Shown here: one piece after another, positions 1 through 40,376 of the stretch | Layout: each line of letters starts with the position of its first letter | Numbering within the stretch: position 1 is the first letter of the stretch | Assembly (NCBI GenBank): GCA_903829015.1 | Contig: CAIKOJ010000066.1 | Span: forward strand, 1 to 40,376 | DNA: 40,376 nt | Reading direction: 5' to 3' | Origin: an uncultured Bacteroidota bacterium | Lineage (GTDB): Bacteria > Bacteroidota > Bacteroidia > Chitinophagales > Chitinophagaceae | Notes under the pieces: model-generated | Database searches by the model: none | Seen by the model: only the letters and a program-made list of their open reading frames with translations | Told to the model about the DNA's origin: nothing | Translations under genes and position numbers: made by a program

Positions 1-27
1 ATTACGAATCGCCTGAAATCTGCTAAG

Positions 28-111
28 TGCCCGGGACTGGATTCGAACCAGCACATCCTTGCGAACGCTGCGACCTGAACACAGTGCGTCTACCAATTTC
101 GCCACCCGGGC
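28..111 (-). tRNA. tRNA-Leu (anticodon CAG)
   Basis: Read on the minus strand this folds as a class II tRNA. The acceptor stem GCCCGGG (105-111) pairs with CCCGGGC (29-35). The anticodon stem CTGTG/CGCAG encloses the loop TTCAGGT, giving anticodon CAG for CUG codons. A long variable arm follows, then a T arm with GGTTCGAATCC. The discriminator base is A at 28, and CCA is not encoded (the next bases read CTT). The long variable arm and discriminator A are as expected for tRNA-Leu. Confidence 0.96.
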
Positions 112-225
112 GTCATTTACCTGTTCAGGGGGTGCAAATGTAGTAATTTTTTCGGATTTTGGACTTCCGAATATAGAATTATCGTGGCAATCCAAATTGC
201 ATAAAGCAAATTCCTAATTCCAGTA

Positions 226-1221
226 TCAAACTGCCATCAGGCTGCAGCCACGTAAGGCGCTATGATCCAGCCTGCCCAATACCTCAAAAGTGTCATCCGG
301 AGCAATATTGCCGATGTCCTCCGTAGCTATGAACGAGCAAGAATGCACATTGGCAAGGTCTATGATATTAAGCGCTCCGGTACCGGAAGTAGAAACCGAT
401 AGCGGATCGTTGATATCGCGCACGAAAACCCGCATAGTGTGGGTGGTGCTGAATATACCATCTGTGCGGGCGTAGCCTTGAGAGAGCAGCTCTGTCATGC
501 CGTATTCCGAATGTATGGCATCTAGCTGCCATTGCGTTTTCAGTATTTCATGTACTGCCGTACGTGTCATTTCTTCTTTTCTGCCCTTCATGCCTCCGGT
601 TTCCATTAAAATGGTATTGCGCAATGGCATAGGGTAGGCTTCAGCAAAGTCGAGCAGTGCAAATGTTACGCCCAGCAGCAGCACCTTTTTATTTTTCTGT
701 TCGGCTTTAACAAGCGCTGAGCGCAGCTGTTCCCACTCGTTTATATAAAACCCACTTTCGGCATGTCCGCCCTTTTCCATCAGTGTTTTGGCCATATACA
801 CCAGCGATGCATTTTGCCGTTCCAGGTATGATGGCAGCAGCGCAAGTATTACATAATCCTCCGGCCTGCCATAAAATTGTTCAAACCCCGACAGAAGCGA
901 TCTTTCGTAAACGGATGCATCGGTTATCTGGTGCCGCGACGCAGTATCACCCGTTGTTTTGGAGCTTTCAAAAATCAGTTCGTGTTTTTTGCCGGTGTTG
1001 CTTGTTATTACCTCATGCGTCTTGAAAAAAGAGATAGGCAGAAAAGGTATGTCGGTAAGCTGAATGACTGTTCTTACGTCTGTCTTTAGTGCGTCGCAAT
1101 AAGCACGGTATATTTTGTTGTGTTCATATTGGTGCCTGAATACATCAAACGCAATTTCTTCGAAATTACCATCATTGGCAAGCAATACACTTTCCGTATT
1201 TAGCGTTGTAGTCTCCGACAC
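226..1221 (-). CDS. LuxE-like acyl-protein synthetase / acyltransferase
   Basis: This 331-residue soluble protein reads like the LuxE acyl-protein synthetase family of the ANL (adenylate-forming) superfamily. Members common in Bacteroidota are annotated simply as acyl transferases. Supporting stretches are an N-terminal segment with PFLPISFFKTHEV (about residues 58-70), a serine/threonine-rich ESSKTTGDTASRH region in the position of the adenylation loop (about 84-97), an METGGMKGR motif near residue 205 and a HSEYGMTELLSQGY motif near residue 237. GTG is the most likely start; it lies back to back with the lipoprotein gene at 1242, only 20 bp away. The real acyl substrate is not shown by the sequence. 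In luminous bacteria LuxE activates fatty acids, but there are no lux genes here, so a role in activating an acyl or amino-acyl group for a cell-surface polymer is only a guess. Confidence 0.8.
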   Translation of the reverse strand: MSETTTLNTESVLLANDGNFEEIAFDVFRHQYEHNKIYRAYCDALKTDVRTVIQLTDIPFLPISFFKTHEVITSNTGKKHELIFESSKTTGDTASRHQITDASVYERSLLSGFEQFYGRPEDYVILALLPSYLERQNASLVYMAKTLMEKGGHAESGFYINEWEQLRSALVKAEQKNKKVLLLGVTFALLDFAEAYPMPLRNTILMETGGMKGRKEEMTRTAVHEILKTQWQLDAIHSEYGMTELLSQGYARTDGIFSTTHTMRVFVRDINDPLSVSTSGTGALNIIDLANVHSCSFIATEDIGNIAPDDTFEVLGRLDHSALRGCSLMAV

Positions 1222-1227
1222 TTTTGT

Positions 1228-1235
1228 TAACTTTG
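1228..1235 (+). promoter_or_regulatory. Bacteroidetes -7 promoter element (TAACTTTG)
   Basis: An exact match to the Bacteroidetes -7 consensus TAnnTTTG lies 6 nt before the ATG at 1242. A start site a few bases downstream would give a leaderless or almost leaderless message for the lipoprotein gene. Confidence 0.45.
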
Positions 1236-1241
1236 ATTAAA

Positions 1242-1715
1242 ATGCTCCGCTTTCGTTACATAGTTCCCCTCTGCCTTTTCTGCATGCTGTTATCAGCCTG
1301 CGAAAAGAATACTATGTCAAAGATACCACAGATAAGCCTAACTGAGTTCTACCCGGAAGTTGCAATGAAAGTTAATGTAGATTCGGTGCTGATTGTATTC
1401 CATCTTGAGGATGGAGATGCCGACCTGGGTCCGGAATACAAGGATGATACCATGTCCAGCATTCATATTAAAGACAGCAGGTTCGATAGTCTTGGGTTCA
1501 CCGTTTATACTTTTCCTTATATCGATAAAAATATCGAAGACCCTAACAAAGGGTTAGTGGGTGAATGTGTTTTTTTTCCGGTGCCACAGCCAATACCCAG
1601 AGATTCTCTGCACGGTATTACTGGTGATACCATGTACTATGAATTTTATATCACCGACAGGGCACGCCACGAAAGCAACCACATAAAGACGCACACCTTT
1701 ATCATCAAGCCATAA
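1242..1715 (+). CDS. Putative lipoprotein of unknown function
   Basis: A 157-residue protein that begins with a classic lipoprotein signal: basic MLRFR, a hydrophobic core, and the lipobox LLSAC with the lipidated cysteine at about residue 20. The mature part is acidic and polar (DGDADLGPE, repeated short beta-prone segments) with no family I recognise. I chose the ATG at 1242 over an in-frame TTG 18 nt upstream because the TTG overlaps the -7 element and would add a poorer signal sequence. It is divergent from the LuxE-like gene. It should be anchored to the periplasmic face of the inner membrane or to the outer membrane. Function unknown. Confidence 0.75.
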   Translation: MLRFRYIVPLCLFCMLLSACEKNTMSKIPQISLTEFYPEVAMKVNVDSVLIVFHLEDGDADLGPEYKDDTMSSIHIKDSRFDSLGFTVYTFPYIDKNIEDPNKGLVGECVFFPVPQPIPRDSLHGITGDTMYYEFYITDRARHESNHIKTHTFIIKP

Positions 1716-1863
1716 TTTTAGGCAGCCAGATTCCTTTATTTTTTATTTCGGCACAAATATTATTGCCAATAGTTAATATTTGTTATTTTTATAAAATAAA
1801 TTTACTCATTCTCTTTTTTGTGTTTCTCAAATTTTCTACCTTGTTACTCTAAATCTGAAAATT

Positions 1864-3189
1864 ATGAGATCTGTTTACTTTTTGAGATTGGCTGTAGCCG
1901 TTTTTACCCTTGTTCTGGCAGGTGATGTATCTGCTCAAATGGTTGGCACAAATGTTTTTTTGCAGGGCAAATATGTTGAGTTAGGCATTACACCGTATGG
2001 CTCGTACGGAACAACTACTTCACCCACTACATACCATAGTCATTCGCCATCAGGTAGCGGCGGCCCCCTGGGCTTTGTTGCCGACCCTGGCATGGATGGC
2101 TGGGCGGTTGGTACTCCGCCTTACATGGGTGATTATTTTTACCCGGGTTTTCCTTTCGAAGGCTGGGAGCTTCAGTTAAGCCCTACGAAAAGGGTTCAGT
2201 GCGTTAATATGGGCGGTGCCACGTATTCAGGCGGACTTACTGGCAGTTCTCTGGGCAATACTGCTTATACTATTTCCGGAAGTAAAATTTCAGGTACATG
2301 GCAGGGTACTTTTGACAGCGTTATAGTAACACAGGTAACCACTGTAGATACCAACGATCTGTATTTTACAGTAAAAGTTACACTCAACAACATGTCATCG
2401 ACACCGATCTCTGATATCTATTATTTCAGGAGCCTTGATCCGGACAATGATCAAACCTGGCCGGGTGGTGGCTTCCCTACCAAGAATATTATTGAGCACC
2501 AGATGCCCGATACGTTTTATTGCTCGGTGGTTTCTGCAACAGGTTATAGTACCTCTGCACCCTACCTGGGTCTCGGTACCAGCGATACCTTGTCGAGAGC
2601 GGTTATTTATAACGCATGGCCAATAGCACTCGTTCATGACCTTGACTCGGTATATGCAGGTACATATGGTGGCGGCAGTGCCGCTTTTTATAATGAAGGC
2701 GTTTACCACAATGGAGATATAGCCGTAGGGTTGATTATAAAGGTACCGCATCTGGCATCAGTAGATAGCATGGGAGATAGTGTTTACAGAACCACCTCGG
2801 TTGCCGCAACACGCCACCCTGCAAATCAAGCTAGTTTCACTTTTTTCTATTCATTTAGTCCGGCGGCAACAGACTCTGCCGTTGTACGCACTACACTTAC
2901 GTACCCTACAGGTAGCCCGGGCGCGCTTGCCATTAAGAATATAAACAATGAGGAAATACACGTGTATCCAAATCCGGCAAACGACCGCCTGTTCGTTACG
3001 GGATTGCACATTGGTGATCACATAGCAGTGTATGATATGATGGGTAGAGTAGCTGTGCAAGATCAGAAAGTGCTTTCAGACGGCACTAACAAAATATATT
3101 TTGGTAACTCCCCTGCGGGCAACTATAAAGTTGTAGTTACAGATGCTAACGGCAGTGTAAAATCAAGGGTATCGATCAGTAAAAACTAA
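1864..3189 (+). CDS. Secreted T9SS cargo protein with type A sorting domain (paralog 1)
   Basis: A 441-residue secreted protein. Residues 1-24 form a Sec signal peptide ending DVSAQ. The last ~85 residues match the type IX secretion (Por) type A sorting domain: VYPNPANDRLFV, VYDMMGR, then PAGNYKVVV, ending in a basic VSISKN tail. The central ~330 residues carry GFVADPGMDGWAVGTPP, MGDYF, PFEGWELQ and DPDNDQTWPGG, which I do not recognise as a named domain. The aromatic/glycine-rich, beta-prone composition suits an extracellular beta-sandwich. It would cross the inner membrane by Sec and the outer membrane by T9SS, then be released or anchored by its sorting domain. The next gene is a close paralog in tandem, and a strong terminator follows. 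Confidence 0.85.
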   Translation: MRSVYFLRLAVAVFTLVLAGDVSAQMVGTNVFLQGKYVELGITPYGSYGTTTSPTTYHSHSPSGSGGPLGFVADPGMDGWAVGTPPYMGDYFYPGFPFEGWELQLSPTKRVQCVNMGGATYSGGLTGSSLGNTAYTISGSKISGTWQGTFDSVIVTQVTTVDTNDLYFTVKVTLNNMSSTPISDIYYFRSLDPDNDQTWPGGGFPTKNIIEHQMPDTFYCSVVSATGYSTSAPYLGLGTSDTLSRAVIYNAWPIALVHDLDSVYAGTYGGGSAAFYNEGVYHNGDIAVGLIIKVPHLASVDSMGDSVYRTTSVAATRHPANQASFTFFYSFSPAATDSAVVRTTLTYPTGSPGALAIKNINNEEIHVYPNPANDRLFVTGLHIGDHIAVYDMMGRVAVQDQKVLSDGTNKIYFGNSPAGNYKVVVTDANGSVKSRVSISKN

Positions 3190-3210
3190 ATAAACAGAAT
3201 ACTAATTGTA

Positions 3211-3239
3211 AAAAAGGCTCTTGAAAAAGAGCCTTTTTT
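3211..3239 (+). terminator. Rho-independent terminator
   Basis: The inverted repeat AAAAAGGCTC / GAGCCTTTTT with a short TTGAAAAA loop ends in a T run, 21 bp after the first T9SS gene. It separates the two paralogs, so each is probably transcribed on its own. Confidence 0.85.
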
Positions 3240-3330
3240 ATGGGTAGATCAATATACAATTGGCATAGTAATAAATTTCCCATAAATTCGTCATACAATA
3301 AGTTATTATCAACAACCAAACTCAAACCGT

Positions 3331-4653
3331 ATGAAAAAACAATTCATTTTTAGTGCTATTCTTATAGTTTTCAATGCCCTTACATTTATTTCCAAAGCCC
3401 AGATGATTGGGGCGGATGTTTTTTTACAGGGCCGCTATGTTGAAGTCGGCATAGGCAGTTTAGGCTATTTTGGTTCGGGAGGGGTTCCTCCAACTGGATA
3501 CCACGGGCATTGTACATCTTGTTTGCCTGCCAATTCCCTGGGATTTGTCGCTGATCCCGGCATGGACGGGTGGGCGGTAGGTACTCCACCAATGATGGGC
3601 GACTATTTCGTACCGGGTTCACCTTTCGAGGGTTGGGAACTACAGGTAGGGGGTAAGCGTTGCCAGGGTTACAACAGTGGTACTTCTTCAGCTTTTGTAT
3701 ATGGTGGAGGGATGTCCACCTGTACAGGGAGTAATATCTCCTATTCGACCAGCGGTGGCGTAACTGTTGGCGTGTGGGAGGGAACTATTGATAGCATCAG
3801 GCTTACACAGATCACTACCTTAGACACAAACAGCCTCTATTTTACCGTAAAGATAATTCTTACAAATTTGTCGTCTGCACCCAAAGACAGTATTTACTAT
3901 ATGCGCAGTGTTGACGCCGATAACGACCAAACATGGCCAGGTGGTTCTTTTGTAACTAACAATATGGTCGAGTATCAAAGTACGGATACAACCATCGTTT
4001 CCGCAACAGGAACCAGTGTTTCCGCGCCCTATCTGGCTTTTGGTACTACCGATACCGCTGCCACAGCACTTGTTTACAACGCATGGGGCTTATCAATAGC
4101 TCAAGATTTGGCGTCTGGATATGCCGGGAATACAAGTTTTGGCGGTACTTCTTACTATACTCCTGGTATTAATCACCCGGGCGACATTGCAATCGGCCTT
4201 ATAATGTCCATCCCTCACCTTGCTTCTGTAGACAGTGCCGGCGACAGCGTATACCGCACAACGGCCGTGCATGCACTGCACCCTGCAAATTCTGCGTCAT
4301 TTAGTTATTTCTTTGCCTTCAGCCAGGGAGGCAGAGACTCCGCAATTGCTTTTCTGAACCGTGTCCCTCCTCCTCCTCCCTCAACTTTGAGCGTAACCAA
4401 TGTGAACGAAAAAGCAGACATCAAGGTATATCCTAATCCATCTAAAGACCAGATATCCATCACAGGCCTTACCTCAACCGACCACGTTGCACTCTATGAT
4501 ATGATGGGTAGAAGTGCAGACCAGAACTGGGCAGTTACCCACGATGGTACCAGCACATTCAGGTACAGCAATGTGCCCGTGGGCTCATACGTTGTTGTGA
4601 TAACTGATGCAGGTGGCAATATCAAATCCAGGGTGTTGGTTAGAAAGAATTAA
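3331..4653 (+). CDS. Secreted T9SS cargo protein with type A sorting domain (paralog 2)
   Basis: A 440-residue secreted protein, the tandem paralog of the gene just upstream. It shares the whole plan: signal peptide ending SKAQ, a start of the mature protein as MIGADVFLQGRYVEVGI, GFVADPGMDGWAVGTPP, PFEGWELQ, DADNDQTWPGG, and a C-terminal T9SS sorting domain with VYPNPSKDQISI, LYDMMGR and VLVRKN. The conserved acidic DxDNDQTWPGG motif and the GYxGNTS/YxPGINHPGDIAIGL region are the best candidates for a ligand- or metal-binding surface. A PPPPP linker separates the body from the sorting domain. A stable hairpin terminator follows directly. The two genes probably arose by tandem duplication and then diverged. 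The product is exported and its substrate is unknown. Confidence 0.85.
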   Translation: MKKQFIFSAILIVFNALTFISKAQMIGADVFLQGRYVEVGIGSLGYFGSGGVPPTGYHGHCTSCLPANSLGFVADPGMDGWAVGTPPMMGDYFVPGSPFEGWELQVGGKRCQGYNSGTSSAFVYGGGMSTCTGSNISYSTSGGVTVGVWEGTIDSIRLTQITTLDTNSLYFTVKIILTNLSSAPKDSIYYMRSVDADNDQTWPGGSFVTNNMVEYQSTDTTIVSATGTSVSAPYLAFGTTDTAATALVYNAWGLSIAQDLASGYAGNTSFGGTSYYTPGINHPGDIAIGLIMSIPHLASVDSAGDSVYRTTAVHALHPANSASFSYFFAFSQGGRDSAIAFLNRVPPPPPSTLSVTNVNEKADIKVYPNPSKDQISITGLTSTDHVALYDMMGRSADQNWAVTHDGTSTFRYSNVPVGSYVVVITDAGGNIKSRVLVRKN

Positions 4654-4675
4654 AATTTTAAAGAAACTATCAATC

Positions 4676-4706
4676 AGGAGGGTTCATTTACTGAACCCTC
4701 CTTTAT
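4676..4706 (+). terminator. Rho-independent terminator
   Basis: A perfect 10-bp stem AGGAGGGTTC / GAACCCTCCT with a 7-nt loop is followed by TTATTT. It lies 23 bp after the second T9SS paralog. Confidence 0.85.
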
Positions 4707-4786
4707 TTAATACATCCCATTATACGCCCCCGATTTTGATTTTTAACGGCATATCACTAACTTCACCCTTCATAAAAGTTGTATTC

Positions 4787-5035
4787 ATGAAATTCCGCTC
4801 GTTTTTATTGCTGGTTATGGTTTGTGCAGGTATTGGATCTATGAGTTCCTGCGTGAAAAAATATACCTGCCATTGTGATATTAAGTACAGCGGAAAACCC
4901 GGTCTGCCAGACAGCACCGCAAAAGAATACGACATAGCCGATACCAAATCGTCTGCAAAAAGCAAGTGCGAAGCTGAATCTGGTACCTACCAGAATAACG
5001 GCATTCATACTGATGAAAACTGTTATCTGTATTAG
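4787..5035 (+). CDS. Small cysteine-rich putative lipoprotein
   Basis: An 82-residue exported protein. The ATG at 4787 gives a good lipoprotein signal (MKFRSFLLLVMVCAGIG, then the lipobox SMSSC). Starts further upstream would run through the preceding terminator, so they are rejected. The mature ~60 residues hold four more cysteines (CHC near the start, CEAESG and ENC near the end), which could form two disulfides. No family is recognised. The next gene encodes a membrane protein with a thioredoxin-like domain. A link between the two through disulfide chemistry is possible, but it rests only on adjacency (62 bp gap). Confidence 0.7.
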   Translation: MKFRSFLLLVMVCAGIGSMSSCVKKYTCHCDIKYSGKPGLPDSTAKEYDIADTKSSAKSKCEAESGTYQNNGIHTDENCYLY

Positions 5036-5075
5036 TCTGCTTCTTTTGTTCAGGAGTGCTTCCGATATTTTTCGA

Positions 5076-5083
5076 TAATTTTG
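5076..5083 (+). promoter_or_regulatory. Bacteroidetes -7 promoter element (TAATTTTG)
   Basis: Matches TAnnTTTG and lies 13 nt before the ATG at 5097. I see no convincing -33 TTTG at the usual spacing. Confidence 0.45.
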
Positions 5084-5096
5084 CAAGGTATTGATT

Positions 5097-6125
5097 ATGG
5101 ATTCTGAACTACCTGAAAACAAGACCGGCCTTTTTTATCTCAAGCGAACTTTCGGCTTCATTTTATTGCTGGCAATGGCTGCCACTTTTTTTTATTCGGC
5201 ATACACCAAGTCGGGGGTTGAGTTTCGTGGATTCAGATTAGTGGATACACCTGACGCCACCAATGCATTTGACAGTTTTCAATGGACTTTTCTCGATCTG
5301 GGTATCAGCAGCATGGTGGTTGCAGGCGTTATTGCCAGAGTACTGATAGGCTTTGAGTTCATGCTGGGGCTGTTTTTGCTCTTTCACATCTACCTCCGGA
5401 AGTTTACATACAAAGCCGTTATCGCAGTTCTTACCGTTTTTATTATTTACCTGTTGGTCGTTATACTAAAACAAGGTAACTCAGGCAATTGCGGCTGCTT
5501 TGGCAACAAAGTTTCCATGACGCCGCTTAACGCTATTTGGAAGAATGTGGCCATGATAGCGGTTACTGTTTTGCTGATGTTCATTTACCCGGTAAAACCA
5601 TACAGGCACCAGGAATATGTAGGCATGGTGGTTGCGGCAATTGGTTTTACGGTTCCGTTTGTGGTGAATATGATGTATGTGGGTACGGCTCCGGTAAAGT
5701 ATGCCAATCCCATCGATCTTAATCCTTTGTATCAATACACGCCTGCTCCTGCGGTAGATTTGCGTAAGGGTAAGCATATTCTGGCATTAATGAGCCTTAC
5801 TTGTCCCCATTGCAAAAAGGCTGCCTACCTGCTGCAAGTGATTCACCGCGAGCACCCCGAGATACCGATGTTTATTGTGCTGGATGGTGCTGAACCCCAC
5901 CTGAAATCGTTCTTCGATGAAACCCATGCGGAGCACGTGCCGCACCTTTTTTACCAGCACACCAAAGAGTTTGAAGACCTGGTAAACTCAGGACTTAAAA
6001 AGGGTGACCATGGCGGCGTACCTACCATTTTCTGGGTGAACAACGGTATGATCGAATACAAAAGTGTATACGCATACTACCAGCTAGACCCCAAGTACAT
6101 GGTGCAGTGGCTAAATGCGAAATAG
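5097..6125 (+). CDS. DoxX/MauE-like membrane protein with C-terminal thioredoxin-like domain
   Basis: A 342-residue protein of two parts. The N-terminal ~200 residues contain five or so hydrophobic helices of the DoxX/MauE type, with the signature GNCGCFGN at about residues 129-136. In MauE-like proteins this motif goes with handling of reducing equivalents across the membrane. The C-terminal ~120 residues look like a thioredoxin fold facing the periplasm, with the motif CPHCKKAA at about residues 236-243 and the late GGVPTIFWV that suits the cis-proline loop. The likely job is moving electrons or thiols to periplasmic substrates, as in the BT_3928-type proteins of Bacteroidetes. The ATG at 5097 is preferred over an upstream TTG because it sits correctly behind the -7 element. 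The neighbouring cysteine-rich lipoprotein is a possible client. Confidence 0.8.
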   Translation: MDSELPENKTGLFYLKRTFGFILLLAMAATFFYSAYTKSGVEFRGFRLVDTPDATNAFDSFQWTFLDLGISSMVVAGVIARVLIGFEFMLGLFLLFHIYLRKFTYKAVIAVLTVFIIYLLVVILKQGNSGNCGCFGNKVSMTPLNAIWKNVAMIAVTVLLMFIYPVKPYRHQEYVGMVVAAIGFTVPFVVNMMYVGTAPVKYANPIDLNPLYQYTPAPAVDLRKGKHILALMSLTCPHCKKAAYLLQVIHREHPEIPMFIVLDGAEPHLKSFFDETHAEHVPHLFYQHTKEFEDLVNSGLKKGDHGGVPTIFWVNNGMIEYKSVYAYYQLDPKYMVQWLNAK

Positions 6126-6180
6126 CTTGAAGTTTTTGTGGTTAAATGCTATTTTAGAAAGCAATCGAAAAAAGTAGTTG

Positions 6181-6522
6181 TCAGCGAGATGGACCGGGGA
6201 AATAAATGAAGCTATCCGATAGACGAAAAATCATTTGATCATAATGTGGGAAATTTAATTCGGTTGCGGGTACTTGCTTGACATTGCCATAAATAGCTAG
6301 TTCATTTCTGTTACAATCAAATACAGCACTATCACAGAAATAGTTTGTGTTCCATATTTGAAATTGCAATTCTCCTTTAATAGAATACTTTACCCCTGAA
6401 GTTTTTTCAATTCTACTTTTTGAATGAATTATTTTAGCTAGTTTTTCATGATCGCATCGAAAATATTCTTGCCCCTGCCCCAATAAAGGGAAAAATAGTA
6501 ATAGGGGCGATAGTAGTTTCAT
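6181..6522 (-). CDS. Hypothetical secreted protein
   Basis: A 113-residue protein with a clear signal peptide (MKLLSPLLLFFPLLGQGQ) and a mature part of about 95 residues with three cysteines (FRCDHE, YFCDSA, FDCNRN). No family is recognised. Its base composition is visibly more AT-rich than the flanking genes, which may mark a recent acquisition. It converges with the DoxX-thioredoxin gene (55 bp apart) and lies 41 bp downstream of the T9SS gene on the same strand, so it could be read through from there. Confidence 0.6.
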   Translation of the reverse strand: MKLLSPLLLFFPLLGQGQEYFRCDHEKLAKIIHSKSRIEKTSGVKYSIKGELQFQIWNTNYFCDSAVFDCNRNELAIYGNVKQVPATELNFPHYDQMIFRLSDSFIYFPGPSR

Positions 6523-6563
6523 GATTTTCTGCTCATTATTCTCAATCTACTTTGGAAATATTG

Positions 6564-7667
6564 TTACTCTTTGCTGAATGTTGATGCAATGCCCTCTCCC
6601 TCCGCCGTACGGATCAGATAGAGATATTCACCCGGAGCTAAGTCAGCTGTATTTACCGGAATCGTATGTTCGCCTGCCGAAAGATTTTCTGTTTTGATAT
6701 TGTTCAAAACCCGTCCGGCCATATCCATCAACTGTACCGTTACATCTGTGTTTTTCGCCAGTGAGAATTTGATATTGGTGCTGTTGGTGGCAGGGTTGGG
6801 GTAATTGCCATAGTAGGTAAAGCTGTTGCGGGTAACGCCTTTTACTGCGGCAGGATATCCCAGAACAACAATCGGGTAAACTGCCAGGTTGTTTTTAATT
6901 GAGTTGTTTTGCGAGTAGTTGTCGTACCATTTGTTATCAGATTCCAGAGTTGCGTTCTGCACATTGTAGATGGTATCCAAAGTAGTATCGAAAGAAGATG
7001 TGTTGTAAACAAGTCTGTAGTCAAGCAGCGGAAGCCTGTGACCATTGTAAGTTGATGCTAAACCTATAGTATCTCCGTTGAGCGATGCGAAGTCGTAATC
7101 TATGCTGTAGCCCGCAAAAAAGGAACTGTAGTAATTATCGGTAGGGTACTGAAACATGAATTTCTTCAGCGTATCAGCTGTTGTACCAATGCCCAGTTTA
7201 CTAACAGGTACCGTGAGTGTATCAATAACATTGTTTGGAAAACCCCTGAAATACCTTGAAGCAGAGATCATTTGCATAGATCCCTCATCCCAAAGTTTAA
7301 AAGTGATGGTATTACCAGATGTTGGATTAACCTTGCCGGTGAATACCGCAAACAAACCTACCACCTGCATGTTTTTACCTCCATTGTCCGTAAAATCATA
7401 ACGCTCTGCAAAAGCCTTATCTCCCCACATGTTGGTGCCGGTTACATAACCGCTATTTGCTGTTGCCAGTTTATAGCAGGTAAGTGTATCGGTAGCTGTT
7501 ACGTGTGTGAGTGTATCCAGATCACCGGTTGCAGTGGTTTTGCTGCTGCCGGCATAATTATTCATATAAGCAACACGAATAGGCTGAGGTGCCACGTTAG
7601 CAGACCTTTGAGCAAATCCGGAAGTGAAAACAAAAATGGATGCAATAAGTATGTATAATTTCTTCAT
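6564..7667 (-). CDS. Secreted T9SS type A sorting domain protein
   Basis: A 367-residue exported protein. The signal peptide is MKKLYILIASIFVFTSGFAQ. The C-terminal ~80 residues are a type IX sorting domain (YPNPATNSTNIKF, VQLMDMAGRVL, LAPGEYLYLIRT, ending in a lysine-containing TFSKE). The middle ~265 residues are rich in D, T, Y and G and hold repeated TLT/DTL segments. They resemble the beta-rich bodies of other T9SS cargo, with no catalytic motif visible. It lies 83 bp downstream of aroC on the same strand but is unrelated in function, so it probably has its own promoter. Confidence 0.85.
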   Translation of the reverse strand: MKKLYILIASIFVFTSGFAQRSANVAPQPIRVAYMNNYAGSSKTTATGDLDTLTHVTATDTLTCYKLATANSGYVTGTNMWGDKAFAERYDFTDNGGKNMQVVGLFAVFTGKVNPTSGNTITFKLWDEGSMQMISASRYFRGFPNNVIDTLTVPVSKLGIGTTADTLKKFMFQYPTDNYYSSFFAGYSIDYDFASLNGDTIGLASTYNGHRLPLLDYRLVYNTSSFDTTLDTIYNVQNATLESDNKWYDNYSQNNSIKNNLAVYPIVVLGYPAAVKGVTRNSFTYYGNYPNPATNSTNIKFSLAKNTDVTVQLMDMAGRVLNNIKTENLSAGEHTIPVNTADLAPGEYLYLIRTAEGEGIASTFSKE

Positions 7668-7750
7668 TCTTTCTTTATTTGGGCTAAAATTACGTTTCCT
7701 GACCTATTAACAGGCTGTTTTATTCATAAAACTGCGTTAATAAGCGTTAT

Positions 7751-8737
7751 CTAAATTGAGTTAGCCACCCGCTGCAGCAGCAAAAGGTCTGCCAATGCTA
7801 TGGCCGTAGCAGCCTCTACCACAACCGGCACCCGGAGTGCTATGCAGAGGTCGTGCCTGCCTTTTACCGTAAACGGCGCAACGGTATTGGTGGCGTTGTT
7901 CCAGGTCTGTTGCTCCCGTGGCGTGCTGCTGGTGGGTTTTACCGCTACTCTGAAATTCAGTTCATTACCGTTGGTGATACCCCCATTGATGCCTCCGGCA
8001 TGGTTGGTTGCTGTGGTGCCGTTTTCGTCTGTAAAAGCATCATTGTGCTGGCTGCCTGTCAAGCCAGCCGCGGCAAATCCGCTCCCGAATTCAATGCCCT
8101 TTATTGCAGGTATCGAGAAAACAATATGGCTGATCACAGACTCTGCCGAGTTGAAAAACGGTTCACCCAAACCAACCGGCAGGCCATTGACTGCACAGCT
8201 TACAATACCACCTATACTATCATTATTCTCAATGGCTTTTTGTATGGCCGCTTCAATATCTGTTTGTCCGCCGGCCTCAGTTAATGTAGCATGCACTGAT
8301 ACACCCGAAAGTATTTTTTTCGCAACTACTCCGGCTGCCACCAAAGCCACCGTCAATCTGCCAGATGAATGACCGCCACCGCGGTGATCATTGAAACCGT
8401 TGAATTTCCGGGTAAGCACAAAGTCTGCATGGCCCGGGCGATGTGTGTCCTTTACTGCATCGTAGTCACCTGATCGTACATTGTTGTTTTCAAACACAAT
8501 GGTCAGCGGTGCACCTGTCGTTTTATTATTATAAACACCACTGACAAAAATCGGCAGGTCGTCTTCTTTACGTGGCGTTGTTCCGGCTGCACCGGCTTTC
8601 CTCCTGTCCATATCCGGCAAGAAATCCTCAACTGGCATATCTATCCCCGCAGGGCAACCATCAATGGTTACCCCTACCCATTTACCATGAGATTCCCCAA
8701 AAATACTAACCCTGAATATTTGCCCGAATGTGTTCAT
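7751..8737 (-). CDS. aroC: Chorismate synthase (short form)
   Basis: Catalyses the last shikimate step, EPSP to chorismate, using reduced FMN. Family landmarks are MNTFGQIFRVSIFGESHG at the N-terminus, DGCPAGI, DRRKAGAAGTTPRKEDD, DTHRPGHADF, the RGGGHSSGR loop, GLPVGLGEPFF, KGIEFGSGF, the NHAGGINGGITNG block, and the C-terminal VKGRHDLCIALRVPVVVEAATAIALAD. At 328 residues it is shorter than the usual ~350-390. The missing part is the segment between AKKIL and the DSIGGIV block, where most family members have an extra stretch including an NPFFCPD-like motif. The SSGR sequence also departs from the usual SARET. All core motifs are present, so it is probably active. It is the last of three clustered shikimate genes. 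Confidence 0.95.
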   Translation of the reverse strand: MNTFGQIFRVSIFGESHGKWVGVTIDGCPAGIDMPVEDFLPDMDRRKAGAAGTTPRKEDDLPIFVSGVYNNKTTGAPLTIVFENNNVRSGDYDAVKDTHRPGHADFVLTRKFNGFNDHRGGGHSSGRLTVALVAAGVVAKKILSGVSVHATLTEAGGQTDIEAAIQKAIENNDSIGGIVSCAVNGLPVGLGEPFFNSAESVISHIVFSIPAIKGIEFGSGFAAAGLTGSQHNDAFTDENGTTATNHAGGINGGITNGNELNFRVAVKPTSSTPREQQTWNNATNTVAPFTVKGRHDLCIALRVPVVVEAATAIALADLLLLQRVANSI

Positions 8738-8799
8738 TGATAATTGTTTCCTGGGTATTTAAAAATACTAAATGGTTTCAATAGTTTGAGATTTGTTCG

Positions 8800-10086
8800 C
8801 TAAGAATCCGCCGGCAGTGTTACTCTTCCGCCACATAATGCCAGATCTTTGAAAAAATCAGGGTACGATTTATTGATGCATGTAGGGTTGGTGATATCAA
8901 CCGGTCCGTTGGCACGTAAAGCTCCTATCGCCGCTGCCATGGCTATACGGTGGTCATTGTAAGAGTCTATTACGGTTCCCTGCAGCTTATATACGCCCTC
9001 TACATAAAGGGTATCTTCTTCTACCGAGAAGTGTACTCCGAAATACTGCAGCATTTCTGTTATACTTTCAACCCTGTTGCTTTCCTTGTAAAACAGTCTG
9101 TGTACCCCGCATATACTGCTCTCGCCCTCGCAGCAGGCTGCGAGTATTGCTAAAACTGGGAACAGGTCAGGGCAATCGGTGGCATCAAATTCAAAGGCAG
9201 TTAGTTTTGCATTGGTTACTGTGATGCCTTCACTATTTGTTACAACATTGGCACCTGCTGCATCCAGCACTTTCAGTATCGCCTTGTCTGCCTGCTTCGA
9301 TTCTGGGTTTAAGTTCTTAACCGTTACCGATCCGGCTATGGCTCCGGCAACAAGAAAATACGCGCCACTGCTCCAGTCTCCTTCGATATGGATTGCTAAT
9401 TCGTTTTTTTGTACAAACAAAGCCGGATCAACAATAAACTCACTGTAGTTGTTATTGATCACTTTTTTATCAGATTGTTCCAGCACCTCCAGTGTCATGT
9501 CTATGTACGGCTTGCTTTTCAGGCCGGCAACGGATATGGTTACTTTTTTGGTTGCGCAGTTACAAAGGGCGAACAACAAACCAGTCAGTAGCTGCGATCC
9601 GCCTTCTGCGTTCATTTTTATGTTAGCTGCCACCATTGGTCCCTTTATGGACACCGGCAGATATTTTTCGAATCCGGGCAGTTGCACACTTAGCTGAGGA
9701 AATACATTTGCGAAGCCTTCCATCGGGCGTTTCAGCAAGCTGCCGGAACCTGTCACTGTTGAAGGTTTTTCAGACAATGCTGCAATAGGCGTAAATAGCC
9801 GCGCCGCCAGCCCGCTTTCGCCGCAGTTGATGGTATGATGTATCGGGTTAACACCATTACTGAATAATTCTATTTTGGTGGCCGTTTGCGAAGTCACTAC
9901 TGCACCCAACTGCTGTATGATATCCAGTGCCGCTCGCTCATCATCCGACGAGCCAGGATTGTGAATCGTAGTCGAGCCCTTGTGTAGCAATGCCGCTGCA
10001 TATGCCCTTTGGGTATAGCTTTTCGATGACGGTGCGGTAAAAATTCCCGTTACAGCTCCGGGCTCAATTCTCGCTTTCATATGCAT
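8800..10086 (-). CDS. aroA: 3-phosphoshikimate 1-carboxyvinyltransferase (EPSP synthase)
   Basis: Transfers enolpyruvyl from PEP to shikimate 3-phosphate in the cytoplasm. At 428 residues it has the usual length. The N-terminal substrate loop is APSSKSYTQRA (about residues 19-29), with NCGESGLAARLFTP in the position of the usual GNAGTAMR loop, EGGSQLLTGLLFALC, the catalytic region DATDCPDLFPVLAILAA, LFYKESNRVESI, and the C-terminal DSYNDHRIAMAAAIGAL. Two close in-frame ATGs (10086 and 10080) are both plausible starts. The start overlaps the end of aroB by 23 nt, which suggests coupled translation, and aroC follows after 62 bp. The motifs deviate somewhat from enterobacterial AroA, as is common in Bacteroidota. 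Confidence 0.95.
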   Translation of the reverse strand: MHMKARIEPGAVTGIFTAPSSKSYTQRAYAAALLHKGSTTIHNPGSSDDERAALDIIQQLGAVVTSQTATKIELFSNGVNPIHHTINCGESGLAARLFTPIAALSEKPSTVTGSGSLLKRPMEGFANVFPQLSVQLPGFEKYLPVSIKGPMVAANIKMNAEGGSQLLTGLLFALCNCATKKVTISVAGLKSKPYIDMTLEVLEQSDKKVINNNYSEFIVDPALFVQKNELAIHIEGDWSSGAYFLVAGAIAGSVTVKNLNPESKQADKAILKVLDAAGANVVTNSEGITVTNAKLTAFEFDATDCPDLFPVLAILAACCEGESSICGVHRLFYKESNRVESITEMLQYFGVHFSVEEDTLYVEGVYKLQGTVIDSYNDHRIAMAAAIGALRANGPVDITNPTCINKSYPDFFKDLALCGGRVTLPADS

Positions 10087-11098
10087 TCAGTGCGTTTTCA
10101 ATAACCTCAAAAGGTAGCGAGTGAACAGTCGCTTTCCCGGGTTTGTCGAGGAGTATATAATCCATAAGTTGTTCGTTCCTTTTTTTGTCCATGCGCAGCA
10201 GCTCCATAGCCCGCTTGGGATCAAATTTGAATTTCACCGGCAGGTGGTAAAGGCTCAGCAGTCTTTTAATATCTTCGGTAATTGATTTTTCAAGACCGGT
10301 TACCGAAACAGATATCATCGACGCGATGATCATACCAATTCCAACCGCTTTGCCGTGCGGTATCTCATATAGTTGCTCTATGGCGTGCGCGGCAGTATGT
10401 CCGAAATTCAGTAGTTTTCTTACGCCTTTTTCGTGTTCATCTTCCATCACTGTTTTGTTCTTCCAGTCTACACATCTTTCAATCAGCATCGCCAGTGCAT
10501 CGCCGTCATTTTTATAAGTCGTTATGCTGTTTTTATGGAGTTCGTTGTACAGTGCCTCATCGAAAATGCAGGCGTACTTGATGATCTCTGCAAATCCATT
10601 GCTCCATTCATCGTCAGATAATGTACTCAGGAATGAGGTGTCATATAAAATAAAATCAGGCTGGTTAATGGTGCCGAGCATATTTTTATTAAAACCTAGG
10701 TTTACGCCGTTTTTACCTCCGGCTGCAGCATCCACCATCCCAAGCAGTGTAGTAGGCACAAAACCAAATGAAATGCCTCGCATATACACGGAAGCAAGAA
10801 ATCCGGTGATGTCTGTGATCACGCCTCCTCCTACGCCCACCAATATCGTTTTTCGGGTTGCCTCCAGGCTTACGAGTTCTTTGCTTAATCTTTCAATTGT
10901 GCTTATTTCCTTTGCGCCTTCCCCCGGGTTTACTAAAAGAGTTTTATGGTCTTTAAAAAGGGGTTTATAATACCTGAATATATTTTCATCGGTAATTAAA
11001 ATCACATGGTTCTTATCGAGTGTTTCCCATATTTGCTCAAAGGAACTTTGAAACATGTATTTTACCAGGCCCGAAGGAAACGTTAAGAGTTTGTCCAT
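10064..11098 (-). CDS. aroB: 3-dehydroquinate synthase
   Basis: Cyclises DAHP to 3-dehydroquinate with NAD and a divalent metal, the second shikimate step. Recognisable parts are the NAD-binding GVGGGVITDITGFLAS, YMRGISFGFVPTTLLGMVDAAAGGKNGVN, the metal ligand in GFAEIIKYA, and the two histidine motifs NFGHTAAHAIE and IPHGKAVGIGM. The ATG at 11098 gives a 344-residue protein of usual length. A TTG 18 nt upstream overlaps the promoter element and was not used. It is the first gene of an aroB-aroA-aroC cluster. The early gene aroG/F (DAHP synthase) and aroD/E/K are not in the window. Confidence 0.95.
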   Translation of the reverse strand: MDKLLTFPSGLVKYMFQSSFEQIWETLDKNHVILITDENIFRYYKPLFKDHKTLLVNPGEGAKEISTIERLSKELVSLEATRKTILVGVGGGVITDITGFLASVYMRGISFGFVPTTLLGMVDAAAGGKNGVNLGFNKNMLGTINQPDFILYDTSFLSTLSDDEWSNGFAEIIKYACIFDEALYNELHKNSITTYKNDGDALAMLIERCVDWKNKTVMEDEHEKGVRKLLNFGHTAAHAIEQLYEIPHGKAVGIGMIIASMISVSVTGLEKSITEDIKRLLSLYHLPVKFKFDPKRAMELLRMDKKRNEQLMDYILLDKPGKATVHSLPFEVIENALNAYESEN

Positions 11099-11113
11099 TC
11101 TATAATAAAAAGC

Positions 11114-11121
11114 CAAAATTA
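11114..11121 (-). promoter_or_regulatory. Bacteroidetes -7 element for the aro operon (TAATTTTG)
   Basis: On the minus strand TAATTTTG matches TAnnTTTG and lies about 15 nt before the aroB ATG. It faces away from the divergent element of the Kdo8N operon. Confidence 0.45.
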
Positions 11122-11206
11122 GTGTTTATCAATGGCAATAGCCCTGCATAATGCTTTATATGCTTCTAAAACTCATATGCGCTTATAAGGTTTGGGTTTA
11201 TTGATG

Positions 11207-11214
11207 TAATTTTG
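11207..11214 (+). promoter_or_regulatory. Bacteroidetes -7 element for the Kdo8N operon (TAATTTTG)
   Basis: TAATTTTG matches TAnnTTTG and lies 18 nt before the kdnA ATG, inside the 134-bp divergent gap between aroB and kdnA. No clear -33 partner is visible. Confidence 0.45.
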
Positions 11215-11232
11215 CAGTCTTAAAATCATAAT

Positions 11233-12438
11233 ATGCCGGGAACAGAATTATTCGGAAACGAAGAACGCAAGGAAATAAATGATGTGCTTGAAACGGGAAT
11301 GTTATTCCGTTATAACAATGAGCAGCAGCGCAATGGTATCTGGAAAGCCAGAGACTTTGAAGCTGAGGTAAGAAAAATAACCGGGGCAAAATATGCACAT
11401 GCTGTATCAAACGGTTCTGCGGCTATAGCTATAGCTCTGGCAGCGGCTGGTATAGGTGCAGGCGATGAGGTGATCTGCCCGCCATTTACGTTCATAGCCA
11501 GCGTTGAGGCTGTGCTTTGGGTGGGTGCAATTCCGGTTTTTGCTGAGATCGATGAAACATTGTGCCTGAGTGCAGAAGGTATCGAAAAGGCGATCACTCC
11601 TAAAACCAAGGGTGTTTGTCTGGTGCATATGTGTGGTGGCATGGCTGAGATGGACAGCATTATGAAAGTAGTGAACGATTACAATCTGATATTGGTTGAA
11701 GATGCCGGTCAGGCGTTTTCGGCTTCCTATAAAGGTACATCAGTTGGGCTTTTCGGTACTACGGGCAGCTATTCATTCGACTTTTTTAAGATTGCAACAG
11801 CAGGCGAGGGTGGTATTTTCGTAACCAATGATGAAGAGATTTACAAACTGGCTGATGCGTATTCTGATCATGGGCATAACCATGTGGGTAGTAACCGTGG
11901 CATGGAGCAGCACCCAGTACTAGGGTTTAACTACAGGATCAGCGAACTGCACGCTGCGGTGGCACTGGCGCAAACACGCAAAGTGCCTCAGATCAGGGAA
12001 GCCAACAGGAAAAACAAGCAACTACTGCAAGATATTCTTTCTCAAACTGAAGGTATTTCATTCGCTCATGTTGCCGACCCGGATGGCGATTCAGCAACAT
12101 TCCTGAATATGATGCTACCAGATACAGAAACGGCAAAACGCACAGTTGATGAAATGAACAAAGCAGGTGTAGGTGGTTTTAACTACTGGTATACAAACAT
12201 GTACCATTTTATAAATCAGTGGGATCATCTGAAAAATATGCAGACAGTGTCCAAGCTGCCTGCGGAAGCTTTTGGTATTCCACAGGATTATAATAATCTT
12301 CATTTACCAAAAACGCAGGAGGTAATAGGTCGTCTGGTGTCGTTCGTTATCCGCTGCACATGGACGGAGGACGAAATGAAAGCTCTTGCAGAAAAAATAG
12401 CTGCCTGCGCAAAAACAGCTATGATGGTGCCGGCCTAA
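11233..12438 (+). CDS. kdnA: 8-amino-Kdo aminotransferase, KdnA-like (DegT/DnrJ/EryC1/StrS family)
   Basis: A 401-residue PLP-dependent sugar aminotransferase. The PLP lysine is K186 in SFDFFKIATAGEGG, and the cofactor aspartate is D157 in VEDAGQAF. CPPFTFIASVEAVLW and FNYRISELHAAVALAQ are family motifs. In Shewanella, KdnA transfers an amino group to the aldehyde made by KdnB at C8 of Kdo, giving 8-amino-3,8-dideoxy-D-manno-octulosonate. I call it KdnA because it is immediately followed by a KdnB-like alcohol dehydrogenase and by kdsA and kdsB in one operon. On sequence alone many sugar aminotransferases of this family would fit. It is the first gene of the transcript; kdnB starts 38 bp after it ends. 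Confidence 0.8.
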   Translation: MPGTELFGNEERKEINDVLETGMLFRYNNEQQRNGIWKARDFEAEVRKITGAKYAHAVSNGSAAIAIALAAAGIGAGDEVICPPFTFIASVEAVLWVGAIPVFAEIDETLCLSAEGIEKAITPKTKGVCLVHMCGGMAEMDSIMKVVNDYNLILVEDAGQAFSASYKGTSVGLFGTTGSYSFDFFKIATAGEGGIFVTNDEEIYKLADAYSDHGHNHVGSNRGMEQHPVLGFNYRISELHAAVALAQTRKVPQIREANRKNKQLLQDILSQTEGISFAHVADPDGDSATFLNMMLPDTETAKRTVDEMNKAGVGGFNYWYTNMYHFINQWDHLKNMQTVSKLPAEAFGIPQDYNNLHLPKTQEVIGRLVSFVIRCTWTEDEMKALAEKIAACAKTAMMVPA

Positions 12439-12476
12439 TAAGGTTGCTTTGATTCTTTAACTGGTTAAAACTAGAA

Positions 12477-13556
12477 ATGCATAAAAATTTTAAGAACATA
12501 GATAAGGTGGTTTTTGGAAGGGGAAGCTTTTCTGAAATGGACGGCATACTGGCTGAAAAACGCAATGACAATGGCCGGTTCTTCCTGTTTGTGGTCGACA
12601 GCTACTTTAAAGGTAAAGACCTGGAAAGCAGGCTGCCTGTAAAGCCTGAAGATGTGGTTAAGTTCATTGATGTGGATCCGAGTGAACCTACAACTGAACT
12701 GATAGACAGCCTGAGGGACGAAGTACTGGCCGCAAAAGGATTGCCTTCGGGTGTAGTAGGTATTGGTGGCGGCAGCATCATGGATATTGCAAAAGCTGTA
12801 TCTCTGATGTTTACCAACGAAGGGTCTTCTACTCTGTATCAAGGGCTGAACCTGATCAAGAAGCCGGGTATTTATCATCTGGGTGTACCTACCATCTCCG
12901 GTACCGGTGCCGAAGTTTCTATGACCGCAGTACTCACCGGGCCAGTTAAAAAGCTGGGCCTGAAGTGCGACTGGACCGTATTCAATCAGGTGATACTTGA
13001 TCCTGAGTTGATAGCTTCTGTGCCAACTGACAAATGGTTGTATACCGGCATGGATACTTATATCCACTGCATAGAATCAGAAAACGGAATTCTCAACAAC
13101 GCCTACAGCCATGCTTTTGCTGAGCAGGCCGTGAAGCTGTGCCGCGAAATATATTTGGGCGACAAAGCGGGTCAAACTGCTGAGAACGATGATAAGTTAA
13201 TGGTAGCCTCGATGATGGGAGGTCTTAGTCTTACCTATTCTGAAGTTGGTGTTTGTCATGCACTATCATATGGGTTGTCTAAGATCCTTGGCGAAAAACA
13301 TTGTTATGCCAATTGCCTTGCCTTCCAGCATCTGGAGGATTATTACGGCGAGGGTGTTCGTGAATTAAAACAAATGCTGGTACAGCACAATGTGCAATTG
13401 CCACAGGGACTATCGAAAGGCTGGACTGACGAAACGATAACCGCAATGGCCGAGGTAGCCTATAACCTGCCGCATATGTGGAATCACGCCATTGGCACTG
13501 ACTGGAAAGAAAAGGTATCATTGGATACTATTAAAGAATTGTATAAAAGAATGTAA
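12477..13556 (+). CDS. kdnB: Iron-containing alcohol dehydrogenase, KdnB-like (Kdo 8-dehydrogenase)
   Basis: A 359-residue group III metal-dependent alcohol dehydrogenase. The nucleotide-binding GIGGGSIMD is at residues 95-103. The four expected metal ligands can be read as D193 and H197 (GMDTYIHCIE), H261 (GVCHALSYG) and H275 (GEKHCYANC). In Shewanella, KdnB oxidises the C8 hydroxyl of Kdo to an aldehyde, which KdnA then aminates. The assignment rests on the family plus the operon, with kdnA before it and kdsA 3 bp after it. Fe-ADHs also act on many small alcohols, but none of those uses would fit between an LPS aminotransferase and kdsA. Confidence 0.8.
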   Translation: MHKNFKNIDKVVFGRGSFSEMDGILAEKRNDNGRFFLFVVDSYFKGKDLESRLPVKPEDVVKFIDVDPSEPTTELIDSLRDEVLAAKGLPSGVVGIGGGSIMDIAKAVSLMFTNEGSSTLYQGLNLIKKPGIYHLGVPTISGTGAEVSMTAVLTGPVKKLGLKCDWTVFNQVILDPELIASVPTDKWLYTGMDTYIHCIESENGILNNAYSHAFAEQAVKLCREIYLGDKAGQTAENDDKLMVASMMGGLSLTYSEVGVCHALSYGLSKILGEKHCYANCLAFQHLEDYYGEGVRELKQMLVQHNVQLPQGLSKGWTDETITAMAEVAYNLPHMWNHAIGTDWKEKVSLDTIKELYKRM

Positions 13557-13559
13557 ACT

Positions 13560-14393
13560 GTGAGCGTAAAAAAAGTAAAAGTCGGAAATATAAATTGCGG
13601 AGCTGATGAGTTGTTCCTGATCTCGGGTCCATGCGTTATTGAGGATGAATCAATAATGATGAAGACAGCCGAGAAGCTGAAAGAAGTAAGTGAAAAGATG
13701 AACATTCCTATCATTTACAAGTCGTCTTTCCTGAAAGATAACCGCAGCAGCCTGAAGTACTATGACGGCCCGGGTTTGGATAAAGGCCTGAAGATACTGG
13801 CTAAGGTAAAGGAGCAGTTTGGCTTTACTTTGCTTACCGATATTCACTATCCCGATCATGCAGCACCTGTGGCTGAGGTTTGTGATGTACTCCAGATCCC
13901 TGCATACTTGTGTATGCAGTCAGGGTTGATGGTAGCTGCCGCCAAAACCGGGAAAGTGGTGAACATCAAGCATGGTCAGTTTTTGGCACCTGATAATATG
14001 AAGCACCCAGTGGCTAAATGCGAAGAGGCGGGCAATAGCAACATTATTCTTACTGAGCGTGGATACACAATGGGCTATAACGACCTTGTAGTAGATCCCC
14101 GTAGCTTCTTTCATCTGGCTAATATCGGTTATCCGGTAGTGTTTGATATTACACATGCTATTCGTAAGTATGGTATACCGAGTGCGGATGCAAAAGGCGG
14201 TGCGCGTGAATTTTTGCCTGTACTGAGCAGGGCAGGTGTAGCTGCAGGTGTGGATGGGATCTTTATAGAAACACATCCCGAACCTGAAAAAGCATTGTGT
14301 GATGCAGCCAGCCAGTTGAGCGTATATGCACTTGAGGAGTTTTTGAAACCACTGATAGAGCTTCATGCTATTGAGGTTAAGTATAGAGGTTAA
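13560..14393 (+). CDS. kdsA: 3-deoxy-8-phosphooctulonate (Kdo-8-P) synthase, metal-dependent type
   Basis: Condenses arabinose 5-phosphate with PEP to make Kdo-8-phosphate in the cytoplasm. The 277-residue protein has the family landmarks FLISGPCVIEDE, IIYKSSFLKDNRSS, TDIHYPDHAAPVAEVCDVLQIPAYLCMQSGLM, VNIKHGQFLAPDNM, ILTERGYTMGYNDLVVDPRSF, FDITHAIRKYG and GIFIETHPEPEKALCDAASQL. The cysteine at residue 25 (GPC) is the mark of the metal-dependent class, as in Aquifex; the E. coli metal-free class has Asn there. It begins with GTG, 3 nt after kdnB stops, so translation is probably coupled. The gap to the next gene is 64 bp and holds a separate promoter element. Confidence 0.95.
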   Translation: MSVKKVKVGNINCGADELFLISGPCVIEDESIMMKTAEKLKEVSEKMNIPIIYKSSFLKDNRSSLKYYDGPGLDKGLKILAKVKEQFGFTLLTDIHYPDHAAPVAEVCDVLQIPAYLCMQSGLMVAAAKTGKVVNIKHGQFLAPDNMKHPVAKCEEAGNSNIILTERGYTMGYNDLVVDPRSFFHLANIGYPVVFDITHAIRKYGIPSADAKGGAREFLPVLSRAGVAAGVDGIFIETHPEPEKALCDAASQLSVYALEEFLKPLIELHAIEVKYRG

Positions 14394-14431
14394 AAATATT
14401 TAAAAACTGTTGTTTGTACGTATAGTTTTTA

Positions 14432-14439
14432 TAACTTTG
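14432..14439 (+). promoter_or_regulatory. Bacteroidetes -7 element before the toxin-antitoxin pair (TAACTTTG)
   Basis: TAACTTTG matches TAnnTTTG, 18 nt before the antitoxin ATG. A TTTG at 14413-14416 could serve as the -33 box, though its 15-nt spacing is short of the usual ~20. It gives the module its own promoter inside the Kdo8N operon. Confidence 0.5.
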
Positions 14440-14457
14440 TCGTATAATTTAGAAGAG

Positions 14458-14715
14458 ATGGACGCAAAGATCACATTGAGCTTTAATGCCACTATTATAG
14501 ACAAGGCTAAGCACTATGCCGAAAGCCAGGGAATAAGCTTAAGCAGGCTTACGGAAATATTGTTACGTAAGGCTACCGCAGGTGGCTACCGCAATATAGA
14601 AGATATTCCGGTTGCAGATTGGGTGAGTACCGTTTCTGAAGGTGAGGCAGAGTACATAACCACACCTCGCAAAAGGAAAGATCTAAAAGACGAATACTTT
14701 AAAAGTAAAAAATGA
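14458..14715 (+). CDS. Ribbon-helix-helix type antitoxin (DUF6364-like)
   Basis: An 85-residue protein. Residues 3-45 fit a ribbon-helix-helix DNA-binding fold: the short strand AKITLSF, helix TIIDKAKHYAESQ, turn GIS and helix LSRLTEILLRKATA. The C-terminal tail is charged (RKRKDLKDEYFKSKK) and would be the toxin-binding part. AGAAGAG just before the ATG at 14458 is one of the few Shine-Dalgarno-like sites in the window. Its last four bases (ATGA) overlap the start of the PIN gene, as in type II toxin-antitoxin pairs. It would bind its own promoter region at 14432 and neutralise the PIN toxin. Confidence 0.8.
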   Translation: MDAKITLSFNATIIDKAKHYAESQGISLSRLTEILLRKATAGGYRNIEDIPVADWVSTVSEGEAEYITTPRKRKDLKDEYFKSKK

Positions 14716-15128
14716 GGTTTTTTCTAGACGCTAATATTCTGGTTTCGGTTCTGAATAAAGAATATCCGGTCTATATGTACACCTCAAGAATTTTGAGCAT
14801 GGCAGGTCAAAAGGACACTACGCTGGTGACTACCACTATTTGTCTTGCGATTGCTTATTATTTTGCAGAGAAGAAACACGGTAGTGACGGTGCTAAAAAA
14901 AGAATCAGCCAATTGATTGAGCACATAGATATTGCAGATTGTGGGAAGAGAGAAGCAATATCAACTGTGCAGAACAAAAAGATACATGATTTTGAAGATG
15001 GATTGCAATATTATGCCGCAGTTCATTCTAATTGTCAGGTTATAGTGAGTAATGATCTTGAAGATTTTTATTTTTCAGAAGTACAGGTGCTAGATCCTGA
15101 GCGATTTTTTAAAAAATACGTTCAATAA
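14712..15128 (+). CDS. PIN-domain toxin (VapC-like ribonuclease)
   Basis: A 138-residue PIN-domain protein. The first acidic residue is D6 in FFLDANILVSVL; D93, E95 and D96 lie in HDFEDGLQYYAA; and N114-D115 in VSNDLEDF complete the usual pocket. The mid-helix glutamate of many VapCs is not evident (ICLAIAYYF there), so activity is likely but not certain. PIN toxins cut RNA and are held off by the partner antitoxin, here the RHH gene that overlaps its start by 4 nt. The pair is more AT-rich than the sugar genes around it. It sits between kdsA and the transaldolase-CBS gene with only 25 bp to the latter, so it looks like an insertion into the operon. Confidence 0.8.
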   Translation: MRFFLDANILVSVLNKEYPVYMYTSRILSMAGQKDTTLVTTTICLAIAYYFAEKKHGSDGAKKRISQLIEHIDIADCGKREAISTVQNKKIHDFEDGLQYYAAVHSNCQVIVSNDLEDFYFSEVQVLDPERFFKKYVQ

Positions 15129-15153
15129 TAATTAAAGTATAAACAAGGTAACA

Positions 15154-16167
15154 ATGGAATTATATTTAGATTCAGCGAATCTCAAAGAAATCGAAGAAGG
15201 CTTTAAGTTAGGCTTTCTGAATGGTCTGACCACAACGCCCACTTTCATGCAGCGTGAAGGCATAGCGGATATTGATGCTATGATTGTAAAGCTATCAAAA
15301 ATGGTGCCGGTCCTTCAGATTGAGGCGCTTGGTAATACTGCAGAAGATGTGGTTAAAGAAGCCCATCGCCAGTTGGATCTGGGATTAGATCCACAGCGTA
15401 CCGTGTTCAAGATACCAGTATCGCTGGAAGGTGTGCGTGCATGTAACCTGCTGCGCAAAGACGGATTGCTGGTGAATGTGCACCTTGTATACACTTTGCA
15501 GCAGGCATATATGGCTATGCAGGCAGGCGCATCGTATGTGTGCCCGCTGGTAGGCCGCCTGCAGGACCAGGGACATGATGCGCTTACGCTGGTGAAACAG
15601 TGTGTAGATGCCGTGAACCATTACGGCTACAACACCAAGATCATGTTTAGCTCAGTACGTAACTCTGAGCATGTACGCAATGCGATCACCATTGGTGTGC
15701 ATACCATTACCGTGCCGCTGAAAGTATTAAAAGGACTGACCGACAATAACTTTACAACAATTGGTACTGAGCAGTTCCTGAGTGATACAAGGCTTATGAC
15801 GGTGCGTGTGCGTGAAGCAATAAACGGAACAAACCCAATCGTGAGCGGTGAATCTATTCTGAAAGACGCCATTGTGAAAATGACTGAATTCGGATTTGGC
15901 TGTATCACTATTACAAACGAAGACGGCAGCATAAAAGGCGTGTTTACAGACGGCGATCTGAGGAGATTACTTCAGAACGACGGTGAGCATATCCTCGACA
16001 AGAAGATTGGTTCGCTGGTAAGCAAAACGCCGATCAGCATTGACTCAAGTGCCTTGCTGAATGAAGCAGAAGCCATCTTCAAGAAAAATAATGTTGATAC
16101 TATCCTCGTAACTGAAAACGGCAAACCTTACGGTATGCTGGATATTCAGGATCTGAAAAGATACTAA
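15154..16167 (+). CDS. Transaldolase/FSA-like domain fused to a KdsD-type CBS pair
   Basis: A 337-residue chimera. Residues 1-220 fit the small transaldolase / fructose-6-phosphate aldolase fold: MELYLDSANL with D6, the Schiff-base lysine K86 in VFKIPVS, E57, R135 in PLVGRL and S167 in MFSSVRN. The near-universal TTNP motif reads TTTP (N28 to T), and the catalytic tyrosine/phenylalanine position (FSA Y131) is L132, so chemistry may differ from standard transaldolase. Residues 230-337 are two CBS motifs with GVFTDGDLRRLL, very like the CBS part of arabinose-5-phosphate isomerase KdsD. It sits between kdsA (with the toxin pair in between) and the kdsC-like gene, where a KdsD would be expected. 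I infer that it supplies or regulates arabinose 5-phosphate for Kdo. The FSA-type aldol addition of glycolaldehyde to glyceraldehyde 3-phosphate would give that product. Function untested. Confidence 0.8.
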   Translation: MELYLDSANLKEIEEGFKLGFLNGLTTTPTFMQREGIADIDAMIVKLSKMVPVLQIEALGNTAEDVVKEAHRQLDLGLDPQRTVFKIPVSLEGVRACNLLRKDGLLVNVHLVYTLQQAYMAMQAGASYVCPLVGRLQDQGHDALTLVKQCVDAVNHYGYNTKIMFSSVRNSEHVRNAITIGVHTITVPLKVLKGLTDNNFTTIGTEQFLSDTRLMTVRVREAINGTNPIVSGESILKDAIVKMTEFGFGCITITNEDGSIKGVFTDGDLRRLLQNDGEHILDKKIGSLVSKTPISIDSSALLNEAEAIFKKNNVDTILVTENGKPYGMLDIQDLKRY

Positions 16168-16173
16168 GCTGTA

Positions 16174-16887
16174 ATGGATATTAACGACCTTGATCTAATA
16201 AAAGGCCTTTTCTCAGGGAGTTTTTTAACGGAGCCGGTGGCTATCAAAGAAAAACTTTTTCGAGTAAAGGCTTTTGTATTTGACTGGGATGGCGTGTTTA
16301 ACGACGGCACCAAGGACGCCAGTGGTTCCAGCCCTTTTAATGAAGTGGACTCGATGGGGCTGAATATGCTCCGTTTTAACCACCACTTAAGAACAGGCGA
16401 AAACCCATTGACGGCCGTGATTACCGGAGAACACAATACGGCAGCTTTTACACTTGCCAAACGAGAGCATTTCCACAGCGTATACTACCGGATAAAAAAC
16501 AAGATGGATGCTTTCCATCATCTTTGCGAGTCTTATGCTATCAAGCCGGAGGAAGTGGCCTACTTCTATGATGACATTCTGGACTTGCCTGTAGCATCGG
16601 TATGCGGGCTCAGGGTAATGATAGGGCGGCCGGGTAGTCCGATGATGACTGAACTCGTAAAGAAGGATGCCCTTGCAGACTATATAACTGCCGCAGGTGG
16701 CGGAGGCAATGCACTGCGAGAAGCTGCAGAAATGCTGATAGCACTTAACGGCAACTACGATGAAACCATCCGGCAGAGAATAGAATATACTGCCAGATAC
16801 CAGGAGTATATAACAGCAAGGAATACTCCTAACCCTACTTTTTATACAATCACTGATTCTAAAATAACCGAACAGCCAGACAAATGA
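16174..16887 (+). CDS. kdsC: HAD phosphatase, KdsC-like (Kdo-8-P phosphatase)
   Basis: A 237-residue HAD-superfamily protein. Motif I is FDWDGVFNDG with D37 and D39, motif II is T84 in AVITGEHN, the motif III lysine is probably K110 in RIKNKMDAF, and motif IV is YDDILD (D133, D134). The C-terminal GGGGNALREAAEMLI matches the GGxGAVRE tail that closes KdsC active sites. KdsC removes the phosphate from Kdo-8-P to give free Kdo, which here would be the substrate of KdnB. It is longer than the usual 170-190 residues, with about 30 extra residues at the front and about 45 at the end. The start is 6 bp after the transaldolase-CBS stop, and the end overlaps kdsB by 4 nt. Confidence 0.85.
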   Translation: MDINDLDLIKGLFSGSFLTEPVAIKEKLFRVKAFVFDWDGVFNDGTKDASGSSPFNEVDSMGLNMLRFNHHLRTGENPLTAVITGEHNTAAFTLAKREHFHSVYYRIKNKMDAFHHLCESYAIKPEEVAYFYDDILDLPVASVCGLRVMIGRPGSPMMTELVKKDALADYITAAGGGGNALREAAEMLIALNGNYDETIRQRIEYTARYQEYITARNTPNPTFYTITDSKITEQPDK

Positions 16888-17642
16888 TAGCCGGTATTAT
16901 TCCTGCAAGGTATGCATCAACCAGATTCCCGGGGAAACCTGTTATAGACATACTGGGCAAGAGTATGATACAAAGGGTATATGAAGAAGCTACTAAAAGT
17001 AAGTTTCTTGATAAGGTTGTTGTAGCTACGGATGACGAGCGTATAATGGAGCATGTGCGGCAGTTTGGCGGTGAAGCTGTGATGACGGCAGCCAGCCACC
17101 CCAGTGGTACCGACCGGTGCTACGATGCTCTGCAGCAGATAGGGGATGCGTACAATTATGTGATCAATATTCAGGGCGATGAGCCGTTCATTGATCCGGC
17201 ACAAATAGATGAACTGGCGGCGATACTTACAGACGGTACTGTGGAGCTGGCCACACAGATGATACCGGTGAGCAATTACGAAGAACTGTTTGACAGGGGC
17301 GAAGTGAAGATAGTGCTGAACGATAAGATGGAAGCGCTGTACTTCAGCAGGATGGTGATACCTTTTATAAAAGGTGTGGAAGAACAAGACTGGCACAAGC
17401 ACCACAAGTATTACAGGCATGTGGGCATGTATGCTTACCGCAGGGACGTGCTGGCTCAGATAACTAAACTGCCGGTGTCGGCGCTGGAAAGGGCTGAATC
17501 GCTGGAGCAACTTAGGTGGCTGGAAAATGGTTTTAAGATCAGATGTGTGACCACCGGCTTTGACAGCCACTGCATAGATACACCTGAGGATATAGAAAAA
17601 GTGCTGAGAAGGATGGGTAAGACTCCTGATTCCGCGAGGTAG
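16884..17642 (+). CDS. kdsB: CMP-Kdo / CMP-Kdo8N synthetase (cytidylyltransferase)
   Basis: Activates the octulosonate with CTP to give the CMP sugar used by Kdo transferase. The 252-residue protein has IIPARYASTRFPGKPV at the N-terminus (nucleotide loop), VVVATDDERI, SHPSGTDRC, NIQGDEPFI, RHVGMYAYRRDVL, ERAESLEQLRWLENGFKI and the C-terminal HCIDTPEDIEKV, all expected for KdsB. Because kdnA and kdnB are in the same operon, the enzyme probably prefers the 8-amino sugar, as shown for the Shewanella KdsB. The sequence alone does not prove that preference. It overlaps the phosphatase gene by ATGA and is the last gene of the operon; a weak terminator follows at 17760. Confidence 0.95.
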   Translation: MIAGIIPARYASTRFPGKPVIDILGKSMIQRVYEEATKSKFLDKVVVATDDERIMEHVRQFGGEAVMTAASHPSGTDRCYDALQQIGDAYNYVINIQGDEPFIDPAQIDELAAILTDGTVELATQMIPVSNYEELFDRGEVKIVLNDKMEALYFSRMVIPFIKGVEEQDWHKHHKYYRHVGMYAYRRDVLAQITKLPVSALERAESLEQLRWLENGFKIRCVTTGFDSHCIDTPEDIEKVLRRMGKTPDSAR

Positions 17643-17664
17643 TATTGTTCTGTTCATTGTTTCA

Positions 17665-17745
17665 GTAGATAGTAATTTGGAATTGGTTATTGGTAAATAG
17701 TCGTTGGTAGATGGTAGTTAGTAATTAGTATTTAGTAGATAGTCG
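17665..17745. repeat. Degenerate short tandem repeat (TAGTAxxTAGTA type)
   Basis: About 80 bp built from imperfect 8-12 nt units such as AGTAGATAGT, TAGTTAGT and GGTTATTGGT. It fills the gap after kdsB. It is non-coding, and similar G/T-rich degenerate repeats lie in other gaps of the window. Confidence 0.6.
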
Positions 17746-17759
17746 TTTTAATTGGCTTT

Positions 17760-17791
17760 GCCGCTCACTGTTCATCGGGGGCGGTTTTTTT
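17760..17791 (+). terminator. Probable terminator of the Kdo8N operon
   Basis: GCCGC (from 17760) can pair weakly with GCGGT before a run of seven T. The loop is long, so the call is tentative, but the position after the last operon gene and the T run support it. Confidence 0.45.
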
Positions 17792-17861
17792 ATTTTTGGG
17801 TTGTCTGTTTTTATAGTTGTTTTAATCATCTGATTTAACCTTTGCGTTGTTGCGTATGCAC

Positions 17862-17869
17862 TATATTTG
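17862..17869 (+). promoter_or_regulatory. Bacteroidetes -7 element (TATATTTG)
   Basis: TATATTTG matches TAnnTTTG and ends 4 nt before the GTG start chosen for the serine dehydratase. If used, the message would be leaderless; if the upstream ATG at 17856 is the real start, this match is coincidental. Confidence 0.4.
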
Positions 17870-17873
17870 CGGC

Positions 17874-19298
17874 GTGAAAAAGGAAAGCATTTCGGTATTT
17901 GACATTTTTAAGATTGGCATTGGACCCAGCAGCTCACATACACTTGGCCCCTGGCGTGCCGCCCTCCGTTTTATAGACACCATTAAGAAAAAAGGTATTG
18001 GCAATGTAGACCACGTGCGCGTGCTGCTCTATGGCTCGCTTGCCAAAACCGGCAAGGGGCATGGCACGGATGTGGCCGTGCTGCTTGGGCTTTGCGGTGA
18101 GGACCCTGTTACGTTTGATGTGGATCAGATAGACCCGACGATGGCCGATATCAAAGATCAAAGCCGTATGAACCTGAATGGCGAACACATCATTCCATTT
18201 ACACCTGATGAGGATGTGGTTTTCCTGTTTGATGAGAGCCTGCCTTTTCATCCGAATGCACTTACCTTTTTATGCTCTTATACCGACGGTACTGAGATCG
18301 CTGAAACCTACTACTCTATAGGTGGTGGCTTTGTGGTGAAAGAAGGAGAAGAAGACGATGATTCTGACCTTGTGCACCTGCCTTATCCGATAGAGAAAGC
18401 TGAGTACCTGCTTGCTGCCTGCGATAAAACCGGGCTTAGTGTTTCTGAACTGGTGATGCTGAACGAGCTTACCTGGCGCAGTGAAGCCGAGACTAAAGCC
18501 GGTGTGATACGCATTTGGGAAACCATGCGTGACTGCATTTTCCGAGGGTGCCATATTGGTGGCGAACTGCCCGGAGGACTGCAGGTGAAACGCAGGGCCT
18601 TTGAACTCAATAAAACTCTTACTGATAGCAAGCCGTACAATAATTTTGAAGAGTGGCTTGCCGTGATCCGCAGCGGTGGACATTCTTTTAAATATACACT
18701 TGACTGGGTGAGCTGTTTTGCACTGGCGGTGAATGAGGAGAATGCCTCGTTCAGCCGGGTGGTAACTGCTCCTACCAATGGCGCTGCAGGTGTGGTGCCA
18801 GCGGTGCTGCTTTACTTCATTGCTTTCTGCGATGGCTATGACAACGAAAAAATAATTAAGTTCCTGCTGACAGCGTCTGAAATTGGCAGCATCTTTAAGA
18901 AAGGTGCAACACTATCAGCAGCGATGGGTGGTTGCCAGGCTGAGATAGGCGTATCGGCATCGATGGCAGCGGCTGCTCTTACAGAGGCTATGGGTGGCAC
19001 CGTGGACCAGTCGCTGATGGCGGCTGAAATAGCCATGGAACACCACCTGGGCCTGACCTGCGACCCTGTGGGCGGGCTGGTGCAGGTGCCTTGCATAGAG
19101 CGCAATACTATGGGCGCAATAAAGGCTATAACAGCATCGCAGCTAGCGCTGCAAAGCAATCCGGACCATGCACGCATAACACTTGATGCCGTGGTTAACA
19201 CCATGTGGGAGACCGCACTTGATATGAACCACAAATACAAGGAGACCGCCGAAGGCGGGCTCGCTGTGCAGCTGCCAATCAGTTTGAGTGAATGTTAG
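17874..19298 (+). CDS. sdaA: L-serine ammonia-lyase (iron-sulfur, single chain)
   Basis: Converts L-serine to pyruvate and ammonia with a [4Fe-4S] cluster. About 474 residues from a GTG at 17874; an in-frame ATG at 17856 would add six. The N-terminal beta domain has [20 protein letters not shown] and [17 protein letters not shown]. The C-terminal alpha domain has [50 protein letters not shown] and [11 protein letters not shown], which hold the cluster cysteines. Both domains are in one chain, unlike the two-subunit Bacillus enzyme. It stands alone, separated from the Kdo8N operon by repeats and a terminator. It serves serine catabolism and pyruvate supply in the cytoplasm. Confidence 0.95.
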
Positions 19299-19428
19299 TT
19301 TTTAGTTTTTTTGTGTATCCATGTTTTGAAATTTCCCATTTTTTCGTGCAAGTAGCAAAATGATGTAAGTTGTTGATTGTCAGGTAATATCTTTAAAATA
19401 ATTTCCCAAAAATTTCCCACTTGGGAAA

Positions 19429-19557
19429 GATCGGATCAGGATTTAAGGATTAAAGGATTTAAGGATTGAATTTAATCGGGCGGCGGCGGATATTCGGAAG
19501 ATCGGATCAGGATTTAGGGATTTAAGGATTGAATTGAATCAGGCGGCTGCGGATATT
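19429..19557. repeat. Tandem duplication covering the 3' end of the HTH gene
   Basis: Two copies of a 58-66 nt unit, 19429-19494 and 19500-19557, start with GATCGGATCAGG and end GCGGATATT. They differ by an 8-nt indel and a few substitutions. The second copy contains the stop codon and the last residues (ISAAA) of the minus-strand HTH gene, so the first copy is a duplicated, non-coding tail. Smaller GGATTTAAGGATT repeats lie inside each unit. Confidence 0.75.
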
Positions 19558-20399
19558 GGTGTGCGTGGTGTTTTAGGGTTGGTATCGAATGGTACGGGTA
19601 GTGGGTCGTCGGGAGGGGTGTCGAAGCCGGGCGGTGGTGTGTTTGAGCGTTCATTGATATGGTTTACTGAATATTCTGTGTTTCTTTTTTCTTCTGATAA
19701 TTTTCCTGTGTGGTTCTCTGCAAGGGCAGATGCTGTTAGAACAACTTTTGGTAATGGTTCGGGTTGTTTATGTGGCGCATCTGAGCCCGTATTTTCTTTT
19801 TCGATAGTGGTGGTCTGCTGTCCGCCGGGTGTAGCAGGAGTAACAGGGACTTGTGGTTCAAACTTGAAGTTTGGATCGTCATCATCTTCGGGGCGAATCT
19901 CGTAGTCGTACATCTGATCCATGGATGGATCGATGGTGTAATCGCCGGAGACGAGGTCTGCGAATTTTACGTCGATACGTTTTTGTATGTACTTACGGAT
20001 ATATGGATTGAGCTTTGCTGCAAATTCGGGGTCTTCGTGACTGATCATTTCGGCAAGATGGGTAAATGATTCCATAGCCTCGTTGACAGTTTGCTTATTC
20101 TTGAGGTGACGGATAGTAACGGCGACTTTGCGCATCTGCTCGGCCTCGTGGGTGAGCGGATATGGCTGGTGGGCACGGGAAAGGATCTCGTGGTTCATGC
20201 TGGCGAGCATATAGTAATACTGCTCCACTACTTTTGAAGGCATGTGTTGTGCGAGTTTCTTCTGCTGGCGCCACTTGCCTTCTGAGAGCCAGTTGTAGAT
20301 GGTGCGGCGGTCGACATCGAGCAGCTTTGCGATCTGGCACTGACTGAGATTGGTTTGAAAATACAGGTTGTATGCCTGTGCGTGTTTTTCGTTTTTCAT
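19539..20399 (-). CDS. HTH protein resembling phage terminase small subunit
   Basis: A 286-residue protein. Residues ~8-45 form a helix-turn-helix (YFQTNLSQCQIAKLLDVDRR, then TIYNWLSEGKWR) like the N-terminus of terminase small subunits (gpP/gpM-type) and related Bacteroidota HTH proteins. Residues ~50-140 are helical and charged. The last ~120 residues are acidic, proline- and threonine-rich and probably disordered (DDDDPNF, PVTPATPGG, SNTPPPGFDTPPDD). No terminase large subunit, portal or capsid gene is nearby, so it is either a lone phage-derived gene or a cellular regulator built on the same HTH. It lies in a repeat-rich accessory region and its 3' end is duplicated. Confidence 0.6.
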   Translation of the reverse strand: MKNEKHAQAYNLYFQTNLSQCQIAKLLDVDRRTIYNWLSEGKWRQQKKLAQHMPSKVVEQYYYMLASMNHEILSRAHQPYPLTHEAEQMRKVAVTIRHLKNKQTVNEAMESFTHLAEMISHEDPEFAAKLNPYIRKYIQKRIDVKFADLVSGDYTIDPSMDQMYDYEIRPEDDDDPNFKFEPQVPVTPATPGGQQTTTIEKENTGSDAPHKQPEPLPKVVLTASALAENHTGKLSEEKRNTEYSVNHINERSNTPPPGFDTPPDDPLPVPFDTNPKTPRTPISAAA

Positions 20400-20465
20400 A
20401 TAAAAGAGTTAGGCTCGGCTGCGCAGCGGAAGTGCTGTGCAACGGGATTGGTTAAAAATAAATTG

Positions 20466-20496
20466 GTCCTCCTTCGCTTTTCAAGCTTCGGCGGAC
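20466..20496. repeat. Imperfect inverted repeat in a gene-free gap
   Basis: GTCCTCCTTCGCT and AGCTTCGGCGGAC are near-complementary arms around a 5-nt loop. The gap 20400-21184 holds no gene; it contains this hairpin, a G/T-rich stretch and the repeats listed separately. Confidence 0.5.
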
Positions 20497-20620
20497 AAGG
20501 CAAATGTGATGGAAAAAGCAAAATGAATTACATCAAGATATCCACAAAAAACGGGGTATTGGAGGTTTGTAATGCTTTGTGGGAGCGGCTTTGTGGACTA
20601 AAAAAGTGTGTGGATATCTT

Positions 20621-20661
20621 TTGGTTGGGGATTGGGGATTGGGAATTTGGGATTTGGGAAG
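20621..20661. repeat. G/T-rich degenerate repeat (GGGATTTGGGA type)
   Basis: About 40 bp of TTGGGGATTGGGAATTTGGG-like units with no coding potential. It runs into the long direct repeat that starts at 20653 and resembles the stretch at 33328. Confidence 0.55.
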
Positions 20662-20890
20662 GGTGGTGAGGTTAGTAGTGGGTTATTTGTTGTACTCGCC
20701 AGTCGGGATTCGATAGCTATCGGATGGGCTCAGGGCAACCATAGTCGGTGACTAGCGGTTAACAGTAGTTTTTTGGAGGTAGATTTCGGGCAACAGGGAG
20801 GAAATGGAACTGTAGTACCTTGAATTCCAGTCGCAGACTGGCTAAATTTAGGAAACACGAGTGATCCTGCGGAACACTCGCGCCAGTGGG
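20653..20890. repeat. Long direct repeat, left copy (partner at 22377-22613)
   Basis: About 238 bp that recur at 22377-22613 in the same orientation with, by eye, better than 80% identity. Shared landmarks are TTTGGGAAGGGTGGTGAG at the left, the palindrome CGATAGCTATCG, TTCGGGCAACAGGGAGGAAA, the hairpin CCAGTC-GCA-GACTGG, and CACTCGCGCCAGTGGG at the right. The two copies flank the DGR-relic gene and the avd/hsdM fragments. Confidence 0.85.
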
Positions 20891-20942
20891 AGACTGGCTA
20901 AATTTAGGAAACGCGAGTGATCCTGCGGAACACTCGCGCCAG
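20835..20942. repeat. Tandem palindromic repeat, two 52-nt units
   Basis: Units at 20835-20886 and 20891-20942 are nearly identical: AGACTGGCTAAATTTAGG, then GCGAGTG and CACTCGC arms around an 11-nt loop, then GCCAG. Each unit can fold into a hairpin. A third unit is at 22558-22609 and a partial fourth at 22817-22850. They look like REP/BIME-type extragenic palindromes. Confidence 0.75.
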
Positions 20943-21184
20943 ACTGGGACACTATGTCATGTCCGGACACGGTCATATGCTCTTTTGTAAGCCGCCACAG
21001 GCAAGGTTCTTCACGATTACTATAATTTTTTGTAATTCTCAGGCACCTCCGCACAAACTACAGAAGCAGAATAGCTAATTAACTTATCGTTAACATATTA
21101 CACTACAAATTTTAGGGGTAAAAGATTTCATTTTGGTGCGTAAAATTGCAACTCATTTAATCTATACTTAACTGGTTTTCTATT

Positions 21185-22078
21185 ATGAAACAATTATTTT
21201 GCGTATGCGCATTAGCGCTGACGATGCTTTTTGCAGCTCGTACATCCTTTGGGCAGGGCATGTCTGTAAACACAGCAGGCACAGCAGCCAATGCCTCGGC
21301 AATGCTGGATGTAGCCTCAACCACCAAGGGGATGTTGGTGCCGCGTATGACAGCAGCTCAAAAGACAGCTATAGCCTCTCCTGCCACAGGCTTGATGATA
21401 TTCCAAACCGATGGAACGCCGGGTTTTTATTACTACACAGGTAGTGCATGGACTGCAGTGGGGGGCAGCAGCCTGCCATCGGGTACTACTGGCGATTTAT
21501 TGTACTACAATGGAAGCAATTGGGTAAGTTTACCTATCGGCGCAAATGGCAAGGTTTTGGTGGTGCAGAGTGGTATCCCTACATGGATGCCTACCACAAC
21601 CCTAACCGTAGGCACCAGTTATGGTGGTGGCGTTATCGCTTATTTGTTGCAACCTGGTGATATAGGATACGATCCTTCCGTACAACATGGGCTGATAGCT
21701 GCCACAAGCGACCAGAGTACAGGTGTGCAATGGTATAACGGGAGCTACACTACTATTTATGCTGGATTATTTACAGTTGGAACCGGATATTCAAATACGA
21801 TGTCTATTATAGCCAACCAGGGGGCAGGCACCTATGCTGCCACGGTGGCAAGGAGCCACTCAGGTGGCACCTATACCGATTGGTATTTGCCGAACAGCGG
21901 CGAATTATATAAATTATACATTAATAAAGCCGCAATAGGTGGTTTTACCAGTGGCTTATATTGGTGTTCGACGGACGCCGGCAGCCTCTACGGCTATGCC
22001 GTAGATTTTAGCAGCGGCGGCATAGGCGCCCGCAACAAGGCCATCCCATTCCCCGTGCGAGCGGTTAGGGTTTTTTAA
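21185..22078 (+). CDS. Exported Lcl/DUF1566-like protein, probable DGR target
   Basis: A 297-residue exported protein with a signal peptide ending RTSFGQ. Residues ~28-95 have the MLDVASTTKGMLVPRMTAAQ / GLMIFQTDGTPGFYYYTGSAW pattern common in tail-fibre-like Bacteroidota surface proteins. Residues ~140-297 form a C-type-lectin-like Lcl/DUF1566 domain: GGVIAYLLQPGD, HGLIAA, WYLPNSGELYKLY, YWCSTD and the closing VRAVRVF. Such domains are typical variable proteins of diversity-generating retroelements. The last 27 variable codons are dominated by NNC (see the repeat feature), which supports this. It is followed by an avd-like start. No reverse transcriptase is in the window, so it is either a relic or a remote target. 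It should be displayed at the cell surface or secreted. Confidence 0.75.
   Translation: MKQLFCVCALALTMLFAARTSFGQGMSVNTAGTAANASAMLDVASTTKGMLVPRMTAAQKTAIASPATGLMIFQTDGTPGFYYYTGSAWTAVGGSSLPSGTTGDLLYYNGSNWVSLPIGANGKVLVVQSGIPTWMPTTTLTVGTSYGGGVIAYLLQPGDIGYDPSVQHGLIAATSDQSTGVQWYNGSYTTIYAGLFTVGTGYSNTMSIIANQGAGTYAATVARSHSGGTYTDWYLPNSGELYKLYINKAAIGGFTSGLYWCSTDAGSLYGYAVDFSSGGIGARNKAIPFPVRAVRVF
21974..22063 (+). repeat. Probable DGR variable repeat (VR)
   Basis: From 21974 to 22054, 20 of 27 codons end in C (NNC), including seven in a row (GAC GCC GGC AGC CTC TAC then GGC). The 27 codons just before (21893-21973) have only 7 NNC. DGR mutagenesis turns AAC codons of the template repeat into NNC codons, so this bias at the end of a C-type-lectin-like domain is the expected mark. 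The conserved, non-variable end is about 22055-22075 (VRAVRVF). Confidence 0.6.
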
Positions 22079-22111
22079 TAATTTAACTATTTAGCTATTT
22101 AAAAAGAATAT

Positions 22112-22122
22112 CCGCGAAGCGG
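22112..22122. other. Short hairpin downstream of the probable VR
   Basis: CCGC-GAA-GCGG lies 34 nt after the stop of the probable DGR target. In studied DGRs a hairpin or cruciform just behind the VR helps retrohoming. The 4-bp stem here is short, so the link is suggestive only. Confidence 0.3.
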
Positions 22123-22137
22123 TAAAATTTCAAAAAA

Positions 22138-22173
22138 ATGGCGTTGTATTATGAGCTGCCTGTGTATAAGGTG
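22138..22173 (+). pseudogene. avd-like gene fragment (first 12 codons)
   Basis: The ATG at 22138 opens with MALYYELPVYKV, the usual opening of Bacteroidota four-helix-bundle Avd-like proteins (a LPVYK motif followed by helical sequence). After residue 12 the reading frame runs into DNA that is the antisense of an hsdM fragment and stops at 22206. Avd is the accessory protein that works with the DGR reverse transcriptase and lies just downstream of the target gene in many DGRs, as here. Recognition is from memory of the motif, over only 12 residues. Confidence 0.45.
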
Positions 22174-22326
22174 CAGTGCAGCTTTATCGGCTTTATCCTG
22201 CTTTAATTCATCAAGGTAGCGGAGAAACATAACCCATGATGTTTGCCCTATATAATCCAGTTCACTATCTGCACCGGCATCTTTGTAAAGTATATCGTCT
22301 ATTGTTTTAAAAGTCTGCTCAAACAT
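22174..22326 (-). pseudogene. hsdM N-terminal fragment (type I restriction-modification methyltransferase)
   Basis: The minus-strand frame from 22326 starts MFEQTFKTIDDILYKDAG, then SELDYIGQTSWVMFLRYLD and ELKQDKADKAAL, the helical N-terminus of type I modification subunit HsdM. Homology ends after about 51 residues at 22174. The frame continues to a stop at 22099 with unrelated sequence derived from the antisense of the avd-like start and its leader. The methyltransferase domain with NPPF is absent, so this is a dead fragment. It is head-on to the avd-like fragment, and the two meet at about 22173/22174. Confidence 0.7.
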
Positions 22327-22376
22327 TAGGTTATTATTGGTTTGTTTTCAAAGTTACAAATAGAAGGAATTTGGGG

Positions 22377-22613
22377 TTTGGGAAGGGTGGTGAGGGTAGT
22401 GGTGGGCTAGTTGTTGTACTCGTCGGGAGGGATCCGATAGCTATCGGATGGGCTCAGGGCTACCGAGTAGGAGACTAGCGATTAGCAGTTGTTTTTTGGT
22501 GATAGATTTCGGGCAACAGGGAGGAAATGGAACTGTCGTACCTTGAATTCCAGTCGCAGACTGGCTAAATTTAAGAGACACGAGTGATCCTGCGGAACAC
22601 TCGCGCCAGTGGG
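22377..22613. repeat. Long direct repeat, right copy (partner at 20653-20890)
   Basis: Same orientation and layout as the left copy, including the palindrome TCCGATAGCTATCGGA (22433-22448), TTCGGGCAACAGGGAGGAAA and one 52-nt palindromic unit at 22558-22609. The left copy has a second unit in tandem. Confidence 0.85.
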
Positions 22614-22816
22614 TGCGGATCCAGATGCCACTGCTCCCGCTAAATTGTGTACCTGCTGTACTCATACATTTAACGGAATTGCTTACTAAACCGTTGTAAA
22701 TATTTTTCCAGTTTATTCCAGTGTATCCACGGATAGGCTGGATAATTCACAAATACGCCTCAATACGGTCATTAATTGGTTCGATATTGTTCGAGTGTGG
22801 GGCACAAAAGCAGAGT

Positions 22817-22850
22817 GAGTGATCCTGCGAAACACTCTTGCCAGTGGGAG
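22817..22850. repeat. Partial palindromic repeat unit
   Basis: GAGTGATCCTGCG followed by AACACTC and CCAGTGGGAG is a diverged part of the 52-nt unit seen at 20835, 20891 and 22558. The gene-free gap 22327-23319 holds only this, the long direct repeat and the CGCGAA...TTCGCG element at 22942. Confidence 0.6.
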
Positions 22851-22941
22851 GATGCTCGATACATTTAGCGTAATATCTTTGAATGCCATCTCAGATGGGG
22901 TTTTATTTGGGGTTCCAGATGAATATCCGTAACAACTGTGA

Positions 22942-22993
22942 TGCGCGAAAAACCCCGCCCCTAAAGGGAGGTGTTTCGTGATTCGCGAGTTAT
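22942..22993. repeat. Palindromic element with CGCGAA/TTCGCG ends (copy 1)
   Basis: CGCGAA at 22944-22949 pairs with TTCGCG at 22982-22987. Inside lies a second possible stem, CCC-CTAAA-GGG, followed by AGGTGTT. A second copy at 37421-37476 keeps the outer arms and flanks but has a different, still self-complementary inner stem. Confidence 0.65.
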
Positions 22994-23319
22994 TATTAGT
23001 GATTCAATCTTGGGTCGTGCTACAGATCGAAGCCTGATTTTAACATCCAATTGGTATTAGTTGTCTGGTGCGAGGCTGTTAGTCAGTAGATAAGACCAAC
23101 AGCGGCTGAAAATATCTGGAACAACTGGGATGCCAGCTCACGGTATGAGAAAATTTACCTGGCACCAAGGAGTTAATTTGCTTGCCTGCGGGCGATAGTG
23201 CCAAATAGCTGATGTGTTTTTGTTTTTTGGGATGTGAGGCGTCATTATGTTGGGACATAGCGATAGGCCGAGGCAAGTGGTGTGTTTTGATTGTTTATGC
23301 TGATCAACTATTTTTGGGT

Positions 23320-23733
23320 ATGGTGTTGTTTAGTCGCATACAGTTAAAATACAGGACAATGGTGCCTGCTATTTATTTTGCGGCAATTGGTTGCTTTGAT
23401 ATTATCAGCGATGCGATAGTTGATAAACTAGTAATTGGTAGTATTCTCATAAACTTGGTGCTCTTTGTACCTCTTTTGTGGCGTAAATTTCAAGTACATA
23501 TTGTTTCCGGCATTGTGGCTTGTCTGTTTTCAGTTTATGCTTTCCTGGCCATATTTGTATGGTTTGTTAAGTTCATCAAAGGTGCGCATTGCCGTTATCC
23601 TTTTGATACTTTTTTTATAGGCCCGATTTTAGCTTTGCTAACATTGTTTATGGGTATGTTGTTGTTGTCTGCCGGGATTGAAATTTCGCGAAGCGGGCAA
23701 TTAACGTCGGGCAAAAATGATGTGGTAACGTAG
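23320..23733 (+). CDS. Small hypothetical membrane protein
   Basis: A 137-residue protein with four predicted membrane helices: VPAIYFAAIGCFDIISDA, LVIGSILINLVLFVPLLW, IVSGIVACLFSVYAFLAIFV and FIGPILALLTLFMGMLLLSAG, with a short polar C-terminus. ATG 23320 is preferred; an in-frame start 108 nt upstream would add a cysteine-rich stretch with no homology to anything I know. A TATTTTTG match to the -7 consensus lies at 23309-23316. It is a lone gene between the repeat region and the GnnA-like gene. No family recognised. Confidence 0.6.
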   Translation: MVLFSRIQLKYRTMVPAIYFAAIGCFDIISDAIVDKLVIGSILINLVLFVPLLWRKFQVHIVSGIVACLFSVYAFLAIFVWFVKFIKGAHCRYPFDTFFIGPILALLTLFMGMLLLSAGIEISRSGQLTSGKNDVVT

Positions 23734-23984
23734 TTGGGTATGGAGTGTTCCGGGTATTGTACACTTATAATATTTGGTTCAGGGGTGTCACAGTAGTTGC
23801 GGAAGCGGGATGCTCCGAAAATGTAAAATGAAGCGAAACGCTGGGACCAGTTAGAGCATTCTAAATCTGCACTGGAAAATCAGAGTTCATATGACTTCTT
23901 ATCGTCTTGAAAGCATGGGTTTTAATTTGTATCTTGCGGCATCTTTTATCACATTAAGACAGTTTATATAACAGTAGTACTTGC

Positions 23985-24971
23985 ATGCTTAAAATAGGAG
24001 TTTTCGGAGCGGGCCATTTGGGTAAAATACATATGCAGCAATGGCAGCAGGTGAATGAGGCGGAACTGGTGGGTTTTTTTGATCCGAGCGATGAAATGGC
24101 CGCTATAGCTATTGAAAAGTACAATATCCCCAGGTTTACTGATGTAGATGAACTGATAGCTGCAAGTGATGCTGTAGACATTGTATCGCCGACTATTTAC
24201 CACTATGATATAGCCAAGGCTTGCCTGCAAAGCGGGAAACACTTGTTTATAGAAAAACCGCTGTCGCACACACTGGAGGAGGGGCTGGAACTGGTGAAAA
24301 TGGTGAAGGAGGCCAATGTGAAATGCCAGGTGGGGCATGTGGAAAGGTATAATCCGGCGTTTCTGGCCGTGGGTGAGCAATTGATGCACCCTATGTTTAT
24401 TGAAGCGCACAGGCTGGCTCAGTTCAACCCCAGGGGTACCGATGTATCTGTGATACTGGATCTGATGATACATGATATAGATATTGTGCTGTGCCTGGTG
24501 AAGTCGCCGGTGAAGCGGATATCGGCGAGTGGGGTATCGGTGCTGAGTGAGACGGCAGATATAGCAAACGCAAGAATAGAATTTGACAATGGCTGTGTGG
24601 CGAACCTGACATCGAGCAGGATGTCGCTGAAGAATATGCGCAAGATGAGGCTGTTTCAGCGGGATGCGTATATAGGGATTGATTTTTTGAACAAGCAGAC
24701 TGAAATAGTACGGCTGAAGGAGGATGGCAGCGAGGAGGGATTGATGGATTTTCCGCTGGAAATGGCGAACGGTGATAAGAAAATAATATCTGTTCAGAAT
24801 CCGGAAGTAACGCCATTAAATGCGATACATAAGGAATTAACAGAATTTGCCCAGGCTATTATTAACGACCGCCCGGTAAGGGTTTCGGTTATAGATGGCT
24901 ATCAGGCGATGGACGTAGCGCACCAAATTCTGAAAAAAATGAGTTTGCACAACGAGTTGCACAATGTTTAA
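23985..24971 (+). CDS. Gfo/Idh/MocA oxidoreductase, GnnA-like
   Basis: A 328-residue NAD(P)-dependent sugar oxidoreductase. The Rossmann motif GAGHLG is at residues 8-13, the catalytic-lysine motif EKP at 90-92 (HLFIEKPLSH), then QVGHVERYNPAF and a C-terminal beta-sheet domain with SSRMSLKNMRKMRLF. It resembles GnnA, which oxidises UDP-GlcNAc at C3 as the first step to 2,3-diamino lipid A, and also WlbA-like enzymes. A GnnB aminotransferase would be needed for that route and none is adjacent. The next genes are a lipoprotein and a sugar transferase in the same direction, so a role in surface glycans is likely either way. Confidence 0.75.
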   Translation: MLKIGVFGAGHLGKIHMQQWQQVNEAELVGFFDPSDEMAAIAIEKYNIPRFTDVDELIAASDAVDIVSPTIYHYDIAKACLQSGKHLFIEKPLSHTLEEGLELVKMVKEANVKCQVGHVERYNPAFLAVGEQLMHPMFIEAHRLAQFNPRGTDVSVILDLMIHDIDIVLCLVKSPVKRISASGVSVLSETADIANARIEFDNGCVANLTSSRMSLKNMRKMRLFQRDAYIGIDFLNKQTEIVRLKEDGSEEGLMDFPLEMANGDKKIISVQNPEVTPLNAIHKELTEFAQAIINDRPVRVSVIDGYQAMDVAHQILKKMSLHNELHNV

Positions 24972-25001
24972 CAAAAAATTACGTTAATGGTGCTGAAGGG
25001 T

Positions 25002-25880
25002 ATGAAGAAACATTTTTACTACAGGGGTATATATATAGTTTTATTGTTGGTTTTGGTTTGTTTTGGACCAGGATGTAATGTCATTAACCCCCATGAACAA
25101 ACACCTACCTATATACATGTAGATTCATTCTCGTTCAAGTATAATTCGGCAGTACCGTTTACTACTTCGCACGATATAAGAACGGTTTGGGCTTATTATA
25201 ATGATAATGCAATAGGTGCATTTGACCTGCCGGCGACATTTCCGGTAATTACAAACGGCACCAGGCACAAACTGACCCTGGCACCTGGTATTGTGGTGAG
25301 TGGTTTTAATAATAACCTAAGCGGGTATTCGTTCTACACATTAGACACCTCTTCTTTTGTACCTGATCCGGGTAAGGTGATTACCTATGTACCCAAGACC
25401 AGTTTTTACAGCACTACCAAAATACAACTGGTATCTAATTTTGACTACGGTCTGACGAACCTGTCGAAATGTGGTGGCAACAGGGATATACTCATAGATA
25501 CGGCAAGGGCTGATCTTTTTGAAGGACATGGTGTAGGTAACATATCGCTTATTGCGGTGGGAGATAGTTCTATAGACAGTACCGTATTTAACTATATCAT
25601 TCCGTATGGGCAAACGGCTTTTCTGGAATTCAATTACAAGAGTACTATTCCATTTTATGTTGGTATGCAGGCGTTTGAGTCGGGGATAAAATCGTCGGTA
25701 GCGTACCAGACGGGAGTGAACCCAAGTGCAAACTGGGCGAAATTCTATCTGCCGCTGCATGATTTTATAGCTACATATACCGGCAGCGGTGGGTACAAGT
25801 TTTATTTTAAGGCGGTGCTGGCAGAAGGGCAAAGCAGTGGGGTGCTATTGTTGGACAACATTCAAATTGTAACTTTCTAA
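25002..25880 (+). CDS. Putative lipoprotein of unknown function
   Basis: A 292-residue exported lipoprotein: MKKHFYYRG, a long hydrophobic core, and the lipobox region FGPGC with the cysteine at about residue 25. The mature protein is beta-rich, with repeated TYxxVDSFSF, SNFDYGL, LEFNYKS and a C-terminal KFYFKAVLAEGQSSGVLLLDNIQI stretch that resembles a jelly-roll/carbohydrate-binding-like end. I see no catalytic motif. ATG 25002 is chosen because it opens a clean signal peptide; an in-frame ATG at 24987 adds five residues. The gene lies 30 bp after the GnnA-like gene and 4 bp before the sugar transferase, so the three are probably one operon for surface glycan work. Confidence 0.75.
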   Translation: MKKHFYYRGIYIVLLLVLVCFGPGCNVINPHEQTPTYIHVDSFSFKYNSAVPFTTSHDIRTVWAYYNDNAIGAFDLPATFPVITNGTRHKLTLAPGIVVSGFNNNLSGYSFYTLDTSSFVPDPGKVITYVPKTSFYSTTKIQLVSNFDYGLTNLSKCGGNRDILIDTARADLFEGHGVGNISLIAVGDSSIDSTVFNYIIPYGQTAFLEFNYKSTIPFYVGMQAFESGIKSSVAYQTGVNPSANWAKFYLPLHDFIATYTGSGGYKFYFKAVLAEGQSSGVLLLDNIQIVTF

Positions 25881-25884
25881 GTAG

Positions 25885-27309
25885 ATGCGCCTTAGCCCGA
25901 TAAAGAGAAAAGCTATAAGGCAATTGATATTGCTTGATTATGTGGCAGCTTCGCTATCGTGGTTTACATTGTGGGTTTACCGGCAGCACGTTCTGACCGG
26001 GGAGGGATATCTGGATACGCTGAAATTGTTCCAGACAAGAGATCTGATCTATACCATACTTGTGGTGCCAGCCATCTGGTTGTTTGCGTACCTGATGTCG
26101 GGTACGTATTTTGATCTTTACAGGAAATCGAGGCTGAATGAAATAAACCGAACGCTGATATCGTGCATACTAGGCTGTGTTATACTATCGGTGATCGTGT
26201 TTGCGAATGATAACAGAGACTATGCGTACTTCATTAATGAGTTTGGGCACTATCTGCTGATACAGGCAGTATTTGCGCTTATATCGAGGTTGTATATACT
26301 GTGGCGGGTGAAGGTGAACCTTACAAAAGGGCGTGTGGGGTTCAATACTCTTATAATAGGCGGTAACCAGCAAGCGATCAATATATACAAACAGGTATTG
26401 GAAAACCGGAAGGTGCTGGGTAATATTTTTAAAGGGTTTATCTACTCGAATAAGGAATCCAGTAATGGTATGAGCAAGTTTCTGCCGCAGCTGGGGCATC
26501 TGTCGAGACTGGAAGAGATCATTGACAATAATGAAATAGAAGAGGTGATAGTAGCAGTGGACTCGTCGGAGCACCATCTGCTGGAGGATATTGTGACGAG
26601 GCTGTGCTACAGGCCGGTAGTGGTGAAGGTGTTGCCGGATTATTACGACATCATATCGGGGTCGGTAAAGACGAGCAATGTTTATGATGCGGTGCTGATT
26701 CATATACATCCGGATCTGATGCCTGACTGGCAGCGTGTATGGAAGCGCTCGATAGACATTGTTGTTTCTTTTTGCTCGCTGGTGGTGCTGTCGCCGTTTT
26801 TGCTGATTGCTGCGATACTGGTGAAGTTGTCGTCGAAGGGAGAGATCATATATGTTCAAGAGAGGGTAGGTCGTTTCGGAAGGCCGTTCAATATTTATAA
26901 GTTCAGGTCGATGTTTGTAACAGCAGAGGCGGCGGGGCCTGCACTGTCGAGTGATATGGACCCGAGGATAACGCCGTGGGGCAGGTTTATGCGTAAGTGG
27001 CGTATAGACGAGTTGCCACAGTTCGTGAACATTCTGAAGGGGAATATGTCGCTGGTGGGGCCAAGACCTGAGCGGAGGCACTATATAGATATCATTAGTG
27101 ATACACACGCACATTATAAGTACCTGCTGAAAGTAAAGCCGGGGCTGACATCGTGGGGTATGGTGCAGTTTGGATATGCCGAGAATGTGCAGGAGATGAT
27201 AGAGCGCATGAAGTATGACCTGCTGTATATAGAGAACTGCTCACTGGCACTTGATATCAAAATCATACTTTACACCTTTATCGTAATTTTTCAGGGGAGG
27301 GGGAAGTAG
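25885..27309 (+). CDS. Polyprenyl-phosphate sugar-phosphate transferase (WcaJ-like initiating glycosyltransferase)
   Basis: Starts a glycan by moving a sugar phosphate from a UDP sugar to undecaprenyl phosphate in the inner membrane. The 474-residue protein has about four N-terminal membrane helices, a CoA-binding/Rossmann-like cytosolic domain (~150-280, with TLIIGGNQQAINIYKQ) and a C-terminal bacterial sugar transferase domain: KRSIDIVVSFCSLVVLSPFL, VQERVGRFGRPFNIYKFRSM, WRIDELPQFVNILKGNMSLV, then GPRPE, and YLLKVKPGLTSWGMVQFGYA. This is the PF02397 layout of WcaJ and similar enzymes. Length and motif order are normal, so it is likely active. It is the last gene of the three-gene set with the GnnA-like oxidoreductase and the lipoprotein, and is followed by short tandem repeats. 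Confidence 0.92.
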   Translation: MRLSPIKRKAIRQLILLDYVAASLSWFTLWVYRQHVLTGEGYLDTLKLFQTRDLIYTILVVPAIWLFAYLMSGTYFDLYRKSRLNEINRTLISCILGCVILSVIVFANDNRDYAYFINEFGHYLLIQAVFALISRLYILWRVKVNLTKGRVGFNTLIIGGNQQAINIYKQVLENRKVLGNIFKGFIYSNKESSNGMSKFLPQLGHLSRLEEIIDNNEIEEVIVAVDSSEHHLLEDIVTRLCYRPVVVKVLPDYYDIISGSVKTSNVYDAVLIHIHPDLMPDWQRVWKRSIDIVVSFCSLVVLSPFLLIAAILVKLSSKGEIIYVQERVGRFGRPFNIYKFRSMFVTAEAAGPALSSDMDPRITPWGRFMRKWRIDELPQFVNILKGNMSLVGPRPERRHYIDIISDTHAHYKYLLKVKPGLTSWGMVQFGYAENVQEMIERMKYDLLYIENCSLALDIKIILYTFIVIFQGRGK

Positions 27310-27316
27310 AGTTAAT

Positions 27317-27380
27317 GTGGCAATTGGACAATTCGGCAATGTGGCAATGAGGCAATTTGATAATGGGGCAATTGGATAAT
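27317..27380. repeat. Degenerate tandem repeat (GGCAATTxG units)
   Basis: Six or so imperfect copies of a 9-12 nt unit, for example TGGCAATTGGAC, CGGCAATGTGGCAATGAGG and GGGGCAATTGGATAATG. It is non-coding and lies right after the sugar transferase gene. A single inverted unit (AATTGCCAAT) follows at about 27416. Confidence 0.6.
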
Positions 27381-27425
27381 GATTGTGGATGTTCGAATTG
27401 CCAATCTTTGGATACAGTTTCCTAG

Positions 27426-27509
27426 TATTTTCTGTCCGTTTATATAAAAGCGAAGAAAAATTTAACCGATAAAGACCTGAAGGAATTAATAAAGAGCATC
27501 CCTGACTGA
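27426..27509 (+). pseudogene. Possible decayed small coding remnant
   Basis: A 27-codon open frame without any start codon ends in a natural-looking acidic/basic helix, KKNLTDKDLKELIKSIPD, then TGA at 27507. It is preceded in frame by a TAG at 27423. The composition (NLTDKDLKELIKSI) looks like the end of a real small protein that has lost its front. It is convergent with folC, ending 3 bp before it. It may be chance. Confidence 0.25.
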
Positions 27510-27512
27510 GGT

Positions 27513-28859
27513 CTATAGCTCTGCTTTCTCCATTCTGAAAATTGGTAGCGCTTCGCCTACAATAAAAAAACTTCCGGTAATTAGTAGTGCATCATTTGTG
27601 GACATGGCTGATCTGGCGGCATCGATGGCTTGTGCTACCGATGGCCATGGTTTGCCGTTGAGGCCCATGCTGTTTGCTTTAGTGCTTAGTTCCTGTGCAG
27701 GCAATGCACGGTCGATATTGGCATTGCAGAAGTAGTAGGCCGCATCTTTGGGAAACAGCGACAAGGCTTCGTCTACATCTTTGTCTTTTACAAAACCGAG
27801 GACGATGTGTTTGTGTGAGGTATCGGATCCGGCAGAAGATGGGAGGGTGTTGAACTGCTCCAGTACTTCTTTTAGTCCGGCGGGGTTGTGGGCTACGTCG
27901 CAAATAATAGTAGGGTTTTCCTTCAGCCAGTCCCAGCGACCCATGAGGCCGGTAGTATTCTTTACATGAGCGAGTGCGCTTAGTGCGCCGGCAACCGAAA
28001 CATTGAAGCCCTGGTGTGCGAGCAACTCTACAGCAGTGAGTATGGTTTTGATATTGTGTTGCTGGTAGTTGCCCACCAGATCTGTACGCAGGTCGTACAT
28101 TTCGCGCTGCGCGTTGTTGATGACTTTGTAGTACTGGTAGCGGGCGTCGAGGCCGGTGCGGACCATGCCCCACAAAGACTGGGCGTAGTGCAGAGTGCTT
28201 TGTTTGTGCACCGAATGCTCGAAGAAAACACGCTGTGTTTCATCGTTTTGCTCACCAATCACTGTTGGTGCCCTTGTTTTCATTATGCCTGCCTTTTCTG
28301 CGGCTATCTCCTGCAGGGTGCTGCCGAGGAGGTCTTTGTGGTCGTAGCTGATATTGGTGATGATTGCAAGAATGGGTGTGATGATGTTGGTGCTATCGAG
28401 GCGGCCACCAAGGCCGGTTTCTATGATGGCAATATCTACCTCGGCCTCAGCAAATGCAACGAAAGCCATAGCTACAGTGATCTCGAAGAAAGAGGGTTGT
28501 ATCTCCTCGATCAGCACTTTGTTTTTTTCTACAAAGTCGATCACCCATTGTTTAGAGATCATTTCTCCGTTGATGCGGATGCGCTCGCGGAAGTCGATTA
28601 GGTGGGGAGAGGTGTATAAGCCTGTTTTGTAGCCCGCCTGCCTGCATATAGCTGCAAGCCCATGGCTGGTGCTGCCCTTGCCGTTTGTGCCGGCAATATG
28701 TACGGACTTGAATTTAGTGTGCGGATCGCCGAGTGCGGCACACAGTTTTAATGTGTTGGTGAGGTCGGGTTTTAAAGCTGCTTTGCCAATGCGTGAAAAC
28801 ATTGGCAGCTTTTCGTATAAATAAGTGAGTGTTTGCTGATAGTCGGGTTGACTGCCCAT
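27513..28859 (-). CDS. folC: Bifunctional dihydrofolate synthase / folylpolyglutamate synthase
   Basis: Adds glutamate to dihydropteroate and to folates with ATP, in the cytoplasm. The 448-residue Mur-ligase-like protein has the P-loop IAGTNGKGSTSHG (about residues 55-67), YTSPHLIDFRERIRINGE (folate-binding loop), the metal-binding EITVAMAFVAFAEAEVDIAI with ETGLGGRLDSTN, the carbamylated-lysine region EIAAEKAGIMK, and the C-terminal domain with ICDVAHNPAGLKEVL and ITGSFFIVGEAL. The length is normal. It begins 4 bp after the TonB-family gene on the same strand, an order found in many Bacteroidota, so the two are co-transcribed even though their functions are unrelated. Confidence 0.95.
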   Translation of the reverse strand: MGSQPDYQQTLTYLYEKLPMFSRIGKAALKPDLTNTLKLCAALGDPHTKFKSVHIAGTNGKGSTSHGLAAICRQAGYKTGLYTSPHLIDFRERIRINGEMISKQWVIDFVEKNKVLIEEIQPSFFEITVAMAFVAFAEAEVDIAIIETGLGGRLDSTNIITPILAIITNISYDHKDLLGSTLQEIAAEKAGIMKTRAPTVIGEQNDETQRVFFEHSVHKQSTLHYAQSLWGMVRTGLDARYQYYKVINNAQREMYDLRTDLVGNYQQHNIKTILTAVELLAHQGFNVSVAGALSALAHVKNTTGLMGRWDWLKENPTIICDVAHNPAGLKEVLEQFNTLPSSAGSDTSHKHIVLGFVKDKDVDEALSLFPKDAAYYFCNANIDRALPAQELSTKANSMGLNGKPWPSVAQAIDAARSAMSTNDALLITGSFFIVGEALPIFRMEKAEL

Positions 28860-28863
28860 GTTG

Positions 28864-29682
28864 TTACTGACGAGTTTTGAAAATAATGGTTACATCCCCG
28901 AATTGTTGTGGCTCGGGGCTATGGCTGGCGGTGAATTTGACCTTGTTGATCTGCTCGAGCGCGATCTTATTCAACTGCGCAGATGAAGATGACTTAATGT
29001 GTTTGTTGATGATATTACCGTTGCGGTCTACAGTGACGCTGACCACTACTTTGCCGCTTTCGTTGAACTCTGCTTCGAACTGCTTGGGGAAGATATCGCG
29101 GCCGCTGAGGTTGTGGCCAATACCGCCATTGCCACCGCCACTGCCGGGACTGCCGGTATAGTTGGGTGCGCCGGGAGTGCCACCGGGCACGCCTTTATCT
29201 CCGGGGCCGGAGCCGTTGCCCTCGCGGGTGCCGGGTTTGTTTTGAGCAGCGTTGTTGCCACCCTGCCCATTGTCGCCGGGATACCTATATTTTGGTTTTT
29301 CTTCTTTCTGTACTTTATGCTCGGGAGCGTTGACGGGGTTTGGAGTTGCTTTTTTGTTGTTATTGTTCACCTCGGGCGCATCGGCTTCGGTAGACTGCAT
29401 GATGTTTTTAGGGAGCGTGCTTTTTGCAGCAACACTTTTGAAAACTACAGCAGCCTGATAATTTGAAGGTGATTTCTGTGACTGAGGCTGGTCGCTGCCG
29501 CTGCCATCGTCGCTGGTGCCGAGATTGACCTCCATGCCTCCGGATGCATAATCGACAGGTGGGGGATAGGGGAGAGAGTAATTCAGGAAGTAAAACAGGA
29601 GGAACAGCAAGCAATGCACACCAATAGTCCAGGCAAGCGCTTTGTTATTTACCATGGGTTGTTGCTGCGAAATTGCTGTCAT
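28864..29682 (-). CDS. tonB: TonB-family energy transducer protein
   Basis: A 272-residue periplasm-spanning protein. Residues ~16-36 (AWTIGVHCLLFLLFYFLNY) form one N-terminal inner-membrane anchor. Residues ~45-190 are a long low-complexity linker rich in G, N, P, K and S (KPKYRYPGDNGQGG, GSPGSGGGNGG). The C-terminal ~75 residues fit a TonB C domain: SGKVVVSVTVDRNGNIINKH, ALEQINKVKFT and GDVTIIFKTR. It would couple the proton-motive force from ExbBD to outer-membrane TonB-dependent transporters. ExbB/ExbD, which often precede it, are not in the window; a stand-alone tonB is common. The unusually glycine-rich linker is typical of Bacteroidota. Confidence 0.85.
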   Translation of the reverse strand: MTAISQQQPMVNNKALAWTIGVHCLLFLLFYFLNYSLPYPPPVDYASGGMEVNLGTSDDGSGSDQPQSQKSPSNYQAAVVFKSVAAKSTLPKNIMQSTEADAPEVNNNNKKATPNPVNAPEHKVQKEEKPKYRYPGDNGQGGNNAAQNKPGTREGNGSGPGDKGVPGGTPGAPNYTGSPGSGGGNGGIGHNLSGRDIFPKQFEAEFNESGKVVVSVTVDRNGNIINKHIKSSSSAQLNKIALEQINKVKFTASHSPEPQQFGDVTIIFKTRQ

Positions 29683-29799
29683 TAACTGAACTTTTGTTTA
29701 AAATTACTGAAAACATTAAAAATTAGTGCCACGGAGGGTGAATTTTAACACCCTGAGCACTTTTACGGAATAGACGTTTAATCCACACTAACCCATATT

Positions 29800-29850
29800 T
29801 TGGCTAAAGCCAATCTATATTTTTGCTACCCCACGACCTGAAGGTCGTGG
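29800..29850. repeat. Double palindrome, REP-like
   Basis: TTGGCTAAAGCCAA (29800-29813) and CCACGACCT-GA-AGGTCGTGG (29831-29850) are two perfect hairpins 17 bp apart. The ACGACCT/AGGTCGT palindrome is a type often met in Bacteroidota intergenic DNA. The 260-bp gap between the TonB-family gene and the radical SAM gene holds no gene. Confidence 0.7.
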
Positions 29851-29942
29851 CTACTATGTGTTTGGTGTGCTTTTCAACGTCGAGACTGTAATACAACGAA
29901 AAAAGCGCCTTTTTATGATGCAGTTGAAAGGTTTAGTGATCA

Positions 29943-31235
29943 TTAGTGGGCAAAATCGACATCGTAATTCTTCATGCGTTCGATAGGAGGATTGAAGTAG
30001 CCATATTTTACATTAGGGAATTCTTCGTGAATCAGTTCGAGCATTTGTTTTACCCCCATGAACTCACCTGTGTCTGTGATGCCTAATTTGCCCAGGTACC
30101 AGTCGGGGTCGATGTTGAAACTGCGCCACTGGATCATATCAAGTCCGGTAGTGATGATGAGTTCTCGGAGTGCTTCGTATTCAGCAACACTATCGGTCAT
30201 GCCGGGGAAAACGAAGTAGTTGATAGAAGCCCAGCCGCCGTATTTTTTGACCCGGCGAATGCTTTCTACGATATCATCGAAAGTATAATTGTTGGGGCGG
30301 TAGTATTTGGTATAGATATCGGCCTGAGCAGAATTGAGGCTCACGCGTATACTGTTGAGACCGACCTTCATTAATTCCTCTACGGCATCGGGCTTGGAGC
30401 CGTTGGTGTTGATATTGATGGAGCCTTTTTGCGTGTGTTTGCGGATCTCGATAATGGAGTCTCTGATGGTTTCCCACATCAATAGAGGTTCGCCCTCGCA
30501 GCCCTGGCCATAACTAACTATTGGGAAGGGAGCGGTTTCGAGGTGTGGTACTGTAAACTCAACAATCTCTGCGGCTGTAGGTTTGAACTGAAGCCTGTCC
30601 TGCGGCGAAACAATGGTCTCGTCTTCGGGCTGGAAAGAAATACAGCCTATGCAATTGGCGTTGCAGGCAGGAGATGTAGGTATAGGACACTCCCAGCGAC
30701 CGAGAAAATAGTTGCGGGCGGCGGGGCAGTTGTAGGTGAGTGCGCAATTATCGGCAAGGTGTTTTACCAGCCGGTTGTGCGGGTATGCATGTGTTAAAAT
30801 ATCTACACCTTTTTCGATCTTTAGTTCGTCGTAGCCACTGCATTCCTGCCTGATATCGCGCTCTATGCGGACAGCGGGTACAAAAAACTTGCCATCGAAC
30901 CAACCTGCGGTGGTGTAACAAAATAATGGCAGTGTGGGTGCATCGGCAAGGGTTTCGTAGGCGGCGAGGTAGAAGCCGGTGTGGGCTGGCGGAATGAATG
31001 CGGCAACAGCCCAGCCTTTTTCGCAAATGCGCATTTCGCCAGTCTGGACATCTATACCAATGCCACGGCGACCGGGCAATTCGTACAGATTGCCGCCATC
31101 GGGTAATTCGATCCAGTCTTCGGCGGGAATGGGCAGAGCGTCCCATCCGCTGCGGCCTGCAACGTATAGTGATGTGTCTTCGAAGATGTTGCCATCGCCG
31201 TCTGAATAAAGTATGTATGGGTTACCAGTCATCAT
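29943..31235 (-). CDS. Radical SAM protein of unknown function with cysteine-rich N-terminal domain
   Basis: A 430-residue protein. The radical SAM cluster motif CNANCIGC is at residues 191-198 (C191, C195, C198), followed by SYGQGCEGEPLL, a GxIxINTNGS-type segment and SLNSAQADIY. Ahead of it is a ~190-residue N-terminal domain with further cysteines (C132, C164, C170 and C183) that could hold a second metal centre or be structural. The N-terminal part has a GWFDGKFFVP / ERDIRQECSGYDELKI block I do not recognise. It is cytoplasmic, and the substrate is unknown. Its start overlaps the end of the upstream membrane protein by 14 nt, so the two are coupled. RiPP or cofactor maturation is only a guess, as no precursor peptide is seen. 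Confidence 0.85.
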   Translation of the reverse strand: MMTGNPYILYSDGDGNIFEDTSLYVAGRSGWDALPIPAEDWIELPDGGNLYELPGRRGIGIDVQTGEMRICEKGWAVAAFIPPAHTGFYLAAYETLADAPTLPLFCYTTAGWFDGKFFVPAVRIERDIRQECSGYDELKIEKGVDILTHAYPHNRLVKHLADNCALTYNCPAARNYFLGRWECPIPTSPACNANCIGCISFQPEDETIVSPQDRLQFKPTAAEIVEFTVPHLETAPFPIVSYGQGCEGEPLLMWETIRDSIIEIRKHTQKGSININTNGSKPDAVEELMKVGLNSIRVSLNSAQADIYTKYYRPNNYTFDDIVESIRRVKKYGGWASINYFVFPGMTDSVAEYEALRELIITTGLDMIQWRSFNIDPDWYLGKLGITDTGEFMGVKQMLELIHEEFPNVKYGYFNPPIERMKNYDVDFAH

Positions 31236-31833
31236 TTCTTCTTTTGCTTCTGAATTGTTCTACCTGATTTGTACAGTATGCTTCGAACGGGATATTATCG
31301 ACATTGGGATCGACAAGGTCCATTTGTATAAAGCTGTTGTCTGTAAAGTTGACTGTGATGGTGCCGAAACGGAGCAGGACGTTTTCGATCTCTGTCCAGG
31401 GGCGGAACCGCCTGCGGGATGTAACGGGCAGTTTTATTCCTTCGTCGTCAATAAATATTGCAAGGGCGTTGACTGAAGGTTTCTCCCAATAGAGTGCAAA
31501 GAGTATGGCAGCACTCAGTACGCCAAAAATCAGTTCGGGGAACTTCCAATGCTGGACGAATGAATATGCGGCCATGCCGAGTGCAATGACCAGCTCGGCG
31601 ATGCGGAAAATGGGGTTTATTTTGCTGCTGATGACCCATTTGTTTTTTGCCATCACCAATACTGTAAGTGCAATGCCACTCAAAAGTATAAACGCACCCC
31701 ACCAGGGAATTGTATAGTTGTAAACGACGATAATAAGCCCCGCTACGATAAATGCCAGAGCACTCACCATATGCAAAGTTGTTATCTGGTGAGGCTTGAC
31801 TTTTTCTTCCATTACAGGTAATTCGTATACCAT
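31222..31833 (-). CDS. Hypothetical membrane protein with PH-like C-terminus
   Basis: A 203-residue protein with four membrane helices between about residues 20 and 110 (MVSALAFIVAGLIIVVYNY, WGAFILLSGIALTVLVM, IAELVIALGMAAYSF, LIFGVLSAAILFALYW) and a soluble C-terminal ~90 residues (IFIDDEGIKLPVTSRRRF, RPWTEIENVLLRFGTITVNF) that look like a small beta-sheet PH-like domain. The ATG at 31833 is chosen because a TACCTTTG element ends 5 nt upstream; a start at 31851 would swallow that element. It overlaps the radical SAM gene by 14 nt. The partner function is unknown, but the overlap suggests the two proteins work together or at least are made together. Confidence 0.75.
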   Translation of the reverse strand: MVYELPVMEEKVKPHQITTLHMVSALAFIVAGLIIVVYNYTIPWWGAFILLSGIALTVLVMAKNKWVISSKINPIFRIAELVIALGMAAYSFVQHWKFPELIFGVLSAAILFALYWEKPSVNALAIFIDDEGIKLPVTSRRRFRPWTEIENVLLRFGTITVNFTDNSFIQMDLVDPNVDNIPFEAYCTNQVEQFRSKRRNDDW

Positions 31834-31838
31834 GGGTG

Positions 31839-31846
31839 CAAAGGTA
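31839..31846 (-). promoter_or_regulatory. Bacteroidetes -7 element (TACCTTTG)
   Basis: On the minus strand TACCTTTG matches TAnnTTTG and ends 5 nt before the ATG at 31833. It would drive the membrane protein-radical SAM pair with a leaderless or nearly leaderless message. Confidence 0.5.
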
Positions 31847-31902
31847 GGCAATGTGGAGGAATGTGATAAAATGTGGATAATGTGATGGAATGAATATCGC
31901 GT

Positions 31903-32430
31903 TTATATTGGGTCAATTGTTTTTTTTACTTCTTCGGCTTTTAGAATTTCTATTAGTTCTTTTTTATCTCCTTTAGAGAGGCGGAGCTCATCATATCTAA
32001 AACCTATGAAAAAAGCACAAAAACAAAGGCCAAGCCAAATGCTGCATACGGATGCTATACCTATCATTACTACCGCACCAAAAAGACAGTAAACCTGATA
32101 AATCATGGATGTGGTTGCGACTACATGTATTGATGAACCACTGTTAGATGGGATAATTTCACCTTTAAGTGTAGGAACTATAAATCTATTGCGGTCATAT
32201 ACTTTTTGACCATAATGATAATTTCTACGAATAACAAAGCGTGATTGACCAACACTTCCCTGAAAATATCGAAATGTTCTCATCGTATTATCAGCAAACT
32301 CATCAATGAGATCAAATACCCCCTTGTTTTTCCATACGTAGATATCATTATGAATGGCATTCTCAGCCATATCTGGAGCCAAGGGACTGCTCAGCCAATA
32401 TTCTTGTTTAGGGAAAAGTGACAATTTCAT
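31903..32430 (-). CDS. Hypothetical protein with two membrane helices
   Basis: A 175-residue protein. Residues 1-105 are soluble and charged (YVWKNKGVFDLIDEFADNTM, FVIRRNYHYGQKVYDRNRF). Two membrane helices follow at about 107-124 and 127-145 (IYQVYCLFGAVVMIGIASV, IWLGLCFCAFFIGFRY), then a short lysine/glutamate-rich tail. It has no signal peptide. The base composition is clearly more AT-rich than the neighbouring genes, which fits a laterally gained or fast-evolving gene. It starts 21 bp downstream of the DUF1835 gene on the same strand. No family recognised. Confidence 0.65.
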   Translation of the reverse strand: MKLSLFPKQEYWLSSPLAPDMAENAIHNDIYVWKNKGVFDLIDEFADNTMRTFRYFQGSVGQSRFVIRRNYHYGQKVYDRNRFIVPTLKGEIIPSNSGSSIHVVATTSMIYQVYCLFGAVVMIGIASVCSIWLGLCFCAFFIGFRYDELRLSKGDKKELIEILKAEEVKKTIDPI

Positions 32431-32451
32431 AAGGTTGTGTTGTATGTACTA

Positions 32452-33285
32452 CTACACCGCTAAATTCAACTGCGCATCTGCACCATCGCCGGGGAGCTTG
32501 ACGTCGAAATCTTTGAGGGATTTATTCATCTCGCCCTGTACCTGTAGCCGGCCCATGTCGACCATCTGGCGGAGGCGCCAGCCAAGGAAATTATCGCCGG
32601 TAGGGATAACAAACTTGCTGAGTGCCTGATTAACAATCTTTGACGCTTTCTGGTACTGATGAGAGCAAAAGCTGTTCAACTGGTTGTCGTAATGGTCTTC
32701 GTTTTTCAGTCCCAGCCTTTTGCCACCCTCGAGGGTACGGACACCGGAGCCCGATGTGGACAGTTTGCGCCATTCCTCGCCGTCTGTTTCGAGTTCGGCG
32801 GCATTTACAGCCCTTGCCAGGCGTTTGGCTTTAACTACTTCCTTAGGCTGTATGTCGCTGATGTTTTTTGGGAAGAATATTTTGCCGTTCTCATCTAGGA
32901 ACGGGAGACCAGCGATATTTACAACAAAAAACCGACCCAGAAACTTACCGAGATACTGCAGCAACCAGTAATAGGCGCAGATATCGGCAGGCCATGGAGC
33001 GATCCAGAGCCAGGCAACAGCCTCTTCGTTTTTAGACATTTCAATGATTATCTCAGAAAGGCGGTCGAAGTCATCTACCAGTACTGCGGTCTTTTCGTTG
33101 GTGATTACCTGCTGCCAGAAGGCTGTGCGGGTTTCGGAGAACGACAATTCTTCAGTTTTCTGCAATGGGCCTACGTTAAGCAGGTCTTTTAATATCAAAA
33201 TTTCGCCAGCCAGAGCCGGGTCGAGAATCATGGCATCTTTAAGTGGCACTGCAGCGGCATCTCCTACAACTATATGATAGATCAT
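32452..33285 (-). CDS. DUF1835 / DUF3658 domain protein
   Basis: A 277-residue soluble protein. Residues ~1-120 match the DUF1835 pattern: MIYHIVVGDAAAVPLKDAM at the start, ILILKDLLNVGPL, AFWQQVITNE and the EEAVAWLWIAPWPADICAYYWLL block. The C-terminal part (LARAVNAAELETDGEEWRKL, DNFLGWRLRQMVDMGRLQVQ) fits the DUF3658 partner domain. The function of the family is not known to me, and no catalytic motif is obvious. A TACATTTG -7 element sits upstream on the minus strand at 33307-33314. The small hypothetical gene at 31903 follows it and may be co-transcribed. Confidence 0.8.
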   Translation of the reverse strand: MIYHIVVGDAAAVPLKDAMILDPALAGEILILKDLLNVGPLQKTEELSFSETRTAFWQQVITNEKTAVLVDDFDRLSEIIIEMSKNEEAVAWLWIAPWPADICAYYWLLQYLGKFLGRFFVVNIAGLPFLDENGKIFFPKNISDIQPKEVVKAKRLARAVNAAELETDGEEWRKLSTSGSGVRTLEGGKRLGLKNEDHYDNQLNSFCSHQYQKASKIVNQALSKFVIPTGDNFLGWRLRQMVDMGRLQVQGEMNKSLKDFDVKLPGDGADAQLNLAV

Positions 33286-33306
33286 TTACTTTTTCCGTTA
33301 GAACGG

Positions 33307-33314
33307 CAAATGTA
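33307..33314 (-). promoter_or_regulatory. Bacteroidetes -7 element (TACATTTG)
   Basis: TACATTTG on the minus strand matches TAnnTTTG, about 21 nt before the ATG of the DUF1835 gene. Confidence 0.45.
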
Positions 33315-33327
33315 AGAATAGGGGAGG

Positions 33328-33428
33328 GAATTTGTTATTGGGAATTTGTTTTTTGGAATTTGTTTTTTGGAATTTGGGGTTTGGAATTTGGAATTTGGAA
33401 TTGGGGATTGGGAGTAGGGAATTGGGGG
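33328..33428. repeat. Degenerate tandem repeat (GGAATTTG units)
   Basis: About 100 bp of imperfect GGAATTTG / TTTTTTGGAATTTG / TTGGGGATTGGGA units on the plus strand. It is strongly G/T-skewed. It resembles 20621-20661, 17665-17745 and 27317-27380 in base skew and unit size. Confidence 0.7.
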
Positions 33429-33597
33429 GAAGCTATCTATATAACTGAATTGTGTATATCCGTTCCTCGTTTATATTCGCACAAGGTACACTTATTACAA
33501 CAAAACCTTTTCGAATCGAGTTGTGCACAGTTTTTAGGGGCAACACCCTTCCAAATCAAACACGCTAAAGGCTTTATGGTGTGAAAATGCGCGATCT

Positions 33598-33645
33598 CAT
33601 TGGGCGGTGCCCTATGCTCAGAGATTTAGCCCCTTTAGGGCAAGG
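33598..33645. repeat. Double-hairpin extragenic repeat
   Basis: GGGC-GGT-GCCC (33602-33612) and GCCC-CTTTA-GGGC (33629-33641) are two short hairpins 16 bp apart, in the gap before the PolX-like gene. With the G/T-rich repeat this accounts for most of the 450-bp gap 33286-33735, which holds no gene. Confidence 0.6.
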
Positions 33646-33735
33646 TTGTAATTTCTGGTGCGTTTTAAGTACACAGGTACAAGTGCTTATCTACTTAGCT
33701 TTTTACTCATTACATTTGAAGGAAGAATAACGGAA

Positions 33736-35406
33736 ATGAATAATTACGAAATAGCTGACCATTTTTCGCTGTTGTCGAAATTGATGGACATACATGGGGA
33801 GGATAGTTTCAGGTCGAAATCATACAGCAATGTCGCTTTCAATATTGAAAGGCTGCCGGCAGATGCATCTGAGATGAGTGATGGGGAGCTTTTTGCGGTG
33901 CGGGGTATTGGTGCATCGACCGGTAAGAAGATAAGGGAACTGCAGACAACCGGTAAACTACCGCAGCTGGACGACCTGCTTGCCAAAACTCCGCCGGGGA
34001 TACTGGATATGCTGCAGATAAAGGGGCTGGGGCCGAAAAAGATATCGGTGATATGGACAGAGATGGGTATTGAGTCGCTGGGAGAACTGGAATATGCCTG
34101 CAACGAGAACCGGCTGGTGGCGCTGAAAGGATTTGGTACCAAGACACAGGAAAGTGTGCTGCAGAATATTGTTTACTTCAAGCAGAATCTGGGTTTTCAT
34201 CTGTGGGCTGAAGTGGAGGCGTTTGCAAATTCGCTGGTAAAACAACTTGCGGAATCGCACCCGGAAAACTATTTATCGCTGACGGGTGATATGCGGCGGC
34301 AAAATGAGACTGTTGAATTTGTGGAGGTAGTTACAGACATCAGTCTGACTACGATAGGGATGGAATTTGAGGCGGTGCCGGAGACCGTGATTGAGGAGGA
34401 AGGTGAGGAACTGATAGTGAAAATGCCCGGGCAGCCGAGGTTGAAATTTTATTTTTGCGGTGGTGAGGATTTTTATGCGACGCTGTTTGCCACAACAGGC
34501 AGCGAGGAGTTTATGAATGCGTTCACAGACCGGTACAGCATACCTGAACATGCAGAAACCGAGGAGGAGATATTTACTGCAAATGGACTTGCGTTTATTC
34601 CTCCGATGATGCGGGAGACCGCAGGTGTGCTGGACAGAGCGGCTGCTGATACTCTGCCGGTGTTGATACAGCCTAAAGATATCAGGGGGATTATACATTC
34701 GCATTCGACATGGAGTGATGGTGTGCATACTATAGAGCAGATGGCGAAGGCGGCGCGGGATCAGGGACTGGAATATCTGGTGATCAGCGATCACTCGCAG
34801 ACGGCTTTTTATGCAGGAGGGCTGAAGCCGGAGCAGATAGCGGCGCAGCATCAGGAGGTGGATGCGCTGAATGCAAAGCTGGCTCCGTTTAAGATTTTCA
34901 AGAGTATAGAGTCGGACATACTGGGCGATGGCAGCCTGGATTATTCGGCGCAGGTGCTGGATACGTTTGATTTGGTGATCGCATCGGTACACAGTAATCT
35001 GAAGATGACGGAGGAGAAGGCAATGGAGCGGGTGCTGAACGCAGTGCGTAATCCGCATACGGCGATACTCGGGCACCCGACAGGTAGGTTGCTGCTGTCG
35101 AGAAAGGGATACCCATTGGAACATAAAGTGCTAATAGACACCTGTGCTGAGCACAATGTAGTAATAGAGATCAATGCGCACCCAAGGAGGCTGGATATAG
35201 ACTGGAGGTGGATAGAGTATGCAATGGAGAAAGGGGTGCTGCTCTCGATAGACCCCGATGCACACGCAGTGGACGGATATAAGGATACTTACTACGGGGT
35301 GAAAGTAGCTCAGAAAGGCGGGCTCACGAAGGAATGCAATTTGAGCAGTTTCAGTTTGGGTGAGTTTGAGGCGTTTTTGAAAAAGTACAGGGAGAGGCGG
35401 AAATAG
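33736..35406 (+). CDS. PolX-like protein: HhH region, degenerate polymerase domain, intact PHP nuclease
   Basis: A 556-residue protein of the bacterial PolX layout. Residues ~1-140 are helix-hairpin-helix rich (SDGELFAVRGIGASTGKKI, LQIKGLGPKKISVIW, LVALKGFGTKTQE). Residues ~150-300 are the X-family polymerase palm. Where PolX has GSLRRxxETxGDIDxLV, this protein reads GDMRRQNETVEFVEVV, and the third aspartate region reads LKFYFCG, so the metal-binding aspartates are missing. Residues ~320-550 are a PHP domain with HSHSTWSDG, VISDHSQ, ESDILGDG, ASVHSN, HPTGR and DPDAH, all metal ligands apparently present. I infer a 3'-5' exonuclease or AP endonuclease in DNA repair without polymerase activity. 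ATG 33736 gives the normal PolX N-terminus. Confidence 0.85.
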   Translation: MNNYEIADHFSLLSKLMDIHGEDSFRSKSYSNVAFNIERLPADASEMSDGELFAVRGIGASTGKKIRELQTTGKLPQLDDLLAKTPPGILDMLQIKGLGPKKISVIWTEMGIESLGELEYACNENRLVALKGFGTKTQESVLQNIVYFKQNLGFHLWAEVEAFANSLVKQLAESHPENYLSLTGDMRRQNETVEFVEVVTDISLTTIGMEFEAVPETVIEEEGEELIVKMPGQPRLKFYFCGGEDFYATLFATTGSEEFMNAFTDRYSIPEHAETEEEIFTANGLAFIPPMMRETAGVLDRAAADTLPVLIQPKDIRGIIHSHSTWSDGVHTIEQMAKAARDQGLEYLVISDHSQTAFYAGGLKPEQIAAQHQEVDALNAKLAPFKIFKSIESDILGDGSLDYSAQVLDTFDLVIASVHSNLKMTEEKAMERVLNAVRNPHTAILGHPTGRLLLSRKGYPLEHKVLIDTCAEHNVVIEINAHPRRLDIDWRWIEYAMEKGVLLSIDPDAHAVDGYKDTYYGVKVAQKGGLTKECNLSSFSLGEFEAFLKKYRERRK

Positions 35407-35445
35407 GAGTTTTTTTCAGGATCACTAGTTAAGACAACAAGCTAC

Positions 35446-37380
35446 ATGGCCAATAAGAAAAATAAACAGGCGGTACCCTTAACCAGCAAGGTGCCTAAGG
35501 GTGGTGGAGGCAGTACGGCCGAAGCAGCAATGAAGCTGCCGGCGGTGATGAAGCTTGCGTTTCTGCTGGCGGTGGTATCGATGCTTGTGTATGCCAATAC
35601 GCTGAGGAATGGCTTTGTGATGGATGATCAGGTGATGATCACGCACAACGCATATGTGATGAAGGGGGTATCTGCTATACCGCAAATATTTATTACGCCG
35701 CACCAGAGAGGTTTCTGGGAACTGACTAATGACGAGTACAGGCCGCTGCCGTTGGCCCTTTTTGCACTGGAATACAGTGCCTTTGGGCCTAATCCGATGC
35801 CGTTTCATCTGATGAATATTATTTTGTTTGCGGCCTGTGTGGTTTTGCTGTTCAGTTTTCTGGATAAGCTTTTTGAAGAAAAACGAACAGCGGTAGCGTT
35901 CGTTGCGTCACTGTTGTTTGCGCTGCACCCCATACATACAGAGGTGGTTGCCAATATAAAGAGCAGTGATGAACTGCTGAGTTTTTTGTTTGGGTTTTTG
36001 AGTCTGAATGTATTTATGAAGTACAGCCGGAAAGGTAGCAAAGGTCAGCTACTGGCGGGTTTTGCCTGTATGTTTCTTGCCTATATATCAAAGGAAACGG
36101 TAGTGACTTTTCTGGCCATCATACCGCTGGTGTTTTTCTTCTACAACAAAACTGATAAGACAAGGAGTATGATGATCTGCGGAGCGGCAATTGCGGCAAC
36201 GGTGCTGTTTGTGGCCATCCGTTTCGGAGTGCTTAACTACTATCATGCCAATAACCTGACCAAGATCAATGTGATTGAGAATGCGCTTGTGAAGGATGGT
36301 TTGGCTTTTGAATCAAGAATAGCTACAGCGATACTCATACTGGGGCATTACATCAGGTTGCTGGTGGTGCCTTATCCGCTGGTTGCTGAGTACTCGTTTA
36401 ATTCCATTCCGTTTGTGCATTTTAGTAATCCGCTGGTGTGGTTGATGTTGTTGTTTTATGTGGCAATTGGAGTCTATGCAGTTATACGGTTTGTGAAGGA
36501 CAGAAAGGATGCCTACGCATTTGGGATATTCTTTTTTCTGGTGACGATAGCGCTGTTCTCGAATACCTTCCTGTTGGTGAAAGCTACGATGGCTGAGCGC
36601 TTCTTGTTTTTCCCATCGGTGGGGTTTTGTTTGGTGGTGGCGTTGCTGCTGGTGCATTTTCTTGCGAAAGGGGCAGAGGATTGGGCCAGTGCGTTGAAGC
36701 GGCCTGCACTGGTGGGTGTGTTTTCGGTAATAGGTTTGATGTATTCGGTGATGGTAGTAGCGCGGAATATGGATTGGGTGGATAACTACACAATCTATAA
36801 AACGGACCTTAAAAAGATGCCGGACAATGCCCACCTGAATTATCTGCTGGGATATGAGCTGTTTTCGATGGCGAAGGAGGAAACCAACGGCCCGGCACAA
36901 CAGGTGATGATGCATGAGTCGCTGGCGACGATGAGGAAGTCGACGGAGTTGCTGCCTGAATATTATTATGCAAAGGCTGATCTGGGTGCGGCTTACTTCT
37001 GGGTGGGTATGATGGACTCTGCAGCCTATTTTGATAAAGAGGCGCTGAAGCTGATGCCGAATGCTACCATCACCAGAAATAATCTGGCGGGCGTGTATAT
37101 GAGGACAAAGAATTACAGAGAGTCGATTGCCGTATGTAAGGAATCAATAGCGATGTCGCCGGGTAATGTGTATGCCTATGCCGATATGGGATTTTCTTTT
37201 CAGAATCTGAACATGTTTGATTCAGCGATCTATTATTTGCAAATGGGCATCAGGGTGGATACCAATTTCTATGGGAACTACGATGTGTTGTCGTTTGTGT
37301 ATAAGGCAATGGGGCGCTACGACTCGATGGAGAAATACCAGAATATCTCGAAGAGGCTGCTTAATACTGTAAAGCCGTAG
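35446..37380 (+). CDS. TMTC-like GT-C membrane protein with TPR repeats
   Basis: A 644-residue integral membrane protein. After a basic N-terminus come about ten membrane helices (residues ~33-440). The first periplasmic loop has NGFVMDDQVMITHNAYV, the DD motif expected of GT-C mannosyltransferase-like enzymes, and the YRPLPLALFALEYSAFG, HPIHTEVVANIKSSDELLS and SKETVVTFLAI motifs are typical of the TMTC/DUF1736 group. The C-terminal ~180 residues hold about four tetratricopeptide repeats (AKADLGAAYFWVGMMDSA, TITRNNLAGVYMRTKNYRES, AYADMGFSFQNLNMFDSAIY). Eukaryotic TMTCs O-mannosylate proteins, and Bacteroidota O-glycosylate many exported proteins, so a protein- or lipid-glycosylation role is plausible but not shown. 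It starts 39 bp after the PolX-like gene. Confidence 0.82.
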   Translation: MANKKNKQAVPLTSKVPKGGGGSTAEAAMKLPAVMKLAFLLAVVSMLVYANTLRNGFVMDDQVMITHNAYVMKGVSAIPQIFITPHQRGFWELTNDEYRPLPLALFALEYSAFGPNPMPFHLMNIILFAACVVLLFSFLDKLFEEKRTAVAFVASLLFALHPIHTEVVANIKSSDELLSFLFGFLSLNVFMKYSRKGSKGQLLAGFACMFLAYISKETVVTFLAIIPLVFFFYNKTDKTRSMMICGAAIAATVLFVAIRFGVLNYYHANNLTKINVIENALVKDGLAFESRIATAILILGHYIRLLVVPYPLVAEYSFNSIPFVHFSNPLVWLMLLFYVAIGVYAVIRFVKDRKDAYAFGIFFFLVTIALFSNTFLLVKATMAERFLFFPSVGFCLVVALLLVHFLAKGAEDWASALKRPALVGVFSVIGLMYSVMVVARNMDWVDNYTIYKTDLKKMPDNAHLNYLLGYELFSMAKEETNGPAQQVMMHESLATMRKSTELLPEYYYAKADLGAAYFWVGMMDSAAYFDKEALKLMPNATITRNNLAGVYMRTKNYRESIAVCKESIAMSPGNVYAYADMGFSFQNLNMFDSAIYYLQMGIRVDTNFYGNYDVLSFVYKAMGRYDSMEKYQNISKRLLNTVKP

Positions 37381-37420
37381 GGTGACGTGGTAATCCAATT
37401 GATGTTGCCCGTTGCTGAAT

Positions 37421-37476
37421 TGCGCGAAAAACCCCGGCCCGCCGCGGCGGGAGGTGTTACGAAATTCGCGAGTTGT
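37421..37476. repeat. Palindromic element with CGCGAA/TTCGCG ends (copy 2)
   Basis: CGCGAA at 37423-37428 pairs with TTCGCG at 37465-37470. The inner sequence CCCGCCGCGGCGGG (37438-37451) is a perfect palindrome. Flanks and the AGGTGTTxCG part match the copy at 22942, whose inner stem differs. It fills the convergent gap between the TMTC-like and RmlD-like genes and may help end both transcripts. Confidence 0.7.
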
Positions 37477-37558
37477 TTTTCTATTCCTATCTGAGTGGAG
37501 TCACTCGTCAAACACAGGGGTGCATGTTTAACTTGCATTTTTAATTTCCTTTTTGGTA

Positions 37559-38437
37559 TTACTGATGCGCTAATACCTCTTTCAGATAACTGTCGATGTT
37601 GCCGAAAAGGAATTCGGGGTATTCGTTACTGAACTTCATTTTTACAAATCCACCGAGCAGGGGCCTTGCGGCGGGTTGCTTCATATCGGCAGTACTGATG
37701 GGGATGAGGTCGTATTCGGCATTGGGGAAGTAGCTGAGTACACGCAGAGCCAGCTCTACACGGTTTACATAGTCGGTGCCGCCGATGTTGTAGACGCCGC
37801 TTTTGCCGTCGGTGAGCAGCACGTACATGGCACGGGCAATATCCCAGGCGTTGGCAGGGGATGCGTATTGGTCGTACGGGAGTTTTAAAGTGAGTTTCTG
37901 GCCTTTCTGGCACTGATCTATGATGCGGGCTACGAAGTTCTTACCCCTTACCTCGTTGCCGTAAACATTAGTAACACGGAGTACGAGTGTGCCGGGTATT
38001 TCGCTGAGTGCCAGCTGCTCGGCTTCGAGTTTGTGGCGGGCGTATACGCTGAGTGGGTTGAAGGGGGCATCCTCGCGGTAAGGACCGTTTTTGCCGTCAA
38101 ATACATAGTCGGTGGAGATGTACACCAGCTTTGCATTGCACTCTTTGGCCAGCTTTATGAGGTTGATGGTGCTCTGAACGGTTTTGTTGTAGCTTTCTTC
38201 TATATGGTCTTCGCAATAGTCGACATGGGTGAGGGCGCCGCAGTGCACAATCACATCGGGGGCGAAAGCTTGTACATTGAAGTTATCGGGGTTGGTGGGG
38301 TTGAGGGTATCGTAGTAAACGGTGTTGTCGGTTTTGTAGGAGAAGTAGGAACCTACTACTTCCCAGCCCTGTTCTGTAAAATGTTTCTGGCAGTTGCCGC
38401 CTACGAGACCGGAAGCTCCGGAGATAAATACTTTCAT
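37559..38437 (-). CDS. RmlD-like NAD(P)-dependent sugar reductase (extended SDR)
   Basis: A 292-residue extended short-chain dehydrogenase of the RmlD type. The nucleotide-binding ISGASGLVGG is at residues 5-14, STDYVFDGKNGPYREDAPFNP at ~108-128, the catalytic Y132 and K136 lie in VYARHKLEAE, and LRVTNVYG with the C-terminal YNIGGTDYVNRVELAL follow. RmlD reduces dTDP-4-dehydrorhamnose to dTDP-rhamnose, and the fold also occurs in MAT2B-like and other reductases. There is no rmlA, B or C next to it, so I do not give the gene a name. It is divergent from the DUF4846 gene (101 bp) and convergent with the TMTC-like gene. Confidence 0.85.
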   Translation of the reverse strand: MKVFISGASGLVGGNCQKHFTEQGWEVVGSYFSYKTDNTVYYDTLNPTNPDNFNVQAFAPDVIVHCGALTHVDYCEDHIEESYNKTVQSTINLIKLAKECNAKLVYISTDYVFDGKNGPYREDAPFNPLSVYARHKLEAEQLALSEIPGTLVLRVTNVYGNEVRGKNFVARIIDQCQKGQKLTLKLPYDQYASPANAWDIARAMYVLLTDGKSGVYNIGGTDYVNRVELALRVLSYFPNAEYDLIPISTADMKQPAARPLLGGFVKMKFSNEYPEFLFGNIDSYLKEVLAHQ

Positions 38438-38538
38438 TTTGTGGTTGTATGGCGTAAAGGTACAAATACATGAGGAAGTGTTATTGAGCCGGCAATAAAA
38501 AATTGAGTTTAGCCGTTAGTGATATTGAAAAATGTATC

Positions 38539-39384
38539 ATGGTTATGATGTCGAGATGTTTTGTCATTTTGTTTGTGAGTGCGCTGTTGTTTTGCCAGGC
38601 TTGCGCTGCCCCGGTCAGCCATACACATATAAATGCCAAGGGTAAAACATTAAATGACCGCATCACAGTGCCGACAGGGTATACACGGGTGAGTTTGGCA
38701 AAGGGCTCGTTTGGTGAATACCTGCGGTACCTGCAACTGAAGCCGGATGGAGCTGTGGTGCATTTCTACGACGGGCGGGTGAAGCGGAACAATGGCGTGT
38801 ATATGGCGGTTGTGGATATGCCGATAGGAAGTAAGAACCTGCAGCAGTGCGCTGATGTGATCATGCATGTGCGTGCGGAATACCTTTATACTCATCACCG
38901 GGAGGATGAGATCTATTTTACTTATACAAACGGGTTCAGGGCAGATTACACAAAGTGGCGGGATGGCTATCGTACATCATCAGACGGAGGGAAGTATAAC
39001 TGGGTAAAGAGCCAATCACCTGATAACTCTTATGAAGGGTTTTGCAGCTATATGGATGTGATATATGGGTATTGCGGAACACTGTCGCTGAGCAAGGAGC
39101 TGAAAGATGTGGAGTACAAAGATGTGCAACCGGGCGATGTGCTTATTGTGGGCGGTTCTCCCGGTCATGCTGAGATTGTAATGGATGTTGCTACCAACAA
39201 GAACGGAGAAAAGATATACTTGCTGGCGCAGGGTTATATGCCTGCACAGGATATGCAAATAGTGGCTAACCCCGAGGATGGTTTGCTAAGCCCGTGGTAT
39301 AAAATGGATGACCATACCACTAACATAGTAACTCCGGAATGGACGTTTACTATCGGGCAACTGATGCGGTTTGAGGGGGAATAG
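38539..39384 (+). CDS. DUF4846 domain exported protein
   Basis: A 281-residue exported protein. The signal sequence is MVMMSRCFVILFVSALLFCQACA (cleavage probably after ACA; a lipobox is weak). The mature protein matches the DUF4846 pattern: TLNDRITVPTGYTRVSLAKG, SFGEYLRYLQLKPDG, VHFYDGRVKRN, AVVDMPIGSKNLQQCADVIM, HVRAEYLY, FTYTNGFRADYTKW and DVQPGDVLIVGGSPGHAEIVMD. The family's function is not known to me. The late PGDVLIxGGSPGHAEIV segment recalls NlpC/P60-like or CHAP hydrolases, with a candidate HAE, but no catalytic cysteine is clearly placed. ATG 38539 is preferred over an upstream TTG; ATGs at 38545 and 38548 are also possible. Confidence 0.8.
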   Translation: MVMMSRCFVILFVSALLFCQACAAPVSHTHINAKGKTLNDRITVPTGYTRVSLAKGSFGEYLRYLQLKPDGAVVHFYDGRVKRNNGVYMAVVDMPIGSKNLQQCADVIMHVRAEYLYTHHREDEIYFTYTNGFRADYTKWRDGYRTSSDGGKYNWVKSQSPDNSYEGFCSYMDVIYGYCGTLSLSKELKDVEYKDVQPGDVLIVGGSPGHAEIVMDVATNKNGEKIYLLAQGYMPAQDMQIVANPEDGLLSPWYKMDDHTTNIVTPEWTFTIGQLMRFEGE

Positions 39385-39436
39385 GTTGTAGTTGCCAGAA
39401 CTAATCACGGCAATCTGGCTGAAGGGGCTTCCCTTA

Positions 39437-40153
39437 CTAAGGGCAGGCAAAATACTCCTGATAACCTTCTGCCGCACTCATGAGTTTTAGAACAGGCTCA
39501 CCCACAAATGCACCAATTCCAACGCTGCATTTTAAAAAGTACACTTTGCCCGGTTCTACCAGCAGATTTACATCTCTGCGGGCTTCTGTGCGTGCCCAGA
39601 TGTTAGTTTTGCCTGTATGGTAGATCCGGACTACATTGGCCGAATTATTTGCAACATTACATACTACAGAATCCTCCACATGCAGCCTGTAATTTATCAG
39701 TGCACCGAAATCACTTTTTTCGCGGTAAACGTACAGCAGTGCAAATGGGGCGTTTCCCCGTATCAGCGATTTTACGCAAGAATCTAGCTTGGCGGACTTA
39801 GAGGCGAAAACCGGTGCAACGTCCTCTACCGAGTAAATATCTGCCAGAACTTTAAAATTTGGAGATAAGCCATTGGGGCATCTTACCTCGGTGATCTTTA
39901 ATACATTGCCACCAGCTGATTTAGCTTTTATTTTGGCGTTGTGAACAGCATCGTGGTAGCTGCATTCTGCAAGTCCGCCGCCGGCCCTGACGCTTTTGAG
40001 CAGTTTTGCATTAGGTGGCACCTGATCTGCAACTTCGAGAACGACAATATTTGACAAGTCTTTGCCAGACTGTTCTTTGACACTCTGACCAAAGGTTGTG
40101 GCTGCTGCAAAGGACAGGAGGATAAACCAAAGTATAGTGGTGTAAGATTTCAT
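39437..40153 (-). CDS. Exported DUF2846-like protein
   Basis: A 238-residue exported protein with the signal peptide MKSYTTILWFILLSFAAATT, FGQ. The first half holds VPPNAKLLKSVRAGGGLAEC with HDAVHNAKIKAKSAGGNVLKI, a pattern seen in small periplasmic or outer-membrane stress proteins. The second half (LLYVYREKSDFGALINYRLH, VEDSVVCNVANNSANVVRIY, VEPGKVYFLKCSVGIGAFVG) has the beta-sheet pattern of DUF2846. Function unknown. It converges with the DUF4846 gene, 52 bp apart. No partner gene is obvious. Confidence 0.65.
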   Translation of the reverse strand: MKSYTTILWFILLSFAAATTFGQSVKEQSGKDLSNIVVLEVADQVPPNAKLLKSVRAGGGLAECSYHDAVHNAKIKAKSAGGNVLKITEVRCPNGLSPNFKVLADIYSVEDVAPVFASKSAKLDSCVKSLIRGNAPFALLYVYREKSDFGALINYRLHVEDSVVCNVANNSANVVRIYHTGKTNIWARTEARRDVNLLVEPGKVYFLKCSVGIGAFVGEPVLKLMSAAEGYQEYFACP

Positions 40154-40263
40154 ACACGGTTATTTATTGTAAATGTAGCAATGGTTTTTTATTTGTGTGT
40201 GGAGCAATTTGCCAAAGCACAGTTGGTAATTACTGATTTGCAGTGAAAGGGCAGTAGAGAAAA

Positions 40264-40296
40264 TAAAAAAAACTGCCCCTAATTCGGAGGGCACTG
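40264..40296 (-). terminator. Rho-independent terminator (minus strand)
   Basis: Read on the minus strand, TGCCC-tccgaatta-GGGGCA is a hairpin followed by eight T. It would end a transcript entering from the right of the window, probably a gene beyond 40376. Confidence 0.6.
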
Positions 40297-40331
40297 AAAA
40301 AGTAACTTCTTTTCACTGGTGAATTTTTAAG

Positions 40332-40372
40332 GCGACCAAGTAAAACGATGAATTTTACTTGGTCGCTTTTTT
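40332..40372 (+). terminator. Strong hairpin with T run (terminator-like)
   Basis: A perfect 14-bp stem GCGACCAAGTAAAA / TTTTACTTGGTCGC with a 7-nt loop, then six T. There is no plus-strand gene directly before it (39385-40331 on the plus strand is empty), so it may belong to a mobile element or small RNA rather than to an mRNA. Confidence 0.6.
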
Positions 40373-40376
40373 GTGA

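Follow-up and report, generated by a model that had tools for sequence, protein, structure and literature searches.

A Kdo operon with a two-domain fusion gene

The window analysed here, a stretch of 40,376 nucleotides from a Chitinophagaceae contig (CAIKOJ010000066.1), carries an operon for Kdo in the order kdnA, kdnB, kdsA, a DUF6364/PIN gene pair, the fusion gene that is the subject of this study, a kdsC-like HAD phosphatase gene, and kdsB (Table 1). All of these genes lie on the forward strand, and the gaps between them do not exceed 38 bases. A first-pass annotation, made from the DNA alone, had labelled the cluster a Kdo8N operon, and the matches of KdnA and KdnB to the solved enzymes 5k8b and 5k8c bear this out. 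It had also claimed that the operon encodes every step from Kdo-8-phosphate synthesis to CMP activation. This holds for KdsA and KdsB, both of which pass their model cut-offs; the intervening phosphatase step is probable, as the KdsC-like protein scored below its cut-off (67 against 208 bits).

Table 1. Genes and domains of the Kdo operon in window coordinates, with the matches behind each assignment
Feature	Position	Strand	Evidence
kdnA, Kdo8N transaminase (DegT family)	11233..12438	+	PF01041 4.7e-80; solved 8-amino-3,8-dideoxy-Kdo transaminase 5k8b 9.1e-128
kdnB, Kdo 8-oxidase (Fe-ADH family)	12477..13556	+	PF00465 8.7e-22; solved Kdo 8-oxidase 5k8c 2.7e-123
kdsA, divergent KdsA2 clade, Kdo-8-P synthase family	13560..14393	+	TIGR01362 330.8 bits, cut-off 314
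DUF6364 protein, antitoxin-like by place	14410..14715	+	PF19891 1.1e-14
PIN-domain (VapC-like) protein, overlaps DUF6364 gene	14712..15128	+	PF13470 8.7e-13
Fusion, transaldolase/FSA-type barrel (residues 1-214)	15154..15795	+	PF00923 profile, AlphaFold model
Fusion, KdsD-type CBS pair (residues 215-337)	15796..16164	+	TIGR00393/PRK10892 C-terminal half; 4o9k, 3k2v
HAD phosphatase, KdsC-like (Kdo-8-P phosphatase)	16174..16887	+	PRK09484 1.2e-18, 67 bits, below cut-off 208
kdsB, CMP-Kdo synthetase	16884..17642	+	PF02348 6.5e-56; TIGR00466 215.6 bits, cut-off 155.2

The DUF6364 and PIN genes, which split kdsA from the fusion gene (14410-15128), are an insertion into the operon and probably stand outside the Kdo pathway. 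At one other locus (L018) the pair lies upstream of kdnA instead. The shikimate genes aroC, aroA, and aroB adjoin the operon divergently (7751-11116, reverse strand).

Domain architecture of the fusion

The fusion is encoded by an exact open reading frame that runs from an ATG at 15154 to a stop at 16167 and specifies 337 amino acids. Residues 3-201 matched the Pfam family TAL_FSA (PF00923; E 5.9e-35, 121.4 bits against a cut-off of 27), and the remainder of the protein past this barrel matched Pfam CBS in two stretches (E 3.3e-14). A SIS isomerase domain was not found in the protein by the Pfam scan. Among CBS-bearing NCBIfam models, those for KpsF/KdsD fitted best (TIGR00393, 9.1e-16; PRK10892, 1.1e-15). 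Both matched through their C-terminal CBS half only and below cut-off, with TIGR00393 aligned at model positions 133-266 only (58 bits against 203.7). The closest solved CBS pairs by sequence were likewise those of arabinose-5-phosphate isomerases (4o9k, 6.5e-16; 3k2v, 5.7e-10; 3fna, 3.3e-8), and 4o9k and 3k2v were also the best CBS-pair matches by fold. An AlphaFold model of the whole fusion, based on a 52-row alignment, had a mean pLDDT of 88.7 and a pTM of 0.58, with a weak stretch at residues 199-204. A fold search with this model returned transaldolases at the top (4xz9, 3s0c, and 1vpx).

These results agree with the landmarks that had been read from the translation at the outset. Asp6, Lys86, Arg135, and Ser167 are all present in the barrel, as are TTTP at residues 26-29 and Leu132 at the position of transaldolase Phe and FSA Tyr. 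The KdsD-like motif GVFTDGDLRR is present in the CBS half, and an aldolase-like barrel stands in place of the SIS domain. A chimaeric assembly or chance joining was ruled out by 80 named genome records that carry the fusion with 77-97% identity across residues 1-334 or more. Plasmid carriage was ruled out as well, since no single match in 72,556 records covered 80% of the query.

Distribution of the fusion and KdsD

Synthesis of Kdo is fed by arabinose 5-phosphate. Formation of this sugar is assigned, in the accessible part of PMC10448790, to the SIS-domain isomerases KdsD, KpsF, and GutQ. The genome that contains the window (225 contigs, 3.99 Mb, completeness 92.6%) yielded no SIS-CBS KdsD, and TIGR00393 at E 0.001 returned the CBS part of the fusion only. 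SIS matches in this genome were confined to two domains in a single 620-aa frame, which we infer to be GlmS-like, and to a bifunctional PGI/PMI-type protein. On this basis, a hidden KdsD was rejected for an assembly of this completeness. The genome also encodes a separate, plain transaldolase (listed as C130).

We called the fusion (E ≤ 1e-60) and KdsD (TIGR00393, E ≤ 1e-30) across a family sample of 294 genomes, with 30 and 248 positives, respectively. Three genomes contained both (G220, G260, and G370), 27 the fusion only, 245 KdsD only, and 19 neither. The anticorrelation is strong (Fisher 1.1e-22), with the reservation that this statistic ignores kinship and overstates independence because the genomes are related. 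By hand tally, KdsD-bearing members also occur in 8 of the 13 fusion-bearing genera, which suggests repeated swaps. A profile scan at E 1e-5 covered 51 genomes: the 30 with the fusion, the 19 with neither, and two from other families (G562 and G602). The SIS part was matched in G220, G260, and G370 only, and KdsD was not found in G562 or G602.

Beyond the family, the fusion was present in 5 of 345 genomes of a phylum sample and matched in 77 of 395 genomes of a class sample. The class matches, taken at E ≤ 1e-45, came from 32 genera with 31-81% identity outside the window genome, and 75 of the 77 span at least residues 1-333. KdsD was sought in 62 of the 73 new fusion genomes, the 11 that were less than 90% complete having been dropped. 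It was not found in 59 of the 62; G973 and G1047 gave matches, and G882 a match to the SIS part. Without five members of a divergent family (f75, see below), 55 of 57 class fusion genomes lack KdsD. Among 18 class controls without the fusion, KdsD was matched in 12 (partially in G772) and neither gene in 6; ten of these controls (G764-G773) were taken as fusion-free by their absence from the fusion match list.

Thirteen of the 19 family genomes with neither gene contain KdsA1, the more distant of the two KdsA types compared below, and KdsD was not found in them; nine of these 13 are less than 90% complete. The more complete ones are G385 (100%; L173), G223 (99%; L174), G342 (94%), and G278 (91%). 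Together with the six class controls, these genomes weigh against the proposal made below and indicate that loss of KdsD has other solutions or other causes, or that detection sometimes fails. The fusion genomes with a KdsD match (3 of 30 in the family, 3 of 62 in the class) weigh against it too.

Genomic neighbourhood

The surroundings of 80 named fusion loci were searched by tblastn with the window proteins, up to 8 kb around the fusion; several of these loci end at contig ends. Within this distance we found kdsC at 66 loci, kdsA and kdsB at 60 each, and kdnA and kdnB at 53 each, while relatives of the DUF6364 and PIN genes were found at 13 and 12. At least one of kdsA, kdsC, and kdsB was near the fusion at 75 loci, and none of the three was found within 8 kb at the other five (L045, L065, L069, L079, and L085). 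One locus (L034), in a record titled Azovibrio restrictus, has a Bacteroidota-type cassette and likely represents a mislabelled or contaminated bin.

The initial proposal that the fusion replaces KdsD is borne out by the genome counts above and by the kds neighbours. The window genome yielded no normal KdsD, and the fusion recurs in other Kdo operons. That it fills the place of KdsD in such operons is well supported. Many Bacteroidia appear to have swapped KdsD for an aldolase-type barrel fused to a KdsD-type CBS pair.

A KdsA clade linked to the fusion

The KdsA of the window belongs to a clade, here called KdsA2, that separates from KdsA1 with 100/100 support in a 27-row tree. Among 69 genomes, KdsA2 was present in all 32 with the fusion (77-100% identity to the window KdsA) and in none of the 37 others. 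Of the latter, 29 contained KdsA1 with at most 48% identity to the window KdsA, and 8 had none at 1e-40. KdsA2 is split over two frames in G168. Both types were found in G220, G370, and G397, and thus in two of the three family genomes that have the fusion and KdsD. With the fusion, both KdsA types, and no detected KdsD, G397 (L167 and L168) perhaps represents an intermediate stage of replacement.

Across 89 KdsA2 rows, some of which come from the same genomes, Asp60, Tyr116, Met119, His138, and an RKYGI loop at 202-206 are invariant. The eight KdsA1 sequences compared with them have Ala at 60, Phe at 116, Arg at 119, Lys at 138, and QQP or QKP in the loop. The four residues, together with RKY at 202-204, also hold in an alignment of the window protein with 11 divergent rows. 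Met119 replaces an Arg present in the canonical Aquifex enzyme (R106, by alignment) and in 6mdy. Of the canonical sugar-side motifs (FLxRQTDL, KANRSS, and QxP), KdsA2 keeps NRS, while Arg is changed to Met, Ala to Asp, and the loop is altered. The available portion of PMC6650799 describes a simulation of the Neisseria enzyme with an inhibitor, whose arabinose 5-phosphate-side part touches Pro110, Phe112, and Leu113. Judged by motif, Phe112 would correspond to Tyr116 of KdsA2. Given this mapping and the invariant changes, the receiving enzyme appears to have been remodelled together with the fusion.

Given the loss from KdsA2 of an Arg conserved in all eight KdsA1, and the other changes, the sugar used by this clade may not be arabinose 5-phosphate. 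The fusion and KdsA2 could then form a module in which a different phosphorylated aldose is made and condensed, to yield either a Kdo analogue or, through a changed sequence of steps, the same Kdo. Such a module would be in keeping with a separate clade, its invariant residues, and the strict linkage to the fusion seen in the examined genomes. However, both the NRS motif and the lysines on the PEP side are retained. KdsA2 also passes the Kdo-8-phosphate synthase cut-off of TIGR01362 in the window and in G562, as do the three KdsA1 scanned, and the kdsB product passes the KdsB cut-offs. Moreover, KdsA1 is absent in 26 of the 27 KdsD-less family fusion genomes, and a different aldose would leave these organisms without ordinary Kdo. 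We consider this explanation unlikely.

Active site of the barrel

The residues D6, E57, K86, N108, R135, S167, and R169 are invariant in all 81 close fusion homologues. Equally invariant are six sites at which the fusion departs from plain transaldolases: T28, H110, C130, L132, F165, and S166, where 27 of 27 plain transaldolases have N, T, S, F, A, and A. The 27 comprise the transaldolase of the window genome and 26 from an order search, picked by a pattern under which position 28 could be Asn or Thr. The donor/catalytic-water site of the fusion is rewritten by four of the changes (Asn28Thr, Thr110His, Ser130Cys, and Phe132Leu). Against the FSA equivalog model TIGR00875, the fusion scored 161.1 bits, under the cut-off of 245.95.

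According to the accessible text of PMC13259622, the FSA core consists of Asp6, Asn28, Gln59, Lys85, Thr109, Ala129, and Tyr131, and the catalytic water is held by Gln59-Thr109-Tyr131. The same text states that dihydroxyacetone, glycolaldehyde, or aliphatic donors are bound more tightly by variants at A129, L107/A129/A165, and D6. In TalB F178Y, two Arg and one Ser make up the phosphate site, as stated in the part of PMC3962226 available to us. Taken with the conservation in 81 fusions and 27 plain transaldolases, these roles indicate that the fusion keeps the Schiff-base and phosphate machinery, with its donor/water site rewritten. This lends weight to the first-pass suggestion of altered chemistry. 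Because the FSA water/donor-network residues Thr109, Asn28, and Tyr131 are all replaced, we infer even aldolase activity from Lys86.

The barrel could still be an ordinary transaldolase that transfers dihydroxyacetone, with its CBS pair tying pentose-phosphate flux to Kdo demand. Arabinose 5-phosphate would then come from octulose 8-phosphate and glyceraldehyde 3-phosphate, or from an unrecognised isomerase. Retention of the transaldolase-type Glu57 and Asn108 fits this picture, as do the nearest matches in fold and sequence, which are transaldolases. Set against it, the fusion has invariant replacements at each of the four donor/water positions where the 27 plain transaldolases agree, and a plain transaldolase is already encoded elsewhere in the genome. 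On balance, we regard ordinary transaldolase function as quite unlikely.

Divergent fusions

Twenty divergent fusions were fetched. Fourteen of them keep D6, T28, E57, K86, N108, H110, C130, L132, R135, S166, S167, and R169, with Phe or Val at 165. Twelve of these 14 Lys-bearing proteins are encoded beside kds genes, 11 beside kdsA and one (G878) beside kdsC and kdsB. The other two are G786, with no kds neighbour, and G850, whose contig measures 3.8 kb. The remaining six, which are all the f75 members that the class search turned up (L189-L194: G795, G826, G855, G882, G933, and G1000), have Arg or Ser at Lys86 and 31-41% identity. No kds genes were found in the stretches fetched around any of the six, and in two annotated loci the neighbours were an M61 peptidase and a phosphodiesterase. 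Where the Lys was lost, the Kdo context was lost too, and the Lys-less f75 proteins are probably pseudo-enzymes or have a new function.

A regulatory pseudo-enzyme, in which the barrel is a binding scaffold, the CBS pair senses CMP-Kdo, and arabinose 5-phosphate comes from an unrecognised enzyme, has a precedent of sorts in the six f75 proteins, which lost Lys86 yet keep the fusion and FTDGDLRR, but it is highly improbable for the Kdo-linked proteins, in which Lys86 never varies among the 81 close homologues and accompanies the kds genes in the divergent set.

Proposed function and mechanism

With a probability of roughly 0.55, we propose that the fusion is a Schiff-base aldolase that supplies the aldose phosphate used by KdsA2, most likely D-arabinose 5-phosphate, under end-product feedback through its CBS pair. 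The activity, substrates, product, and CBS ligand named here are predictions, with arabinose 5-phosphate as the likely product. The donor bound to Lys86 as a Schiff base would be a small molecule or an aldose instead of dihydroxyacetone, and Arg135, Ser167, and Arg169 would hold the phosphate of glyceraldehyde 3-phosphate or of a pentose. KdsA2 would condense the resulting aldose phosphate with PEP. The KdsD-type CBS pair would sense a pathway end product of the CMP-Kdo type and throttle the enzyme. Feedback by CMP-Kdo is suggested by the likeness of this CBS pair to 4o9k, which we take to be a CMP-Kdo complex.

There is enzymatic precedent for such chemistry. FsaA and FsaB are reported to form arabinose 5-phosphate from glycolaldehyde and glyceraldehyde 3-phosphate (PMC6298115, in the accessible portion). 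The same reaction of FSA is described in the available text of PMC9947464, where TalB F178Y yields both arabinose 5-phosphate and ribose 5-phosphate. Isomerisation of ribulose 5-phosphate to arabinose 5-phosphate via a Lys imine was set aside on chemical reasoning: a ketose imine would leave an amine-bound product, and aldol or C2-epimer chemistry is more probable.

Arabinose 5-phosphate and ribose 5-phosphate differ at C2 only. This, together with the formation of both sugars by TalB F178Y, points to two routes that would work without a SIS domain. In the first, glycolaldehyde and glyceraldehyde 3-phosphate would be joined to give arabinose 5-phosphate. In the second, ribose 5-phosphate would be converted to arabinose 5-phosphate, either by retro-aldol and aldol steps via bound glycolaldehyde or by epimerising C2 directly, with a proton transferred at a C1 imine and perhaps His110 as the new acid/base. 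The route from ribose 5-phosphate is attractive in that it needs no free glycolaldehyde. We know of no natural source of glycolaldehyde in the amount needed, and this counts against our proposal. The data above favour neither route.

More tentatively, the fusion may define a second entry into Kdo synthesis, in which arabinose 5-phosphate arises by C2 epimerisation of ribose 5-phosphate or by glycolaldehyde addition, is passed to a KdsA clade of its own under CBS control, and has repeatedly taken over from KdsD in Bacteroidia. If true, the proposal would account for the absence of one step from many Bacteroidia genomes and put right the annotation of transaldolase-like genes. It would identify an enzyme that naturally catalyses a reaction for which synthetic pathways currently rely on FSA. 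It would also mean that catalytic domains of two unrelated folds share a regulatory CBS pair. The fusion points to an undescribed start of the essential pathway to Kdo, a sugar of the outer membrane.

Relation to known systems

No description of a transaldolase/FSA-CBS fusion came up among the papers listed in our literature search. The fusion resembles TalC/FSA proteins (Thermotoga TM0295, 1vpx; Thermoplasma transaldolase, 3s0c; E. coli FsaA) in its barrel, Lys86, Asp6, and Arg135/Ser167/Arg169, and its Glu57 is as in transaldolases. It is 34% identical to 1vpx and to 3s0c in the fold match. Unlike these proteins, it has a CBS pair, and Asn28, Thr110, Ser/Ala130, and Phe/Tyr132 are replaced by Thr, His, Cys, and Leu. 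With KdsD, KpsF, and GutQ it shares the CBS pair, including FTDGDLRR, a place in the Kdo pathway, and alternation across genomes. It differs from them in having no SIS domain and, in its stead, an unrelated catalytic barrel.

The tie to the Kdo8N operon (KdnA/KdnB) is looser than the first-pass annotation had supposed. In the window, both kdn genes precede the fusion, and they are near it at the majority of loci, as counted above. However, 26 of the 30 family genomes with the fusion have KdnB (E 1e-80), as do 161 of 264 without it. A strict Kdo8N link was rejected because four of the 30 fusion genomes lack KdnB at this threshold. From these counts, the fusion belongs to Kdo synthesis rather than to its 8-amino modification.
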